DNA of 64,000 nucleotides, taken from Salinisphaera sp. Q1T1-3 (lineage in GTDB: Bacteria > Pseudomonadota > Gammaproteobacteria > Nevskiales > Salinisphaeraceae). The stretch covers positions 1 through 64,000 of the forward strand of contig NZ_QZWD01000007.1 in NCBI RefSeq assembly GCF_003602005.1. Direction: 5' to 3'. This document shows positions 1 to 64,000 of this stretch, one piece after another; the first letter of the stretch is position 1; every line of letters begins with the position of its first letter. The position numbers were made by a program, and so were the translations under genes. Below the pieces are notes generated by a model. The model was given only the letters and a program-made list of their open reading frames with translations, had not been told where the DNA came from and did not search any database.

Positions 1-118
1 CATGAAGACGAAGCGCTTCATCGACAAGCGCTGGCGAGACCAGGCGTGACAGCAATCCAATGCTGAGATAGTCCGCCATGCGGATGGGACCACCCAACGT
101 CGACGCCTTGCCTGCCAT
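1..118 (-). CDS. Partial transposase, probably IS4 family (N-terminus only)
   Basis: Read on the minus strand from the ATG at 116-118, the frame is open to the window edge. It encodes about 39 residues ending in a stretch like SIGLLSRLVSPALVDEAL, which resembles the N-terminus of IS4-family DDE transposases (typically a start of the form LSxGVLxRxFPxxLVDxV). A possible insertion-sequence end lies about 40 bases upstream of the start at 158-174. Too little protein is visible to be certain; the catalytic domain would lie outside the window. Confidence 0.4.
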   Translation of the reverse strand, partial: MAGKASTLGGPIRMADYLSIGLLSRLVSPALVDEALRLH

Positions 119-157
119 GCCGATTACCGGAAGCGATCAATATTCAATAGTATATCG

Positions 158-174
158 CTAAGTGAACGGCATTG
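158..174. repeat. Candidate insertion-sequence end next to the partial transposase
   Basis: The stretch CTAAGTGAACGGCATTG lies just upstream of the partial transposase and resembles ends I recall for IS4-type elements. Homology between the two broken Y1 transposase copies starts only a few bases further right (about 178), which is what is expected if the IS boundary lies here. The other end is outside the window, so an inverted-repeat match cannot be checked. Confidence 0.35.
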
Positions 175-177
175 GGG

Positions 178-597
178 ACAGACCACGGTTATGAGCTCTC
201 AGGCGATGCCTGACGTGTGTCCAGTCCAGAGTCAGGATTGAATTTAGAGCGTCGCCGAGATCGGCGGCCGGATCCCGGGACAGTATATTAATTTCCTTCT
301 TACCCTTTGCTTTCTTCCCCGGCGATTGCCTGTGAAGCGTGCGCCCAAGCTGCCGCTTGGCTTGGTCGATGAACGCCTCGTCGCCGAGGGGCCGTCTGGT
401 GCGTAGAGGCGGTTTGACTGGCGCTTTTTCGTGCACCGGAACGTCGGGGCCGGGTAGTCGGCCCAATCATCAGACAGGTTGGACGTTCGTGACAGTCGGG
501 TGTGTGGATCAACTTGGTCGCGGATATGGGCCTGGGAACTCGACCATGGCCAGTCGAGCGGATCCGCTACAACGCTCGCCTTAACCGTGCTGCCGGA
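178..597 (-). pseudogene. Truncated, frameshifted Y1 transposase relic (copy A)
   Basis: The minus strand encodes the C-terminal third of a protein like the intact transposase at 660-1319, in two frames: PLDWPWSSSQAHIRDQVDPH followed after a frameshift by PLGDEAFIDQAKRQLGRTL. The N-terminal two thirds, including the HUH motif, are missing; homology stops near 597. The end repeat GGGACAGTAT is at 277-286. About 100 bases beyond that repeat (178-276) are also shared with copy B at 2411-2510, so A and B derive from one ancestral locus. Non-functional. Confidence 0.8.
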
Positions 598-601
598 TTT
601 A

Positions 602-1343
602 GGGACAGTATACTGATCTGTCACGCGCACTCCGGGGCGCGCAACCAAGAACTGAACTTATGGCTCGTCTTGCCCGCGTCGTTCTACCGAACACACCGCA
701 CCACATCACCCAGCGCGGCAACCGTCGCCACCCGGTGTTCTTCGAGGACGACGACTATCGTTACTACCTCGCACTGATCGACGAATTCGCGCAGAAAGCC
801 GGCACCCGGGTGATCGCTTACTGCCTCATGCCCAATCATGTGCACTTTATCCTCAAACCGGAGCACAGGGATGGCCTGCGTGCTGCACTGGGCGAGGCCC
901 ATCGACGGTATACCCGCTACATCAATTTCCGTGAGAATTGGCGCGGCCACCTATGGCAGGAGCGGTTCCATTCGTACCCGATGGACGATGCCCATCTCTG
1001 GATGGCGGTGCGTTACGTAGAGCTCAACCCCGTTGCAGCAGATCTGGTCGCCGAACCGACGGGATGGCCATGGTCGAGCGCAAACGCACATGTACTTGAT
1101 CAAGCGGATCCATACATTCAGCTGTCGCCGGTTCCTAACTTGGCCGACGACTGGTCCGATTATCTGGCTTGCGGCGTTCCGACGCACGAAGAAGCACAGG
1201 TCGAACAACACCTACGCACCGGCCGACCTCTCGGCAACGATGCGTTCATAGATAAAGCCGAACGGCGACTTGGGCGAACGCTTCGCAAGCAACCACCTGG
1301 GCCGAAGGCGAAGGGCTAGGAACGGAGATAAGCATACTGTCCC
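602..1343 (+). mobile_element. Intact Y1-transposase unit with short inverted end repeats
   Basis: The transposase gene is bracketed by GGGACAGTAT (602-611) and its exact complement ATACTGTCCC (1334-1343), giving a unit of 742 bases. The broken copy at 2511-3243 has the same two ends (one end with one mismatch) and nearly the same length (733), and copy A keeps the 3-prime end at 277-286. The ends therefore mark the unit better than the gene alone. Whether it moves itself or only mobilises REP-like hairpins, as proposed for RAYT proteins, cannot be told from sequence. Confidence 0.6.
660..1319 (+). CDS. REP-associated tyrosine transposase (Y1/HUH, IS200-like superfamily)
   Basis: This 219-residue protein is the only intact copy of three in the first 3.3 kb. 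It has the N-terminal MARLARVV...HHITQRGNR signature of REP-associated tyrosine transposases, the metal-binding HUH motif in LMPNHVHFIL (residues 57-65) and the candidate nucleophile tyrosine in RRYTRYIN (Y84, with Y87 nearby). The C-terminal extension with RTGRPLGNDAFIDKAE is typical of the longer members. Such enzymes cut and join single-stranded DNA. It reads away from broken copy A and is followed by two tandem copies of a 19-base repeat that includes the unit end. Confidence 0.92.
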   Translation: MARLARVVLPNTPHHITQRGNRRHPVFFEDDDYRYYLALIDEFAQKAGTRVIAYCLMPNHVHFILKPEHRDGLRAALGEAHRRYTRYINFRENWRGHLWQERFHSYPMDDAHLWMAVRYVELNPVAADLVAEPTGWPWSSANAHVLDQADPYIQLSPVPNLADDWSDYLACGVPTHEEAQVEQHLRTGRPLGNDAFIDKAERRLGRTLRKQPPGPKAKG

Positions 1344-1373
1344 CGGATCCCCGCACTGTCCCCGGATCCCCGC
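1336..1373. repeat. Two tandem 19-base repeats at the transposase unit end
   Basis: ACTGTCCCCGGATCCCCGC occurs twice head to tail (1336-1354 and 1355-1373), followed by a third partial match (GTCTGTCCCCTA). Similar ACTGTCCC or GGGACAGT words sit at all other ends of the Y1 units here (277, 602, 2511, 3234). They are probably the recognition or end sequences of the element. Confidence 0.65.
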
Positions 1374-1694
1374 AGGGTCTGTCCCCTATAGGACGTCTGT
1401 CCTTGAGGAAGTGTTTAAACCGCGCAGAATGGCTGCTGGCCGAGTCTCTCTGCGAAAATTAATAGCGATAGCCAATTTGATAGGCAGTTTGAACCTGAGC
1501 CCAAACATTCGCAAAGTATCTGAAAAAAAAGACATCCTTTGTTTCTCGTGCAGCCACGTAAAAATGACCCAGAGAAATTCCCTAAAAAAGACTTGACATT
1601 ATATCCAAAGAGGGGTTGGTTTATTATGCAGTTTTTAATAAGGATTGTTGAATTGGTACACCGCTGAACTAGTTGTGACTAAGGGGAGATAAGG
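1374..1694. other. Intergenic, AT-richer stretch before the secreted-protein gene
   Basis: No convincing gene is seen in these 321 bases. Base composition changes here from GC-rich to clearly AT-richer, with runs such as AAAAAAAA near 1526, and this continues into the following gene. A promoter candidate lies at 1593-1627. Confidence 0.5.
1593..1627 (+). promoter_or_regulatory. Weak sigma70 promoter candidate
   Basis: A perfect TTGACA at 1593-1598 lies upstream of TATTAT at 1622-1627 in the AT-rich leader of the secreted-protein gene. The 23-base spacing is well above the usual 16-18, so the pairing is doubtful and another -10 box may be used. Confidence 0.25.
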
Positions 1695-2312
1695 ATGAAT
1701 AGATCAATAAAAAGGGCGCTGGTACTCATCGCATTTGGGCTAGTGGCGACTACGGCCGGTGCTGCTTCGTCACCGCTCGCAATTTCCGGGGCGCCAGGGC
1801 AAAGCAATGCTAACTGTGTGACCAACTGTATCAAGACATATCGGGAGAATAATGTCTTGAAAACAGTTGTATTGGATAAAAATGGAGACGTATTCGAGAT
1901 CGTACGTACTCCACTGTCGGACTCCGCGAAGAAGATTGCGACCGATCTCGGCCAAAATCCTTACGGCTCCAGTCCTTCTAACGGGGTTCACGTGAACCCC
2001 AGAAGCACAAGCTCGGGTGGCGGAACGTCGAGCGGCAAGAATCTGGCAGATGCTGATTCTTATGAGAATTTCACATATCGAATCAATCAGGGAACAGGTA
2101 GCGGAACGGTTGGCTATGGCGTTCACTACACGTTTCACGACTCGTATACGACTACATCTTCGATCGTAAGGGTGACTACCGTTCTAACCTACGAAAATTG
2201 CAGTTCGAGCACAGGGTACTCCGGCGCTTATTCGGGCGGCGACCTAGAGTCTGTTGATGTACACAGATCAACTACGCCGATAGCTTCGGGCGGCAAGCGG
2301 AATGCAAATTAG
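1695..2312 (+). CDS. Secreted protein of unknown family, probably acquired
   Basis: This 205-residue protein is not recognised. A Shine-Dalgarno-like GGGGAG precedes the ATG by a few bases. Residues 1-24 form a clear Sec signal peptide (basic start, hydrophobic core, cleavage near AGA-A). The mature part has two close cysteines (C41, C45) and a third at C169, a Gly/Ser/Thr-rich linker around residues 103-116, and a tail rich in Tyr, Thr and Ser that suggests beta-strands. The gene is AT-richer than its surroundings and lies between an intact and a broken transposase unit, which points to horizontal acquisition. An extracellular or periplasmic role is likely, but no activity can be assigned. 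Confidence 0.7.
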   Translation: MNRSIKRALVLIAFGLVATTAGAASSPLAISGAPGQSNANCVTNCIKTYRENNVLKTVVLDKNGDVFEIVRTPLSDSAKKIATDLGQNPYGSSPSNGVHVNPRSTSSGGGTSSGKNLADADSYENFTYRINQGTGSGTVGYGVHYTFHDSYTTTSSIVRVTTVLTYENCSSSTGYSGAYSGGDLESVDVHRSTTPIASGGKRNAN

Positions 2313-2410
2313 TGTGTACCGCTAGGCTGTTGTTTTGAGGTTTGCGAGTCGAGGTAGCGACCCGTGAACTAATGGCAGCTGGGTATTAAGGTTTTAAGAG
2401 GTATTAAGGA

Positions 2411-3243
2411 ACAGACTACGGTTCGCGAGCTCTCAAGCGATGCCTGGCGTGTGTCCAGTCCAGAGTCAGGATTGAATTTAAAGCGTCGCCGAGATCGGCG
2501 GCGGGATCCGGGGACAGTATAGTGATTTCCTTCTTACCCTTTGCCTTCGGCCCCGGCGATTGCCTGTGAAGCGTGCGCCCAAGCTGCCGCTCGGTTTGGC
2601 CGATGAACGCCTCGTCGCCGAGGGGCCGTCTGGTGCGTAGAGGCGGTTTGACTGGCGCTTTTTCGTGCACCGGAACGTCGGGGGGCCGGGTAGTCGGCCC
2701 AATCATCAGACAGGTCGGACGTTCGTGACAGTCGGGTGTGTGTATCGGCTCGGTCGTGGATATGGGCATGGGCATTCGACCATGGCCAGTCGAGCGGGTC
2801 CGCTACAACGCTCGCCTTAACCGTGCTGCGCTGTACGTAGCGCATGACGGCCGGAGATGCGCCGTGTCCATGGGGTAGGCGTGGAATCGCTCCTGCCATA
2901 AGTGGCCGCGCCAGTTCTCACGGCAATTGATGTGTCGCGTATCGCGCCGACGCGCTTCGCCCGGTGAGGCGCGCGATCCGTTGGTGTGGTTCGGTTTAAG
3001 GATGAGGTGTATGTGATTCGGTATGAGGCAGTAGGTGCCCCTGCCATATTCGCCTTATGTACGAATACGTCGATTAACGCCATGTCGTATCGATCGCCGT
3101 CGTCTTTGAAAAGGACCGATTGGCGACGATGGCCTCGTCGGGTGATGTGGTGTGATATATCGCCAAGTACGACACGGGCGAGGCGGGCCATAACGGCGTT
3201 CCGGGTGTGGCACGACGGGATATTGCGTTAAATGTACTGTCCC
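2411..3243 (-). pseudogene. Full-length but frameshifted Y1 transposase unit (copy B) with flank
   Basis: Read on the minus strand, the N-terminus MARLARVVL...SHHITRRG begins at 3191. The frame is lost after about residue 50. The HUH region and the C-terminal part (PLGDEAFIGQTERQLGRTL) survive in other frames. The unit ends are GTACTGTCCC (3234-3243) and GGGACAGTAT (2511-2520). Positions 2411-2510 are shared flank that also lies beyond the end of copy A. Several frameshifts make it non-functional. Confidence 0.85.
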
Positions 3244-3282
3244 GGATAAGCAATATTATTCAAATCAACCAACGTTTTTAAT

Positions 3283-3303
3283 AAGACGGTCACAGGCCGT
3301 CTT
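3283..3303. other. Small hairpin upstream of the PhoX-like gene
   Basis: AAGACGG and CCGTCTT form a 7-bp stem with a 7-base loop, followed by TAATCTTT. It could terminate leftover transcription from the mobile-element region or lie in the leader of the gene at 3372. There is no clear Pho box in this gap. Confidence 0.3.
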
Positions 3304-3371
3304 TAATCTTTGTGCCTCCATAGAAAGTGGTTTGAACCACGCGCCATTTTGATGCCATAAGGGGGCGTTTC

Positions 3372-5537
3372 ATGAGTGAGGAAGTCGAAGACCACCGGCT
3401 TTTCAATGACAGCGACAACGAGCCGTTTTCGTCGGTATTGACGCGACGTCTGTCGCGCCGCGATGTGATGCGCGGCGGGATGGGGGTCGCGGCCGCGACC
3501 ATGCTTGCCGGTTTCGGGCTCACCGGCTGTAACGATGATGATCGTGATGTGTCGGTCGGTGATGATGACGATACCGCGCCGGCGCTCGCGCTGGCTTTCC
3601 AGGCGGTGGCAGGTTCAAGGACCGATGCGGTCGTCGTGCCGAGCGGCTACACCGCCCAGGTGTTGATTCCCTGGGGGACACCGATCGATGCCTCGGCACC
3701 GGCCTGGACGATGAGCCAGCATATGACGCCGGCAATCCAGGCCAGCAGCGTCGGCATGAACCATGACGGGATGTACCACTTCCCGCTGGCCGACGACACG
3801 GCCTCGCGTGATTTCGTGCTGGCCATGAACAACGAATACATCAACCAGGGCCCGCTCTGGGCACCGCAGGGCGGGCCGACCGCCCCGGAAGACAATGACG
3901 GTCGGCGCCCGGTCGACGAGGTCCGGACCGAGATCAACGCCCACGGCGTAACGCTTGTGCGTCTGCGCAAAGACGACGATGCCCACTGGGCGCCGGTCAT
4001 GGACGCCAACTACAATCGTCGTATCACCGGTCATACGCCGTGCCGGCTGAGCGGGCCGGTCGCCGGTAGCCCGTACGTGGTCACCGCCTACTCGAATGGC
4101 GGCACAGCCACGCGCGGCACGATGAACAACTGTGCCTGTGGCTATACCCCCTGGGGGACTTATCTCACCTGCGAGGAGAACTGGCCCAATCTGTTCATGA
4201 AATCAGATGATCGTGACCCCGACGATGACCGCTTGGGTATCTGGACGGATGACACGATCTATCATTGGCAGACCGCTGCCGGTACCGCCGACGAAGATAG
4301 CGGCGAATTCGCGCGGTTCGATGCCACACCCAGCGCCGATGCGGCGACCGGCGACTATCGCAACGAGCCGAAGACCTACGGCTACGTGGTCGAAATCAAT
4401 CCATACGACAACACCGCGCGTCCGGTGAAACGGACCGCGCTTGGCCGTTTCCGCCACGAGGGCTGCTGGCCCGGCAAGCTGGTCGAAGGCGAGCCGGTGG
4501 TGTTCTATACCGGCCATGATTCGCGCAACGAATACATCTATAAATATGTCTCCGACGCCGTCTGGGACTCCAACCACGAAAACCGCGCCGGCGCCAATAC
4601 GGATCGGCTCGCGGTGGGCGATCTGTATATGGATGCCGGAACGCTCTATGTCGCGCGCTTCAATGCCGATGGCAGCGGCGACTGGCTCGCCCTGACGCCG
4701 GATGCCATGACGAAGTCGGGCGATCAGACCCTGGCTGCGGCCCTCGGGCTCGCCGCGAACGATCAGGCCGGTGTCATCATCAACACCGCCGATGCGGCCG
4801 ATCTGTTGGGCGCAACGCCCATGGATCGCCCGGAATGGGGAACGGTCGATCCGGTGTCGGGCGATGTCTATATGTCCCTGACGAACAACTCCGACCGTAC
4901 CGCCGCCGATACCCAGCCGAGCTTCACCGGCGACGGCACATCGATCGACAACCCGGGCGTGGGCTATGCCTCGGCGCCGGTCAACGCCGCCAACCCGCGT
5001 CCCGACAACGAATACGGGCAGGTCATTCGCTGGCGTGAGAGCGATGCCAAGGACAACACGTTCGCCTGGGACATTTTCGTCTTCGGCGGGGCGCCGGAAA
5101 TCGATGACAATCTATCCGGCCTGACCGAGGCCAATCAGTTCGCAAGTCCCGACGGTCTCTGGTACGACGATCGCGGCGACGGCAACGGCATCCTCTGGAT
5201 CGAGACCGACAATGGCGGCAATCGGGTTGCTGAAGATACCAATGACCAGGTCCTGGCTGTCGTGCCCAAGGCGGTGAGCCTGGCCGACGGCGATGCCGCA
5301 GTTATCGATCCGGCCGACCAGGCCCAGCTCAAGCGCTTCACCGTGGGGCCGAACGGGTGCGAAATTACCGGTATTTTCGCCACGCCCGATAAATCGGCGT
5401 TGTTCATCAACATCCAGCATCCGGGGAACTGGCCGTCGATGTCCGACGACGCCACTGCGGTGACCAACGACACCGTGCGGCCGCGCGCATCGACGGTCGT
5501 GATCCAGAAAAGCGACGGCGGGCCGATCGCCGTGTAG
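3372..5537 (+). CDS. PhoX-family (DUF839) phosphatase-like protein, Tat-exported
   Basis: This 721-residue protein begins after a GGGGG-type Shine-Dalgarno sequence. The N-terminus has a twin-arginine signal (SRRDVM, residues 28-33) and a hydrophobic stretch ending in a lipobox-like LTGC (C53), so it is probably exported folded and possibly lipid-anchored. The rest matches the PhoX/DUF839 family: the conserved NNCACGYTPWGTYLTCEENW block near residue 260, then GHDSRNEYIYKYVS and SPDGLWYDDRG, and a C-terminal block ending in NIQHPG. PhoX enzymes are calcium- and iron-dependent periplasmic alkaline phosphatases, but many DUF839 proteins are untested, so phosphatase activity is inferred. Acidic runs (DDDRDVSVGDDDD) after the lipobox look like a linker suited to saline conditions. 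Confidence 0.85.
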   Translation: MSEEVEDHRLFNDSDNEPFSSVLTRRLSRRDVMRGGMGVAAATMLAGFGLTGCNDDDRDVSVGDDDDTAPALALAFQAVAGSRTDAVVVPSGYTAQVLIPWGTPIDASAPAWTMSQHMTPAIQASSVGMNHDGMYHFPLADDTASRDFVLAMNNEYINQGPLWAPQGGPTAPEDNDGRRPVDEVRTEINAHGVTLVRLRKDDDAHWAPVMDANYNRRITGHTPCRLSGPVAGSPYVVTAYSNGGTATRGTMNNCACGYTPWGTYLTCEENWPNLFMKSDDRDPDDDRLGIWTDDTIYHWQTAAGTADEDSGEFARFDATPSADAATGDYRNEPKTYGYVVEINPYDNTARPVKRTALGRFRHEGCWPGKLVEGEPVVFYTGHDSRNEYIYKYVSDAVWDSNHENRAGANTDRLAVGDLYMDAGTLYVARFNADGSGDWLALTPDAMTKSGDQTLAAALGLAANDQAGVIINTADAADLLGATPMDRPEWGTVDPVSGDVYMSLTNNSDRTAADTQPSFTGDGTSIDNPGVGYASAPVNAANPRPDNEYGQVIRWRESDAKDNTFAWDIFVFGGAPEIDDNLSGLTEANQFASPDGLWYDDRGDGNGILWIETDNGGNRVAEDTNDQVLAVVPKAVSLADGDAAVIDPADQAQLKRFTVGPNGCEITGIFATPDKSALFINIQHPGNWPSMSDDATAVTNDTVRPRASTVVIQKSDGGPIAV

Positions 5538-5733
5538 ACGCGACCGGCCGTATCGCGTGGTTATTGGCTTGGCGCTCCGGCGAGCAGAGCGTCAAGCCGA
5601 TCTTTTGACGATAAAGACCGCGGTTTTCGGCGCTCTGGCCGCGCTGGATTCATCCGTCGCCCGCTTGGGGCGAGACGGAAACGCTTCGTACTGTTCCTGA
5701 ATAATCCGGATAAACGTCGGGTTGGCGCCTCTA

Positions 5734-6546
5734 TCAAGGCAATGTAAAGGTGATCTCTTCGCGCTTCAGATAGAGCTCGTTCTGCCCGAGTCTGGGGGTG
5801 GGCTCGTATTTCATGGTGGCCCATGCCGCCTTGGCGGCGGCATCGAGCTCGCCGTAGCCTGACGAGCCGACGATCTCCGGCCACAGGACGTTGCCCTGTG
5901 TGTCCACTGCGGAGACAAGATGTACGGTGCCTTCGTGGCCTTCCTGAATAGCATTGCTTGGGTAGCGAGGCACTGCGTAACGGCGTTCTTTGGGGACCGG
6001 CTTGGGCATCGGTACCAACGTCGATGCCCGAATCCGGACCAGTACGGGCATCTGCGAGGCGATCGGTGGACAGTGCGCCATGAAATTCGCACCGACCGAT
6101 TCATACGGCCCCTGGCCAACCGTGAAGTGTAACGGCGTCTGAAAACCCGGTACGTGGGTCAATACCACGCGACGGTGAGAGCGAAACACGCTCGCCAGGC
6201 CGGTCGCCAGGGTGTCGACGGGCAGCACGGGTGTCGTTTCGGCGTTTTTCGATCGCCAGGTCACGTTGAATGGTGGCTGATCGCCGAAAGTGATCGTGCC
6301 GTTGCCGTTGCCGTCCGGTTCGGTATCGGTTTCTACGGCCAGCCTCAGGGGGGATCCGGGACCTTTGCGGTCGGTGCCGCAGGTCAGGCGCACGGCAATA
6401 CGCTGGCCATCAGTCGTGCTGGCCTGGGTTTCGATCGATGGGTCGGCGGTCTGAGAGACCTGTTTCCAGGCAGAGACAGGCTGGATGGCTGGCGTCGTCG
6501 TACAGCCCGTCAGCACCAGACCGAGTGCCATACCCCAATATTTCAT
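5734..6546 (-). CDS. TonB-family C-terminal domain lipoprotein
   Basis: The start at 6546 is chosen because it gives a short lipoprotein signal, MKYWGMALGLVLTGC, with the lipobox cysteine at residue 15. About 270 residues follow. The C-terminal 90 residues match the TonB C-terminal fold: AVPRYPSNAIQEGHEGTVHL, then GNVLWPEIVGSSGYGELDAAA and MKYEPT. Unlike classical TonB it has a lipid anchor instead of an N-terminal transmembrane helix and proline-rich span, and no exbB/exbD is nearby, so energy transduction is unproven. The middle part is unrecognised. It converges with the PhoX-like gene. Confidence 0.75.
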   Translation of the reverse strand: MKYWGMALGLVLTGCTTTPAIQPVSAWKQVSQTADPSIETQASTTDGQRIAVRLTCGTDRKGPGSPLRLAVETDTEPDGNGNGTITFGDQPPFNVTWRSKNAETTPVLPVDTLATGLASVFRSHRRVVLTHVPGFQTPLHFTVGQGPYESVGANFMAHCPPIASQMPVLVRIRASTLVPMPKPVPKERRYAVPRYPSNAIQEGHEGTVHLVSAVDTQGNVLWPEIVGSSGYGELDAAAKAAWATMKYEPTPRLGQNELYLKREEITFTLP

Positions 6547-6861
6547 CGTTTGTCTGTCGTTGTCGCCTCTGACTACTGTAGTCGAAAAAGCACATCCCAT
6601 GGGTTATTCAAGAGGGCAGCCTGTTTTCGGTCCATCCCCGCATCGCGGGCAATGGCTTGAGGGAGGGGATGAGCCGTGTCGGATCGACGGGTAGGGCGAT
6701 GGCGCATAGACGATGTGACTGGCGTGCCTTGGTGCGGTCGCCATGAGGCGAGGGTAGCCGCTGCGCCGCCCACGATGAAGACGCTCTGTCTTTACGTGGC
6801 CTTGCCAATACAAGCCGATGGGACAGGCGAGGCAAACGGCCTCGCCCGCCCATGGGGCGAA
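6547..6861. other. Intergenic region without a recognised gene
   Basis: These 315 bases lie between the start of the TonB-like lipoprotein and the end of the SDR gene. Short open frames exist on both strands but show neither a ribosome site nor family features. No strong hairpin was noted. Confidence 0.4.
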
Positions 6862-7623
6862 TCAGATCACGCCGCCGTTGACGTGAATCGTCTGGCCGTT
6901 GACCCAGCCGCCGTGCGCGCCGGCCAGTGCGGCGATCATGGCAGCGATCTCGTCGGGCTGTCCCAGGCGCTCCATCGGCGATAGATTGGCGATGTGGTCG
7001 ACGACGTGATCGGGCTTGCCTTCGAGGAACAGCTCGGTCGCCGTCGGCCCGGGGGCAATCGCGTTGACGCGAATATCGCGGCCGCGCATCTCCTTCGTGA
7101 AGACCCCGGTCATCGCTTCGACGGCAGCCTTGGTTGCGGCATACGGCCCGTAACCGGGTTGCAGCAGTCGCGTCACGCTGGACGAGACATTGATCACCCG
7201 GCCGCCGTCTCTGAGGTGTTGGGCGGCCTGGCGCAGTGTGTTGAACGTGCCCTTGAGATTGATCGCAACCGTTTTATCGAACGTGGCGTCATCCATCTCG
7301 CCGATCGGTGCCAGATCCATGACTCCGGCGCAGTTGACCAGCACATCGACGCCGCCGAACTGATCGATCGTCTCGTCGAAGAGCCGTTTGACCTCGGACG
7401 GGTTCGAGACATCGGCCTGAACGACGAGCGCCTGGCCGCCGTTTTGTTCGATGTCGCTGCGAACGGCGTCGGCGGCCTCGCGATTGCCCGCATAGTTGAC
7501 GACGACCGCGAAGCCGTCGGCGGCCAGCCGTTTGGCCGTCGCCGCACCGATGCCGCGGGAGGCGCCAGTGACCAGAGCAACACGATGATCGTTGTGCGTA
7601 TCGGAGGAATGCAGATTGGCCAT
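6862..7623 (-). CDS. SDR-family oxidoreductase (FabG-like)
   Basis: This 253-residue classical short-chain dehydrogenase has the cofactor motif TGASRGIG (19-26), NCAG (97-100, with Cys in place of the usual second Asn of NNAG), the catalytic serine in VINVSSS (about 148) and the YxxxK pair (Y161, K165). The C-terminal HVNGG is also typical. Substrate cannot be deduced; FabG-like 3-oxoacyl reductases and glucose or alcohol dehydrogenases share these motifs. It is transcribed divergently from the LysR gene at 7772, a common arrangement in which the regulator controls its neighbour. Confidence 0.88.
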   Translation of the reverse strand: MANLHSSDTHNDHRVALVTGASRGIGAATAKRLAADGFAVVVNYAGNREAADAVRSDIEQNGGQALVVQADVSNPSEVKRLFDETIDQFGGVDVLVNCAGVMDLAPIGEMDDATFDKTVAINLKGTFNTLRQAAQHLRDGGRVINVSSSVTRLLQPGYGPYAATKAAVEAMTGVFTKEMRGRDIRVNAIAPGPTATELFLEGKPDHVVDHIANLSPMERLGQPDEIAAMIAALAGAHGGWVNGQTIHVNGGVI

Positions 7624-7668
7624 GATGGGTCCTTTCGGGTCGTTTGAAATCGATAGGACGGATTCTAT

Positions 7669-7739
7669 TGATTCGCTGAGTCAGGATAATCAGGCATTCC
7701 GCGACATCACTGGTCGCCTAGAGCGAACAATCGCGCTAG
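7669..7739. promoter_or_regulatory. Candidate LysR operator sites between divergent genes
   Basis: The 148-base divergent gap contains three dyads. TGATT/AATCA is at 7669-7692, GCGAC/GTCGC at 7701-7717, and the best, CTAGAGCG-6-CGCGCTAG, at 7718-7739 with one mismatch in 8-bp arms. LysR regulators usually bind such interrupted dyads (T-N11-A type) next to their own gene. Which one is used is not known. Confidence 0.45.
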
Positions 7740-7771
7740 ATTGAACACATTGCCTGCTGCCCGACCTGTCG

Positions 7772-8686
7772 ATGGACCGACTCGATGTCATGCGGTTGTT
7801 CGTGCGTATCGCTGAACGACGCAGTTTCACTGCCGCCGCCAGTGACCTCGGCCTGTCGCGCTCGGCGGCTTCCGAGGCGATTGCTGCACTGGAGGCCCGT
7901 CTGGACGTGCGATTGCTGCAACGTACGACGCGCCACGTGGCGCCGACCGAGGAAGGCAAGGTCTATCACGCGCGCTGCAGCGACATTCTCGCGGCCATCG
8001 AGGACGCCGAGGACACGGTCTCCGATACCGAGCCGCGTGGCCGCTTGACGGTGGATTTGCACGGCACCATGGCGCGCCATTTTCTGTTGCCGCATCTGCC
8101 CGCGTTCATGCAGCGCTATCCCGGGTTGTCGTTGCATATCGGCGAGGGCGATCGGCTGGTCGATCTGGTGCGCGAAGGCGTGGACTGTGTCGTGCGCGCG
8201 GGTACGCCGCAGGACAGCGACATGATCGTGCGTCGCGTGGCGGCATTGCCGGAGGCAGTGGCGGCAAGCCCTTCTTATCTACGGCAATACGGCCATCCTG
8301 AAAGCCCCGCTGATCTGGGCGGCCATGTGTTGATCGGTTTCGTCTCGTCGGCGACTGGCGATGTCATGCCGCTGGGGCTTCGCGATCGCGGTCGACGGAT
8401 CCAGACCACGCCGGCCTCGCGAATCACGGTGGCCCAGGCCGACACCGCGGCCGAGCTCGCTCGGCTGGGGTTCGGCCTGATCCAGGCGCCGCGTTATCGC
8501 TTGGCCGAGGATTTCGCCTCGGGTCGGTTGATCGAACTGCTGGTCGACTACGCGCCGAATCCGACGCCGATCTCGGTGCTGTATCCGGAGCGTCGACAAC
8601 TGTCGCCGCGTGTCCGCGTGTTCGTTGATTGGGTGCAAGACTGTTTCGCGCACGCCGACGGCGACCCGAATATCCGGGGCCGCTGA
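7772..8686 (+). CDS. LysR-family transcriptional regulator
   Basis: This 304-residue protein starts MDRLDVMRLFVRIAERRSF with the standard LysR winged helix-turn-helix (SFTAAASDLGLSRSAASEAI, about residues 18-37), followed by the linker and a periplasmic-binding-type effector domain from about residue 90 (GRLTVDLHGTMARHFLLP). It matches the subgroup of AaeR/DsdC-like regulators found beside oxidoreductases. It probably controls the divergent SDR gene, an inference from position and from the dyads in between. Confidence 0.93.
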   Translation: MDRLDVMRLFVRIAERRSFTAAASDLGLSRSAASEAIAALEARLDVRLLQRTTRHVAPTEEGKVYHARCSDILAAIEDAEDTVSDTEPRGRLTVDLHGTMARHFLLPHLPAFMQRYPGLSLHIGEGDRLVDLVREGVDCVVRAGTPQDSDMIVRRVAALPEAVAASPSYLRQYGHPESPADLGGHVLIGFVSSATGDVMPLGLRDRGRRIQTTPASRITVAQADTAAELARLGFGLIQAPRYRLAEDFASGRLIELLVDYAPNPTPISVLYPERRQLSPRVRVFVDWVQDCFAHADGDPNIRGR

Positions 8687-9081
8687 TGACCTCGTGAACC
8701 GCAGGGTTCCTCGCCGGGCAGCCGCCGGCCCGGTATGGATCGGCTGTTCAGAGGGGCCGCGACGGTCGGTGACGCGTGGCCGTCATGTTTCCAGCGCATG
8801 GTACGGGACGCCAACGACGAAGAGCGGGCAGGCGCCGCCAGAACTCTGGGGACGCTGAGTTTCCACAGGGTGCGCGTGTTGCACGACCGTCGAGAAGACC
8901 ATTCGTCGCCGTCTCGCAATGGCGCTGCCGTTCTGCGAGACCGGGGTGATGTGCGCACCTCGAGCAGCCATCTCGGTCGAGGCTGGGTTGGCCAGGTCCG
9001 ACCGGCATGATGCTGTTCGCCATGGGCGCCGACGGTCTCGGACGGCTGTCTCCATTCGCGGGGACTTGTTTCACCTGCCCC
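8687..9081. other. Intergenic region, no gene recognised
   Basis: The GC-rich stretch after the LysR gene has overlapping open frames on both strands without ribosome sites or recognisable domains. It may be decayed coding sequence. Confidence 0.35.
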
Positions 9082-9306
9082 CTAAATATCCGGGCGCGCC
9101 GGCCGATAGCGCTTTAAGGCATGCCGATGCGCTTTCAATGTGTCGTTCTGGCCTTGGTGAATGATGCGCCAAGCCATTTTTTCATCGGAAACCGCTTTTT
9201 TCGACAATGACTTGCGCGGTTTTTGGCGCCGGATATTTGGGTCTGCATCCGGTGCGAGACCGAACGAATCGTCGATCGGCTCTAACGGCAGTTTGATCCG
9301 GGTCAT
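9082..9306 (-). CDS. Possible small basic protein, 74 residues
   Basis: The frame starts with ATG at 9306 and encodes a lysine- and arginine-rich, mostly hydrophilic protein (MTRIKLPLEPIDDSFGLAP at the start, RHALKRYRPARPDI at the end). Codon choice is mixed, and no good Shine-Dalgarno sequence precedes it. It is divergent from the PAS-GGDEF-EAL gene with only 12 bases between the two starts. No family is recognised, and it may be spurious. Confidence 0.3.
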   Translation of the reverse strand: MTRIKLPLEPIDDSFGLAPDADPNIRRQKPRKSLSKKAVSDEKMAWRIIHQGQNDTLKAHRHALKRYRPARPDI

Positions 9307-9318
9307 CGAGATAATTTT

Positions 9319-11652
9319 ATGACCAATATTACAAATCCGCCGGACGAGATAGCGAGAGACGTCGTTCGCGGTTTGCAGGTGCGTTTCCTCGAACGAAATT
9401 TTCTCACCACGATCCCGACCACTTTGTTGGGGATGGTGATCACCTGCCTGCTGTTCTGGGCAGAGTGTGGTTCGGTTCTGCTGTGGTGGGTCGCGATCAG
9501 TGCGCCGATCGCGCTACAGCGTTTTTATTTCGCCTACCGAGCGGCCTTCGCGCAGGCTGTGCCTTGCAACGCCAATGCGGTATGGCGGCATCCGATTCTT
9601 GACGTCCTGCTGTGGCTCAGCGTGTTTCTGCCGCCGGTCGCGATCGCGTTCACATACGGCGGGGCGGTGTCGACATACATGGTGATTGTGGCGTCGAGCG
9701 TCATGTGGGCCGGGGTTTTCGCTTATATCGCGACCTTCTGGTTGGCCGCAGTGTTCATCGTCACGAATATTGTCTGTTGGCTTCTGGTGCCGACCGTTGT
9801 CGGCTGGTCGGTCATCGATTATCGGCCGATCACTCTGCTCGTGTTCATGGCGTTGGCGGCGTTACTGATCGCCCGGCGACTCTCGCTGTGGCTGGAGAAA
9901 AGTCTGCAGCGCAAGATCCAGCTCGAGCAGCAGACCGATGAGCTGAGCCAGCGCGCCGACACCATCGCGTTGCTCCTGCACGAGTATCAGGACGAATCGA
10001 GCGATTGGCTCTGGAAAGTCGATGCCGACAATCGGCTGCTTGATGTCTCCGAGCGATTTGCGCGTGCGTTCGACAGATCGGTGGAGCAGCTCGAGGGCGT
10101 ACCGATCGCCAGGGTGCTCACGGCGGCCGACGTGGGCGGCAACGGCGAGGCATGCCGGCTGCTGGCCACGCGTCTGGGCGATCGACAGTCGTTTCGCGAT
10201 CTGATCGTGCCCGGCATGGCCGGCGATGAACGACGCTGGTGGTCGATTTCCGGTCGCCCGGTCCATGATCGGAATGACGGCGCCGGCGTCTTTCGGGGTG
10301 TCATGGCCGATGTGACGGCCGAGCAGTTGGCCAGGGAGGCGGTCTACAACCTGGCCCATCACGATGCGTTGACTGGACTGCCCAATCGGCTGACGTTCTT
10401 CAATCGGCTGGCGTCGATGCTCGAGCGAAAGAATGCGCCGCAGGTCGCGGTCATCACGCTCGATCTGGACGGCTTCAAGCTTGCCAACGACAAATACGGC
10501 CATCCGGTCGGGGATGCCATATTGAAGGGGGTGGCCGATCGTCTGCGCGAGGTCGCCTCGGATATCGGGCTCGTCGCCCGTATCGGCGGCGATGAGTTCG
10601 TGATCAAGACGCTGCTGGCGGATCGCGCGGCGCTCGGAACCCTGTGTGACGATCTGATCAATGCGTTGTCGTGCCCGTACGAGATCAAGGACCTGTTGAT
10701 CCGAATCGGTGTGAGTGCGGGGGTGGCGATCTCGCCGGGTGACGGCACAAAAGCCGATACGCTGCTGAAGAATTCCGACGCCGCGCTCTATCGATCGAAA
10801 CAGGCCGGTCGTGGTCAATACCGTTTCTTCGATCACCGGGCCGACCGGCAGACAAAACAACGTGCGGCCATGCTTCAGGATCTGCGCGATGCCATCGCGC
10901 TCGAGGAATTCGTTCTGTATTACCAGCCGTTCATTGCCTCGGATTCCGGCGACGTCACCGGCTACGAAGCGCTGATTCGCTGGCGCCATCCCGAGCGCGG
11001 CATGGTTTCGCCGGCCGACTTCATTCCGCTCGCCGAAGAAAGCGGGCTGATCGTGCCGATCGGCGAATGGGTGCTCGGCCGGGCATGTGCCGATGCCATG
11101 GCATGGCAGGACAATCGCCGGGTTGCGGTCAATATATCGGCGGCCCAGTTCCAGGATCAGAGTCTGCCCGACCGAATACAGCGTGCGTTGACCGAATCCG
11201 GCCTGCCACCCGGCTTGCTGGAGATCGAGTTGACCGAGAGTGTGCTGGTCGAGGACATCGACGACGCATTGTCGATGCTGTGTCGCATACGTGCCTTGGG
11301 TGTCAAGATCGCGCTCGACGACTTCGGCACCGGCTATTCGTCCCTGTCCTATCTGCGGACGTTGTCGTTCGACCGCGTCAAGATCGATCGCTCGTTCGTC
11401 AACGACGTGATCACCGAGCCCGGTAGCAGTGTCATCATCCGCGCTGTCGGCGATATCGCCCGCGGCCTCGGCATGACGCTGATCGCCGAGGGGGTCGAAA
11501 CACGCGAGCAGGCCGAGCTGCTTCGGGATAAGGGATGCCAGGAGCTGCAGGGGTTCTTCTATGGCCGTCCGGTCATCAATGCCGAGCGGCTGCTATCGCT
11601 CGATTTGCACCTCGGTGAACTAGCCGGCACCGAAGCCGTCGGCCCGCAATGA
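9319..11652 (+). CDS. Membrane PAS-GGDEF-EAL cyclic-di-GMP protein
   Basis: This 777-residue protein has five or six hydrophobic helices in residues 30-195, a basic and coiled linker (about 195-225), a PAS domain (about 225-345), a GGDEF domain with intact motif in ARIGGDEFVI (about 430) and an EAL domain with EALIRW, NISAAQF, ELTES, LDDFGTGYSSLSYL and KIDRSFV. The catalytic residues of both domains look present, so it could make or degrade cyclic di-GMP; in such tandem proteins one activity usually dominates. No RxxD inhibitory site precedes GGDEF. The input is likely a membrane or PAS signal. Confidence 0.93.
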   Translation: MTNITNPPDEIARDVVRGLQVRFLERNFLTTIPTTLLGMVITCLLFWAECGSVLLWWVAISAPIALQRFYFAYRAAFAQAVPCNANAVWRHPILDVLLWLSVFLPPVAIAFTYGGAVSTYMVIVASSVMWAGVFAYIATFWLAAVFIVTNIVCWLLVPTVVGWSVIDYRPITLLVFMALAALLIARRLSLWLEKSLQRKIQLEQQTDELSQRADTIALLLHEYQDESSDWLWKVDADNRLLDVSERFARAFDRSVEQLEGVPIARVLTAADVGGNGEACRLLATRLGDRQSFRDLIVPGMAGDERRWWSISGRPVHDRNDGAGVFRGVMADVTAEQLAREAVYNLAHHDALTGLPNRLTFFNRLASMLERKNAPQVAVITLDLDGFKLANDKYGHPVGDAILKGVADRLREVASDIGLVARIGGDEFVIKTLLADRAALGTLCDDLINALSCPYEIKDLLIRIGVSAGVAISPGDGTKADTLLKNSDAALYRSKQAGRGQYRFFDHRADRQTKQRAAMLQDLRDAIALEEFVLYYQPFIASDSGDVTGYEALIRWRHPERGMVSPADFIPLAEESGLIVPIGEWVLGRACADAMAWQDNRRVAVNISAAQFQDQSLPDRIQRALTESGLPPGLLEIELTESVLVEDIDDALSMLCRIRALGVKIALDDFGTGYSSLSYLRTLSFDRVKIDRSFVNDVITEPGSSVIIRAVGDIARGLGMTLIAEGVETREQAELLRDKGCQELQGFFYGRPVINAERLLSLDLHLGELAGTEAVGPQ

Positions 11653-11728
11653 ATCGTCGCGAATGCTGGCACGACGGAAATCCAGCGGTCCAGCAGGTTG
11701 GCGCAGAATGACACGCTATGCGTGCTAC

Positions 11729-11785
11729 GCCTCGTCTTGCCGCAAAACAGCGCTTGGCGCGGACTCGAACGAAACCTCAACACGC
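11729..11785 (-). repeat. Partial copy of a dispersed palindromic repeat
   Basis: On the minus strand, GTTGAGGTTTCGTTCGAGTC followed by CGCGCCAAGCGCTGTTTTGC closely matches the left half of the repeat at 51248. Only one arm is present. Fuller copies lie at 50580 and 51248, and a weak one near 37566. Confidence 0.6.
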
Positions 11786-11859
11786 CCTGGGCCGTTCGGC
11801 GTTCGACGAGACATGCGTGTTCCGGCCGAATCGGGTGGACCGGCTGCCTGGCGCGACGG

Positions 11860-12933
11860 TCAGTACAGTGCGGCCATCAGGTTGTCGAGAGTATGGCGCG
11901 GCACGTCACAGGTGATGAAGACCAGGCGGGAGCGACGGTCGTCGTCGGGCCACTCGGGGAGTTCGGTGAGCGGGTGCAGGATGTGCTGCACGCCGTGGAG
12001 CACCGTAGGCGCGGTTTCGTCGGCCAGGTTGAGCAGGCCCTTGATCCGCAGCATGCGCTCGCCCATGACAGACAAGACGAACTCCAGCCAGGTCTGCAGG
12101 CGCACCCGCGCGATCGGTGTGTCGAGGACATAACTGTCGGTCCGGATTCGTGTGTCGTGGGGCGGGGGCGTCTTGTCGACGGCCGAGCCCGTGCGAGGAG
12201 ATGCAGGTGCGGTGTCGATCGGTTCGGCCAGCTTCAGTCCGGTCATCGTCGGCGCGGGCTCGGCGAGCCATCGATCCAGTGCCGCGGCGGTTTCAGCACC
12301 GCTGTGATGATCGAGGCCAAAGACTTCTCCGGCATCGATGTGACCGTCGCGGGCCGCAATACAGCGCGCGCCCGGGTTGAGCGCGGCCAGCCGCTCGTGA
12401 AGCGCTGTGCGGGTGGCGGTGCCGGCCAGATCGTCTTTGGTCAGCAGCAGGCGATCGGCCATGGCAACCTGGCGCTTGGCTTCGAAATGTGCGCTCAGGC
12501 TGGCCTCGCCGTGCACGCTGTCCACGGTCGTCACGACACTATCCAGGCGATAGGTCCGCGCCACACGCGGCTCGCTCATGAGCGTATGCAGAATAGGGGC
12601 TGGATCGGCCAGACCAGTGGTCTCGATGACCACGCGGTCAAAGAATCGTTGTCCACCGCGAGAGAAACGGCCGGGCAGGTCGCGCAGAGTCCGTACCAGG
12701 TCGCCCCGGACCGCGCAGCATAGGCAACCGCTGTCCAGGGTGACCAGCTCGATATCTTCGGTGGCGCTGAATAATTGATGATCCAGCGGGATTTCCCCGA
12801 ATTCGTTGATGATGACCAGCGTGCGGGACATGGCCGGCTGCCGGACAAGCCCGTTGAGCAGGGTGGTCTTGCCACTCCCGAGAAAACCGGTCAGTAGCGT
12901 GATGGGAATCGGTTGATGTGTGGACGCGGACAT
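11860..12933 (-). CDS. COG0523 (CobW/ZigA-type) GTPase, zinc homeostasis
   Basis: The protein has about 357 residues from the start at 12933; an upstream start at 12990 is possible but would overlap the preceding gene. It has the P-loop GFLGSGKTTLLN, the switch region INEFGEIPLDHQL, the metal-binding GCLCC motif (CxCC), the ETTGLADPAP block and the DKDD-like TKDD nucleotide motif. The C-terminal CobW_C domain follows a histidine-bearing stretch (LDHHSG). Members delivering zinc to client enzymes are often controlled by Zur. The operon starts with the 79-residue gene behind a near-consensus Zur box at 13218, so a zinc-starvation role is favoured over cobalamin synthesis. Confidence 0.88.
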   Translation of the reverse strand: MSASTHQPIPITLLTGFLGSGKTTLLNGLVRQPAMSRTLVIINEFGEIPLDHQLFSATEDIELVTLDSGCLCCAVRGDLVRTLRDLPGRFSRGGQRFFDRVVIETTGLADPAPILHTLMSEPRVARTYRLDSVVTTVDSVHGEASLSAHFEAKRQVAMADRLLLTKDDLAGTATRTALHERLAALNPGARCIAARDGHIDAGEVFGLDHHSGAETAAALDRWLAEPAPTMTGLKLAEPIDTAPASPRTGSAVDKTPPPHDTRIRTDSYVLDTPIARVRLQTWLEFVLSVMGERMLRIKGLLNLADETAPTVLHGVQHILHPLTELPEWPDDDRRSRLVFITCDVPRHTLDNLMAALY

Positions 12934-12946
12934 GGGGCCTGGGCCT

Positions 12947-13186
12947 TTAAGCGGGCGCGGGGCAGCAGGCTTGCCGGCGGGCGTGTTCAAACCACGTGAT
13001 CACCGCCTGGTGATGGGTGGGGCCGTAGGTCCGGATAAAGCGCTGGGTGCCGGGATCCGCAGGATTGTTGAGGGCGTCGAGGCGAGCGCCGATAAAGGCC
13101 GGCGTGAGGTCGATGCCGCAATCCACGGTGATGCAGTGGTGCCACTCGGCATAGCACCGCGGGATGATGTCGGCCAGAGTAGACAT
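12947..13186 (-). CDS. Small conserved-looking protein upstream of the zinc GTPase
   Basis: This 79-residue protein (MSTLADIIPRCYAEWHHCIT...) is not assigned to a family. It carries potential metal ligands: C11, HHC at 16-18, C23, HH near 57 and a CC pair near the C-terminus. It ends 13 bases before the preferred start of the COG0523 gene, so the two are almost certainly co-transcribed. The Zur-type operator lies about 30 bases upstream of its start, in the core promoter. A role in zinc limitation is an inference from that context. Confidence 0.7.
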   Translation of the reverse strand: MSTLADIIPRCYAEWHHCITVDCGIDLTPAFIGARLDALNNPADPGTQRFIRTYGPTHHQAVITWFEHARRQACCPAPA

Positions 13187-13217
13187 AGGCGATGAAAGCG
13201 ACCGTCTGTTAAATAAA

Positions 13218-13230
13218 GTTATAACATAAC
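13218..13230. promoter_or_regulatory. Zur box
   Basis: GTTATAACATAAC is a 5-3-5 perfect dyad and differs at only one position from the core of the Escherichia coli Zur operator (GTTATAATATAAC). It sits 32 bases upstream of the 79-residue gene and the zinc GTPase. Zinc-loaded Zur would repress both genes when zinc is sufficient. Confidence 0.75.
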
Positions 13231-13232
13231 AA

Positions 13233-13250
13233 AACGATACATGTATCGTT
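13233..13250. promoter_or_regulatory. Perfect 18-base palindrome beside the Zur box
   Basis: AACGATACATGTATCGTT is perfectly self-complementary and begins two bases after the Zur box. No regulator is recognised. It may be a second operator for the same promoter or for transcription in the opposite direction. Confidence 0.5.
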
Positions 13251-14055
13251 CTCGCGCTTCTCGTGACGTCGAGTGCGGGCCGATGACCGCGCTTATATGA
13301 CGCCCGGCTTTCGTACCCCGAGCCGGCGACGATGCGGCAGCGTCGCCGCTGTGCGGATCATGCGTTCGGTGCCGATGTCCGGTCTTGTGGACAAGCCTGG
13401 TTATCGATCGGGCTGATCGTGAAGGAGTGGGGGGCAGCGCTTTATCCGCTGCGGTGCCGGCGGCGACGGCCGTTATACGCTGTATGCATAGCGGCCGACT
13501 CGCTATCGCGTGACGCTTGACGGCCGGGTCATCGTGACCGGTCCACCTATTTTTGCCGAGCCGGTTGATGGGTTCGGGCAGCCGACGGGGGCACCGGGCG
13601 CCGAACAGATGGTCTCTGCAATACGGGCCCGGATCGCCGATGACGCGACCGCGCGCCTGCCACACGGCCCCGAAAGCGGCGGCGAATACGAGGCGCTGCG
13701 TGTACAGATCGCGGGGGTTGCACGCTGTGTGCCGGGGGAGGGGGAACGAACACGACTGGGTGACACTCGAGCCATCGGCTCGGTGAAAACGGGGCAGGGG
13801 GCAAGCGCTCGGTTCTGTGCTTGATCGGGGGGGGTGACCCCGGATTGGTGTGGTCGCAAATAACCCGGTCCCGCACCGCCAAGGACATGCTCGTTTTCGC
13901 GCTCAGCGCCAGACAAGCACGCAACACGCGTGGCGTGAGTCGATTTCATGTCCGGTGGCCCAGAGCTCGGGTCGCGGGAGCCAGCAGCCATGAATCAATC
14001 ATGGGACAGCGCTTTGTCGGCTGTCGCTGGGACGCGCGGAGCAATCGATGATCAA
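13251..14055. other. Long region without a convincing gene
   Basis: Between the zinc operon and the lipase there is no well-supported gene. The best candidate is 13510-13824 on the plus strand with a GTG start, encoding about 104 residues beginning MTLDGRVIVTGPPIF. An upstream stop at 13489, the lack of a ribosome site and uneven codon use make it look like a decayed fragment. Confidence 0.35.
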
Positions 14056-14105
14056 GCACGCTTTGCGTGCCGACCGATTTTATCGCCGATTTTTTAAAAT
14101 CGGCG
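14056..14105. other. Two adjacent perfect hairpins upstream of the lipase
   Basis: GCACGC-TTT-GCGTGC (14056-14070) is followed by CGCCGATTTT-TT-AAAATCGGCG (14084-14105, 10-bp arms). They lie 130-180 bases before the lipase start in an AT-richer stretch. They may be an operator, a messenger-leader structure or a terminator. Confidence 0.55.
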
Positions 14106-14237
14106 CAAGTTGTCGAATTAAAAGACAAGTGCCTATTGATCCCAGATTCACCTATTGGTCTTAAGACCATTCGCTTGATTCGGGCGCTGTCAGTTCCGGG
14201 CTAGCCTTGATCCGACGAGCGAAACGAGGGGGTCGTC

Positions 14238-15197
14238 ATGAAAAAAACACTGGGGCTTGCCCTGTTATCCATGGGCGCGTTCTGTCTTGCCTCGCCGGCT
14301 GCGGCCGGCCTTTTTCCGTGGTCACAGGGCGAAAAGTCGAGTGGCTATACCGCAACGCAATATCCGATCGTCCTGGTGCACGGGCTTTTCGGATTCGATT
14401 CGGCGGCCGGTATCGACTACTGGTTCGATATCGTCGAGAACCTCCAAAAAGATGGCGCGAATGTTTATGTGACCTCGGTTTCGGCGGCCAACAGCCCGAC
14501 GGTGCGTGGCGAACAGTTGTTGGCCCAGGTCGAAGAGATCACGGCCGAAGCCGGTGTACGCAAAGTCAATCTGATCGGCCATAGCCAGGGCGGTTTCACG
14601 GTGCGTTACGTCGCGTCCGTGCGACCGGATCTCGTGGCATCGATTACGACGGTCGGCACGCCGCACAAGGGTTCGCCGGTCGCTGATGTGGTCGATGGTG
14701 TCACCGCAGCGGTGCCGCCGGTGCGTGACGGTGTGGCCACAGCGGTGGATGCATTCGGTACCGTGATTTCCGTGCTCAGTGGACACCCGTTCAACCCGCA
14801 GAACTCGCTGGGTGCCCTCGATGTCCTGACAACGCAGGGGGCCGCGCGATTCAACCGGACGTATGCGACAGCGGCCCTGCCGGCGGGCTGCGGCAACGGC
14901 GCGGCTGAAGTCAACGGGACACCGTATTACTCCTGGAGCGGCGTGGTCCGTATTCCGACGAATATCGTTGATCCCACGTCGACAGCGCTACTGGCGACGG
15001 GCGCGCTCATCAGCGAGCCGAACGACGGGCTGGTGGGCCGGTGCAGTTCTCATTTCGGTACGGTCATTCGCGACAACTATCGACTGGACCATCTCGATGA
15101 AGTCAACCAGATCCTCGGCCTGACCCCACCGCTGGGCACGGATCCGGTTTCGTTGTTCCGTCAACAGGCGAACCGGCTGAAGAATGCCGGCATCTGA
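14238..15197 (+). CDS. lipA: Secreted triacylglycerol lipase, family I
   Basis: This 319-residue protein has a Sec signal peptide (residues 1-23, cleavage near AAA-G), the oxyanion-hole motif VHGLFGF (48-54), the nucleophile in GHSQGG (S116), and the acid and histidine in EPNDGLVG (D263) and LDHLDEVNQ (H285). C218 and C269 can form the conserved disulfide of Pseudomonas/Burkholderia-type lipases. The dedicated foldase gene overlaps its end by 14 bases. After Sec export and folding in the periplasm such lipases leave the cell by type II secretion. It hydrolyses long-chain acylglycerols. Confidence 0.93.
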   Translation: MKKTLGLALLSMGAFCLASPAAAGLFPWSQGEKSSGYTATQYPIVLVHGLFGFDSAAGIDYWFDIVENLQKDGANVYVTSVSAANSPTVRGEQLLAQVEEITAEAGVRKVNLIGHSQGGFTVRYVASVRPDLVASITTVGTPHKGSPVADVVDGVTAAVPPVRDGVATAVDAFGTVISVLSGHPFNPQNSLGALDVLTTQGAARFNRTYATAALPAGCGNGAAEVNGTPYYSWSGVVRIPTNIVDPTSTALLATGALISEPNDGLVGRCSSHFGTVIRDNYRLDHLDEVNQILGLTPPLGTDPVSLFRQQANRLKNAGI

Positions 15198-16203
15198 GCC
15201 GCGGCGGCGATACGGCATCGTCTTTGGCATGGTGACCGCGGTGTCGAGCCTGGTCGTTGGCAGCTGGGCCTGGTTCGGTGCACCGGCGCCGGCGGGGCCC
15301 GTCGTTGCTGCGAATCAATCTCCAGGGCCGTCGGCATCGTCGGGCGTGACTCAGGCGATGTCCGCCGTCTCCCGCTCGTCGCCTTCGACCGTCATCGAAG
15401 TGTCTTTCAGTGACACATTACCGCCCCAGTTCCAGGGCACGGCCGTCGACGGGGCGATTACCGTGGACGCGAAGGGTGGTCTCGAACCGAGCCGTGCGGT
15501 GCGTCGTCTGTTCGATTATTTCATCAGCGGCGCAGGGGCTTACGACGGTGACGATCAGGCAGCGGCCGTGCGGGAAACGATCGGTCGATATGCGCGATCG
15601 CAGGGTGTGCCCGATCGGGCTCGAGACCAGCTGTTGGCGCTTTATGATCGCTATATGGCGTTGAAACAGCGGGTTGTCGATCACAGCGCTGTGTTGGCAT
15701 ACAGCGATCTCGAAACTCGCCTGAACCGGCTGAGCGAAATACGCCAGGCCGAACTGGGGCCCACGGCCGCGCAGGCTTTCTACGGAGAATCGAACGAGGC
15801 GGTCCGTGATGCGTTGGCGCGTCGCCGCGGCGTGCAGGGCGTCGAAGACGACCCGGTCCTGGCGAAAGCGACGACGCCCGTGCGACTGGCGACCCGCGTA
15901 TCCAAGGCGCGTGCGTCCGGGGCCAGCCCGGCGCGGATACGCGAGATGAGAGCGCAGGCGCTGGGCCCGGACGCAGTGGATCGTCTCGAGGCTCTCGATA
16001 TCAGACGCGCGGCCTGGGCGCAGCATTACGACGCCTACGCCCGAGAGCGGGATGCCATCATCGACAGCGCAATGGCCGAGGGAGATCAAAGCCGGGCGTT
16101 GACAGATCTGCGCGCGCGTCACTTCACGTCCGAACCCGAGCGTCGTCGGGCCGCTGCCCTGGATCGTCTGGCACAAACTCAATCAATTTCGTCGACGCGT
16201 TGA
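15184..16203 (+). CDS. lifO: Lipase chaperone (steric foldase)
   Basis: This 339-residue protein overlaps the lipase gene by 14 bases, implying translational coupling. An N-terminal membrane anchor (residues 10-33) is followed by a Pro/Ala/Ser-rich variable linker and the foldase domain, including RRLFDYFISGAGAYD around residue 100, which matches the RxxFDYxLSAxGE signature essential for lipase activation. The rest is helical and charged, as in the two-mini-domain lipase foldases. It acts in the periplasm, anchored to the inner membrane, on the lipase encoded just upstream. Confidence 0.9.
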   Translation: MPASEPRRRYGIVFGMVTAVSSLVVGSWAWFGAPAPAGPVVAANQSPGPSASSGVTQAMSAVSRSSPSTVIEVSFSDTLPPQFQGTAVDGAITVDAKGGLEPSRAVRRLFDYFISGAGAYDGDDQAAAVRETIGRYARSQGVPDRARDQLLALYDRYMALKQRVVDHSAVLAYSDLETRLNRLSEIRQAELGPTAAQAFYGESNEAVRDALARRRGVQGVEDDPVLAKATTPVRLATRVSKARASGASPARIREMRAQALGPDAVDRLEALDIRRAAWAQHYDAYARERDAIIDSAMAEGDQSRALTDLRARHFTSEPERRRAAALDRLAQTQSISSTR

Positions 16204-16251
16204 GCATGTGAACTGGAAACGGCGGGGTGAGCAGGGCGGTTCATGCACGGA

Positions 16252-16277
16252 CGACCCTGCCAGGCGTGGCAGGGTCG
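16252..16277. terminator. Strong hairpin after the lipase operon
   Basis: CGACCCTGCCA-GGCG-TGGCAGGGTCG has perfect 11-bp arms and lies 49 bases after the foldase stop. No U-run follows, so it may be a processing or stability element or a weak terminator. Confidence 0.5.
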
Positions 16278-16645
16278 GTCACGATGCGTTTGCACATCCG
16301 GTCTCTGGCATCAGCATCGGGTAAAATAGGCCCCGTTCATCGTGGGCTCGTCCCCCGATGGCGCCCTAAAAGATTGGTGAGCGACGGCGTAGGGTCGGAT
16401 GGTCCATCATGCCAGTGCATACGATACAGGCTTTTCGGCGCTCCCGGGTTAAGCGATCAGGTGGTTGAGCTGATATATCGTGCCGGAAATAAAGAACGAA
16501 ATTGTTGTCGCGAAAAGCGGATCAATGTCCAGTTTAAGTCTGCCAACCATGCGGATGCCGTCAATCATCACCCTGTGTTAGGTTAAGGTATTAATTTTAT
16601 AAAAACCTGATATGCCGGGCAGGTATAATTTTATTTTTAAGGTTT
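16278..16645. other. Intergenic region with a drop in GC
   Basis: No gene is recognised in these 368 bases. From about 16560 the sequence becomes AT-rich (TTAATTTTATAAAAACC, TAATTTTATTTTTAAGG) and leads into the sulfotransferase gene. Promoter elements for that gene probably lie here but none is unambiguous. Confidence 0.45.
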
Positions 16646-17284
16646 ATGGCCATGAAAAGCGCTGATTTCCTGAGTTGTCGCTCTAGAAGAAATCCCTTGA
16701 TTTTTGATTCGGAAAAGCGGTTTATCTATTTTCCGAACAACAAGGCCGCGCAGACATCGATTGCTAGAAACATGCTGAGGGATAGGGCGATCGTCTGGAA
16801 AGACGACAAGATACAGTGGGAAAAAAACTTTTGGTTGAATCTCGCTGAAAATATTTATCGGCCGAAATTCTCTTTTACTGTCGTCAGAAATCCCTACGAT
16901 ATCGTCGTTTCAGCATTTCATTATCTGAAGGATAAAAACGAAACGGTCGGAAAATACGACAGCTTTTCGTCGTTCTGCGTCCAGGAGTTGCAATATCGAC
17001 GGGAAGAAATAGATCATCATTTTTTGCCGCAAAGCGAAAAAATGTTTAAAGACGGGGTCTGTCGCGTCGATTATGTCGCCAGAGTCGAAAGCCTCAACGA
17101 AGATTGGAGCAAAATAGCGTCGGCCATTGGCGCGAAAGACTCGGAACTAGTGCACAAAAATCCCTCTGAAAGAAAAAAAGAGTGGCTGAGCTACTACGAT
17201 AAAAAATGCATAAATATAATCAATAATCTATATGAGGAAGATTTCTATTTTCTGGATTACGAAAAAATAGATAAGCCAGAGTAG
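16646..17284 (+). CDS. Sulfotransferase-family protein, AT-rich, probably acquired
   Basis: This 212-residue protein has a PAPS-binding start, FIYFPNNKAAQTSIARNML (26-44; 5-prime-phosphosulfate loop), and FTVVRNPYDIVVSAFHYL (77-94; 3-prime-phosphate site with the RNPYD core). These match the Sulfotransfer_2-type carbohydrate sulfotransferases. It would transfer sulfate from PAPS to a sugar or other surface acceptor. The gene is much AT-richer and more lysine-rich than its neighbours, and is followed by decayed sequence containing another sulfotransferase relic, so this is probably a transferred cell-surface modification region. A second ATG lies two codons downstream. Confidence 0.8.
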   Translation: MAMKSADFLSCRSRRNPLIFDSEKRFIYFPNNKAAQTSIARNMLRDRAIVWKDDKIQWEKNFWLNLAENIYRPKFSFTVVRNPYDIVVSAFHYLKDKNETVGKYDSFSSFCVQELQYRREEIDHHFLPQSEKMFKDGVCRVDYVARVESLNEDWSKIASAIGAKDSELVHKNPSERKKEWLSYYDKKCINIINNLYEEDFYFLDYEKIDKPE

Positions 17285-17960
17285 CTTCGTTTTCAGCGAT
17301 CCGGCTCAGTTCATATTTCCGTCGTCAAATAACTCGGAAGAACGGCTGGCTCAAAAAAGTGAGCGTATCGATCGATTGCGGTCACGAAAAGTGCGTTGAA
17401 GTCGTCGACGGAGACACGGTTGCTATATCCACTCTTGCCCCGCGCATGTATCAGCACTTCATGCGAGCAGGAATGCCGGGACAGGTTGCAGACAGTTTTT
17501 AGGCGATCGGTAAGATTGGCGACAGTAGGACGAGGCAATCTCGTATATTAGCGTTCGTCTAAAGAGTTCGTGGGTGGCGTAGTCTGTTGTGTCGCGCGAA
17601 TCTTCAATACACCGATCGGTGCGTTGTCGATCCACGCCATGATCGGCGCAGACTCAATGGCGTCAGGTCCATGCCATCGTCAGGCGCGAAGCCGGAATAA
17701 GAGATCAACCACGGTCGCTTCATGCGGTCCGATGCGAGGCTCGCTTGGGCATTGATTGCCGCTCGACGATCCTGGCGATCTCGTCTGTGCAATAGGCACT
17801 GTAGTGCGCGTGTTGCCCGGGCCGAGCATGGGTTAGCGAGACGTGCGCCGGATTCAAGTGGTCGAGAAGTTGCCGTGCATCCTGCTGAAACGTTTCAAAT
17901 CACCCGACAAAATCGACGATCGGACTGCTCGATCATCACGTATCAGGAGACCAGTCGATC
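17285..17960. other. Decayed region with short minus-strand coding remnants
   Basis: No intact gene is seen. On the minus strand 17311-17538 (VSVDDFNALFVTAIDRYAHF near its end) and 17604-17792 (RPWLISYSGFAPDDGMDLTP) look like protein-coding remnants but are not assignable. They may be the C-terminal parts of the sulfotransferase relic at 17961 or of a separate lost gene. Confidence 0.4.
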
Positions 17961-18224
17961 TCAGGAGGTTCTCACGAAGGCCGCATAGAAGCAGCGCTTT
18001 TGTAAGAAACGGCCGATCAATCGATTACCTCTTCGCAGAGTATCGTGTGTGCCGCCGATACGTTCGAGATCCGACAGATTGTGTTCCAGGCAACGACGGA
18101 TGCTCGTGCCTCCGGTCTTCTGGATATGAACGAAGGCGAGTCTGGCCTGTAGAGAAACAAATATAAGAGGCTGGGGCGTGTCGTCACGAGATAGACGATC
18201 GCACTCGCGGCCAAGCGGCGGCAA
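17961..18224 (-). pseudogene. Sulfotransferase relic (N-terminal part only)
   Basis: The minus strand encodes LAFVHIQKTGGTSIRRCLEH, the typical phosphosulfate-binding start of Sulfotransfer_2 enzymes, then GGTHDTLRRG and, about 50 residues on, CFYAAFVR, the start of the second cofactor motif. A stop or frameshift follows directly and the rest of the domain cannot be assembled. It is GC-richer than the intact sulfotransferase at 16646 and opposite in direction, so it is not a simple duplicate of it. Confidence 0.6.
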
Positions 18225-18550
18225 GACAAGGCATTGTGAGCATGGCGTAGCCCAGCCACGGGAGCGCGTGATAACGCCGTATGGCCGTCGCTTGGGCGCT
18301 AATCCTTCGGGAGCCTATCTCGTGATGACAGGCCCTTGAGCGGAAGATGCGAGAAGAATCTGAAATGATCGCAAGTATTCGATATAAATTGTCCGCGGTA
18401 TATGCGTTTCGCGATTCTGGCCGATAAACAGGTTTTGTATCGGTGGCGGCAGTCACTCGCTGACTTTACAGATTGTCGCAAGTCGCCATTAACAACGTGG
18501 CTTGGTCTATGCGTTGGGGCAAACGCGTCATTCTCGTCTCGGTGACCCGA

Positions 18551-18994
18551 TCACGGCGCGTCGTGATTGTCGATCAGGTCGATCGTCATTCGGACATAGT
18601 CCACGACTGACAGCATGCCCACCAAGATGTCGCCGTCGACGACGGGCAGGCTGACCTGGCGATGATCGAGTAACAAACGACCGGCGTCGGCCAACGACGT
18701 GTCGGCGGGCAGTGTCGTGAATGTCGTCTCGAGAACGTCGGAGAGCGGTATCGCGGCCATTCGCTCGTCCAGCTGGTTATAGCCGTGGGCGTCGGTGAGC
18801 CGCAGCGCCTCGCGTAGCATGGTTTTCTGGTTCACGAGCCCCATCAGACGCCGATCCGAATCGAGAATCGGCACGTTGCGAATCTGGTATTCGCCCATCA
18901 GCTGGCGGACGTCATAAAGCGTGTGATGACAGCCAAGGCTGATGACCTCTCGGGTCATGATGTCGGACACGTGGTCGTAGTTCAGGGTATTCAT
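18551..18994 (-). CDS. Tandem CBS-domain protein
   Basis: This 147-residue protein consists almost only of two CBS domains. The first runs from DIMTREVISLGCHHTLYDV to about residue 65 (RNVPILDSDRRLMGLV), the second from about residue 83 (PLSDVLETTFTTLPADTSL) to PVVDGDILVGMLSVVDYVR. Such stand-alone CBS pairs bind adenine nucleotides or other ligands and regulate partners that cannot be predicted from sequence. No operon partner is adjacent. Confidence 0.88.
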   Translation of the reverse strand: MNTLNYDHVSDIMTREVISLGCHHTLYDVRQLMGEYQIRNVPILDSDRRLMGLVNQKTMLREALRLTDAHGYNQLDERMAAIPLSDVLETTFTTLPADTSLADAGRLLLDHRQVSLPVVDGDILVGMLSVVDYVRMTIDLIDNHDAP

Positions 18995-19523
18995 TGGTGC
19001 CGTCTCCTGGGCCGACGAGCAACAGCGACGCGGCTGGCAATCGATCGTGGATCGCCCGTGGGCGGATTCTTGCGGTTCCGGAAGGTCGGCAGGGGTCGCC
19101 GGACATATCCGTTATGGGTTTATCGGCCGGTTGAGCGCCAGCGTGAGTCTTTCTGCGGTCCCAGATCGGATCAAGGCGAGGCATGTTCTGCTGTGTAGTG
19201 CGAAAAGGGCCGAGCCATCAGCGGCTTGTCGATGGCGCAAAGAGGCCGCGCCATGGCGAAAAAGACGTCGACCGGGATGGTCAACGACGGTGAGACGCCT
19301 TTTGGGGGCGGCGCGGGCTGTACGCCTTGGTGGCCCGCTCCATGCGGTGCGGAGCGCGACTCGCCCGGTTTTATGGAGTGTCGTTAGGGCCTGTTGGGGC
19401 GAATGCCAATCGCTGCCTGTTGGAATGTCGGAAATGCTCGCCGGTAAGCGGGCCTTTTTCGCGCCAGCCAGCGTGGCATGAAAATGACCCGCGGCGTGTC
19501 GATTACGCGCCGTTCAACGTGCT
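18995..19523. other. Intergenic region, no gene recognised
   Basis: These 529 bases hold only overlapping GC-driven open frames. The 9-mer GCCTGTTGG occurs twice about 30 bases apart near 19390-19425 but forms no hairpin. A clear terminator for the tannase-family gene was not found. Confidence 0.4.
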
Positions 19524-21140
19524 TTAGTCCGGCGTGCTGCACGTGAAACTATTGGCATCGTTGACGTCGCCGGTGCCGTTGTAGGCCGCGTACTGCGGAT
19601 AAGGACACAGGGGGCGTGTGCGGTCGGCCCAGTCATCCGGGATTTCCGTGTTGTCGGGATCGACAGCGGCCACGATGCGGGCTGGCGGTTCGTCGTCTTC
19701 CACCCAGGCCTGCAGGGCGGTCAGCGCATCGAATTGATCGGTCGCCGGACCACCAGCGCAGTGGTTCATGCCGGGAATCCGGAACAGGCGCGCATAGTCG
19801 CCGACGCTCTGGAAGCCCCCACCGGCTTCGAGCAGTCTGTCGTAGTAGCCGATGATGCCGTCGGCGGAGAAAACGGGATCCGCCATGCCCTGGTAGATCA
19901 GGAGCTTGCCGCCGGCGCGATCGAATGCCTCGAGATCGATGCTGTCGGCATCGATAATCCGGGACGAGGGGGCCGTCTGCGCGGCCGCGGTATCGAAGTC
20001 GAAGTTCAGGGCGTAGGCAAGCGGGTTGTCCTCGGCGTTGGTCGGAGGCGTGGTGAACACGGCAGCCAGCGACGATGCCCCCATGGCCGCGTTGATGCCG
20101 TTGAAGCCGGGGCTGCCGACGGTCCAGAGCCGCCAGCCGGAGCCACGGATGCCCGGATCCCATGGGAAGGTCGTATACAGATCGTTCGGCGGCCCGTCAT
20201 GGAAGGCTTGCAGCGCCTGTTTCTGGCCATCGCTCAATGCATCGACCGTGGCGATGTCGAAACCGGTACAGGCCGCCGGGCGATTGACCATGCCATCGCG
20301 CAGCCCATCGGCGGCATCGCAGTAATCCAGGATGGCGTCGGATACGGCTGCGAGATCGTCGTCGTCCGGCGGGAAGGCGGTCCACAGTTGTGGTGTGCCG
20401 GTATCCGGGTCCGTTTCGGCGATACGAGCGAACTGTTGTGTGTTCCAGGCCTCGTCCACGGCAACCTGGGTCAGGTTCCAGCCCGGATCGCCGGCAATGA
20501 TGCCATCGAAATAGTCGGGGAATCGCTGCGAGGCCTGCATGGCCTGGCGGCCGCCGTTGGAGCAGCCGACGAAATATGAATAGGTCGGTGCCTGGTCATA
20601 GTATTGGCTGATCAGTGTCCGTGCGGTCGGGGCGACCTGGGCGATGGCGTTGTAGCCGTAATCGATACGGGCCTGGTCGTCGAAACCGAAGCCGACATCG
20701 TTCTGCGGGTGGCCGCCGTTCGTGGCCACGATGGCAAAGCCGCGCGACAGCGCGCTTCGGTCGCCGGCCGCGCGTGCGCCCTGGACCTGATCCAGGACCT
20801 GATTGCCATCGGTGCCACCACCACCCTGGAAATAGAAACGATGGTTCCAGTTGTCCGGCATGCGCAACAGGAAACCGGTGTAGTACGGCGCGGCGGTACC
20901 GTCGGGGCCATTGCCGGTGCGTTCGTTGATACGGCCCGAGACTTCGCAATAGGCTGGCAGGCCGTCCGCGGCTGCGACTCGGTGTGTCTCGATCCGGGCG
21001 TTCAGGTCGGTCGCGGCCTGGGCGATACCGGCACAGTCACGGGTCGTCTCCTGTGTGGTCACATCAGTGTGGTCATCGTCGCAGCCGGTCTGGAGCAGCA
21101 ACGCGCCGATCGCGAGTGCCCACAAGCACGATTTATTCAT
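19524..21140 (-). CDS. Tannase/feruloyl esterase family lipoprotein
   Basis: This 538-residue protein has a lipoprotein signal with lipobox LQTGC (C20). The alpha/beta-hydrolase body carries the family CS-D-HC signature: C193-S194 in VGCSNGGRQ, an aspartate in YQGMADPVFS and HC in GMNHCAGG. In fungal and bacterial members the two cysteines form a disulfide that joins the catalytic Ser and His. Substrates in the family are galloyl and feruloyl esters of plant phenolics. The gene stands alone, so the natural substrate is unknown. The upstream gap has a TGATAATCA word reminiscent of half a Fur box, but the other half does not match. Confidence 0.87.
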   Translation of the reverse strand: MNKSCLWALAIGALLLQTGCDDDHTDVTTQETTRDCAGIAQAATDLNARIETHRVAAADGLPAYCEVSGRINERTGNGPDGTAAPYYTGFLLRMPDNWNHRFYFQGGGGTDGNQVLDQVQGARAAGDRSALSRGFAIVATNGGHPQNDVGFGFDDQARIDYGYNAIAQVAPTARTLISQYYDQAPTYSYFVGCSNGGRQAMQASQRFPDYFDGIIAGDPGWNLTQVAVDEAWNTQQFARIAETDPDTGTPQLWTAFPPDDDDLAAVSDAILDYCDAADGLRDGMVNRPAACTGFDIATVDALSDGQKQALQAFHDGPPNDLYTTFPWDPGIRGSGWRLWTVGSPGFNGINAAMGASSLAAVFTTPPTNAEDNPLAYALNFDFDTAAAQTAPSSRIIDADSIDLEAFDRAGGKLLIYQGMADPVFSADGIIGYYDRLLEAGGGFQSVGDYARLFRIPGMNHCAGGPATDQFDALTALQAWVEDDEPPARIVAAVDPDNTEIPDDWADRTRPLCPYPQYAAYNGTGDVNDANSFTCSTPD

Positions 21141-21345
21141 GCGCCCCTCTCATTTTGTTATTGATGATAATCAAAATACGAACGGTGAACTCGTGCCTGC
21201 AATAGGCCAAAAGTCGACGCATCGAGCCACCGGCTGTCGTATTGGCAATAACAGACGTGGTGGGCGACGGGGCGATATACGCGTGTTGCGGTGTGCGCTG
21301 TTCGACCATGCCGGTGCGTCGTCGGTCGCGCGCGCCGGATTCAAA

Positions 21346-21360
21346 AAGCGCTAAGCGCTT
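21346..21360. promoter_or_regulatory. Perfect 7-1-7 palindrome upstream of the OYE gene
   Basis: AAGCGCT-A-AGCGCTT lies about 110 bases before the start of the Old Yellow Enzyme gene. Such genes are often controlled by a TetR-type regulator (NemR), but none is encoded here, so this is only an operator candidate. The surrounding gap 21141-21469 holds no gene. Confidence 0.4.
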
Positions 21361-21469
21361 CGTGACACGGGCGTTGATTTGTACGTGTGCATCGATACCT
21401 TGTGCTCAATGGTTTTAAACGCCGCGGGCTGCGTGAATCCGACCGCGCCCGATGGCAAGGAACGAGTCC

Positions 21470-22606
21470 ATGAGTGCATTGTTCGAGAACTACGACGTCG
21501 GTGGCCTGCATCTGCGTAACCGGGTCGTGATGGCCCCGATGACCCGCTCGCGCGCGCCGAACGATATCCCCAATGAAATGGGCGCGCTGTATTACCGGCA
21601 ACGCGCCAGCGCCGGGCTGATCATCTCGGAGGGCACGCCGATTTCGCGCGAAGGGCAAGGCTATCTGTTCAACCCGGGTATCTTCGGTCCCGATCAGATC
21701 CGGGGTTGGCAGAAGGCCACGCAGGCCGTGCACGCGCGTGGCGGCACCTTTTTTGCCCAGATCTGGCACGTCGGGCGGGTATCGCACACATCGATTCAGA
21801 TCGCTGGCAAGGCTCCGGTCGGACCGAGCGAAGCCCAGGGCGGCAAGGCATTCGGATATGACGCACAGGGTCGGCCTAACATGCTGTCGGCCAGCAAGCC
21901 GCGGGCGCTTGCGACAGCCGAGGTCAAGCGCATCGTCGACGATTTTCGGCAGGGCGCGATCAACGCCCGAAACGCCGGCTTCGACGGGGTTGAGATCCAT
22001 GCCGCGAACGGCTATCTGTTCGAGCAGTTTTTGAATCCCGGCGTCAATGATCGTCACGATGTCTACGGCGGGAGTCGTGAGAACCGCTGTCGTCTGGTCA
22101 TGGAAGTGATCGATGAATGCGTGGCGGCGCTCGGCGCCCATCGCGTCGGGATCCGGCTGTCGCCGCACGGCACGCTGTTCGACATGCCGGAATACGACGA
22201 CAACGGCGAGACCTATCTCTACCTGGCCCGCGAAATCGAAAAACGCGGCCTGGCCTATATCCACCTGCATGATCAGGGGGGACAGGGCATGGCGCCATTG
22301 CCCATGGACTATCTGCGGACGTTCCGCCAGACCTATGGCGGCAACCTCCTACTGGCCGGCAATCTGGAAAAGGAAAGCGCCGAACGGATGATCACCGACG
22401 GCCTGATCGATCTGCCCGTGTTCGGCCGCATGTATACGTCCAACCCGGATCTTGTCGAGCGGATGTACAACGGCTGGCCGCTGGCCGAGTACGATCCGGA
22501 CACGTTCTACGGCGGCGATGCCCGTGGCTATGTCGATTTCCCGACCTACCCGGAAGATCAGGCGCGCAAGGCGCGGGAGGCGATGATCGCAGACAACCAG
22601 GCGTGA
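21470..22606 (+). CDS. Old Yellow Enzyme family alkene reductase (NemA-like)
   Basis: The start MSALFENYDV is preferred over an upstream ATG six codons earlier because AAGGAACGAG lies just before it. About 378 residues form an FMN TIM barrel with NRVVMAPMTRSRA, EGTPIS, AQIWHVGRVSH, the substrate-binding EIHAANGYLFEQFLNPGVND and the C-terminal VFGRMYTSNPDLVERM. It reduces activated C=C bonds (and in NemA-type enzymes N-ethylmaleimide or nitro compounds) with NAD(P)H, usually in electrophile detoxification. It stands alone and converges with the GGDEF gene. Confidence 0.92.
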   Translation: MSALFENYDVGGLHLRNRVVMAPMTRSRAPNDIPNEMGALYYRQRASAGLIISEGTPISREGQGYLFNPGIFGPDQIRGWQKATQAVHARGGTFFAQIWHVGRVSHTSIQIAGKAPVGPSEAQGGKAFGYDAQGRPNMLSASKPRALATAEVKRIVDDFRQGAINARNAGFDGVEIHAANGYLFEQFLNPGVNDRHDVYGGSRENRCRLVMEVIDECVAALGAHRVGIRLSPHGTLFDMPEYDDNGETYLYLAREIEKRGLAYIHLHDQGGQGMAPLPMDYLRTFRQTYGGNLLLAGNLEKESAERMITDGLIDLPVFGRMYTSNPDLVERMYNGWPLAEYDPDTFYGGDARGYVDFPTYPEDQARKAREAMIADNQA

Positions 22607-22708
22607 TCGCCGGCACGCCCGATCCCCGATCGCTGCAACCGGCGCGTTCGGGGGTGGGGCGGGCTCGTCGGAACGGTAGACAGCCGGCCGTTTGAAAAAG
22701 CCGCCCGG

Positions 22709-22743
22709 GTCTTGCCGTGCCGGCACGGCTGCCGGGGCAAGAC
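22709..22743 (-). terminator. Long hairpin between convergent genes
   Basis: GTCTTGCC and GGCAAGAC form the outer stem and CCGGCA/TGCCGG the inner stem. On the minus strand it is followed after about 10 bases by CTTTTTC, so it may end the GGDEF transcript that stops at 22774; it could also act on the OYE transcript. Confidence 0.5.
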
Positions 22744-22773
22744 GCATGGCACTCGATGTACGACGCCGAGTGG

Positions 22774-23892
22774 CTATTTGGCCATGCGAAGCGCCCGCCG
22801 AACGCCGCCGCCGGCGCGTTTGGCGGCGTAGCAGGCGCGGTCGGCGCGCCGCAGCAGATCATCCAGTTCGGCTTGATTGGCCCGGGCGACCGCATAGCCG
22901 ATGCTCAGGCCGATCTTCTGCGTACAGACACCGTCGAGCATGTAAGGCTGCGACAATAGCTCATAAAGATGCTTGGCCATGGCGGCCGGGGCCTGTGCGT
23001 TCCGGACGTTGCCCTGAACCACGACGAATTCGTCACCACCGATACGAGCGGTGATGGTCGTGTCGTCGGGCAAGGCCTCTCGCAACCGATCGGACAGCGC
23101 CTGCAACAGTTGATCCCCCGCTTCGTGGCCGTACTGGTCGTTCACGGCCTTGAAGCCGTCGAGATCGAAGGCATGGAGGGCCACGCTGTGCGACTCGGTT
23201 CGCTTCATTTCGCCGAAGGCGGTTGTCAGGCCGAGGCGGTTGCAAAGCTGGGTCAGCGGGTCGTGATGCGCCAGGCTGGCCATGACGAGTCGCAGCTCGA
23301 TATGACGTCGGGCGTTGCCATAGGCATGGCCGATCGTTTCCATCGAGCCGGTGAGAAAGATCAGGAAGACCACACCGACGAGCAGGCGTCCGTTACTGCC
23401 TGCGTATACGCAGACAACGATGACCGGCAGGCTGGCGATCGAGACGGCGGCAGCGGCCATGAACGGTCGCACCGATACCCGCGATACGATACCGGCGCAG
23501 TAGCCGAACAACAGTGCCGTGGCGATCAGGTGCAGCGACACGTCCGGTTCGGTGAACCAGGATGACACCAACGCCCCGGTGGCCCCGGCCAGGCTCAACG
23601 TGGTGGCGGCATGGCCCAGCTCGAACCGGCGCGACTCATGCAGCGTGGCTTCGCGCCGCGCCAGAAAGGCCCGATGTCGCGCACTGAAGACGATCTTGGC
23701 GATATTGGCGATCACACTGATGATGACCAGCACGGCGATCGTGTTGTCGCCGCTGCGCACGAACGCATACGTGCCGATCCCGATCAGCAGGAGCGCCATG
23801 ACGACGGTTGGCACGTGGCTATAGGCAAGATCGGCGACGAGCGCCCGGTAGACATCCACCGGCTCGCGGGAGCGCCGCCAATCGAAACCCAT
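22774..23892 (-). CDS. Membrane diguanylate cyclase (GGDEF)
   Basis: The 372-residue protein has six hydrophobic helices in residues 20-195 and a C-terminal GGDEF domain beginning at LAHHDPLTQLCNRLGL, with the active-site ARIGGDEFVVV intact. No RxxD inhibitory site precedes it. It probably makes cyclic di-GMP from two GTP in response to a signal sensed in or near the membrane. The membrane part does not match a sensor family I can name. Confidence 0.9.
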   Translation of the reverse strand: MGFDWRRSREPVDVYRALVADLAYSHVPTVVMALLLIGIGTYAFVRSGDNTIAVLVIISVIANIAKIVFSARHRAFLARREATLHESRRFELGHAATTLSLAGATGALVSSWFTEPDVSLHLIATALLFGYCAGIVSRVSVRPFMAAAAVSIASLPVIVVCVYAGSNGRLLVGVVFLIFLTGSMETIGHAYGNARRHIELRLVMASLAHHDPLTQLCNRLGLTTAFGEMKRTESHSVALHAFDLDGFKAVNDQYGHEAGDQLLQALSDRLREALPDDTTITARIGGDEFVVVQGNVRNAQAPAAMAKHLYELLSQPYMLDGVCTQKIGLSIGYAVARANQAELDDLLRRADRACYAAKRAGGGVRRALRMAK

Positions 23893-24088
23893 ATTTACGC
23901 CTTCGCAAGCATTGCGCTGTTATTCAACCGATATCAGTGTGCCGTAAAGACATCGATCGTGGGAGGGCCGCAACCGGAGTGTCGGTGCCGGCCGCGGTCA
24001 CGATGATGTCAGGCAATGGCCCGCCGTGCTTGGTACGAGCCGTGAGCCGGGGGCGATGCCGCCACGCCGGGGAAACGCGCTGCTCGAA

Positions 24089-24557
24089 TCATCCAGTGGT
24101 GGGGCGGCAACGGTGCGTCCGATGTGCGGGAATCGTCAGCAGGGCGAGGCAAAGCACGGTATAGCCGGCGTACAGTGGCGCGCCGCCGACGGCCCGAATG
24201 GGCGCGCCGAACGGAAACGTGAAATAGACGATGATCAGGTGAAACGCAAAGACCTGGATCGAGGCATGTCCGAGGCCGCTCAACCATATAGCCGGACAGG
24301 AATACGAAACCCCAGGCCGCCGAGACGAATCCGAACGGTTCCATCGTGAAGCGCGAAAGCGGCCCTAGATGATCGATGGTCATGATGACGAGCATCAGCC
24401 CGCGCAGCGTGTCCACGCGCTGATCGTGTATCGCGCGACCCCGCGCATCGGACCGGGCTCTGGTCGGCGGTGCCGATCGGCCCCGCGTGTTACCGCCACG
24501 AGACGGCCATGACGCCAACCATTCGCGTGCGTTACGCAGCGTGTGCTGAATCGGCAT
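24089..24557 (-). pseudogene. Internally deleted opgC-like membrane protein gene
   Basis: The N-terminal part (start MPIQHTLRNA, then RVDTLRGLMLVIMTIDHLG and FVFLSGYMV) matches the first membrane segments of OpgC, the inner-membrane succinyltransferase for osmoregulated glucans. At about 24285 it switches frame directly to the last OpgC segments, GLGHASIQVFAFHLIIVYF. Roughly two thirds of the usual 370-400 residues are missing, so an internal deletion with a frameshift has destroyed the gene. The in-frame continuation of the N-terminal part is hydrophilic, arginine-rich nonsense. Confidence 0.75.
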
Positions 24558-24972
24558 CGTCTCCCCCGGATGATACGAAAACAGCGCTTTCTGCACACAC
24601 TTGGCCAACGCGATACAGGCATTAAATTCAGTGTCTTGTAATCGGCATGAGGGCGCTGGCCGTGGCGCGCGTGCTTTCGAACACGCGCGTTATCAACCCG
24701 AAAAATCATCTATTTTTAGGCCGGGTTAATAAATCGACAGACAGCGCCGGCGATGGTGTTCGCGGGCGGCTGACCGTATCGTGAGGCCCGCAGCAGAACG
24801 GGTCGGCTCCGATAGGGCGATCGCATCGTCCCCGTGCCGGGCCGATGAGGCGGTCCGCTGCAGGCCGGGTCGATTCGTGCTGAACCATGCCGGGCGCTTT
24901 GCCCGCGGGCTGGCGCTGTCCGTCATGGCGTGTTGGTCAGGCGTTGTGTGACACATGAAAAGGAGAAAGCCC
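24558..24972. other. Intergenic region, no gene recognised
   Basis: These 415 bases between the opgC relic and the next gene include one AT-rich pocket near 24700-24740 that could hold a promoter. The ribosome site AGGAG for the next gene is at about 24961-24965. Confidence 0.45.
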
Positions 24973-25533
24973 ATGTCCGTCAGACGCTGGCTCGCTCATC
25001 TCGGCCGTTCACGCGGCGCGGGATCTCGCCGGCCGGTCGAGGCGTCGGTCGATCGTCGCGGGGATGGACGGCCCGACGAGTGGCTGGCAAGGACCGAATC
25101 GGGGGCAGTCGCGCAGGCGGTACTGCCGGCGCGCATCAGCCGGATGGTGGCCCGATTGCACACCCGGGGCTATGCCGCGCTCTATCTCCACGCCGGCATG
25201 TCGCCGGCCGGGACATGTTGGCGTTACGAGATCGGCGTACTGGGCGCGAATGGTGCCTGGCCGGGTGGGGCAGCGATCGTCACGGACAGTGTCGGGCCGG
25301 TCGGCAGCGTGGCCTGGTCACGCGTGGCGGCTGAGCCGACGACGCTGGCCGCGGACTTCGAACGGACGTATGGCTCCGCGCTGCGCCCGGCGCGCGCGGA
25401 CGTGACGGCTTACGCTGACTGGTACGCTCGACATCTGGCCGAGCTCGATGCCCACGAATTCCCGATCTTCTTCGCCGACGGGCCAGCGCCCCACGCCCAC
25501 TGGCTCGCCGAGGCGCCCGGCTATCGCGGCTGA
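24973..25533 (+). CDS. Hypothetical soluble protein, about 186 residues
   Basis: The start MSVRRWLAHL is chosen because AGGAG lies seven bases before it. The first 50 residues are basic and probably disordered. The remainder looks like one folded domain with RMVARLHTRGYAALYLHAGM, WRYEIGVL and a C-terminal WYARHLAELDAHEFP. There is no signal peptide or membrane helix, and no family is recognised. The gene stands alone. Codon use resembles its neighbours, so it is probably a real native gene. Confidence 0.6.
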   Translation: MSVRRWLAHLGRSRGAGSRRPVEASVDRRGDGRPDEWLARTESGAVAQAVLPARISRMVARLHTRGYAALYLHAGMSPAGTCWRYEIGVLGANGAWPGGAAIVTDSVGPVGSVAWSRVAAEPTTLAADFERTYGSALRPARADVTAYADWYARHLAELDAHEFPIFFADGPAPHAHWLAEAPGYRG

Positions 25534-25666
25534 CGACACAGCGATCGTTCAGACCGGCCCCGGCCGGCGGCAGGCGACGCGCTGCATACCGGTGTGGTGT
25601 GGCAACCCGGGCGTTCGGTGCGCCGTCGATGGACCGGCGTAGCCGGTCTGTTCGCGTGATACGGGC

Positions 25667-25898
25667 CTATCCGGGCGGCGGGAAGGGATCGTCTTCGTCG
25701 GTGCGTTCGTCTTCGATCTGGCCGCGTCCGATTCTTGATGGCGAGCTGGCTTGGCTGGTTGTTGCGTGTCACGGTGGCGCCGTGGTCGATCGCTGGCGGT
25801 TTGGTGTCGAAATTCTTGATCGCGTGCGTGTTGACGGTGCGGGTGACCTGCGACTGTGAGGCGGCGGTGTCCCAGACAATCCTGTATCGAGTTCGCAT
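25667..25898 (-). pseudogene. DUF2188-like small protein gene with a frameshift
   Basis: From the ATG at 25898, with GAGGAGACGG just upstream, the minus strand encodes MRTRYRIVWDTAASQSQV, then HAIKNFDTKPPAIDHG and NNQPSQLAI. The next frame continues with GQIEDERTDEDDPFPPPG and a stop at 25667-25669. A middle DTK..AI..G stretch and a C-terminus of the type DG.I..E.TYG.DPFPP are typical of DUF2188 proteins. One extra base, or two missing, between about 25730 and 25740 would restore a protein of about 76 residues. It may be a real pseudogene or a base-call error. The rest of 25534-25950 holds nothing clear. Confidence 0.6.
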
Positions 25899-25950
25899 AT
25901 CCGTCTCCTCGTTCGCGAATGGGCACGGTATCGCGATTGGTCATGACACA

Positions 25951-28062
25951 TCAGCCGTCATGGCTGTTTCCTGTCGATCCGCCCTCTCGCGCCCGCGCTT
26001 CGGTTGTGGCCTTGAGCGCCGGCGGTGCACGGTCTGATTCAACGGGCCGCTCGGTCGATGTTGTATCGACGGCTCGATCGGACGCATCCAGGGTTTCGAG
26101 CGTCGCGCTGGCGGCTTGGCCCTGTAGGGCCGCGGTCAGACGCTCGGCAAAACGTGCGTGATCGATGCGGCCGGTTCGGGTGCGCAGCGGGCCGAAATGC
26201 AACAGAAGCCGATGATGCTCGGGATCGACACAGGCTTTATTGAACGCACGTCGCCTGCGGCGTGGCAGGGGGGCCTCGGGATCCAGCTGTAGATACACGC
26301 TCAGCAGTTGGCCGCGTCGATCGAAACCGATATGGTCCAGCGCATCGATCGGCACCGGGTCGCGCAGACGTGGGCTGACCAGTTCGGTTTCGGTCACTTC
26401 GACGGCCAACGGCGCCGCGTTGCCAAGGCGCCAGGCCGCCAGTCCGAGGCCGAATACGCCGGTGCCGAGCATCGAGAGAATCGGTACCGGCTCATCGATG
26501 ACGGTCAGGATCGGGATCAGGATGCCGGCAAGCAATGACATGGTGGCAAAGCCTGCGATCACGATGATCAGCCCGCGCATGTCCTCGTAATAGACATTGT
26601 CGATGGGCAACCGCGCGCGATCTCGGATCAGCGTATGCAGCCAACGGGCATAGTCGTCGGTCAACAGGTTGTGCATGTCGCTGTCGAGCTGTTCGACGAT
26701 CGGCGCGGTGCGGCCGATATAACGCGCCAGCGCACTCTCGTCGGGGGCGATCGTTCGGGTGGCGCGTTGGGCCCGCATCCGGTCCGCATCGAGGCCGAGT
26801 GCAGCCAGTCGCGCGTCCATGTCCGGGTGTCGGTCATGGGGTGTCGTCGATGCCGCGTCGTGGGCCGGGGCCGGCATCGCGTGGGTCGCGAGCCAGGCAT
26901 CGGCCAGTGCAAACGGCTTCTGCGGGCGCTCGTTCTCGAACATGCGTTCCTGAAACGCCTCGATCGCGCGCTGTGCGACGGCCTGGCAGGCGGTCGAACG
27001 GATCAGCGCGGCGGCGGCGCTCGTCGCGGACGTCGCTTCAGCAGCCAGCCGATCCGCCCGATATTCCTCGGCGCGTCGTCGTTCGGCCACCGCCCGGTCG
27101 AGTGCGGCCATCACGCTGTGGGCGAGCAGCACGACCGGCCACGTCAGCATGCCGTCCAGCCGAGCTTGCCCGCCGGCTTTGACGAGCATGGTGTAGCCTT
27201 CGGTGATGCGTGCCTGTTCCTGGGCCAGCGTGATCGCCGGTTCGAGCTCGTCGTGGGCGATGTGTGACAGCTCGTGGGCGAGCAGGGCATTGCACTCGTT
27301 TGTGTCGAGATGTGCCAGCGCCAGCAACGACAGATACAACGTCTGGCCGCGGACTGTGCCGATGTCCGGTTCCAGGCGCAGCGGTACCGCCGTGGCGAAT
27401 GAGCCGTGGGTGAAACCGATCACGATCTGGTCCGGTACGCGGGCCGCCTGTCGGTCGGCCATGGCCCTGACGTTCTGCCAGAGCACCGGGGCGTCGGATT
27501 CGGGCAACAGACGCCCGGCGATGCGCAGCGCCGGCGCCTCGGCCAGAGCACGGCGCCAGGCACGCGCGCCGGTGATGAATCCAAACAGGTCGATGGCCAC
27601 GAACAGCACGATCACGCCAAAGGCCATGACGCCGGCGTGATGCAACAGGGGCAGATCGCCGTCGGTCGGATCGTTCAGGCCGATGGCGATGTCGATCCAG
27701 ATCGCGGTCGCGGTGAGCGTGACCGCCAGCGCACAGGCCGTGGCGGCAAGCGCGGCGCTGAGCCGCGTCCGCGCCCAGCGCGCTGTGGCGATGAGATCCG
27801 ACGTCGAATGCCGGGCGCGGCGTGCCCGGCGATGGCCCAAGCCCAGCACACCGAGGCCGAGCACCAGCCACAGGCCGGCGGATACCGCCACGACGGCTGC
27901 GGCGATATGCTGCACGTGGCGCAGGCCGCCCGCAAAGCGGCTATCGAATGGCGCGGCGGCCGATTCGCCGAAGAACCACGCGAACCCGGCCAGGACAAGA
28001 AAAAGCATTGGGGCCGCGACGCCCGCGGCGATGCCCCGCGCGGTCGTGGATAAGGACAGACG
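25951..28062 (-). CDS. M48-family membrane metallopeptidase
   Basis: The protein has about 703 residues if it starts at the GTG at 28062; an ATG at 28008 or earlier codons up to 28182 are alternatives. Two hydrophobic helices at the N-terminus and two more near residues 105-165 surround a cytoplasmic or periplasmic stretch. The zinc motif HELSHIAHDE (about residue 261) and downstream glutamates (RRRAEEYRADRLAAEA) fit M48/HtpX-Ste24 peptidases. Two further helices lie near residues 485-530, and the C-terminal 150 residues are unrecognised. It is longer than HtpX and may act in membrane-protein quality control. It is head to head with the small membrane protein gene at 28070. Confidence 0.82.
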   Translation of the reverse strand, partial: RLSLSTTARGIAAGVAAPMLFLVLAGFAWFFGESAAAPFDSRFAGGLRHVQHIAAAVVAVSAGLWLVLGLGVLGLGHRRARRARHSTSDLIATARWARTRLSAALAATACALAVTLTATAIWIDIAIGLNDPTDGDLPLLHHAGVMAFGVIVLFVAIDLFGFITGARAWRRALAEAPALRIAGRLLPESDAPVLWQNVRAMADRQAARVPDQIVIGFTHGSFATAVPLRLEPDIGTVRGQTLYLSLLALAHLDTNECNALLAHELSHIAHDELEPAITLAQEQARITEGYTMLVKAGGQARLDGMLTWPVVLLAHSVMAALDRAVAERRRAEEYRADRLAAEATSATSAAAALIRSTACQAVAQRAIEAFQERMFENERPQKPFALADAWLATHAMPAPAHDAASTTPHDRHPDMDARLAALGLDADRMRAQRATRTIAPDESALARYIGRTAPIVEQLDSDMHNLLTDDYARWLHTLIRDRARLPIDNVYYEDMRGLIIVIAGFATMSLLAGILIPILTVIDEPVPILSMLGTGVFGLGLAAWRLGNAAPLAVEVTETELVSPRLRDPVPIDALDHIGFDRRGQLLSVYLQLDPEAPLPRRRRRAFNKACVDPEHHRLLLHFGPLRTRTGRIDHARFAERLTAALQGQAASATLETLDASDRAVDTTSTERPVESDRAPPALKATTEARAREGGSTGNSHDG

Positions 28063-28069
28063 CACAGCA

Positions 28070-28558
28070 ATGACCGAATCGACAACGAACCGACAAGATA
28101 CCCGATCGCCGGCATCGTCCTCGGCGCCGGCCGCCGAGTCGGGGGCGACGATGCCGCGCGATGACACGGCGCCGGCCGACAATACCGCCGAGATTCAGGC
28201 GCGGTTGCGCCGCCTGGAGCGCCGCGGCGGTCTGTTGTTCATCGCCACGCCGCTCGCGCTGCTGTTGCTCGGCGGCCGCGATCTGGCGGGCCTGACGATC
28301 TTCATCTGGCCGGCCTATGCCGTCATTTATCTGGGATTGTTTCGGCGCGTCACCCGACGTTTCGACGACGCAGACTGGATTGTTCTGTCGCGCAGCTCGC
28401 GTCGCTACACGCTGCGCCGACTCTGTGAGGTCATGCTGTTGCTCTACGCACTCGGTTTCGCCATGTATGGCTGTGAGCGCGCCCGCGATGTGCTCGGCGA
28501 CGACACGCCGGCCGCGACGGCATCGCTCGAGGCGCCGGCCGGTGCGCCGTACGGCTGA
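28070..28558 (+). CDS. Small membrane protein of unknown function
   Basis: The ATG at 28070 has AAGGAC about 15 bases upstream. The 162 residues begin with a hydrophilic Ser/Ala/Asp-rich region (1-50). Then come two hydrophobic segments, LLFIATPLALLLLGG and LTIFIWPAYAVIYLGLF, a basic loop (RRVTRRFDDADW) and a third segment, LCEVMLLLYALGFAMYG. Family unknown. Its start is only a few bases from that proposed for the divergent M48 peptidase, so the two share one promoter region. Confidence 0.65.
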   Translation: MTESTTNRQDTRSPASSSAPAAESGATMPRDDTAPADNTAEIQARLRRLERRGGLLFIATPLALLLLGGRDLAGLTIFIWPAYAVIYLGLFRRVTRRFDDADWIVLSRSSRRYTLRRLCEVMLLLYALGFAMYGCERARDVLGDDTPAATASLEAPAGAPYG

Positions 28559-28703
28559 TCGAGCGACGATCGCCAGGAACGCTGGCCGGGGCAGGAGCCG
28601 GCAAGCGATTCGGCACGAAAATCGCTTGATGTGGGGTCCGCGCGCCGATTCGTGCGTGTGGCAGGGGCGCCGCGGCTGGATCGGCCGCCGATAAGGGGAG
28701 ACG

Positions 28704-31448
28704 ATGAAACAAGCGATCGGGAGCCGACTGTTGTCGGTGGCCGTACTGGCCATGGCCATATTTGTTTCGATGCCGGCCGCGTCGGCATCGGCGGCCTATT
28801 CGGGCCAGGGCGTGCCGACGGGCAAGCTGCCGGACTGGGTCGTGCCTCAGCGCTACGATGTGGCGCTGCGCGCCGACCCGGCTGAACAGGCCTTCACGGG
28901 CGAGGTCACCATCGATGTCGTGCTGAAAGAGGCCCATGACTTTGTCTGGCTGAATGGCCAGAACCTCGACGTCACCCGGGTTCAGGCAACAGACGACGCC
29001 GGCCATACCCGCACCGGGCGATATCATGAAGTCGATACGGAGGCCGGCGTGGCACGCATCGACTTCGATCGGCCGTTGCCGGCGGGCACGGTGCGTCTGC
29101 ATTTTATCTATTCCGCGCCGCTCAATACCGATCTCCAGGGTTTCTATCGTGTGGACCATCAAGGGGCGGCCTATGCCATGACCCAGTTCGAGGCGGTGAG
29201 TGCCCGGCGGACGTTTCCGAGCTTCGACCAGCCCGATATCAAGACGCCGTTTGTCCTGCATTTGACGGTGCCGGGCACCGATCGTGCCCTGGCGAACACG
29301 CCGGTGGCCAGGCAGACAGCGCAGCCCAATGGTTGGCAGCGTTTCGATTTCAAGCCGACTCGGCCGCTGCCGACCTATCTGGTCGCGTTTGCGGTCGGGC
29401 CGTGGGATGTCGTCACCGGCCCAACGGTGGCCGCGAATCGCTGGCGGGACAGGGCGACCCCGCTGCGCGGTATCGCCGCACGCCATCGTGGCGCCGAGCT
29501 GAAGCCAGCGTTGGCGCAGACGCCGGCCATGGTGACCGCGCTTGAACAGTATTTCGACTATGGCTATCCGTTTGAAAAGCTCGATGTGCTGGCAGCCCCG
29601 GATTTTGCTGCGGGCGCGATGGAAAATGCCGGGCTGATCACCTTTCGTGATTGGTATATGTTGCGCACCCCCGATTCGCCGGCGGCCAGTCGTCGTGACT
29701 CGTTCGAGGTCGAGGCGCACGAACTGGCCCATCAATGGGTTGGCAATACGGTGACCATGGCCTGGTGGAACGATCTGTGGCTCAACGAGGCCTTTGCCAC
29801 CTGGATGCAGCAGAAGATCACCGACCAGCTCAAGCCGGCCTATCACGCCGGTCTGGATCGCATCACCGGTGCCGAGCGGGCGATGAACGACGATAGCCTG
29901 ACCACGGCCAGGCGTATCCGTCAGCCGATCGAGACCATCGGCGATATCGGCAATGCCTTCGACAGCATCACCTACGCCAAGGGTGCCGCCGTACTCGGCA
30001 TGTTCGAGACTTTTCTCGGCCCGGATGTGTTCCGGCAGGGCATGCAGCGTTACATCCACCAGTATGCGTTTCGCAATGCCACGGCCGAGGATCTGGTCGC
30101 CACGCTGGCCGAGACGGCCGAGGCGGATGATGCCTTTGGACCGGCATTCATGAGTTTTCTGAATCAATCCGGCGTGCCTTACGTCCGCACGACACTGCGA
30201 CACGTGGATGGCCATGCCGTACTCGACGTGCGACAGCAGCGCTATCTGCCATTGGGCTCGGATGGCGCAACCGATCGGCGATGGGGGCTGCCGTTGTGCG
30301 TGCGCTATCCCAGCGGTGCCGGGACGTCTCGAACCCACTGCCAGCTCGTGACCGCGTCAACCGCGCGTATGGCGTTGCCCGGTGCGGTCGATACGCCGGC
30401 CTGGATCATGCCCAATGCGAATGCCGCGGGTTATTATCGATTCGCGCTCGATCGGCACAGTCTCGACGGTCTGCTGGCTCATCGAAATGACCTGAACGAC
30501 GGCGAAAAGATAGCACTGGCCGATGCCGCGCTGGCCTCGTTTCGACAGGCCACGCTCGGCCCGGACGCGCTGTTGGCCACGATGCAGGCACTGGCCGGGG
30601 CCAAGACCACGGCGGTCGCCACTGCACCGATTCATGGCCTGGCCTGGCTCTGGCACTACGCGGCCGACAGCGACCCCGCTCGGGCACACGTGCAACAGGC
30701 TGCGGCAGCCGCCTATCTGCCGCGGCTGAAAGCACTCGGCTATGCACGCCGGCGGAACGAGTCGGCCGATGCGCCCGCGCTGCGCCGGACATTGGCCGAG
30801 TTTCTCGGCGTCACGCTGAATGTGCCGGCTGTGGCCGACGCGCTTGCCGAGCGTGGTCGGGCAGTGCTCGCGCCGGCTCTTGATGAGGATGCCGATACCG
30901 ACGCCACGCTGGCCTATGACGCCGTCAATCCGGATCTATTGGCCGCGGCCTTGAGCGTGGCTGCGCGACGCAATGGTCGTCCGGCGGTCGAGGCGCTGGA
31001 GAATGCCCTGCGGCACAACGGCGATGCCGATCAGCGCAATGCCATGATCACCGCGCTTGCGCGCATCGAGGATCCGGAACTGCGCGAGACCGTCCGGAAT
31101 TTCGCCCTGACGCCGCACATCAAGACCGGCGAGATGGTGGCGTTATTGTCCGGAGGCGACCGCCACGGTGCCACGGCACGCAGTGCCGACGAGGCGGCCT
31201 CGATGTGGCATTGGTTCACGACCCATTTCGATGCGATCAAGGCCCGCACCGGGCCGTTTTCCGGCGGCGATCTGCCGGGGCTGGCGGCCGGCGGTGCCTG
31301 CACGGTCGAGGCGGCGGACCGGCTCGAAGCCTTCTTCACGCCGCGCCTGGATCAGCTTCGCGGGGCGCGTCGCAATCTGGCCCAGACCGCCGAGTCCATT
31401 CGGCTTTGTGCCGCACTGGCCGCGCGCCAACGGATGTCGGTCGACTAG
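28704..31448 (+). CDS. Secreted M1-family aminopeptidase
   Basis: This 914-residue protein has a Sec signal peptide (1-30). The M1 N-terminal beta domain begins with PQRYDVALRADP. The exopeptidase motif GAMENAG (about 303) and the zinc site HELAHQWVGNTVTMAWWNDLWLNE are shown here as HELAHQWVGN (about 339) plus the distal glutamate in LNEAFA. The ERAP1_C-like helical domain fills the rest, up to residue 900. It removes N-terminal residues from peptides, here probably in the periplasm, suggesting peptide scavenging with the other exported hydrolases. A GGGGA ribosome site precedes the start. Confidence 0.92.
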   Translation: MKQAIGSRLLSVAVLAMAIFVSMPAASASAAYSGQGVPTGKLPDWVVPQRYDVALRADPAEQAFTGEVTIDVVLKEAHDFVWLNGQNLDVTRVQATDDAGHTRTGRYHEVDTEAGVARIDFDRPLPAGTVRLHFIYSAPLNTDLQGFYRVDHQGAAYAMTQFEAVSARRTFPSFDQPDIKTPFVLHLTVPGTDRALANTPVARQTAQPNGWQRFDFKPTRPLPTYLVAFAVGPWDVVTGPTVAANRWRDRATPLRGIAARHRGAELKPALAQTPAMVTALEQYFDYGYPFEKLDVLAAPDFAAGAMENAGLITFRDWYMLRTPDSPAASRRDSFEVEAHELAHQWVGNTVTMAWWNDLWLNEAFATWMQQKITDQLKPAYHAGLDRITGAERAMNDDSLTTARRIRQPIETIGDIGNAFDSITYAKGAAVLGMFETFLGPDVFRQGMQRYIHQYAFRNATAEDLVATLAETAEADDAFGPAFMSFLNQSGVPYVRTTLRHVDGHAVLDVRQQRYLPLGSDGATDRRWGLPLCVRYPSGAGTSRTHCQLVTASTARMALPGAVDTPAWIMPNANAAGYYRFALDRHSLDGLLAHRNDLNDGEKIALADAALASFRQATLGPDALLATMQALAGAKTTAVATAPIHGLAWLWHYAADSDPARAHVQQAAAAAYLPRLKALGYARRRNESADAPALRRTLAEFLGVTLNVPAVADALAERGRAVLAPALDEDADTDATLAYDAVNPDLLAAALSVAARRNGRPAVEALENALRHNGDADQRNAMITALARIEDPELRETVRNFALTPHIKTGEMVALLSGGDRHGATARSADEAASMWHWFTTHFDAIKARTGPFSGGDLPGLAAGGACTVEAADRLEAFFTPRLDQLRGARRNLAQTAESIRLCAALAARQRMSVD

Positions 31449-31542
31449 CGGCAAGGCTTGAAGGCGTCCGGTCATCGCCGGGATCCGGGCGATGCCGTCT
31501 CCGCGGTGCCCGATGGGCGGCCATGACGCTGTGGCCGTCTAA

Positions 31543-31815
31543 GGAACCTCTGATCTATTCATCCACGGTCGCGTTTGAGTCCCCAAAGGCCACGATACAA
31601 GGCGCATGGCGCCGCGTCATAGCCACTCTATGATCCAGCCATGCAACGCCGTAGCGCGGCCTTTTGGGCCAAACCGCTTGGCGGCCGGGCTTTTGCGCGC
31701 GCCTGAGCGGCGTTGCCGCTCGCTCATTTGCATTCAGCAAACGGCGCTCGCGGCGTCTTGTCAGACGCGCGCAAAAGACACCGGCGCGACCGTGGATGAA
31801 TAGATCAGAGGTTCC
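31543..31815. mobile_element. MITE with perfect 31-bp terminal inverted repeats
   Basis: Positions 31543-31573 (GGAACCTCTGATCTATTCAT...) are exactly complementary to 31785-31815. The unit is 273 bases, encodes no transposase and is flanked by a 4-base direct repeat CTAA (31539-31542 and 31816-31819). CTAA/TTAG target duplications (YTAR) are a hallmark of IS5-type elements, so it was probably mobilised by an IS5-family transposase encoded elsewhere. The rest of the gap 31449-31542 holds nothing recognisable. Confidence 0.88.
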
Positions 31816-32280
31816 CTAATGCGCCAGCGGCGGTCGATAATGGATCGTGACCGTCTGGATGCCCCATTTCAGCGCTCGGGCGCGCTTGGCGAACAGAATG
31901 TCGATCTTCTCGCGCCAGCGTCGATGCATCTTGTCGCGCACGGTATAAACCCCGTCGAGCCCTTCGATGCGAACCTCTGTGCCGTCGATCAGGCCGGCGC
32001 GAAACAGATCGCGTGAGACCGCGATGATCTTCTGGTCGGGCGACAGTTTGTGCCCGAAGGCGCCGATCTGGTCCCCGGCTGCCCGTGTTTCACGTGGATC
32101 CAGCGTATAGGAACTGGCACGCACCTCCATGCGTGACCAGGGGTCGACTTCATCGGTCTGGGATGTATCGGTTCGCTGCGTCGTGCGCTCGCTGTCCGAC
32201 GTGTCGCAGCCGGTGAGGGCTACGCTCGCCAGAAACACGATCGATGCCAGCGAAATCGAACCATTTTGTCGATTGATCAA
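31816..32280 (-). CDS. 3D-domain lipoprotein
   Basis: This 154-residue protein uses a TTG start at 32280 because no ATG or GTG gives the signal peptide. The signal ends in the lipobox ALTGC (C25). After a Thr/Ser/Asp-rich linker the 3D domain runs from MEVRASSYTLDP to the end, with RAGLIDGTEVRIEGLDGVY, VRDKMHRRWREKIDILF and a final strand. The domain has the double-psi barrel fold of MltA-like lytic transglycosylases and Rpf/YuiC-type proteins, so a peptidoglycan-related role is possible. The stop codon TAG lies inside the target duplication of the adjacent MITE, so insertion left the gene intact. Confidence 0.72.
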   Translation of the reverse strand: MINRQNGSISLASIVFLASVALTGCDTSDSERTTQRTDTSQTDEVDPWSRMEVRASSYTLDPRETRAAGDQIGAFGHKLSPDQKIIAVSRDLFRAGLIDGTEVRIEGLDGVYTVRDKMHRRWREKIDILFAKRARALKWGIQTVTIHYRPPLAH

Positions 32281-32655
32281 GGCATTTCGTTGTATCGGCT
32301 TGTCTTTTTCGTATACCGGATATCGCGCCCGATTGCCAGTGTGTGGCCCGCCTCGAGCATTGCCGAGCGGGGTTGATGCCAGCGCAAGCCCGGATCCGTT
32401 CGGCGCCGTGTCGTGAACGGTCCAGCCCTTGTCGCACAGGGGATCGCAGCGACCCTCGTCGAGGTAATCACATCGGTCATGGAAGACGCGGTGGGGCGTT
32501 GATGCCGTATCGGTCGATGTGCGTCATGTCGGTGATCCCGGCGCATGCCGAGTGCCGAAACGAACGCCGGGCAGCATCACGTCGGGGATATTCCGTGCCG
32601 TGCCGGGCTCTGAGGGACCCCGGCGGGCAGGCCAAGCTGCGCAGTCCGGCGTCGA
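32281..32655. other. Intergenic region, with one curious minus-strand frame
   Basis: The minus strand, in frame with the 3D lipoprotein start, reads CDYLDEGRCDPLCDKGW around 32420-32480. This open frame lacks a start and runs into the lipoprotein gene. It could be the remnant of a cysteine-rich protein or chance. Nothing else is recognised. Confidence 0.3.
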
Positions 32656-33555
32656 TCAGTCCGTGGCCGTCGCCGCGCCGGCGGCATGCCAATAACGGGC
32701 CATGCGGTCGGTTATCACCCTGGGTTTGTCCGCGAACAGACATTGGCCGAGTGGGACGGCTTGTCGACGCAATGCGGTGCGCCGCTCAGCGATCAGTTGC
32801 GTCAGGGCCTGCTGATTGTCGTCGCGCAGTTTGTTGCCCCCGTGCGCCAGCCACGTCTGGAGCACCGCGAGATCGTGTTCATCGCCGAGCAGATCGCCGA
32901 GACGGTCGAGTTCCTTGGCCCGGGCCTTGAGCGGACGCGGCCAGGCGCCGGCCAGAAGCTGGCAATGAAAACGATGATATTTCACACGCTTGCGCCAATC
33001 ATGCCAGCGCTCGGTGTCGGTTGTTTCGAAAGCCTGGCGGCCTTGCCGGCGCGCGCGCTTGTAGGTCTTGGTGAAACCGGGCCCCAGAGCTGCGAAGCCC
33101 GTGCGGCTCAGCTGCCAGTCGGCAACGGCCGTGCGCGCAGCGGCCAGTGCGTCGTCCATTCGGCCCAGTCGATCGGCCAGGTCCGCGTCGCTGATCGACT
33201 CGGCTTTGGCGACGAGCTGCTGCCTGAGCGGGGCATAGTGGCGACGATCGATCCGGTCGTCACAGGCGGCCATCAAGGTATCGAACGTCTCCTGCAACAC
33301 CTGGGCATCGCGGACGTCGCTGACGGTCCGGGCGATATCGCGGAACCGGGTGTTCTCGCGGGCATAACCCTTGCCCAGGGCCGGGCGCACCAGCCGTACG
33401 AGGCCACGCAGGCGCTTGCAGCGTTTGCGCGCCTGATGCACCGCCTCGACACGATCGGGCCGGCCGATGTCCGCGCGTGCCTTGTCGATCTGCGCACGCC
33501 CGATACGACGCACACCGTCTACGACCGTTTCTTGTTGATGCAGGCGATATCCCAT
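32656..33555 (-). CDS. CHAD-domain protein
   Basis: This 299-residue protein is all-helical and rich in Arg, Asp and His. It begins MGYRLHQQETVVDGVRRI and carries the CHAD signature VHQARKRCKRLRGLVRLV (about 38-55) and a second half with DWRKRVKYHRFHCQLL and LGDEHDLAVL. CHAD domains bind inorganic polyphosphate with conserved basic residues and are often linked to polyphosphate granules. No CYTH domain or ppk is adjacent. Confidence 0.88.
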   Translation of the reverse strand: MGYRLHQQETVVDGVRRIGRAQIDKARADIGRPDRVEAVHQARKRCKRLRGLVRLVRPALGKGYARENTRFRDIARTVSDVRDAQVLQETFDTLMAACDDRIDRRHYAPLRQQLVAKAESISDADLADRLGRMDDALAAARTAVADWQLSRTGFAALGPGFTKTYKRARRQGRQAFETTDTERWHDWRKRVKYHRFHCQLLAGAWPRPLKARAKELDRLGDLLGDEHDLAVLQTWLAHGGNKLRDDNQQALTQLIAERRTALRRQAVPLGQCLFADKPRVITDRMARYWHAAGAATATD

Positions 33556-33753
33556 GTCGATACCTTACCCCGATCGGCGCACCGGCCGGAATAATCGGCC
33601 CGGCGGATGCGGTCGATACCGGTTACGCACATTACCCTATGGTGTCATGATCGCGTCGCGCGGGCCGGCCGGCATCGCGTTGTCGGCCCGGTTATTGCCT
33701 GTTCTGCAGGATCAGTGACCGGCCGCCGACGGGTCGTCGACGAGAGAGAGTGC

Positions 33754-35865
33754 GTGCCGAATTCGATTGCCTGGCTGATCCGGCCCGACGGACACCAGAT
33801 CCTGTTTGCGCTGCGGTTGGTGGTGGCCGTGTCGACGGCGATCTATATCGCCATGTGGCTCGAACTCGGACGGCCGTTCTGGTCCGGGCTCGAGGTCGCT
33901 CTGATGATGCAGCTCCTGCCGGGCAATACGGTCGCGCGGGCCGCAGCGCGGGTAGGGGGCACGCTCGTGGCTGGCATCGCGGCCCTGATCATTCTCGGCC
34001 TGTTTCGTCAGACGCCGGCGTTGATGATCGTGGCGCTGGCCTGCTGGGTATCGGCTTGTGCCTTCGGGCTGCAGCTGTTTCGCGAGAATCTGTCACATGC
34101 TTTCGGCGTGGTCGGTTTCATCACCGGCGTGATCGTGATGTTCACCGTTTCGGCGATGTCCACGAGCACGCCGTTCGATGTCGCCCAGTCACGCGTGGCC
34201 GAATGCTGTGTCGCGGCCGTGGTGGTGGCCGTGGTCAACGTGCTGTTCTCGACCGGCGCCACTGCCCGGCGCTATTACGCCCGAAGGGCCGAGGTCCTGC
34301 GTGATGTGGGCCGCGAGATGCAAGCGGTCATCGCGAGCGCGCAGGCCACGACCACCGGCTGCGGCGGGTCCGCCGGCGACCCGCATCCGCGGCTTGCCCG
34401 ACTCGCGCAGTCGGTGCTCTCGCTCGAAGCACTGCGGCCCTACGTGCGCTGGGAACATCCCGGTTTTGCGGCCTTCGACCGCGTGGCGCAGCGCATGGAT
34501 CGCGATCTGTTGTCGTTGACGAGTGCGTTCTCGGCGCTGCATGTCCATATCGCGCGACACGGGATGGCACTGGATACCACGCCGCTTGCCGAACTGGCCG
34601 ATGCCGCCGAGCATCTGGCCACGCTGGCGGTCCCGCCGGCGGTGCTGAAAGATGATTTCGACCGGGCCCATGCGGCGCTGGTGGCGCAGGCGGATGCGGA
34701 ACGCGACCGGGCATCACCGCACGCCATTGATGATCGCGTGGTCCTCGGGCGTGCGCTCGAGCTGGCCGAGCGCACGCGCAGCGTACTGATACGGCACGAG
34801 ATTCTGGTCTCGGAAGACGCATCGCGCTCGGCGCAGGCCGCGCCCGACCGGCCCGGTTTCAGCTGGCCGACGAACTGGCCGCGTGTGTTGCGCAACAGCC
34901 TGGCTTCGCTGGTCGCGATTCTCATGGCCGGGACGTTCTGGCTGCATTTTCACGACCAGACCATGAGCATCATCATGGTGGCGCTGGGCGGTGCGATTGC
35001 CACGCTGTTCTCCGCCGGCCCCTCGCCGATCGGTTCGGCCGCCAACTTCGCCAAGGGGGCGATCGTGGCCACAGCAGCCTCGTTCGTGATCAATTTCTTC
35101 TGGGTGCCGATGGCGACCGGCTTTGTGTCGTATCTGGTGCTGACCACGCCGGTCCTGTTCGTGGCCGGGCTGGCGATGACACAGCCGTCGATCGCGCTGC
35201 CGGCGCGGATTACGGTCGTGGTTTTCGAGCTGACGCTGCACACGCAGAATACGGCGCGTCTGGATCTGCCGACGTTCGCCCAGTTCGCGCTCGGCGTGTA
35301 CGGCGCGGTGACGGTTGCAATGCTGGCCTTCGCGCTGGTCGTCGAACGTGATCCGGAGCGTCAGCTGCGGCATCAGATCCGCGATCTCTTCCGTGAGCTG
35401 ACACGTGGTCTCCACGGATCGCGCGTGCGCTTCGAGTCGCGCGTCTACGACCGGCTGAATCAACTCGCGCTGCTCGATGGCCGTGGGCACCATCCCTATG
35501 GCCTGAACCAGGCCGTACTGGCGGCGATCAATCTCGTCCTCGAGGCACGCCGATTGCGCGTCTACGTCCGGCGCGCCTGCCTGTCGGCATCGCTTGCGAA
35601 CCGGGCCGGACGCGTGCTCGCCGATGTCGAGGCAGCGCTGGCGGATCGGCGTGGTCACGAAGCTATCATCGTGCTGCGCCAGACACTGGACACGCTGGCC
35701 CACGATCTCGATGCCGCGTTCATCAAAGCCCGGCCGTCGACGTCCTCGCGTCGATTGATCGGTCGCGCGGCGATCTCGGCGTCTGTGATGTCGAGCGCGC
35801 TCTCGGACTACGGTGAGGCCGTGCAGACCGCGGCTCGACGAGCCCCGGGGCTGGTCACGGCCTGA
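33754..35865 (+). CDS. FUSC-family inner-membrane protein (AaeB/YccS-like)
   Basis: The GTG start at 33754, with GAGAGAG just upstream, gives 703 residues beginning with IAWLIRPDGHQILFALRLVV. Two blocks of five to six membrane helices (about 20-160 and 385-535) are each followed by a soluble helical region, the FUSC arrangement. LELGRPFWSGLEVALMMQ and its neighbourhood match the FUSC start. Such proteins export aromatic acids or other small acids together with HlyD-type partners, but none is encoded here, so the substrate is unknown. A second copy is at 51447. Confidence 0.87.
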   Translation: MPNSIAWLIRPDGHQILFALRLVVAVSTAIYIAMWLELGRPFWSGLEVALMMQLLPGNTVARAAARVGGTLVAGIAALIILGLFRQTPALMIVALACWVSACAFGLQLFRENLSHAFGVVGFITGVIVMFTVSAMSTSTPFDVAQSRVAECCVAAVVVAVVNVLFSTGATARRYYARRAEVLRDVGREMQAVIASAQATTTGCGGSAGDPHPRLARLAQSVLSLEALRPYVRWEHPGFAAFDRVAQRMDRDLLSLTSAFSALHVHIARHGMALDTTPLAELADAAEHLATLAVPPAVLKDDFDRAHAALVAQADAERDRASPHAIDDRVVLGRALELAERTRSVLIRHEILVSEDASRSAQAAPDRPGFSWPTNWPRVLRNSLASLVAILMAGTFWLHFHDQTMSIIMVALGGAIATLFSAGPSPIGSAANFAKGAIVATAASFVINFFWVPMATGFVSYLVLTTPVLFVAGLAMTQPSIALPARITVVVFELTLHTQNTARLDLPTFAQFALGVYGAVTVAMLAFALVVERDPERQLRHQIRDLFRELTRGLHGSRVRFESRVYDRLNQLALLDGRGHHPYGLNQAVLAAINLVLEARRLRVYVRRACLSASLANRAGRVLADVEAALADRRGHEAIIVLRQTLDTLAHDLDAAFIKARPSTSSRRLIGRAAISASVMSSALSDYGEAVQTAARRAPGLVTA

Positions 35866-36132
35866 TCCCGGTGCCGGGTCGGCGGCGAGCGCGACCTGAT
35901 TGGTGGCGTCGTTGGTGACGGGGGACCGGCACACGGCCAGCACAAAAAGCCGAGCGTCGTGTCTTGAAAGCGGGCGGCGTTACGGCGGTATCGGACATCG
36001 CCGGTGCGATCGGCGGGCAACATATATCTCTGCGCGGGCTGCTCGTCGACCGGCCCGGATGGATCGCGTGTGCATTGGGACGTACCGTGCTGGCAAGCTG
36101 GGGCCCGAAATACGCCAATGCGGCGTCTCGAC

Positions 36133-36435
36133 ATGCAACCTGAATCCGATACGTCGTCGCCGTCCGATGCCACGGACCCGCGTGATGAACAGATCGACAA
36201 TCTCCAATGGGCGCTGGCGTTGGTACTTGCGCTTTTCGGGGCTTATATCGTGTTCACCCACATGGTATCGCTGACCGATAACGACGTCCTGGTATTCGGG
36301 ACTTCCGGTGCCGCTTTTCTCTTGTTCGTCGCCGTGACGGCCGCGATTCGGCAATCTCTGGTCGGGCTGATCACCATCGGGCTGGTGTCGGCTTTGCTGT
36401 TCGGACTCTATTCGGGGTTCCGGTGGCTGCAATAG
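36133..36435 (+). CDS. Small three-helix membrane protein
   Basis: The ATG at 36133 starts a 100-residue protein with an acidic hydrophilic start ([20 protein letters not shown]) and three hydrophobic segments: [36 protein letters not shown] and [20 protein letters not shown]. It is not recognised and there is no clear ribosome site. It is followed by yaiI after about 120 bases. The preceding gap 35866-36132 holds nothing clear. Confidence 0.6.
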
Positions 36436-36553
36436 CCGGTCGGGCCATATCGTGGGCATGACCGGATCGGTCGATGGGACGCCCCGGGCTGCAGGGCGGT
36501 TGCCCGGGCGGCGATGCGAGGTACACCCGATCCGATTGGGCGGGAGGATAGGC

Positions 36554-37003
36554 ATGCAGATATGGGTCGACGCCGATGCGTGTCCGGTGGTCATTCGACA
36601 GATTCTGTTTCGGGCGGCCCGGCGCACGGGGATGGCGCTGACGCTGGTGGCCAACCACGCGCTGGCCGTACCCCGTGATGCGCATATTCAGGCGCTGCAG
36701 GTCAGCACGGGGTTCGATGTCGCCGACGATGTGATCGTGGCGCGTCTGACGCCGGGTGATCTGGTCATCACGGCCGATATCCCGCTGGCAGAGGCCGTGA
36801 TCGCTCACGGCGGGCATGCGCTCAGCCCGCGGGGCACGATGTATACCGCCGACGATATTGCCGCCAAACGCACGATGCGCGATTTCATGGACACCCTGCG
36901 TTCGTCCGGCATCCATGGCGATGGGCCTGCTGCATTCGGCGAACGTGAACGCCAGACATTCGCCAATGCTCTCGATCGCTGGCTGACCCGAGCGCGCCGT
37001 TGA
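36554..37003 (+). CDS. yaiI: YaiI/YqxD family protein (DUF188)
   Basis: GGGAGGA lies seven bases before the ATG. The 149 residues match the family throughout: the acidic start [25 protein letters not shown], VVVxxGFDVADD-like [13 protein letters not shown], then [14 protein letters not shown], the block [12 protein letters not shown] and a C-terminal [15 protein letters not shown]. The fold resembles PIN-type nucleases with conserved aspartates, but the function is not established. Confidence 0.92.
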
Positions 37004-37249
37004 GCGCAGTGTTCGTCGCATAACGCGATTTTAGGGCCCGATCATCGCCGGCGGCGAAAATAAATCAGCCACGGGCCTGAGGGATCGATCGCGACTGCAT
37101 CACGCGGGTGCGCGCCGCCAAGCGACTGCCGATAAACGCTTTCTTGCGCCAGGGATGACACCGTGCTTGTTGTCGGAGCCCTGTGTGACGCGCAGCGAAT
37201 GGCGTGCCGCGTTTTTTTTGTTCGTGTACAGCGGCTGTGACGCGTATGC

Positions 37250-37280
37250 TTGATCGCGCAGGCAACTGCACACATAAAAT
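37250..37280 (+). promoter_or_regulatory. Promoter candidate for the cold-shock gene
   Basis: TTGATC (37250-37255) and CATAAA or TAAAAT (37273-37280) give 17-19 base spacing. This would leave a very short leader, unlike cspA, so another upstream promoter is also possible. The gap 37004-37249 holds no gene. Confidence 0.35.
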
Positions 37281-37300
37281 CGTAGTACCAAGAGTAAATT

Positions 37301-37504
37301 ATGGCCAAAGGCACAGTGAAGTGGTTTAGTTCGGAGAAAGGCTTCGGCTTTATCGCTCCTGAAGATGGCAGCAAGGATCTGTTCGTCCATCATTCCGAAA
37401 TCCAGATGCAGGGCTTCGCCACGCTGGACGATGGACAGGCAGTGGAATTTGAAGTCGGCGAGGGCAAGAAAGGCCCGTGTGCGACGAGCGTTAAGCCGCT
37501 TTAA
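37301..37504 (+). CDS. Cold-shock domain protein (CspA family)
   Basis: This 67-residue protein is a single cold-shock domain with RNA-binding motifs KGFGFI (RNP1, 13-18) and LFVHH (RNP2, 27-31) and the typical start [14 protein letters not shown]. It binds single-stranded RNA or DNA and can melt messenger structure or act as an antiterminator. It is a single gene with a strong terminator just downstream. Whether it is cold-induced cannot be read from sequence. Confidence 0.96.
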
Positions 37505-37529
37505 CGCGGCGCGGGCAACGCGATAACCA

Positions 37530-37559
37530 AGCGGGCTGGTTCTCCAGCCCGCTTTTTTT
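37530..37559 (+). terminator. Rho-independent terminator of the cold-shock gene
   Basis: AGCGGGCTGG-TTCT-CCAGCCCGCT forms a perfect 10-bp stem with a four-base loop and is followed directly by seven T residues. It lies 25 bases after the stop codon. Confidence 0.95.
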
Positions 37560-38003
37560 GTGCCCAGAGCCTGTCGATGTTGTCGTTCGAGCGTTGTCGT
37601 CGAGAGTTCGCCGGGCGGCCATCGTCGATTGTTCATGGGCGGCCCAACCTGTTGTCGCAAGCGCCCCGATCAACAACACGACGCCGATCCAGCGTACCGG
37701 GACAGCTGGCGCAGAATGATGGCACGACGCGCGCGACGCCGCCGCTTGCCGCCTATTCGTCAATGGCAGGGAGCGCCGGCGTGGACTCGCACGACACGCC
37801 CCAGCATCAGCCGCGCGGCCCAATGCCCGAGGCGGGCTGAGTCGCTCGGGTGACAGCCGCACCTGCATGAGCCGCCGGCTGTGCCGGCCTGGGCATCGGC
37901 GACCCGGGGACGCCTTGATCGGCATGACACGCTGCGGGGCGTATCCTGATGCTGGAGCGATGACGACACAGGGCGGGCCGGACGCATCCGCTCTCGCGAG
38001 GCG
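37560..38003. other. Intergenic region with a weak repeat match
   Basis: AGAGCCTGT...GATGTTGTCGTTCGAGCG (about 37565-37592) resembles the left arm of the dispersed repeat at 50580 and 51248 but is degenerate. No gene is recognised in these 444 bases. Confidence 0.35.
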
Positions 38004-39434
38004 ATGATGACGAGTGGCCGGGCCAGGACAGACCCAGTACAGGATGTGGTGATCGTTGGTGGCGGGGCCACCGGCCTGGCGGCGGCCCATGCGCTCGCTC
38101 GCGAACAGGCCCGCGTGACGCTGCTCGAAGCCCAGCCGCAGGTCGGCGGCAACCTGCGCACGCTGCGCGACGGCCCGTGGCAGATCGAGCAGGGCCCGAA
38201 CACGGTGATCATGAAGCCGCCGCTGTATGCGCTGCTTGCCGAACTCGATCTACTCGACGAGGCTCGGGTGGCCGACCCGGCAAGTCGCAAGCGGTTCGTC
38301 GCGCTCGCAGGCCGGCCGGTCGCGTTGCCGAGTAATATCGCCAATGCGGTCACCAATCCGCTGCTGGGCTGGCGTGGCTGGTCCGGCATCCTGCGCGAGC
38401 CTTTCGTGCGTCGTTCGACCGCGGCCGATGAAAGCCTGGCGGATTTTGTGCAACGACGGCTCGGGCGGCGCGTGCTGGATCGGCTCGTCGACCCGTTCGT
38501 TTCCGGTGTCTATGCCGGCGACCCGGCACGCCTGTTGGCGCGGGCAGCGATGCCGCGGCTCGTTGCGCTCGAACAAGCGTATGGCTCGCTGATCCGGGGC
38601 GGACTGATGCGGCTGCTGCCCGGTCGGGCCAAGAGCACACCGGCCGTGCCACGGGCATGGCGCGGCCGGCTCTTGAGCTTCGACGGGGGCCTGCAACGGT
38701 TGGCCGAACGTCTGCAGAGCGCGATCACCGCACAGCGCCATGCCGATATCGTCTGCGAATGTCGGATCGAACGGATCGAACGCACATCCGACGGAATCTG
38801 GCAGCTCACGGATGCCACCGGCCGGCGCTGGGCCGCCCGACGCCTGGTGTTGAGCGTGCCGGCCCATGTCGCGGCATCCTTGCTGGCCCCGATCGACACG
38901 ACGCTGGCCGAGGCCCTGTCCGAGATTGTCTATCCGCCGGTCAGTATCGTGGCACTGGGGTTTCGCCAAGCCGACATCGCTCATCCGCTGGATGGCTTCG
39001 GTCTGTTGTTGCCGCGGGCCGAGGGACGTGAAACGCTCGGTACGCTGTTCCCTTCCAGCCTGTTTCCCGGGCGCGCGCCGCCCGGTCATCATCTGCTCAA
39101 TGTGTTTCTCGGCGGGCGTCAGTCACCGGATACGGCGCGCGGCGACGACGCACAGCAGGTCGCACGCGCAACGACGGATCTGCGCGATCTGCTGGGTATT
39201 GCAGGCCCGCCGGTCTGGCAGCGCGTCGTACGCTGGCCCCAGGCGATTCCGCAATACGAGATCGGCCATCTCGAGCGTCTGGCGCGTATCGATGCAGCCC
39301 TGACTGCGCACGAAGGCCTGTCTCTGGCCGGCAATTGGCGAGATGGCATCGCGGTTGGCGATTGCCTGGAAAACGGCAGGCAGCTTGGCGAAGCGCTGGC
39401 CGCTGCGATGAGATCACGCGGGCGCGCGCCCTGA
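38004..39434 (+). CDS. hemY: HemY-type protoporphyrinogen/coproporphyrinogen oxidase
   Basis: This 476-residue flavoprotein has the FAD dinucleotide motif VVIVGGGATGLAAAHAL (14-30), the substrate-side EQGPNT, the family signature VDPFVSGVYAGDP (about 160) and a C-terminal FAD block LAGNWRDGIAVGDCLENG. It oxidises protoporphyrinogen IX (or coproporphyrinogen III in monoderm-type members) with oxygen during haem synthesis and is peripherally membrane-bound. It stands apart from other haem genes. HemY is the oxygen-dependent type and may be called hemG in some annotations. Confidence 0.88.
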   Translation: MMTSGRARTDPVQDVVIVGGGATGLAAAHALAREQARVTLLEAQPQVGGNLRTLRDGPWQIEQGPNTVIMKPPLYALLAELDLLDEARVADPASRKRFVALAGRPVALPSNIANAVTNPLLGWRGWSGILREPFVRRSTAADESLADFVQRRLGRRVLDRLVDPFVSGVYAGDPARLLARAAMPRLVALEQAYGSLIRGGLMRLLPGRAKSTPAVPRAWRGRLLSFDGGLQRLAERLQSAITAQRHADIVCECRIERIERTSDGIWQLTDATGRRWAARRLVLSVPAHVAASLLAPIDTTLAEALSEIVYPPVSIVALGFRQADIAHPLDGFGLLLPRAEGRETLGTLFPSSLFPGRAPPGHHLLNVFLGGRQSPDTARGDDAQQVARATTDLRDLLGIAGPPVWQRVVRWPQAIPQYEIGHLERLARIDAALTAHEGLSLAGNWRDGIAVGDCLENGRQLGEALAAAMRSRGRAP

Positions 39435-39574
39435 ACCGGCGAGGCGCCGGACGGCGGTTTCACGGGAAACACCAATCAGGCCGGGCCGATGGCCCAACGA
39501 AGACGTGCGCGGCGATGCACAGCGGTTTCGTTTACCATCGTCGCCTGTCATCTCCGACCCAATGAGTGATTGCC

Positions 39575-39853
39575 ATGGCCCAAGCCAGTGCCCGTCATAT
39601 TCTTGTCGACAGCGAGGCGAAATGCGTCGAGCTGAAACAGCAGATCGAAAACGGCGCGGACTTCGCCGAACTCGCGCGCCAGAATTCCACCTGCCCCTCG
39701 GGCAAGCAGGGGGGTGAGCTCGGTACGTTCGGCCGCGGTCAGATGGTGCCGGCCTTCGATGAAGTCGTCTTCAGTGCCCCGGTCGGCGAAGTTCAGGGCC
39801 CGGTCGAGACCCAGTTCGGCTATCACCTGCTGGAAGTGACCAGCCGCGGTTGA
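39575..39853 (+). CDS. ppiC: Parvulin-type peptidyl-prolyl isomerase PpiC
   Basis: The ATG at 39575 gives 92 residues, the length of Escherichia coli PpiC. It is a single rotamase domain: [37 protein letters not shown] and a final QFGYHLLEV. There is no signal peptide, so it acts in the cytoplasm, speeding cis-trans isomerisation of prolyl bonds. Confidence 0.93.
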
Positions 39854-39907
39854 ACTGCCAGATGGCGCCGCGCGGCCACCATCTCGCGCGGCGCTCGGTT
39901 GTCGCGG

Positions 39908-40528
39908 CTATATGTCCGGTGCCTGCGACAGCCGGCCGCCCAGTCGGGCATCGAGTGCCTCGAAATCGGCTGTGGCATCCGTCGGCCATCCCACCTGCAG
40001 GGTCACGCCCGCTTCGTGATAATCGACGGCGCGGATCGTCCCTTCGTGTTGGGCAAGCCATTCCCGTGTGGGCTGCTCGTCCGCGAAGCGCACGTCGAGC
40101 GTGAGGTTGCGGCGCGGGATATGCGTACGCTGCGGTAGATCGACCAACAGTTGGCTGACGGTCTGGGCATAGGCTCGGGCCAGGCCGCCGGTGCCGAGTT
40201 TGGTGCCACCGAAATAGCGTGTGACCACGCAGGCGATGTGGCCGAGACCGCTGCCCGCCAAGACCTGATACATGGGCCGACCGGCCGTACCGCCGGGCTC
40301 GCCGTCATCGGAAAAGCCGATGGCCTGATCGTCGCCGGGCGCGCCGGCGATGAAGGCCGAGCAGTGATGGGACGCGTCCGGATATCGCGTCTGTGCATCG
40401 GCAATCAGCCGCGCGGTATCGGCAGCGGTCTCGATCGCGGCACACCAGCCGATGAACTGACTTTTCTGGACCTCGTGTATCGCGATGTGGGGTGTTTCGA
40501 TACACGCGGCGGGGATGGGATAGCGCAT
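39908..40528 (-). CDS. yigZ: YigZ/IMPACT family protein
   Basis: The start MRYPIPAACI at 40528 is preceded by GGAGAGCG. About 206 residues carry the IMPACT/UPF0029 core: SQFIGW, HHCSAFI, the FSDDGEPGGTAGRPM signature and VVTRYFGGTKLGTGGLARAY. A C-terminal DUF1949-like ferredoxin-fold domain follows. The family is linked to translation control in eukaryotes; its bacterial role is not established. It is the last gene of a minus-strand run with the Trp-rich and FucU-type genes. Confidence 0.93.
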   Translation of the reverse strand: MRYPIPAACIETPHIAIHEVQKSQFIGWCAAIETAADTARLIADAQTRYPDASHHCSAFIAGAPGDDQAIGFSDDGEPGGTAGRPMYQVLAGSGLGHIACVVTRYFGGTKLGTGGLARAYAQTVSQLLVDLPQRTHIPRRNLTLDVRFADEQPTREWLAQHEGTIRAVDYHEAGVTLQVGWPTDATADFEALDARLGGRLSQAPDI

Positions 40529-40625
40529 TCGCTCTCCGGGCGCGCCGGCCAGATGCCGGCATGGTGTCGTGGGCAAGCCGATGCCGACGGTCCCCGTGTG
40601 GCCGATCCGGCTCTGGGCATCGGAT

Positions 40626-40841
40626 TCAATGCCAGCCCGGCTGCCATGTGTCGCCGTCCTTGAGATCCTGCCAGGGGCGCGTGTAACGCCGGCGCGTCAG
40701 GACCGCTTCGAGTACGACATCGATCACGCGTTGTCGCGCATCGCGCACGATATCGACCACAACGAAATGTCGTTCGCGATGTGTGGGTTTAACGGCCGTC
40801 CACTTGCTGTTCTGCAGCTTGTTCGGATGGACATCGGTCAT
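40626..40841 (-). CDS. Small Trp-rich protein (TIGR02450 type)
   Basis: This 71-residue protein matches the family throughout: PNKLQNSKWTAVKPTHRERHF at the start (HPNKLxxSKWTAV core), an internal RRRYTRPWQDLKD and the final WQPGW. It is cytoplasmic with an unknown function. It lies between the FucU-type gene (60 bases upstream) and yigZ on the same strand. Confidence 0.85.
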   Translation of the reverse strand: MTDVHPNKLQNSKWTAVKPTHRERHFVVVDIVRDARQRVIDVVLEAVLTRRRYTRPWQDLKDGDTWQPGWH

Positions 40842-40901
40842 TCGGTGGCCGGCCCCGACGTGGATACGAACCGCGACGCGCGATTGCGGCCCATCGGTTG
40901 G

Positions 40902-41324
40902 TTAGCCACGGACCACGCCTTTGGTGAGCAGGATATTGCCATAGAGCCGACGCTCGCTGGTGGCCACGACGGCATAGGCCTGGCGCGTGCGCTCGTAGAA
41001 AGCGAAACGCTCGATCATGTCGATGGCGACCTCGCGGCCCTCGGCCTGACGGAGCTGGTCGCCGAAGGTTTCGTACATGGCCGGCCGGGCCTGGGGCGCC
41101 TGCATTGCTGCCGTCGGGGGATCGATGAAATCGTCGATCGGCATCAGCTCGAGAATGGCGCCCAGGGCCTCGGGCGCGGTGGCCGACGGTAGTCGGACCA
41201 GGCGTCCGGCCAGGGCGGCTGCGGGGAAATTGGCATCGACGACCACGATTTCGTCGCCGTGGCCCATGTCGGCGAGTATGCCGAGCAGATCGCCGGTCAG
41301 CAGCGGATTGATGTTCTTGAGCAT
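40902..41324 (-). CDS. RbsD/FucU-type sugar mutarotase
   Basis: This 140-residue protein has the RbsD/FucU features: MLKNINPLLTGDLLGILADM, the catalytic-site GHGDEIVVVDANFPA, and the C-terminal ERFAFYERTRQAYAVVATSE and YGNILLTKGVV. The length and the FYERTRxA motif favour FucU (L-fucose mutarotase) over RbsD. No sugar operon is adjacent, so the sugar is uncertain. Confidence 0.9.
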   Translation of the reverse strand: MLKNINPLLTGDLLGILADMGHGDEIVVVDANFPAAALAGRLVRLPSATAPEALGAILELMPIDDFIDPPTAAMQAPQARPAMYETFGDQLRQAEGREVAIDMIERFAFYERTRQAYAVVATSERRLYGNILLTKGVVRG

Positions 41325-41387
41325 GATGGTCCTGTGGTTGATTCCAGGGCAGAGACGCGCGGCCCCGCAACGCAGCGCGGCGGAGCG

Positions 41388-43625
41388 TCACTCGTCCATC
41401 ATGTTACAGGCCGACCGGTTGCTCGCCAGCAGAGGGCGCAGCACATCGAGTGGTACGGGCCGGCCGAAAAGATACCCCTGGGCGAGCGGGCATTCATAGT
41501 CGACCAGCGCGCGGCGCTCGAGGTCGGTCTCCACGCCTTCGGCCAGTGGCTCGACGCCGAGATTACGCGCCAGGCTCGTGAGCATGCGCACCAGTTCGCT
41601 CGAGCGCGGCGATTCGTTGATGGCGTTGACGAAGCTTCGATCGATCTTCAGGCGATGGATCGGCAGACGGCTGAGATAGCTCAGGCTGGAATAACCGGTA
41701 CCGAAATCATCGATCGCGAGCTTGATGCCGTAGGCGTGCAGGGCATGTAGCGTATGCACGGCCGAGACGTAATGACTCATGCAGACGCTCTCGGTGACCT
41801 CGATCTCCAGCGCGTCCGGCGGCAGGGCGTGTTGCGTGAGCACGGCCGCGACGATATCCGTGAACCCGGGATCGCGCAGCTGCTCCACGGAGACGTTGAT
41901 CGCCATCGTCAGCGTCGGATGTGTCGTGGCCCGCAGGTGGGCCAGATCGTGACAGGCCTGTTCGAGGACCCAGCGCCCGATCTCTCGGATCAGGCCGGTC
42001 TCCTCGGCCACGGGGATGAACACGGCCGGGTTGGCGAAGGCCAGATCGGCGTCGGGCCAGCGCAACAGCGCTTCGACGCCGAAGATACGCTGTGTCTGCA
42101 GATTGATCTGGGGCTGATAGTGCAGGGCAAACGCGCGGGCCGCCAGTGTCTCCCGCAGTTGGCTCTCGATCAGCCCGCGCTGGCGGAACTGGCGTTCGAG
42201 CGAGCCCGAGAACCATTCAGTGGCCCGACCGCCGAGGCGCTTGGCCATATGCATGGTCAGATCGGCGCGCCGCAGGAGGGTTTCGGCGTCGTGGCCGTGG
42301 TCGGGAAAACAGGCGATGCCGATACTCACCGACGAAGCCAGGGCCTGGTCGCGGTGTTCGATGGGGACAGCGAAGACTTCGTGCAGACGATCGGCCAGGC
42401 TCAGCAGCTGATCGCTGCTGCCGTTGTCGCGCGAGATCAGCACGAACTCGTCGCCGCCGACCCGGGCCAGCATATCGCCCCGACGAATCCGGTCGGCCAG
42501 TCGGGCGGCCACGCCCTTGAGATAGATATCGCCGGCTTCGAGGCCGCCCAGGTCATTGATCTTCTTGAAGTCGTCGATGTCGAGAAACAACACGGCCACC
42601 TGTCCGCCGCCGCCGGGCAGGCTGGCCTGTTCGATTTCAACGGCGAGCCGGCGTGCCGCGGTCTCGCGATTCGGCAGGCCCGTCAGCATGTCATGGCCCG
42701 CGCGGTAGGCAAGCGTTGCCTCGAAGCGTTTCTGCTCGGTGATGTCCTGGACCACGCCGATCCAGTGCGCGGTCTCGCCGGCCTCGTCCGGCACGGCCGT
42801 GACCTGGATCTCCAACCAGGCGTTCTCGCCTTCGGCGCCCTGCGTCGAGACCACGGCCCGGCTGCGTGAACGGGTCTGCAGAGCCGTGTTGAGCTCGCTG
42901 ACCTCGCGCGCGTTGACGCAGGCGAACAGGTCGGCCATCGAGCAGCCCATCAAGGCCTGCCGGCTACGGCGCATCAGATGCGCCATGGCCGAGTTGAGAT
43001 AGACCACGGCCCCCTGGGGCTGCGCCGCGGAGACGATGAACATCCCGTTATGGCTGGCCTCCATGGCGCGTGTTTGCAGGTCCAGCGTGCGCTGGACGCT
43101 GCGCTGCTGGGTCACGTCGCGGGCAACGATCAGCCAGGCTGGCGTACCGTGCCAGGCGATCGGATGAATCGACAGTTCGACCTCCAGGCTGCGCCCGGTA
43201 CGCGTGACATGCCGCCATACGCCGGTATGAATCAGGGCACCGGACAGCGCCGCCCGACGCGCATCCGCGCCGGCCAGTTCGGAGACCGGCTCGATGTCGC
43301 GAAGCGTCATCTCCAGCAGTTCGTCACGACTGAATTCGTAATGATCCGTCGTGGCCCTGTTCATCTCCAGAAAACGCGTCGTCTGTCGATCGACGACATA
43401 CAGCGGCAGCGGATTGTTGGTGAACAGCTCGCGATACAGGGCTGCGCTCTCGTCCAGTTCGGTGCGTGCCGTAGCCAGACGGGCGTCACGGGTGCGCAGT
43501 CGTCGGCGGGCAAGATGTGCCAGTCGCTGTTGTTCCAGCCGCGCGCGGCGTCGTGCGAGTCGCAGCTGGCGTTCGCGAGCGCGCCGGTCGTCACGCATCG
43601 CAGGTCTCACGCGCTTTGCCAGCAA
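41388..43625 (-). CDS. PAS-PAS-GGDEF-EAL cyclic-di-GMP protein, soluble
   Basis: This 745-residue protein starts with a highly basic helical stretch (about 10-60, many Arg and Leu, likely coiled coil). It continues with two PAS domains (about 65-175 and 180-305), a GGDEF domain with intact ARVGGDEFVL and an RxxD-type inhibitory site (RRGD five residues before it), and an EAL domain with EALLRW, NVSVEQL, EVTES, IDDFGTGYSSLSYL and KIDRSFV. Both activities appear possible, with product inhibition of the cyclase. There is no membrane segment, so it senses a cytoplasmic signal. The FucU-type gene follows after about 60 bases. Confidence 0.93.
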   Translation of the reverse strand: MLAKRVRPAMRDDRRARERQLRLARRRARLEQQRLAHLARRRLRTRDARLATARTELDESAALYRELFTNNPLPLYVVDRQTTRFLEMNRATTDHYEFSRDELLEMTLRDIEPVSELAGADARRAALSGALIHTGVWRHVTRTGRSLEVELSIHPIAWHGTPAWLIVARDVTQQRSVQRTLDLQTRAMEASHNGMFIVSAAQPQGAVVYLNSAMAHLMRRSRQALMGCSMADLFACVNAREVSELNTALQTRSRSRAVVSTQGAEGENAWLEIQVTAVPDEAGETAHWIGVVQDITEQKRFEATLAYRAGHDMLTGLPNRETAARRLAVEIEQASLPGGGGQVAVLFLDIDDFKKINDLGGLEAGDIYLKGVAARLADRIRRGDMLARVGGDEFVLISRDNGSSDQLLSLADRLHEVFAVPIEHRDQALASSVSIGIACFPDHGHDAETLLRRADLTMHMAKRLGGRATEWFSGSLERQFRQRGLIESQLRETLAARAFALHYQPQINLQTQRIFGVEALLRWPDADLAFANPAVFIPVAEETGLIREIGRWVLEQACHDLAHLRATTHPTLTMAINVSVEQLRDPGFTDIVAAVLTQHALPPDALEIEVTESVCMSHYVSAVHTLHALHAYGIKLAIDDFGTGYSSLSYLSRLPIHRLKIDRSFVNAINESPRSSELVRMLTSLARNLGVEPLAEGVETDLERRALVDYECPLAQGYLFGRPVPLDVLRPLLASNRSACNMMDE

Positions 43626-44049
43626 GCCGACCGGCCGGCCACGGCATGATCATCGGCGCGCGATCGCGATTCGCCATCGGTCGGTCGATGATCGTCGGCG
43701 TGCCTGTCTCCGCAAGGACTGCTGTCAACGCTCTGCTCCGGAACCCTGGCCGGTTCGCCGATCAACCTCGACCTCGATTATCGTTCGATGACGAGATTTC
43801 TCAATGGGTGACATGTCGTAGACGTTGCGTCGGCCGGGCCGGCACAACATCGACCATGGGCATCGGACGGGCGGTACGATGCTGTTTTGCGTTGGGAATT
43901 CCGTTGGACCAGGGGCGATGGCAAGGGGCCATCGACCCGTCACGGCGAGGACGACGGCGACAAGACACAATGAGTGGTCCGGCCGGATACGGGGCCGCAT
44001 ACGACAAAACGCGCGGATTGGCACCGGATTGGGCAAGTCGAGGTGAACG
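43626..44049. other. Intergenic region, no gene recognised
   Basis: These 424 bases lie between the divergent PAS-GGDEF-EAL and DUF3298 genes. Only GC-driven open frames are seen. A promoter pair is expected but not clear. Confidence 0.4.
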
Positions 44050-44829
44050 ATGAGGCAACGATACTGGCGGCGCATGGCATGGCTCGCGCTGCTCGTCGTG
44101 ACCGTCGGCGGGGCCGTGGCGGGTTATCGGCTGGGCCAGCCGGCTCTGGACGGGCTCGATGTCGTCACGCAGACAAAACGCTTCGCGCCGGACGGTTGTC
44201 GTCAGTCCTGTCCGACCGTGCGCGTGGAGACGCTGCACTTTGCCGCGGCGCCGCATCTGCAGGCACAGCTCAGACAGCGCCTGCTGGCCACGGCCGGCCG
44301 GTCATCGTCCGACGGGGCGGGGCCGCCGCCCGACTACGCACGCTACGCCAATCGCCTGTTCGCCGCGGATGCGGCGGCACGCCGGGCCGATCCGACGGCG
44401 CCGCCGTATCATGCCGTGTTGCGTGCTCGTCTGGTCGATACCCATGACGGGCTCGCGGTGGTCGAGCTGGACACCGATGTGTATCTGGGCGGTGCACACG
44501 ACATCGCCGGCCGCGCCTTTCTCGTCATCGATACGCGCACTCGGGCCGTGCTGACGCTCGCCGACCTGTTGCGCCCCGGTCGGCGCGCGGCCTTCGAGCA
44601 GCGCCTGCACACGCGTTATCGACAATGGCGGGATGAAAAGGGCATGGCGCCGGATACGGGGCAATTCACGCCCGACGGAACGGTCGCGCTGCTGGCCGGC
44701 GATGTCGCCGTCGCGTATCCGGCCGGCGAGATTGCGCCGGTGCGCTTTGGCGCACCGGTGCTGCATATCGACTACGATCGGTTGCGGGATATTCTCAAGC
44801 CGCGTTTTCTGCCCGACGCAGACGAGTGA
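44050..44829 (+). CDS. DUF3298-domain membrane-anchored protein
   Basis: This 259-residue protein has an N-terminal membrane anchor (residues 8-28, MAWLALLVVTVGGAVAGY). The C-terminal half matches the DUF3298/RsiV-type fold: VYLGGAHDIAGRAFLVIDT, LTLADLLRPG, FTPDGTVALLAGDVAVAYPAG and a final strand. DUF3298 domains lie outside the cytoplasm, and in RsiV they bind lysozyme, but most members have no known ligand. It is the first of a short plus-strand series with the DUF3820 gene. Confidence 0.78.
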   Translation: MRQRYWRRMAWLALLVVTVGGAVAGYRLGQPALDGLDVVTQTKRFAPDGCRQSCPTVRVETLHFAAAPHLQAQLRQRLLATAGRSSSDGAGPPPDYARYANRLFAADAAARRADPTAPPYHAVLRARLVDTHDGLAVVELDTDVYLGGAHDIAGRAFLVIDTRTRAVLTLADLLRPGRRAAFEQRLHTRYRQWRDEKGMAPDTGQFTPDGTVALLAGDVAVAYPAGEIAPVRFGAPVLHIDYDRLRDILKPRFLPDADE

Positions 44830-44889
44830 TGACCGGTCGGCGTACCTCGAACGGCGCATCGGACACGAACGCAAGACAGGCCAGCGCGC

Positions 44890-45105
44890 ATGGATGACAC
44901 CGATCTGACCCGTCTGGTCACCCAGCGCATGCCGTTCGGCAAGTACGAGGGCCGGTTCATCGCCGACCTGCCGGGGCCTTATCTGAACTGGTTCGCGCGA
45001 CACGGGTTTCCGCGGGGCGAGCTCGGCCGGCTGCTGGCCCTGATGCATGAAATCGATCACAACGGCCTCGCGTATCTGCTCGAGCCACTGCGCGGGCGAT
45101 CCTGA
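44890..45105 (+). CDS. DUF3820 family small protein
   Basis: This 71-residue protein contains RMPFGKYEGRFIADLPGPYL, then WFARHGFPRGELGRLL, which match the DUF3820 (putative quorum-sensing-regulated virulence factor) family. It is cytoplasmic and its function is not established. It follows the DUF3298 gene by 60 bases on the same strand. Confidence 0.85.
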   Translation: MDDTDLTRLVTQRMPFGKYEGRFIADLPGPYLNWFARHGFPRGELGRLLALMHEIDHNGLAYLLEPLRGRS

Positions 45106-45178
45106 AACCGCATGACGGCGCCGCGTATCGGTGTATGATCGCGCCGATGCTCTGCCGCGATGGCGGCCGGTGACTGCC

Positions 45179-45607
45179 ATGCACCCTTGTCTTGCCTGTG
45201 GCGCCTGTTGTGCGCATTACCGTGTCGCCTTCCATTGGCTGGAGACGGATGCGGCCGCACCGACGGGCGTGCCGGTCGCGTTGACCGAGCCGCTCGACCC
45301 GCATCGCGTGGTGATGCGCGGTACGCGCGCGCATCCGACACGCTGCGCGGCGCTGGCGGCGATCATCGGTCAACAGGCGCGTTGTACGATTCATCCGCAA
45401 CGGCCCAGCGTATGTCGGGATGTGCCGGCCTCCTGGGAGAACGGCACGCCGAGCCCGCAATGCGATCGGGCACGACAGGCACACGGACTGGTCGTCCTGA
45501 CCGCTGCCGATTGGCCCGCGCCGCCGGCCGCGATGCCCCGGCCGGCCGCCAACACGTCGATCACTGACGATCATGCATGGCCGGACGATTCGGCGCCGGC
45601 CGCCTGA
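45179..45607 (+). CDS. YkgJ-family cysteine-cluster protein
   Basis: The ATG at 45179 is preferred because the family begins at the cysteine motif. It has about 142 residues with CLACGACCAHYRV (N-terminal CxxCxxCC) and RCTIHPQRPSVCRDVP and a further C in SPQCDRAR. These cysteines probably bind a metal or an Fe-S or zinc centre. The tail after residue 115 is Pro/Ala-rich. It belongs to the same short plus-strand run as the DUF3820 gene. Exact role unknown. Confidence 0.85.
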   Translation: MHPCLACGACCAHYRVAFHWLETDAAAPTGVPVALTEPLDPHRVVMRGTRAHPTRCAALAAIIGQQARCTIHPQRPSVCRDVPASWENGTPSPQCDRARQAHGLVVLTAADWPAPPAAMPRPAANTSITDDHAWPDDSAPAA

Positions 45608-45634
45608 GACGGCCGTGCCGCGTCGTCGAGCGGC

Positions 45635-46630
45635 TCAGCGCACGGTTTCGCGGGCCCGCACGGCATCGAGTCGTGCATCGTCGAGCAGGTTGTCCAGCGA
45701 TACGGATTCGTGCGGCTCGACGGTACTGACGCCGTGCCGATAGGCGATTCGTTCGGGATCGTCCTGACCGCGATGCGCGGCAGCCAGTGCCTCGTCGAGC
45801 CGTTCGATGATCCGCTCGGCACCCACGGCATCGCTTTTGCCGGCGAGCAGCGCGAAGGTGGTTTCCCCGACCCGGGCGAATAGATCGGCGGCGCGCGTCG
45901 TGTCGATGACGATCCGGGCAAAGCATTGGAGCGTGTCGTCGCTCGGTGTCTCATCGGTGGTTCCGAACGCGTGCGCCGGGGCGAGCTCGAAATAGAGCAG
46001 GGCCGCGGTGCGTCGGTTGAGCCGGCAGCTCTCCAGCAGGCAGGGTGCCAGCGATTCGAATCCGCGCCGGTTGATCGCACCGGTCAACGTATCGACGGTC
46101 GCCTGGCCGTTGGCGGCCTCGAGTTCGCGTTCGACCAGCACGCCGAGATCGTCGAGCAGGGTCAACTCATGTTCGCTCATGAAACGCGGCGCGCGATCGA
46201 CAATGCAAAGAGCCCCGAGCGCGTGGCCGTTCGCGGCCCGCAGCGGCCGACCGGCATAGAAGGCCATGTACGGCGGGCCGGAGACCAGCGGGCTGTCCAT
46301 GAATCGCGGGTCGCCGGCGAGGTCGGGGATGACGAGCACGTCGTTTTCCGACATCGCCTGGGCGCAGAAGGACTGCTCGCGCGGCAGCACGTCGATATCC
46401 ACGGCATCGCCGGCCTGGGATTTCGTCCACTGATAGTGCTCGGCGACCAGCGTGATGAAGGCGAACGGCACATCGAAGATACGACAGGCCAGACGCGTGA
46501 TGCGGTCGAAGCGTTCTTCGGGCGCGGTGTGCAGTACGTGCAGTGCTGCCAGCGTGCGCAGTCGCGCCTGCTCATCAACCGTCGTGGTGTAGCCTGCGAA
46601 ATCCGTTTCCGGGAAAATCTGCTGTGGCAT
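45635..46630 (-). CDS. GAF protein with degenerate GGDEF domain
   Basis: This 331-residue protein has an N-terminal GAF domain (about 20-175: RLRTLAALHVLHTAPEERFD, DVPFAFITLV, LGALCIVD). A GGDEF-like domain starts at DTLTGAINRRGFES and has ARVGETTFALLAG where ARxGGDEF is expected. The loss of the acidic catalytic signature means diguanylate cyclase activity is unlikely. It may bind GTP, act as a sensor, or serve as a partner domain. It is divergent from the acyltransferase gene. Confidence 0.87.
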   Translation of the reverse strand: MPQQIFPETDFAGYTTTVDEQARLRTLAALHVLHTAPEERFDRITRLACRIFDVPFAFITLVAEHYQWTKSQAGDAVDIDVLPREQSFCAQAMSENDVLVIPDLAGDPRFMDSPLVSGPPYMAFYAGRPLRAANGHALGALCIVDRAPRFMSEHELTLLDDLGVLVERELEAANGQATVDTLTGAINRRGFESLAPCLLESCRLNRRTAALLYFELAPAHAFGTTDETPSDDTLQCFARIVIDTTRAADLFARVGETTFALLAGKSDAVGAERIIERLDEALAAAHRGQDDPERIAYRHGVSTVEPHESVSLDNLLDDARLDAVRARETVR

Positions 46631-46684
46631 CGATGCCCCCTGCCCATCGCTGCATTCCGGACGCTGGCGCTGTCACGGCCTGTC

Positions 46685-46701
46685 CCGTTTTCACAAAACG
46701 G
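46685..46701. promoter_or_regulatory. Perfect 7-3-7 dyad between divergent genes
   Basis: CCGTTTT-CAC-AAAACGG lies about 55 bases upstream of the GAF gene and 155 bases before the acyltransferase start. It is an operator or hairpin candidate with no assigned regulator. Confidence 0.4.
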
Positions 46702-46855
46702 CTCGTACAACAGTCTGCCCGAGCCCATGTCGATTGGCCATATCGGCGGGAGGCGCGGGCATCGTTTGCGAACACGGGCCTGACAATACAATTGTCGTCT
46801 TTGTAAGCTCTGCCCTGGCCATCGCCCGATGCGGTGGGGGACGATTCAAACGGGG

Positions 46856-48139
46856 ATGAGTGTGACCGATGCACAGAGCGCGCCGACACCGCGACGGCGT
46901 GAGCGTTTCATGGGGCTGGAATGGCTGCGTTTCGGGCTGGGCCTGTATCTCGTGGCGTTCCACACGCTGCATGCGTATCAGCCGATCCGCAGCTGGTCGC
47001 ATTACGTGACCGATCTGGGGTTCTTCGCCACGAGCACGTTCTTCGTGCTGTCGGGATTCCTGCTCACCCACGTCTATCTGGACGCGCGATCGAACCATGT
47101 CATGCGGGAGCCGGCGCGCAGTTTCTGGGTCAAGCGCTTCTCCAATCTCTACCCGATCCATATCGGCTCGCTCCTGCTGGCGATCCTGATGGCTCAGATG
47201 GTGGGCTGGCTGGCCCTCACGCCGGCCGATGCGGCGACCACGTATCGATTCGTCGCCTACGACATCAATCGCGCGGCGCTGTTTCCTGGCGAAACGCACC
47301 ACATCATGAGCTACGCCGAGCTGTTCACCAATCTGGGGCTCAACGCGGTCATGCTTCAGGCGTGGAATCCGTATTATCTGACTTTCAACCCACCGTCATG
47401 GTCGATTTCGGCGCTTTTCTTCTTCTATCTGTGGTTTCCGTGGCTGGCGCCGAAACTCATGCGTCTGCGGCGTCCGGCGATCGGGCTGGCCATCACGCTG
47501 GCGGTGTATGTGGTCCCGGCGCTGATCGTGATCGCGTTGACGAATTACGACACTCCCGAGACCGGCATCCTGCACCGCAACCCGATCGTACGGATGCCCG
47601 AGTTCATCGCCGGCATTCTGCTCTATGCCATCTATGCCCGACGACGGGCGACGGGCTCGGGGCTGTCGGTGGCCACGGGGGGCATCCTGGGGGTGTTGAT
47701 CGTGGTCTCGTTCGTCGGCGGGACCCTGTTGCTGACGTTCGGCTCGGCCGCGTATTACCTGCTCCACGACGGTTTGTTGCTGCCGGCCTGCCTGGCGGCG
47801 GTGTATCTGGCCGCCTTCGTGCGGCCGGCCGGGTCGGAACGCATCAACGACTGGGCGGTGCGTCTGGGCGGTGCGGCGCTGCCGATGTTCGCCCTGCATA
47901 TTCCGTTGTTCACGGCCTTCACCCGGTTGGAAAAGATTCTCGCCGGTCAGCCGTCGCTGTGTCTGGCCGGCCAGTGGCGACCCTGTTTCGATGCCGCCGG
48001 CCAGGCCACGCTGTCGGTCTGGGCCTATCCGTTGTATCTGGTGCTCACGATCGCGGCCTGCGTGGTCTTTCAGCAGCGTTTCGTGCGCGGCGCCCGTCAC
48101 CTGATCGAACCGCCGCTGATGCGACTGGTCATGCGTTGA
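46856..48139 (+). CDS. Acyltransferase-3 family membrane protein
   Basis: The ATG at 46856 directly follows ACGGGG; an upstream ATG at 46829 is less likely. The roughly 427 residues form ten or so membrane helices. RERFMGLEWLRFGLGLYLVAF is the conserved start, followed by FFATSTFFVLSGFLL (family motif 2), FWVKRFSNLYPIHIG and SWSISALFFFYLWFPW. Members acylate sugars of lipopolysaccharide, exopolysaccharide or glucans at the inner membrane. No glycan operon is adjacent, so the acceptor is unknown. Confidence 0.88.
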   Translation: MSVTDAQSAPTPRRRERFMGLEWLRFGLGLYLVAFHTLHAYQPIRSWSHYVTDLGFFATSTFFVLSGFLLTHVYLDARSNHVMREPARSFWVKRFSNLYPIHIGSLLLAILMAQMVGWLALTPADAATTYRFVAYDINRAALFPGETHHIMSYAELFTNLGLNAVMLQAWNPYYLTFNPPSWSISALFFFYLWFPWLAPKLMRLRRPAIGLAITLAVYVVPALIVIALTNYDTPETGILHRNPIVRMPEFIAGILLYAIYARRRATGSGLSVATGGILGVLIVVSFVGGTLLLTFGSAAYYLLHDGLLLPACLAAVYLAAFVRPAGSERINDWAVRLGGAALPMFALHIPLFTAFTRLEKILAGQPSLCLAGQWRPCFDAAGQATLSVWAYPLYLVLTIAACVVFQQRFVRGARHLIEPPLMRLVMR

Positions 48140-48197
48140 GCCGCGCGCGCCGACAGGCCGGCCCGATCGGGACGGCTAGCGGTGGATACGCCTGACG

Positions 48198-48225
48198 CGG
48201 CCGGCGACGACGATGCCGCCGGCCG
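48198..48225. terminator. Hairpin between convergent acyltransferase and gnd genes
   Basis: CGGCCGGCG and CGCCGGCCG form a 9-bp GC stem with a 10-base loop between two converging genes. There is no U-run, so it is a candidate bidirectional or Rho-assisted terminator only. Confidence 0.4.
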
Positions 48226-48246
48226 TGCATCAGGCCAGGCAGGCGG

Positions 48247-49662
<1,416 letters not shown>

Positions 49663-49697
49663 GACTGTGCTCTCGATTGAAAGTGGGAAAACCGTAC

Positions 49698-49713
49698 CTG
49701 AAAACGATTTCAG
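49698..49713. promoter_or_regulatory. LacI-type operator candidate upstream of gnd
   Basis: CTGAAA-ACGA-TTTCAG is a 6-4-6 dyad with a central CG, the usual form for LacI-family regulators, 36 bases before the gnd start. The regulator is not encoded nearby. Confidence 0.4.
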
Positions 49714-49849
49714 ACGGGGCGCTGATTGGGATGATCCGGCACTGTCTGAACGACTTGCCGACGTTGTCGGATCGTGGGATCGCATATCGTCGAGGCAACG
49801 GTATCCGACCGGCCGATCAGCAGGTCATGGCATCCGCCGTGCATAAACC

Positions 49850-49938
49850 TGTGCACAACTCGTGTGGATAATGCCCCGGTTTCACATGGAATACCCGTCA
49901 ATACAGGCTCCGGGCGGCACAGGACACGTTGTGGACAA
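49850..49938. other. Cluster of DnaA-box-like 9-mers
   Basis: TGTGGATAA (49863-49871) is a perfect DnaA box on the minus strand. TGTGCACAA (49850-49858) and TGTGGACAA (49930-49938) each differ by one base from TGTGNAWAA. The gap 49714-50022 holds no gene. None of the usual origin neighbours is present, so chance or a regulatory role is more likely than an origin. Confidence 0.35.
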
Positions 49939-50022
49939 CTGAGTCGTTGCCGCGACTGTTCGTGCAATCGATCACGGGGCGACGCCCGGTGACACGTCTG
50001 ATCAGGGCGCGAGTGCGGTGAT

Positions 50023-50580
50023 TCAGGTCGCCAGCCTGGGCGTGCCGGCGCCGACCGCCGGGTCATAGCCCGAGCGGGCCGGCCAGTACCCGTTGGTGTG
50101 GCCGCCGTCGATGTCGCGATAAGCCCCGCCCGTGCCGTAACCGCGTGCGCCGATCAGGGCGTAGAGCCGTGGGTTGATCAATCCGTAACGCGACTGTCCC
50201 CGCTGCACGCCCAGCGCGATGAGCTTGGCCAGCTGCGGGGCGACGAAGCTGGTGCCGCCGTGGTCGCTGCGCTGGCCACCGTCGATCGTCGTGTAGGTCA
50301 GATATCCCGAGTTCGTATCGGCGTTCATCGAGACATCCGGCACGTTGCGACCGACGAAGCCGTTGGGCAGGCGCGTGTAGGTCCGGCCGCTGTCGTAGTC
50401 GGGGACTGTCTGTCCGGCCGCGCTGTCCTGCATGCCGGCAATGCCCTGCTGATAGGTCGGGCGGTCGGTATAGACACTGACATCGCCACCGCCACCGCCA
50501 CCGACCGGAAACAGATAAGCCGCTTCCGCCGAGAGCCCTTGGCAGTCGCGATCGTAATCGCCGAGGTAATCCTGGGGTCT
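50023..50580 (-). pseudogene. C-terminal fragment of a sedolisin (S53) peptidase
   Basis: The minus strand encodes about 185 residues with NVPDVSMNADTNSGYL, the catalytic-serine block DHGGTSFVAPQLAKL and the calcium-binding end YRDIDGGHTNGY then SGYDPAVGAGTPR, all typical of the S53 C-terminus. The N-terminal two thirds with the Glu/Asp catalytic residues are missing. The open frame is joined at about 50580 to the palindromic repeat, which has replaced or displaced the upstream part. The fragment cannot be an active peptidase. Confidence 0.75.
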
Positions 50581-50732
50581 GTTGATGTTTCGTTCGAGCG
50601 CCGCGTTGGCGCCGCAAATCCCGTCCGGCGGCGTTGCGAGCCTGGATCGTGGCACGCCACGATCGGCAACTCGCGCCTTGCCGGACACACGGCGGTCTCT
50701 CGACGAAAAGGCGCTCGAACGAAACATCAACA
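50580..50732. repeat. Dispersed repeat with perfect 23-bp inverted arms
   Basis: 50580-50602 and 50710-50732 are exactly complementary (GTTGATGTTTCGTTCGAGCG / CGCTCGAACGAAACATCAAC). The 153-base unit encodes nothing. Its right half (GGACACACGGCGGTCTCTCG) is also present in the repeat at 51248. It marks the break in the sedolisin fragment and may be a MITE. Confidence 0.8.
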
Positions 50733-50916
50733 CGCCCTGGCAATTCGGCCGATCGACCGGTAGGGCAGCTCATCCCAGAGCGCGCATGCCGCCCGGCGAT
50801 CACGCGATCGTAATTCCAGTTCAATGTTTTCTTTACTTCGTTCAGCAAACCCCGTAAAAGATTGTGTGCGATAAATAAGAGCCGACGACGGCTCGCGAAA
50901 AAGGAAAGGAGATCTC

Positions 50917-51237
50917 ATGAAAGCGGAAAAACGAGCTCACGGTCGGCTTGTTTCGGGGATGGCCGCAGGGCTCGTGCTGGCGGCCGCCAGCGGGTGTGCG
51001 AGTCAGCAGGGTACGGCTGCCGGTGATGACGGGTCGCTCGACTCGCGCGTGGCGCCCACCCAGAACACGCAGGCCACCGGCACAGTGCCGGCGGCCGCTT
51101 CGTCCAAGGGCGGCAATACGGGTGTTTCCGACGATCAGTCCCGGGCCTCGGATAGCGACACGAGCGCGCTGCCGCGTGTGGCCCCTACCCAGAGCACGAA
51201 AGGCACCGGGGCCTATCCCGACGCCAAGCAGCAGTAA
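50917..51237 (+). CDS. Small lipoprotein with an internal duplication
   Basis: GGAAAGGAGA lies just upstream of the ATG. The 106-residue protein has a basic start and hydrophobic core ending in lipobox AASGC (C27). The mature part is Ser/Thr/Ala/Asp-rich and disordered-looking, with RVAPTQNTQATGTVP (about 44-58) repeated near the C-terminus as RVAPTQSTKGTGAYP. No family is recognised. The gene lies between two copies of the same palindromic repeat (50580 and 51248). Confidence 0.65.
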   Translation: MKAEKRAHGRLVSGMAAGLVLAAASGCASQQGTAAGDDGSLDSRVAPTQNTQATGTVPAAASSKGGNTGVSDDQSRASDSDTSALPRVAPTQSTKGTGAYPDAKQQ

Positions 51238-51247
51238 CCACGCTAGA

Positions 51248-51393
51248 GCCTGTTGAGGTTTCGTGCGAGTCCGCGCCAAGCGCTGTATTGCCGCAAAACA
51301 GCGCTTGTCCCTTTGGGTTGGGCCGCAAATCGCGCCTTGCAGGACACACTGCGGTCTCTCGACGAAAGGGCGCTTGAACGAACCTCAACAGGC
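51248..51393. repeat. Dispersed repeat with 13-bp inverted arms and inner hairpin
   Basis: GCCTGTTGAGGTT (51248-51260) pairs with AACCTCAACAGGC (51381-51393). Inside it, AAGCGCTGT/ACAGCGCTT (51278-51306) makes a second perfect stem. The left half matches the partial copy at 11729-11785 and the right half the copy at 50580, so all belong to one family. Confidence 0.75.
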
Positions 51394-51446
51394 CCCAGCG
51401 CCGGTCGGGCATGGGGCCCGACCGGTTCGACGGGGCGAGGCGGTTG

Positions 51447-53588
51447 TCAGTCAGCCTGTTGCGATGATGGTCGCTCGCCCAGCGCGATGGCGCTGTGGTC
51501 CACCGACTGGAAAGCCTGCATGTAATCGGCCAGCGCCGAGGCCATGAGTTCGGCCGATACCGCGGCCCGGATGGCCTGTCGCCGTTCTGCTATCTCTTCG
51601 ATCCCGACCGCGTGTTCGATCACGCGCTGGGCCAGGGCATGGGTATTGCGCTGAGCGTCCATCACGGTCTCCAGCGCCGGGCTGCGGCCGGCAAACTGAG
51701 CGCGCAGACGTGTCATCTCCGCTTCGATTGCGCCGTGCAGATCGGCATCCAGATTCAGTCGCTGTGACAACACCACGAGCGTTCGTGCCTCAAGCCCGAT
51801 ATTGATCGAGGCCAGCACGGCCTGCCGTGGCGAGAATGTGACCGGCCCATCCTCGACGTCATTGAGCGCCAGGCTGTTGAGGCGGTCATACATGCGGGTT
51901 TCGAAACGTGCCCGGGTTCGTCGATCGCCGCCGGCCATCTCATCGAACACGCCGTGCATCTGCTCGCGTAGCCGTTGGCGCGCTGTGACCGGCAGTACCA
52001 GGCGAAAGGCGAGAATGGTCAATCCGACCGCGCCCGAAATCCCGAGGGCGATCTGGAAATAGGTTGTGAAGCTCGGCAGGGCGCCGCTCTGAACATGGAC
52101 CAGCAACGAAAACATGACCGCGGAAATGCGCCCGGGCAGGGCCACCGCGATATTCGGCACGGTCATCGCCAGGCCGGCTGCGAAGTAGAACGGCAGCGTG
52201 CACAGCATGAGCATGGCGTAACTGTTGGCCTGGGGCAGCAGGAGGAAATCGACGACGAAGGCCGCTATCGCGGCGATTGCCAGCCCCTTGCCGAAACCGC
52301 CGGCTGCCGCGACCGGGTTGGGCAGCGTCGCGAATATGGTGGTCAGTGCGGCCAGCAGGATCATTAACAGAATAGCCGGCAGTTGATCGTGGAAATTGAT
52401 CCAGACCATGCCCCCGAGGCTGACGGCCACGAGTGTGCGAGCCGCGTTGCGCAGGGCATTGCGGATGTCCATCGGGTGCCCGAATTCGGACCCGTCGTTG
52501 GCACCGTCCTCGGCGGTGAGGCTTTCGGTGAGCAGCATGCCGTGCTTGATCAGGGCTGCCCGCCCGCGATCGGCCAGATCCAGCGCCCGGCTGATCACGA
52601 CCCAGTCCGCCAGCGTTCGCGGCCGGCCGTGGCTGGCCGGTCGCCGGGCGTTGTCGATGATCGCATCATAGGCGGCGTCGAAGGCCTGTCTCGCGCGCGC
52701 CCAGTCCGTCGGCGCGTCCTGTAGTCGTCGGGCCGGTTCGGCCAGAGCCTGCAGCGGCGTGGTATCGGGTTGGCCCGGACGTGCCGCCAGATAGACGTGC
52801 AGGGACGAGGCCGCGCTGACCAGCGCCAGAATGTCATAGTCCAGCCGGCGTGCCATGCGGTTGAGATGGGCGAAACCGGGATACTCGTAGCTGATGTACT
52901 GGCGCGTCTGTTCGAGCGCCAGGGCCTGGGCGGCGAGATCCTGCAGCACCGGATGAGGATCGTCGTCGGTTCCCTGCGCGGTCTCCCCCTGTTCGGCGGT
53001 GGGAGAACCGCCGAGGCCGGCCAGCCGGACGAACTCCCCGCCCAGAGCGCCGAGCAGGCGCAACCGGCTCTCGCGGTAGCTGCGGGCGGTTTTCGGGGGT
53101 GAGAAGAGCACGTTGACCGCCGCTGTGACGATGGCGGCGAGCACGCATTCCGAGGTGCGCGCCACAGCGATCTCGAACGGCGGCTGGTCGAGCGTGTGCG
53201 ACAGGATGACGGTCACACCGGCAATGAAGCCGGCGATCGCGAAACCGTAGGACAGATTGTTGCGCAGCAGATTCGAGCAGAACGCGCAGAACGTGATCCA
53301 GATGACGAGCGCGGCTGCGCTGAGTTCATAGCTTTGATAGAACAGCGCGAGGATGAGCAGGCCCACGCAGCCGGCCACGAGCGTGCCCGCTGCGCGGGCA
53401 AAGCCTCGCACCACCGCCAGGCCGGGCAGCGGCTGCATCATCACGGCGACTTCCAGCGCGGCCCAGTACGGCCGATCGAGTTCCAGCCACATCGACAGGA
53501 ACAGAGCCAGGGCAATCGCGAGACAGAAACGCAGCGCGAACCCGACGCTGTCGGCCGACGGCAGGAAAAGCCAGGAGAGACGCGACAT
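51447..53588 (-). CDS. FUSC-family inner-membrane protein (second copy)
   Basis: This 713-residue protein has the same two-block membrane plan as the protein at 33754 and shares motifs such as MWLELDRPYWAALEVAVMMQ, LNVLFSP-like VNVLFSPPKTARSYR and the C-terminal YDRLNSLAL...VLASINIGLEARTL. The pair is a paralogue set rather than a recent duplication, since sequence identity looks modest. Export of aromatic or other small acids is typical of the family. Partner HlyD proteins are not adjacent. Confidence 0.87.
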   Translation of the reverse strand: MSRLSWLFLPSADSVGFALRFCLAIALALFLSMWLELDRPYWAALEVAVMMQPLPGLAVVRGFARAAGTLVAGCVGLLILALFYQSYELSAAALVIWITFCAFCSNLLRNNLSYGFAIAGFIAGVTVILSHTLDQPPFEIAVARTSECVLAAIVTAAVNVLFSPPKTARSYRESRLRLLGALGGEFVRLAGLGGSPTAEQGETAQGTDDDPHPVLQDLAAQALALEQTRQYISYEYPGFAHLNRMARRLDYDILALVSAASSLHVYLAARPGQPDTTPLQALAEPARRLQDAPTDWARARQAFDAAYDAIIDNARRPASHGRPRTLADWVVISRALDLADRGRAALIKHGMLLTESLTAEDGANDGSEFGHPMDIRNALRNAARTLVAVSLGGMVWINFHDQLPAILLMILLAALTTIFATLPNPVAAAGGFGKGLAIAAIAAFVVDFLLLPQANSYAMLMLCTLPFYFAAGLAMTVPNIAVALPGRISAVMFSLLVHVQSGALPSFTTYFQIALGISGAVGLTILAFRLVLPVTARQRLREQMHGVFDEMAGGDRRTRARFETRMYDRLNSLALNDVEDGPVTFSPRQAVLASINIGLEARTLVVLSQRLNLDADLHGAIEAEMTRLRAQFAGRSPALETVMDAQRNTHALAQRVIEHAVGIEEIAERRQAIRAAVSAELMASALADYMQAFQSVDHSAIALGERPSSQQAD

Positions 53589-53636
53589 GATCAGCCTGCG
53601 TTGATGCCGGATCGCATGCCGGTGTTCTGCTGGGGC

Positions 53637-54314
53637 TCAGGCAGCAAAGCGCAGCATCTGACCGTCCCAGACCAGATGCCGGTCAGCACGGGCCGCCGTG
53701 GCCTCGATATGTGCCGCGTTGGGCCGATCGGTTGCCGCGATCCAGGCCCAGGCTGCGTCACGGCTGCGCCCGAAGCGCTGATGGCGCGCGGCCAGCCAGG
53801 CCTCGCGCTGTTCTGCGGCGACATCCAGAAACCAGACGGCATCCAGCGCATCCGCGATCGACGTCCACGGCGTCTCATCCAGCAACAGATAGTTGCCTTC
53901 CGTGACCACCAACGGCGTCTCGGCGTCGACGGCGATACTCGCGGCGATCGGCTCCTCGATCTCGCGATAGAAGCCCGGCGCATAGATGGTCTCGGCGCCG
54001 CCGAAGCCCTGGCGGATACGGGTCAGCAGATCCCGATAGCCCGCGGCATCGAACGTATCGGGCGCACCCTTGCGATCGTGACGGCCGAGTCGGTGGAGTT
54101 CGCGCTGGGACAGATGAAAACCGTCCATCGGCACGTTGACCGCCCGCGGCGCGAGGGCGGCGACGAGGGCTTCGGCCAGTGTCGATTTACCCGATGCCGG
54201 GGCGCCAACCAGGCCGAGGACACAACGCCCCGGTCGGTCGGCCAAAGCGCTCGCCTCGGCGCGAACTGCGGCATCGAGGGCAATATCGGTCGCGTACGTC
54301 ATCGGCTCGCTCAT
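53637..54314 (-). CDS. P-loop nucleoside/sugar kinase-like protein
   Basis: This 225-residue protein has the Walker A motif GLVGAPASGKSTL (34-46) and the uridine-kinase/phosphoribulokinase-type PMDGFHLSQREL, GAPDTFDAAGYRDLL, YREIEEP and VVTEGNYLLLD. This matches the group around Escherichia coli YggC and pantothenate or fructose kinases. The phosphate acceptor is not known. A start at MTYATD (54302) is possible. It precedes the FUSC gene by about 48 bases. Confidence 0.83.
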   Translation of the reverse strand: MSEPMTYATDIALDAAVRAEASALADRPGRCVLGLVGAPASGKSTLAEALVAALAPRAVNVPMDGFHLSQRELHRLGRHDRKGAPDTFDAAGYRDLLTRIRQGFGGAETIYAPGFYREIEEPIAASIAVDAETPLVVTEGNYLLLDETPWTSIADALDAVWFLDVAAEQREAWLAARHQRFGRSRDAAWAWIAATDRPNAAHIEATAARADRHLVWDGQMLRFAA

Positions 54315-54656
54315 CCTGCGCTCGCAGCGGGTTGGGACCCCGACATGGCCGGTCGGGCATGACGATCATCCTATCTCACAGGTCGTCGACCCATTGGTCG
54401 GCCGGCAGATCGTGCGCCCGGACAGGGCGGCGTCACGCCCGACAAGATACTCCGGCGTCGGCCGTAACGACAGACGCCTCGTCGACCAACGACGAGACAG
54501 CCGCCACGCGCGAGGCCGTGTCCGGCCCGCGATCGGATATGTGTGGCGCCTGGCGCATATGCCGGCAACAGCCGCACGTCGTGCGTCTTGCGTTGCCTTG
54601 ATTGATCAGGCCGAACGCTATGCTGATGCCATGTTGAGCAAACCATCCAATGCATC
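54315..54656. other. Intergenic region, no gene recognised
   Basis: These 342 bases lie between divergent genes (kinase on minus, dehydrogenase on plus) and should hold both promoters. No clear boxes were seen. The last part reads ATGCTGATGCCATG with no ribosome site. Confidence 0.4.
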
Positions 54657-55541
54657 ATGAGCCATTCAATCAAGATTGCCGTGCTCGGTCTGGGCGCGAT
54701 GGGGTCAGCGTTCGCCGAAAATCTTTGTCGCGCCGGCTTTCGCGTCCATGTCTGGAACCGCACGCGCGACAAGGCCGAGCCGCTGGTCGAACACGGGGCG
54801 ATCGTCGCCTCGACACCACATGAGGCAGCCCGCAACGCCGATGTACTGATCACGATGGTGCCGGATATCGAGGCCGTGAACAGCGTTCTGTTCGATGACG
54901 ACGGGGCACTCGATGCGTTGCCGGACGGCGCGGTGCTGGCCCAGATGGGCACACTGGGCGTGTCGGAAACCGATGCTCTGGTCGCACGTGTGGCCAGTCA
55001 GCGCCCGGACATCGTGTTCATCGATGCGCCGGTGTCCGGTACCAAGGCACCGGCCGAGCAGGGGACGGTTACTGTGCTCGCCAGCGGGGACCGGGATGCT
55101 GCGTTGTCCCGCGTGCAGCCGGTCTTCGATGTCATCGGCCAGGCCACGCATTGGCTCGGCAGCGCCGGTCAGGGCGCGCGGGTGAAGATCGTGGTCAACG
55201 CCTGGCTGGTTGCGACCATGCAAGGCGTGGCCGAAACGACCCTGCTGGCCCGGCGGCTCGGACTGTCGACCGACGATATCTGGCAGGCGCTCGAGGGCGG
55301 GCCGTTGGCCAACCCTTATGTCGAGAACAAACTCAGGATGATCGGCGCGGACGATTTTTCTGCCCAGATGGCGCTCAAATGGGGTTTGAAGGATATCGAA
55401 CTCGCGCTCGAGGCGGGTGAGACCGACGAAATGCCGGCCCTGACCCGAACCCGCGACATCTGGCGTCAGGCCGCCGCCGAGGCGTCACTTGCCGACCAGG
55501 ATATCGCGGTCATCAGCCGTTATCTGACGCACCCGGGCTGA
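54657..55541 (+). CDS. 3-hydroxyisobutyrate dehydrogenase family oxidoreductase
   Basis: This 294-residue protein has the NAD(P) motif VLGLGAMGSAFAENLCRAGF (9-28), FIDAPVSGTKAPAEQGTVT (the beta-hydroxyacid dehydrogenase signature, DAPVSG), and the catalytic lysine in GQGARVKIVVNAW. The C-terminal helices end in PALTRTRDIWRQA. The family oxidises beta-hydroxyacids or reduces short semialdehydes. The substrate is not known. Its 3-prime end overlaps the convergent prolyl oligopeptidase gene by 29 bases. Confidence 0.87.
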   Translation: MSHSIKIAVLGLGAMGSAFAENLCRAGFRVHVWNRTRDKAEPLVEHGAIVASTPHEAARNADVLITMVPDIEAVNSVLFDDDGALDALPDGAVLAQMGTLGVSETDALVARVASQRPDIVFIDAPVSGTKAPAEQGTVTVLASGDRDAALSRVQPVFDVIGQATHWLGSAGQGARVKIVVNAWLVATMQGVAETTLLARRLGLSTDDIWQALEGGPLANPYVENKLRMIGADDFSAQMALKWGLKDIELALEAGETDEMPALTRTRDIWRQAAAEASLADQDIAVISRYLTHPG

Positions 55542-57735
55542 CCGACGTTTCGCCGCCGGATGACGGTGCCTCGTCGCCCGGCGGTTGCGCGCCGAGATGC
55601 TGTGACATGAAGGTCAGGATATCGGCCGCGCGATCGATCTGCTTGTCGGTGGGCATGTAGCCGTGGCTGGTCTGTGTGTCCACGCGCAGCAGCACCGGGT
55701 GGCTGCAGTCCGCTGCCTTGGCCTGTGCATGCTGGAGGGCAGCGGCGAACTTGTAACTGTGGCTCGGCACCACGCGATCGTCATGGTCGGCCGTGGTGAG
55801 GATCGTCGGTGGATAGCAGGTGCCGGCCTTGACGTTGGCCAGGGGGGAATAGCGGATCAGCCAGTCGAAGGCCTTCTCGTTGTCCGAGGTGCCATATTCC
55901 GGGGCCCAGAGCGCACCGCCCGAGAATTTCTGGTATCGGAGCATGTCCTGGACACCGGCGCCGGCATAGGCCGCGCCGAACAGGTCGGGGTGCTGCGTGA
56001 TCGAGGCGCCGACCAGCAGGCCGCCGTTGGAATAGCCCTCGATGCCGAGATGCGGCGTGTCGGTGATCTTGTTGTCGATCAGCCAGTGTGCCGCCGCCGC
56101 GAAGTCATCGAACACATTCTGCTTGTTGGCCTTCATCCCGGCGTGGTGCCAGGCCTGGCCGTATTCGCCGCCGCCCCGGATGTTGGCGACCGCATAGACG
56201 CCGCCCATGTCCAGCCAGGTCGCGATCGATTTGGAAAAATGCGGCGTGATGCTGGCATCGAAGCCGCCGTAGGCATACAGCAGCGTCGGATTCCTGCCGT
56301 CGTGTTTCAGGCCCTTGGCGTGGACCAGAAACATCGGGATGCGCGTGCCGTCGGCCGAGCGATAGAAGACCTGGTCGGTCGTGTACTTGTCGGCATCGAA
56401 CGGCACGTCGGGCGCGAACAGACGGGTCTGTTGACCGGTGGCGACGTCGTAGCGCTGGATGACACCGGGCGTCAAAAACGACGTGAAACCGTAGTAGATG
56501 GTGTCGCGATCGGACTCGGCATGCACCGCGCCGACGCTCCCGATACCGGGCAGATCGATCCGCCCGAGCGACTTGCCGTGGCGGTCGTAGAGACTGAGTC
56601 GGCTTTTCACATCCACGAGGCGCTCGACCAGCAGCCGATGCCCGGCCAGCATCGCGCCGTCGATCACGGCATCGCCTTCCGGCACGATGGTCTGCCAGTG
56701 CGTCTGTCCCGGTCTGGCGAGTGGCGTGGTCACGATACGGCCCTTGGGCGCGTCCTTGTCCGTGCGTAGATACAACGTGCCATCCACGACCCCGATGGGC
56801 TGGTATGCGGCATCGTTTTCGGTATACAGCGCACGAGGCCTGGCATCGATCGTCGGATGGGCCGGGTCGCCCAGATCCACGATATAGAGTGCGTTGTCCG
56901 AGCTCGTGCCCTGATTGAACGAGATGAACAGATAGCGGCCGTCGTCCGAGACACGGCCGCCGACCACCCAGCCGCTGCGCTCGGGCCGCGTGAAGATCAG
57001 CTTGTCCGCGGACTGGGGCGTGCCGAGCCGGTGGTAATACAACGACTGCACATCGACCTTGTCGGCGATTTCATTCGTCTTGTCCGGCGCGGGATAGCGC
57101 GAATAGAAAAAGCCCTTGCCGTCGTGTGTCCACGCGAGGTTGGAGAATTTCACCCAGCGCACGACGTCGTCGCTCGACTGGCTGGAGTCCGTATCCAGCA
57201 CGTGCAGGGTCTGCCAGTCGGAGCCGCCCTGGGACAGGGCATAGACGACATGTTTGCCGTCCGGTGAAGGGGCCGCCCCCATGAGTGCAATCTGGCCGTC
57301 CGACGAGAGCGTGTTGGGATCGAGCAGGACGCGGGGTTTCGTATCGGCCTTCGCATTGACCGGTCGCATCTTGAGCACACCCTGATCCTGCAGCCCGGTA
57401 TTGGTGCGGTAGAACAATCGCCCGCCGCGCTCGACCGGCACGCTCTCGGACGGGACGTCCTCCAGCGCCGTCAAGCGCCTGTGGATAAAACTGTGTGTAT
57501 TTCCATCGCCGATCTGGCGGGCGGTCAACGCATTCTGTTGTTTGACCCACTGCCTGAGCTTCGGATCGTCGAGATTTTCCATCCACTGATACGGCGCCGG
57601 CACGGCGGTGCCGAAGTAATGGTCAACCGTATCGCTGCGATGCGCGAGCGGATAGTCCGGGCCGGCACCGGCAGCGAAGGCATGGGTCATGACAAGCGAG
57701 AGCGTGACAGTGGCGAACAGGCGAAGCGAGGGCAT
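55513..57735 (-). CDS. Secreted prolyl oligopeptidase family protease
   Basis: The start MPSLRLFATV at 57735 gives a Sec signal peptide (about 1-23, ending AFA-A). The mature protein, about 740 residues in all, begins with the seven-bladed propeller (DPKLRQWVKQQN, then repeated strands). The alpha/beta-hydrolase domain carries the nucleophile in EGYSNGGLLVGA, the Asp in DHDDRVVPSHSY and the His in TSHGYMP. It cleaves proline-containing oligopeptides, presumably in the periplasm, complementing the M1 aminopeptidase at 28704. It ends in a disordered Pro/Gly/Ser-rich tail. Confidence 0.9.
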   Translation of the reverse strand: MPSLRLFATVTLSLVMTHAFAAGAGPDYPLAHRSDTVDHYFGTAVPAPYQWMENLDDPKLRQWVKQQNALTARQIGDGNTHSFIHRRLTALEDVPSESVPVERGGRLFYRTNTGLQDQGVLKMRPVNAKADTKPRVLLDPNTLSSDGQIALMGAAPSPDGKHVVYALSQGGSDWQTLHVLDTDSSQSSDDVVRWVKFSNLAWTHDGKGFFYSRYPAPDKTNEIADKVDVQSLYYHRLGTPQSADKLIFTRPERSGWVVGGRVSDDGRYLFISFNQGTSSDNALYIVDLGDPAHPTIDARPRALYTENDAAYQPIGVVDGTLYLRTDKDAPKGRIVTTPLARPGQTHWQTIVPEGDAVIDGAMLAGHRLLVERLVDVKSRLSLYDRHGKSLGRIDLPGIGSVGAVHAESDRDTIYYGFTSFLTPGVIQRYDVATGQQTRLFAPDVPFDADKYTTDQVFYRSADGTRIPMFLVHAKGLKHDGRNPTLLYAYGGFDASITPHFSKSIATWLDMGGVYAVANIRGGGEYGQAWHHAGMKANKQNVFDDFAAAAHWLIDNKITDTPHLGIEGYSNGGLLVGASITQHPDLFGAAYAGAGVQDMLRYQKFSGGALWAPEYGTSDNEKAFDWLIRYSPLANVKAGTCYPPTILTTADHDDRVVPSHSYKFAAALQHAQAKAADCSHPVLLRVDTQTSHGYMPTDKQIDRAADILTFMSQHLGAQPPGDEAPSSGGETSVSPGASDNG

Positions 57736-57951
57736 GGGCAGAAAACGTTGCACGATGGAAACAGAATGTCCGAGCTCGGTAAGCAATTACCACGCCCGAT
57801 TGTGGCGCAATGGTCGCAAGAAACGATTTTTAATTAATATTATCAATGCTTTATAAATTTATTGCGCTTTCGTCTGACGACGAATGTCGCAGGTTGTATC
57901 GTTTCGATACGGCAGCCCGGGGCGCCGGGCACAGCACAGTGGAGACAGCAT
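57736..57951. other. Intergenic region between divergent genes
   Basis: An AT-rich stretch at about 57820-57865 (TTTTTAATTAATATTATC) is the likely promoter region for the 3-hydroxybutyrate dehydrogenase gene and perhaps also for the divergent peptidase. GGAGA lies just upstream of 57952. Confidence 0.5.
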
Positions 57952-58713
57952 ATGACACAAGCAGCACATACGGCCGTGGTCACCGGGGCGGCCAGCGGTA
58001 TCGGGCACGCTGTCGCCGAGGCATTGCTGGCACGCGGCGATCGTGTGCTCGCCGTGGATCGGCCCGGCGCATCGCTGGACGCGCTCATTGCCGCCGGCGC
58101 CGCAGCCCACGCGGTCGACCTGAGTGAGTCGACCGCTGCCGCAGACGTGATCGAGACGGCCGTGGCACGTTTCGGGTCTGTGGATATCTTGGTGAATAAC
58201 GCCGGCATCCAGCATGTCGCCGCCATCGCCGATTTCCCGCTCGAACGTTGGGACACCATGATGTCGCTCATGCTGGATACGCCGTTCCGACTGATCCAGG
58301 CGGCCTGGCCGCACATGCAGGCCACCGGCTGGGGGCGCATCGTCAATATCGCCTCGATCCATGCGCATGTCGCATCGCCCGGCAAGTCCGCCTATGTCAC
58401 CGCCAAGCACGGCCTGATCGGTCTGACCCGGACAGCGGCGCTGGAAGGCGGCGATGTCGGCATCACCGCCAACGCCGTCTGCCCGGCCTATGTGCGCACA
58501 CCGCTGGTCGAGAACCAGATCGCGGACCAGGCACGGCTCAACGGCATGCCGGAAGAGGCCGTGATCGAACAGATCATGCTGTCGCAGGCCGCGGTCAAGC
58601 GTTTGATCGAGCCGTCGGAAGTCGCCGGCGTGGTCGCCTATCTCGCCTCGGACGCCGCCAGTGCGGTCACCGGGGCCGCCTGGGATATCGATCTCGGCTG
58701 GACGGCCCGATGA
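57952..58713 (+). CDS. bdhA: 3-hydroxybutyrate dehydrogenase
   Basis: The ATG at 57952 follows GTGGAGAC. The 253-residue SDR has TGAASGIG (11-18), NNAG (82-85), catalytic S135, Y148 and K152. Family-specific features support 3-hydroxybutyrate dehydrogenase over a general SDR: GIQHVAAIADFPLERWD and a C-terminal block with NQIADQARLNGMPEEAV and WDIDLGWTAR. It interconverts 3-hydroxybutyrate and acetoacetate with NAD, linked to polyhydroxybutyrate turnover. No phb genes are adjacent. Confidence 0.83.
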   Translation: MTQAAHTAVVTGAASGIGHAVAEALLARGDRVLAVDRPGASLDALIAAGAAAHAVDLSESTAAADVIETAVARFGSVDILVNNAGIQHVAAIADFPLERWDTMMSLMLDTPFRLIQAAWPHMQATGWGRIVNIASIHAHVASPGKSAYVTAKHGLIGLTRTAALEGGDVGITANAVCPAYVRTPLVENQIADQARLNGMPEEAVIEQIMLSQAAVKRLIEPSEVAGVVAYLASDAASAVTGAAWDIDLGWTAR

Positions 58714-58852
58714 ACCGACGTCGCCGGGCCGGCCGTGTCGATGAACGGAACACGCTCGGCCCCGAGCCTTGCGACACAGCCGGGCCGTCGACGCCGGTTG
58801 GGTTGTGGCGCTGATCGGTGGATAATCGAGTCAAACGCAATCGGAGCGTGCC

Positions 58853-59008
58853 ATGAGCGTGCTGGGTGTGGTCATCATCGTGGCGATCGTGATCGCCGGC
58901 CTCTGGGGGCTATTCTTCTGGTATCAGAACCGTCGGGCCGCAGAAGCCAATAAACATATCGACCACAGCAAACTGAATGATCTCGACAACGACGGTTGGA
59001 GCGATTGA
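58853..59008 (+). CDS. 51-residue single-span membrane protein
   Basis: GGAG lies eight bases before the ATG. The protein begins MSVLGVVIIVAIVIAGLWGL, one membrane helix, followed by FFWYQNRRAAEANKHIDH and an acidic end, KLNDLDNDGWSD. It resembles the many unassigned small inner-membrane proteins with one span and a charged tail. It follows the 3-hydroxybutyrate dehydrogenase gene on the same strand by about 140 bases. Confidence 0.6.
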   Translation: MSVLGVVIIVAIVIAGLWGLFFWYQNRRAAEANKHIDHSKLNDLDNDGWSD

Positions 59009-59325
59009 AGACGAATCTGCTTTTCTTTTTCTGATCCGCGCGACCCTCGCGGGCCGCGATAAAATCAGAGGCTATCGCGCAAGCTATCTGGAAACGTTGC
59101 GGCCCACACGGGCTGCGTGGATCGAAACCGCTTTTGCCCAACGATTGCGTCGATGCCGGCTTCGTAGGCTACGATCGTGGCTTCACTTGAGACATGTGTC
59201 GGTGCCAAAGCCCTGGCAGCGGCGCATGTAGCGGTCGAGTACCGCGATAGTGCTATGTTGCGATGACGCCGCTCCGGCGTTCGCTGGCTGCCAATAGTGG
59301 GGCCGCTCCGAGGTGAGGTACGCGC
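59009..59325. other. Intergenic region, no gene recognised
   Basis: These 317 bases show no supported gene. GAGGT lies upstream of the next start at 59326. Confidence 0.4.
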
Positions 59326-60018
59326 ATGAGATCGTGGAATGGTCCTATTTCGCTCGCGAGCCTTCTGGAATGGGTCGTGCAGATCGATATCGAGGCGCTT
59401 TCGGCGAGCATCGCGGCCGATCGGGCCGCCGAGCCGGCGGTGACCGATGCCGCGTTGATCGATCGTGCCTTCGATGCCGCGCGTCGCAAGTCGACGCTGC
59501 TGGCGCTGGCCACTGGCCTGCCGGCCAATCCATGGATCGCGATGCCGGCAGCTTCATTCGATGTGGCGTTGACCCTGCGAGCCGAAATCCAGGCCGTGGC
59601 ACGTGCCGCGCTTGTTCATGACCCGGCGTTCTTCGACGACGAAGCGGCGGCCTGGACGCTGCTGGTGCCAGTTTTCGGTATCGGCGCCAGCAGCCAGTTC
59701 GCGCGCTCGATTGGCGTGGCCGGCACCCATTACGTCAGCCGGGCGTTGCTTCAGCGTTATCTGGCGCGTGAAGGAGTGCGCCATTTCAAGCGTCTAATGC
59801 TCAAACACTTCGGACTGCGGGTCACCCGGCGCGGTCTGATCACCAAGAGCGTGCCGCTGGCTGGTGCGGTGATCGGTGCTGGCTGGAATTATGCGGAGGT
59901 GGCCGCGATCCGCTCACGTACCCGCCGTTTTCTCGAGCGGCGCACTGTCGAGCGACGCTTGAACCCGCCGGGCGCGCCGCTGCGCCTGACGTGGAAGCCG
60001 ACGACAGAGTCGGCGTAG
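59326..60018 (+). CDS. EcsC-like protein of unknown function
   Basis: This 230-residue protein starts after GAGGTACGCGC. It looks helical, with an amphipathic start and a C-terminal block SVPLAGAVIGAGWNYAEVAA resembling the EcsC/DUF697-type LPxVGAxIGxxxNY segment, and a basic final part. A glycine- and alanine-rich stretch near residue 110 could insert in or lie on a membrane. The family assignment is moderate and the function unknown. It converges with the amidase gene. Confidence 0.5.
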   Translation: MRSWNGPISLASLLEWVVQIDIEALSASIAADRAAEPAVTDAALIDRAFDAARRKSTLLALATGLPANPWIAMPAASFDVALTLRAEIQAVARAALVHDPAFFDDEAAAWTLLVPVFGIGASSQFARSIGVAGTHYVSRALLQRYLAREGVRHFKRLMLKHFGLRVTRRGLITKSVPLAGAVIGAGWNYAEVAAIRSRTRRFLERRTVERRLNPPGAPLRLTWKPTTESA

Positions 60019-60084
60019 CACAGGCGCGGTACGGCGCCGCCCACGGGACCGGCCATCTATCGGGCCGGTGGCCGGACGCTCGCC

Positions 60085-61506
60085 TTATGCGAATTCGGCC
60101 GGATTCGGCACCGTGGGAAACCGGGCCGGATAGGCATCGAGATAGGCATTGGCTGCGCGCAGCACCCGCACGTCGTCGAACCGCCCGCCGGCGAGCTGGA
60201 AGCCGATCGGCAACCCGGAACGCGTGAAACCGCAGGGAATCGAGGCGGCCGGCTGATTGGCCAGGTTGAGCGGGTAGGAGAACTGGGCCCATTCCTCCCA
60301 GTCGTGCATGCCGACGCCGGGCGGGACTTCGTGGTTGATCTCGAATGGCTCGATCGGTACCGATGGGGTCATCAACAGGTGATATTCCTGGTTGAAGTGC
60401 TCCAGCTTGGCGGTGAGATCAGCGCGGTCGGCGTAGGCCCGGAACAGATCGATTGCCTGCCAGTGCTCGGCCTTGCGGGCGTCGTCGACGAGGCCCGGGT
60501 CGAGCAGTGCCTTGCCGCGCTCGTCGCATTGGGAATAGACCTCGAGAGAGGCCGTGAACCAGAGCCGGCGGAAGATATCGATGGGCGATTCGAAACCGGG
60601 ATGCACTTCAATGACTTCGGCCCCGAGTTTTTCCAGATTCGTGGCTGCCTCGCGTACACGGGTCGCGATTTCGTCGTTGACCGACGCGTAGCCCAGATCC
60701 GCTGAATATGCGATGCGCAGTCCGCGCAGGTCGCAGTCCAGGTCGACGCCCCAGTCATCCGGCTGGCCGTGCACGGCATAGGGGTCGCGGTAGTCATAGC
60801 GCCCGATGACGTTGAGCATGCGAGCGGCGTCGCGCGGATGCCGCACGATCGGGCCGATGCTCGACAGCGTCGTCATCTTGGCCGGCGGCCATTGCGGGGT
60901 CCAGCCGAAGGTCGGCATGAAGCCGAACACGCCACAGAACGACGACGGGATACGGATCGAGCCTCCCGAGTCGCCTCCCTGATGCAGCACGCCCATGTTC
61001 AGCGCGGCCGCCGCGGCCGCGCCGCCCGACGAGCCGCCCGAGGTCAGTCGCGTATCCCACGGATTGCAGGTCGCGCCGAACAGCCGGTTGTCGGTCACGG
61101 CCTTCCAGCCGAACTCGGGCGTATTGGTCTTGCCGAGCAATACGGCACCGGCTTCGCGCAGCCGTGTGACCGGCGGCCCATCGAAGTCGCAGTAGGCATC
61201 CGATGTGGTGGCCGAGCCTTCACGGCAGGGCATGCCGGCACAGGAGGTCAGATCCTTGAGCGAGACCGGGACGCCGTCGATGGGCGAGCGTTGTTCGCCG
61301 CGGCCCCAGCGTCTTGCCGAGGCCTTGGCCGCCTTCTCGGCGCCCTCCCGATCGACGTGGACATAGGCATTCACGGCCTCGTTGAATCGATCGATGCGAT
61401 CGAGGGCGGCGCGCGTGGCCTCCAGCGGCGAGGCCTCGCCGCTGGCATAGAGCCGTGTCAGGGCGCCGGCGTCCATGTTGCCGAGGTCGGTGTCGTGATC
61501 ACGCAT
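60085..61506 (-). CDS. Amidase (amidase signature family)
   Basis: The start MRDHDTDLGN at 61506, after an AGGAG-type site, gives 473 residues. The Ser-cisSer-Lys triad is visible: K84 in VSLKDL, the serines in TSGGSSGG (about 159-160) and S183 in GGDSGGSIRIPSS. The protein has no signal peptide and is cytoplasmic. It hydrolyses an amide, possibly one that yields the substrate of the dehydrogenase encoded 14 bases upstream on the same strand. The exact amide is not known. Confidence 0.92.
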   Translation of the reverse strand: MRDHDTDLGNMDAGALTRLYASGEASPLEATRAALDRIDRFNEAVNAYVHVDREGAEKAAKASARRWGRGEQRSPIDGVPVSLKDLTSCAGMPCREGSATTSDAYCDFDGPPVTRLREAGAVLLGKTNTPEFGWKAVTDNRLFGATCNPWDTRLTSGGSSGGAAAAAALNMGVLHQGGDSGGSIRIPSSFCGVFGFMPTFGWTPQWPPAKMTTLSSIGPIVRHPRDAARMLNVIGRYDYRDPYAVHGQPDDWGVDLDCDLRGLRIAYSADLGYASVNDEIATRVREAATNLEKLGAEVIEVHPGFESPIDIFRRLWFTASLEVYSQCDERGKALLDPGLVDDARKAEHWQAIDLFRAYADRADLTAKLEHFNQEYHLLMTPSVPIEPFEINHEVPPGVGMHDWEEWAQFSYPLNLANQPAASIPCGFTRSGLPIGFQLAGGRFDDVRVLRAANAYLDAYPARFPTVPNPAEFA

Positions 61507-61520
61507 GAAAGGCTCCTGGC

Positions 61521-62963
61521 TCAGCGATGGGCATCGCCGATGCAATAGAATTTGGTTTCGAGGTATGCCTCGATGCCGGCGTGCCCGCCCTCGCGGCCGA
61601 GGCCGGATTGCTTGACGCCGCCGAAGGGCACCTGGGCGCCCGTGATGTCCATCGTGTTGATGCCGACCATGCCGTAGTCCAGCCCCCGCAGGAATCGACG
61701 GATGCGAGCGTCGTCGTGGGTATAGACGTAGCTGGCCAGGCCGTAGATCGTGTCGTTGGCGGCTGCCATGACGGCGTCGTCGTCGTCGAACGGTGCGATC
61801 GCGGCCAGCGGACCGAACGCCTCTTCTCGAGCGATGCGCATGGCCGGCGTGAAGTCGGCGATCGTGGTCGGCATGAAGAAATTCGGCCCCGGTGCTTCGT
61901 TCTGGGGCCGGCCGAACAGGCGCGCGCCTTGCGCAGCGGCGTCGTCAGCCAGCGCCTGCACGTCGGCGACGGCCTGGCTGTGAATCAACGGGCCGATCGC
62001 GGTTGCCTCGTCCAGGCCGTGCCCGACCGGCATCGCGTTCATGCGTTCGACGAAACGAGCGACGAAGGCGTCGTATAGTTTCCGGTGCACGTAGATGCGA
62101 TTGGCGGCGACACAATCCTGGCCGGAAGTCTGGAATTTGGCGGCGATGGCGTCGTCGACAGCCCTATCGAGATCCACATCGTCGCAGACGATGAACGGCG
62201 CGTTGCCGCCGAGTTCCATCGATGTGCACTTGACGGTATCGGCAGCGCCGGCCAGCAACGCGCGCCCCACGTGTGTGGAACCGGTGAACGACAGCGCACG
62301 GACGCGCGTATCGGCACAGACTGTCTCGCCGAACGTGCGACCCGAGCCGGTCAGGACGTTGAACTGACCGGCGTCCAGCCCGGCGGCTTCGGCCAGCCGG
62401 GCCAGCGCCAGTGCACAGAACGGCGTCTCACTGGCCGGATTGACCACTGTCGTGCAGCCGGCGGCGATCGCTGCGCCGACCTTGCGGGTGATCATGGCCA
62501 GCGGGAAATTCCAAGGCGTGATGATGGCCGCCACGCCGACCGGCTCGCGTCGCGTGCCCAGTGCCAGGGTCGGCGCTTCCGGGGGGATCGCGGTGCCCTC
62601 GATGCGTCGTGCCTCTTCGGCGAACCAGCGCAGAAAACTGGCCGCATAATCCACCTCGCCGCGGGCCTCGTCGATCGGCTTGCCCTGTTCCCGCGTCATC
62701 ATCTCGGCCAGGGGGTCGCGATGACGGCACATGCCGTCGTACCAGGCCAGCAGCGCCTCCGCGCGGTCGCCGGCCGTGCTGTGTCGCCAGTCGGCAAAGG
62801 CCGCGACGGCGGCATCGATGCCGGCTTGCATTGTCGGGCTGTCCAGATCGGGCACCTGGCCCAGAGTTTCACCGTTGGCCGGATCGGTGACCGCCGTGCG
62901 TGCGCCGGATCCCGCGGTCTGCCATTGGCCACCGAGGTAGGCGTTTTCCATCCACAAGCTCAA
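61521..62963 (-). CDS. NAD(P)-dependent aldehyde dehydrogenase, succinate-semialdehyde type
   Basis: This 480-residue enzyme has the cofactor site ITPWNFPLAMITRKVGAA, the catalytic glutamate in SMELGGNAPFIV, the catalytic cysteine in FQTSGQDCVAANR and the C-terminal PFGGVKQSGLGREGGHAGIE. The GQDCVAANR and SGLGREGG arrangement is that of succinate-semialdehyde dehydrogenases (GabD/Sad group). It oxidises an aldehyde to the acid, feeding succinate into central metabolism if the family assignment holds. It is the first gene of an operon with the amidase. A start at residue 5 is also possible. Confidence 0.87.
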   Translation of the reverse strand: MSLWMENAYLGGQWQTAGSGARTAVTDPANGETLGQVPDLDSPTMQAGIDAAVAAFADWRHSTAGDRAEALLAWYDGMCRHRDPLAEMMTREQGKPIDEARGEVDYAASFLRWFAEEARRIEGTAIPPEAPTLALGTRREPVGVAAIITPWNFPLAMITRKVGAAIAAGCTTVVNPASETPFCALALARLAEAAGLDAGQFNVLTGSGRTFGETVCADTRVRALSFTGSTHVGRALLAGAADTVKCTSMELGGNAPFIVCDDVDLDRAVDDAIAAKFQTSGQDCVAANRIYVHRKLYDAFVARFVERMNAMPVGHGLDEATAIGPLIHSQAVADVQALADDAAAQGARLFGRPQNEAPGPNFFMPTTIADFTPAMRIAREEAFGPLAAIAPFDDDDAVMAAANDTIYGLASYVYTHDDARIRRFLRGLDYGMVGINTMDITGAQVPFGGVKQSGLGREGGHAGIEAYLETKFYCIGDAHR

Positions 62964-63178
62964 AGTGCGGGCGGGTCCGGGGAATTGACGTCGCGCACAC
63001 TAACAGCCCGCCCGCGCGCCGCAGATCCGGGCAGTTACTTATGTGCGCGTGCTCTCGTAGCGCCTGCGTTTGGGCGTTGGCGGGTCGGCAGTTGGCTTGT
63101 CGGACGTGGGCCGGTCAGGGGCAAGATGGTCGTATCGACGGCGTATCAACGTCTGGCGCTGGCCCGGCATCATGGGCC
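62964..63178. other. Intergenic region with no gene recognised
   Basis: This 215-base stretch lies between the end of the membrane protein and the start of the dehydrogenase, all on the minus strand. It probably holds the promoter of the dehydrogenase-amidase operon. Nothing firm is seen. Confidence 0.4.
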
Positions 63179-64000
63179 TCAGAGTTGCCATTGCAGCACG
63201 ACCGCAGTCGAGATCAGCAGCGCCATCGCTTGATGGAAGGCCACGACCGCGCCCGGCGCCTTGGGTTTGAGATTGACAGCCTGGAAGACGATAAAGCCGA
63301 TGGCGAGCTGTGCCAGACAGAGAATGAAGGCGACCGGGTAGGTCGGGGCATACCAGCCCAGCGTGCCGAGCGTGAGCAAGCCGGCAAGGCCGTGCAGCGC
63401 AAAGATCCACTGCGGTTTCTTCCGAGGGGTGGGGGCGAATGCGCCGATCGGCTCGCCGAAGCCGCGGCCGCCGGTCACCACGCCGCCCATGAAGATCGAA
63501 AAGAGCAGCGCATGCGTCGGCACGATGATCTTCAGATACAGGCCGAGTCCGATGTCGTTATAGGCCAGCGGGACGAGATAGGCGAAGAAGACCAGATATG
63601 CCAGCAGCCCGTGGATGCCGTGCACTATCGACGGCGCACGGCCGGCCAGGACATGTAGTACGCCCATGCCGAACAGCGCGGTCGCGACGATCATGCCGAG
63701 GCCGAGCGCCATTTCGTAGCTCGGATCCACGATCACCAGGGCCACGCCGACCAGGCCGACTGCGGTGGCCACCACGCGGTGGGCGGCCTCCGGGTCGCCG
63801 CGTAGCGTGAGCACCAGAATGTTTTTGGTGTACGGCCAGCGCGTGCCGAGGGCCAGGCCGAAGCCGAAGCCCTCGACGATGCTGCCAAGCATGATCAGCA
63901 CGGCCGCGAAGACGATCTGGGTGAACAGCAGGCCGTGGGCGATCGAGGCCCGCAGGCCTTCGACATCGCGAAAGCCTTCCCACAGGCCGAGCAGCACGGC
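63179..64000 (-). CDS. Polytopic membrane protein, cut by the window end
   Basis: The minus-strand frame is open to the window end, so the N-terminus is probably missing. The visible 273 residues hold about eight hydrophobic helices, for example IAHGLLFTQIVFAAVLIMLG, VVATAVGLVGVALVIV and GLGMIVATALFGMGVLHVL, with few charged loops. A histidine-bearing pattern (VHGIHGLLAYLVFF) could bind haem in a cytochrome- or CtaA-like protein, but this is speculative. No family is named. Confidence 0.7.
   Translation of the reverse strand, partial: AVLLGLWEGFRDVEGLRASIAHGLLFTQIVFAAVLIMLGSIVEGFGFGLALGTRWPYTKNILVLTLRGDPEAAHRVVATAVGLVGVALVIVDPSYEMALGLGMIVATALFGMGVLHVLAGRAPSIVHGIHGLLAYLVFFAYLVPLAYNDIGLGLYLKIIVPTHALLFSIFMGGVVTGGRGFGEPIGAFAPTPRKKPQWIFALHGLAGLLTLGTLGWYAPTYPVAFILCLAQLAIGFIVFQAVNLKPKAPGAVVAFHQAMALLISTAVVLQWQL

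Follow-up and report, generated by a model that had tools for sequence, protein, structure and literature searches.

The window, by which we mean the whole 64,000-nucleotide stretch of DNA analysed, holds three copies of a small single-strand mobile gene with matching inverted ends, a point that our analysis confirms. Judged by its sequence, the intact copy is a TIRtron – one Y1/HUH gene between two inverted, hairpin-less ends – and the gene itself a TIRYT of Quentin subclass 2.1; within that group it is an ordinary example. The explanation that we favour, with a probability of roughly 60%, is that such an element is recognized by a loop of the enzyme that reads GGGGACAS, is nicked about 8 nt further out, and acquires stuttered ends when abortive extend-and-rejoin reactions copy those ends outward. 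The features are collected in Table 1.

Table 1. Features of the TIRYT region (positions in the window).
Feature	Position	Strand	Remark
Insertion sequence end abutting second-type end	1..173	.	three further contig ends in this genome carry it too
Second-type end GGGGACAGACC(ACGG), outer limit of A/B-common DNA	174..184	+	end type of another TIRYT subfamily
A/B-common flank, from inner end to second-type outer end	178..269	.	
Copy A, truncated decayed TIRYT remnant (C-terminal half)	270..593	-	3' inverted end at 277-286
X8 segment outside core, predicted outer edge of unit	593..600	+	A/B alignment stops at A 593 / B 2829
Intact unit, left inverted end, -6 to +18 around core AGGGACAG (601-608)	595..619	+	fits family end profile
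Intact Y1/HUH transposase gene (TIRYT), 219 aa	660..1319	+	motifs NHVH, WQE, YVELNP
Intact unit, right inverted end	1326..1350	-	
Outward iterate of right end (partial tandem copy), GCGGGGATCCGGGGACAGT	1355..1373	-	strict iterate
Second-type end GGGGACAGACC, inverted partner of 174-184	1376..1386	-	
Decayed second-type end GGAACAGACTACGG, edge of A/B-common DNA	2408..2423	+	A/B alignment starts at B 2411
Copy B, decayed full-length TIRYT	2504..3245	-	inverted ends 2511-2520 and 3234-3243 (one mismatch)

The class of the enzyme came firstly from its domain and fold. The protein matches Pfam Y1_Tnp (PF01797, E 1.2e-13), and the HUH and Y residues are intact in 84 of the 85 genes of our comparison set (the window gene plus 84 relatives). 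An alignment-based AlphaFold2 model, built from 37 of 73 eligible homologues together with the window protein, reached a pLDDT of 91 and found its top match in the PDB in 4er8, the E. coli TnpA-REP (E 4.7e-8), with which it shares the HUH/Y1 fold and an aligned guide-reading loop; the ISDra2 and IS608 transposases followed. A single-sequence model was set aside (pLDDT 39.6). The key motifs of TnpAY1 subclass 2.1 – NHVH, W[EQ] and Y[IV]xLNP – are all present, and the text of Quentin et al. (2018, PMC6006769) describes for this subclass flanking GGGG[AT][CG]A[CG] repeats, no REP nearby, and a median length of 238 residues compared to 219 here. Where the subclass has a C-terminal HTH-like domain, the model of the window protein shows three helices, with no Pfam HTH match at E 0.001, and NCBIfam REP_Tyr_transpos scores 75 bits, under its cut-off of 80.

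Comparison with the closest known systems leads to the same assignment. Like IS608 and ISDra2, members of the IS200/IS605 family, the window element has a Y1 catalytic domain and shows no target duplication; that family, however, has asymmetric subterminal hairpins and YxxxQ, whereas the window kind has inverted ends on both strands, no excess of hairpins, and YxxxNP (here YVELNP). In REPtrons, too, the RAYT gene has an inverted recognition sequence on either side, and sequences and enzyme co-evolve (for REPs, PMC2817692), but where REPtrons have a GT[AG]G head at the base of a hairpin, the conserved TIRYT end is GGGGACAS, with neither GTAG head nor hairpin. An earlier note on this DNA had regarded simple inverted ends as unusual for RAYT elements, a view that is not supported: the TIRYT/TIRtron branch, named in 2013 by Di Nocera et al. 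(PMC3733652), is already described with the motif class GGGGWSAS (PMC3733652, PMC6006769), and simple inverted ends are what its description leads one to expect. Its members have a RAYT-like Y1 gene whose flanking terminal inverted repeats contain GGGGWSAS, in place of GTAG REP hairpins, and the window unit is flanked by just such repeats.

The intact unit carries GGGACAGTAT at 602-611 and, inverted, at 1334-1343, and the limits that the earlier note gave to the units are correct. Its two arms are each 25 nt long and 80% complementary; the right core is GGGGACAG, the left core, AGGGACAG, has one change, and relatives mostly have GGGGACAS. The right end is in addition tandemly copied (1336-1354 followed by 1355-1373), which had escaped attention. 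Five matches to GGGACAGTAT with at most one mismatch occur in the 64-kb window against 1.6 expected; since 2 of 100 shuffles also reached five, this count is by itself modest evidence, but all five lie at ends of a Y1 gene or of its remnants. Ends of this type are also found around the four nearest homologues, which are 65-82% identical. Two exact ends lie near the gene in G009, and the left end is a variant in G014; in G002 and G006 the near right end is decayed and an exact right end lies 689 and 821 bp downstream, respectively. The possibility that the DNA between gene and far right end is cargo was rejected, because the near end is decayed in both and the two have in common one locus with a small gene, presumably lipoprotein-like.

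Copies A and B are, as part of the explanation favoured above, probably diverged and dead relatives of the intact unit, to which copy A is 77% identical over 174 aligned bases and copy B 74% over 640. To each other they are far closer: 93.8% over 416 aligned bases (178-593 against 2411-2829). GGGACAGTAT stands at 277-286 in copy A and at 2511-2520 in copy B; the far end of copy B is present too, although as GGGACAGTAC, with one mismatch, and not as the exact match that had been claimed. Copy A does retain one end, but it did not simply lose the other: it is cut 8 nt outside the left core of the intact unit, the A/B break at 593 corresponding to position -8, and its other half is absent from the far side of that unit. 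The identity of A and B continues past the inner end for about 99 bases, in agreement with the roughly 100 previously reported, which had been read as a sign that a flank was duplicated or that the unit is larger than its repeats. That puzzle is now partly solved. Where the extra flank stops there is an end of a second type, GGGGACAGACCACG, found in relatives around members of another TIRYT subfamily and forming a second inverted pair in the window (GGGGACAGACC at 174-184 and 1376-1386) that the earlier note had missed.

Ends were sought around 84 of the 85 genes (one flank was short). Among relatives they follow the hairpin-less consensus AATTcc-GGGGACAS-NN-TACTTAATT, and a profile of 122 ends is conserved from -6 to +18 with almost nothing beyond; profile and iterate counts cover 67 left and 55 right ends, 122 of the 126, which belong to 74 of the 85 elements. 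Over the same 122 ends the hairpin z averages 0.03, with five below -2. The two ends of an element also match each other: in 39 of 52 elements both have the same variable 4-mer (shuffling mean 8.6, maximum 21), while agreement with the left 4-mer of the closest relative by protein is seen in just 20 of the 52. These 52 are the genes with two ends by our rule; the window's own is among the other 33, since its right end has TGC and the rule requires TAC or TAT. A motif-free search for inverted pairs gave scores of at least 17.5 in only 40 of 84 (swapped control, 21 of 497), and many elements therefore have weak or undetectable pairs.

The boundaries of related elements support the existence of a unit. 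In 27 pairs at least 70% identical, ends agree to about -6 and are near background further out (25 left and 13 right ends were comparable, some elements recurring in several pairs). The claim that these are units with defined inverted ends is supported: around relatives the ends recur, and the outer flanks are mostly unrelated. Searches with neighbouring genes and through Paraburkholderia records revealed neither an empty site nor movement. The gene beside the G002 copy, which we take to be an acyl-CoA dehydrogenase, was found at E 1e-100 in two of 14 genus genomes, both occupied; PhoX is present in 10 of the 14, this genome included, and among the fetched loci the copy B–PhoX DNA matched its own genome only. 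Six records with matches on Paraburkholderia plasmids, when compared, showed no convincing inverted ends (best scores 8-13). As for target duplication, direct identity beyond the ends did not exceed shuffling, a test that is weak if iterates hide the true junction.

An alternative that we consider unlikely is that the gene has been domesticated – that its ends now serve regulation or some other host role and that the unit is immobile. Matches at E 1e-58 occur in 16 genomes, 15 of which have one only, and copy number in subclass 2.1 is low (mean 1.9 in Table 1 of PMC6006769). In 31 of 52 elements the gene starts 46-62 nt downstream of the left end, which puts that end where, judged by eye, a promoter could be. 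Most related pairs, however, have no common flank beyond their ends, and decayed copies with the same ends adjoin the intact one, neither of which fits domestication well.

The ends also stutter. Outward iterates occur at 42 of 122 ends (22 left, 20 right) where 4-8 would arise by chance, starting some 8 nt outside GGGG and with a variable inner cut-off; a chain test with swapped flanks gave a mean of 8.1 and a maximum of 15. The search covered repeat periods of 5-30 nt. A first tandem control, also with swapped flanks, was rejected (mean 38.6 of 126 against 43 observed), the swapped flanks carrying tandem repeats of their own. The preferred outer edge is apparent in the sequences themselves: it mostly lies 6-10 nt out but at no single position, falling within -10..-6 for 32 of the 42 iterates and elsewhere for the other 10, and the inner edge ranges from -1 to +20. 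In many arrays the iterates include the non-conserved bases -7 and -8.

That iterates begin about 8 nt outside GGGG suggests that the DNA is nicked there, extended from the 3'-OH and rejoined; what we infer from this pattern is where the nick falls, which polarity the chemistry has, and that extension is followed by rejoining. A loop around residues 100-104 would read GGGGACAS much as TnpA-REP reads GTAG, and the enzyme would nick the flank-to-element strand about 8 nt before GGGG, at both ends. Tyrosine 119 would then hold the 5' end of the element, leaving a 3'-OH on the flank. In a complete reaction the held ends would be transferred. In an abortive one the flank 3'-OH might be extended into the element, by a few nucleotides or by as many as about 20, and then joined back to the 5' end that the enzyme holds. 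Each such event would leave a shortened outward copy of the end, and their repetition a stuttered array. Priming from a 3'-OH and strand transfer by HUH enzymes are both established chemistry in the text of PMC8266576. One observation speaks against extension: the length of core kept in iterates is bimodal (0-4 and 7-8), which the model does not predict without a block.

Two other origins of the iterates are conceivable. Ordinary replication slippage at short direct repeats, without any part for the transposase, commonly produces tandem duplications, and the periods tested were short; yet we think it rather unlikely, given that iterates occur at 34% of ends as opposed to 1-2% of control positions (50 of 2596 random positions outside elements, 33 of 3400 within genes), that outer edges, unlike the variable inner ones, are concentrated near -8, and that iterates are found at both ends and in several subfamilies. 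About as improbable is the notion that iterates are relics left when an element inserts repeatedly beside its own end, with deletion or excision afterwards. The genus does contain solo ends and close pairs (five of 14 genomes carry 19 exact TATAC-type sites), and the text of PMC3733652 reports TIRs that are solo, dimeric or clustered, but the deletions would have had to favour one common outer edge, and the frequent repetition of the -7 and -8 bases is again at odds with such relics.

Under the abortive nicking that we favour, TIRYTs would copy their own ends outward, and stuttered ends would be abortive transposition recorded in genomes. What the regularities offer is a nick site and a recognition residue, both predicted, and possibly a natural record of transposition events that failed, in a subclass that is widespread (14.9% of the sample in Table 1 of PMC6006769). 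The text of the literature searched gives no TIRYT mechanism, and we did not find the tag match, the residue-base rule or the stutter reported in it; the passages searched in PMC3733652 contain neither an extended consensus for this clade nor left-right tag statistics, a residue-base rule or a stutter with a preferred outer edge.

The predicted recognition residue is 101, which, on the association described here, appears to read base 8 of the end. Residue 101 (E or G) and base 8 (G or C) are concordant in 67 of 72 elements: E101 is paired with G in 34 of 34, and G101 with C in 33 of 38. These 72 of the 85 exclude 11 without a usable end and two with conflicting bases (L101 and L158); the exceptions are L113, L155, L163, L165 and L171. 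None of 3000 simulations on the protein tree reached 67, the maximum being 55. Column 101 was chosen after inspecting 155 columns at base 8 and at four further end positions, and the held-out test is the only one independent of that choice. There the rule was right in six of seven scorable loci (L212 failing; L206 and L214 broken by a stop), the remainder of the 15 comprising one duplicate, one without the motif and six without an end by rule. In more distant subfamilies the base does not follow from residue 101 alone. The two best columns, 101 and 104, align with H101 and R104 of E. coli TnpA-REP, both given as guide contacts in the text of PMC6006769.

The fuller proposal – that TIRYTs nick about 8 nt outside GGGG and copy their ends outward, and that residue 101 selects G or C at both ends and has repeatedly switched – is tentative, and in our estimate falls somewhat short of even odds. 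If the residue-base rule is true, changing one amino acid could give TIRYTs, as HUH enzymes, another single-strand target. Co-inheritance of residue and base by descent, with no recognition contact, is very unlikely: well-supported branches do yield just three independent residue-base pairs, too few for significance, on a quick tree with 34 of 69 inner branches opened for low support, but the 67 of 72 concordance persists despite at least 10 changes of residue 101 and at least 13 of the end base on the best tree, above the simulated maximum, and column 101 aligns with a known guide contact.

The first 3.3 kb of the window carries one intact Y1 transposase gene and, on the opposite strand, two decayed relatives, copies A and B. 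The intact protein is matched by Pfam Y1_Tnp and scores 75 bits against the NCBIfam REP-associated transposase, just under the 80-bit cut-off; an AlphaFold2 model built on 38 aligned sequences (pLDDT 91) has E. coli TnpA-REP (4er8) as its nearest structure, followed by the ISDra2 and IS608 transposases. The earlier note held inverted ends to be unusual for a RAYT. However, the NHVH, WQ and YVELNP motifs and the GGGGACAG ends are those described for TIRYTs (RAYT-like genes between terminal inverted repeats, TIRs; PMC3733652) and for subclass 2.1 (PMC6006769). Moreover, whereas GTAG REPs fold as hairpins, the ends of this family show no excess hairpin folding (mean z of 0.03 over 122 ends). Motifs, ends and lack of hairpin excess thus make the unit a member of an already known kind, TIRYT / subclass 2.1.

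Features of the TIRYT region of the window, and stuttered ends in other loci
Feature	Position	Details
Insertion-sequence end	1-173	abuts second-type TIR
Second-type end, copy A	174-184	GGGGACAGACC
Inverted pair around intact gene	595-619 and 1326-1350	25 nt, 80% complementary
Intact Y1 transposase gene	660-1319	219 aa
Stutter in window	1355-1373	
Open frame	1695-2312	205 aa; between intact unit and copy B
Stutter examples elsewhere		right ends of L175 and L099; left end of L127; an end in L091

A genome collection scanned with alignment A1 gave 555 confirmed homologues. The best 80 of these, 46-58% identical to the window protein and by record titles from many phyla (metagenome assemblies for the most part), make up 85 genes together with the window gene and four close homologues. 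A motif-free search for inverted pairs scored at least 17.5 in 40 of 84 genes; among swapped pairs, which as a control carry the family motif too, 21 of 497 did so. Numbered from the GGGG core, with negative positions outward, the profile over 122 ends reads AATTcc-GGGGACAS-NN-TACTTAATT from -6 to +18, and further out almost nothing is conserved; the ends were picked by core motif, and conservation within the core follows from that rule while conservation outside it does not. By the same rule, the commonest position of the left core is 54 nt upstream of the start (11/52; 46-62 nt in 31/52), and the commonest distance of the right core is 12 nt past the stop codon (21/52). In 27 pairs of related elements, which allowed 25 left and 13 right ends to be compared, identity ceases at about -6 on both sides, although elements recur in several pairs and the pairs are not all independent: L046 and L047, at least, belong to one locus, and L159/L170 seem to, their flanks sharing stretches. 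This point would mark the edges of the unit. Searches by neighbouring genes and of Paraburkholderia records found neither an empty site nor a sign of movement.

Some of these ends stutter: partial copies of the end are stacked outward in tandem. Exact tandem runs of 8 or more, touching the core from outside, occur at 42 of 122 ends; the controls gave 50 of 2596 for random positions lying outside elements and 33 of 3400 within genes. A separate, looser chain test likewise scored 42 of the 122 ends as having outward iterates (22 on the left, 20 on the right), with at least two iterates at 16; its controls yielded 8.1 (maximum 15) with swapped flanks and 4.2 (maximum 11) with shuffling, so some of these 42 are chance. 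A stricter rule, under which one array may be counted more than once, found iterates at 1/5 cores in the window stretch, 7/58 in the genus set (where L046 and L048 are repeated), 6/45 in a later class set and 15/302 motif matches in other subfamilies, many of the 302 being chance matches.

The edges of the exact tandem runs bear on their origin: for 32 of the 42 the outer edge falls between -10 and -6, whereas the inner lies anywhere from -1 to +20. In the chain test the length of core retained has one peak at 0-4 and another at 7-8 (36 and 17 of 62). Slippage and serial insertion are both conceivable sources of iterates, but the preference for one outer edge is the main point that counts against them. 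HUH enzymes generate a 5'-phosphotyrosine and a free 3'-OH, and the latter can prime synthesis or enter strand transfer (PMC8266576). We propose that a nick would be made about 8 nt outside GGGG, that the 3'-OH of the flank would be extended shortly into the element, and that the extended strand would be rejoined to the held 5' end. At either end such a cycle would pile up copies outward, their outer edge constant and their inner edge varying; bound protein that halts extension could account for the peak at 7-8.

In 39 of 52 elements both ends carry the same variable 4-mer at positions 7-10 (shuffled mean 8.6, maximum 21), and only 20 of the 52 share their left 4-mer with the nearest protein relative. 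Thus the two ends of one element stay matched while differing between relatives, which resembles the co-evolution of REPs and RAYTs described in PMC2817692.

Among 155 protein columns tested for association with end base 8, the clearest is residue 101 (E with G in 34/34, G with C in 33/38), and column 104 ranks second. A protein tree from which these columns were omitted requires a minimum of 10 changes of the residue and 13 of the base; concordance is 67/72, the maximum of 3000 simulations on the same tree being 55. Strongly supported branches alone leave three independent pairs, a mean of 2.7 going the same way and none the opposite, too few for a stand-alone test. Fifteen later-fetched loci include seven that could be scored, six of which fit. 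Profile alignment to 4er8 places 101 and 104 on H101 and R104 of TnpA-REP (numbering counted from the printed alignment), residues listed as guide contacts in PMC6006769. Subfamilies that are more distant mostly have G or S at residue 101 and E or D at residue 100, and their base, where ends were found, is mostly G; four FQG-type genes (L013-L016) have base C, and L077 (WQG, base G) is a misfit. We suggest that an acidic residue at 100 or 101 may determine the base.

Copies A and B are dead. They share 93.8% identity over 416 aligned bases, compared with 77% (A, 174 bases) and 74% (B, 640 bases) to the intact unit. The pair is therefore related to that unit but has diverged from it, and neither is a recent copy. 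As the earlier note had it, A retains one end and B both; the end search showed a mismatch in one end of B. The match of A to B ends at 593, a point 8 nt out from the left core of the intact unit, and the missing half of A does not lie beyond that unit. For the 205-aa open frame, Pfam and NCBIfam gave nothing at E 0.001, and the fetched loci of other genomes held no DNA match.

Alignment also upheld a flank of about 99 bases common to A and B beyond the inner end. This had been read as duplication with the flank or as a larger mobile unit; the shared flank stands, but it is bounded by the end of a second TIRYT type, at GGGGACAGACC in A and a decayed form of it in B. In relatives GGGGACAGACCACG borders a different TIRYT subfamily (L022, L028, L092, L096), one gene of which lies on contig C22 of the window's own genome, with a matching downstream end. 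The extra flank thus extends from an end of one TIRYT type to an end of the other.

At its start, which is a contig end, the window carries the end of an insertion sequence that we take, by its terminal repeat, to be IS4-like. The same sequence is found at four contig starts or ends of this genome, three adjoining GGGGACAGACCACG (C54, C22, C57) and one GGGGCCTGTCG (C43); three further contig ends found via the motif (C58, C2, C19) carry the other end of the insertion sequence and adjoin the same TIR. TIRs may be preferred targets of this insertion sequence. At L038 (G000:C54, 174-2383) a 496-aa gene, presumably carboxypeptidase-like, has a second-type end on one side and an inverted GGGGACAGAC on the other, the two being 2.2 kb apart; the ORFs listed there include no transposase gene, and the 496-aa gene may be a passenger or may be there by chance.

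Copy numbers in the genus are low, with 19 exact TATAC-type and 15 ACCAC-type sites, each in 5 of 14 genomes. A close homologue in G006 (L047, 4545-5210) has an open frame and has lost the first HUH histidine (NHVH to DQVH); it is probably inactive though uninterrupted. Together with the dead copies A and B, this indicates that decay is not rare. In Pseudomonas aeruginosa (L074, NZ_CP116719.1) orphan toxin-immunity cassettes surround three TIRYT genes, whose inverted ends measure about 32 nt or more and are perfect in two cases and mismatched in the third; TIRYTs may help to shuffle such cassettes.
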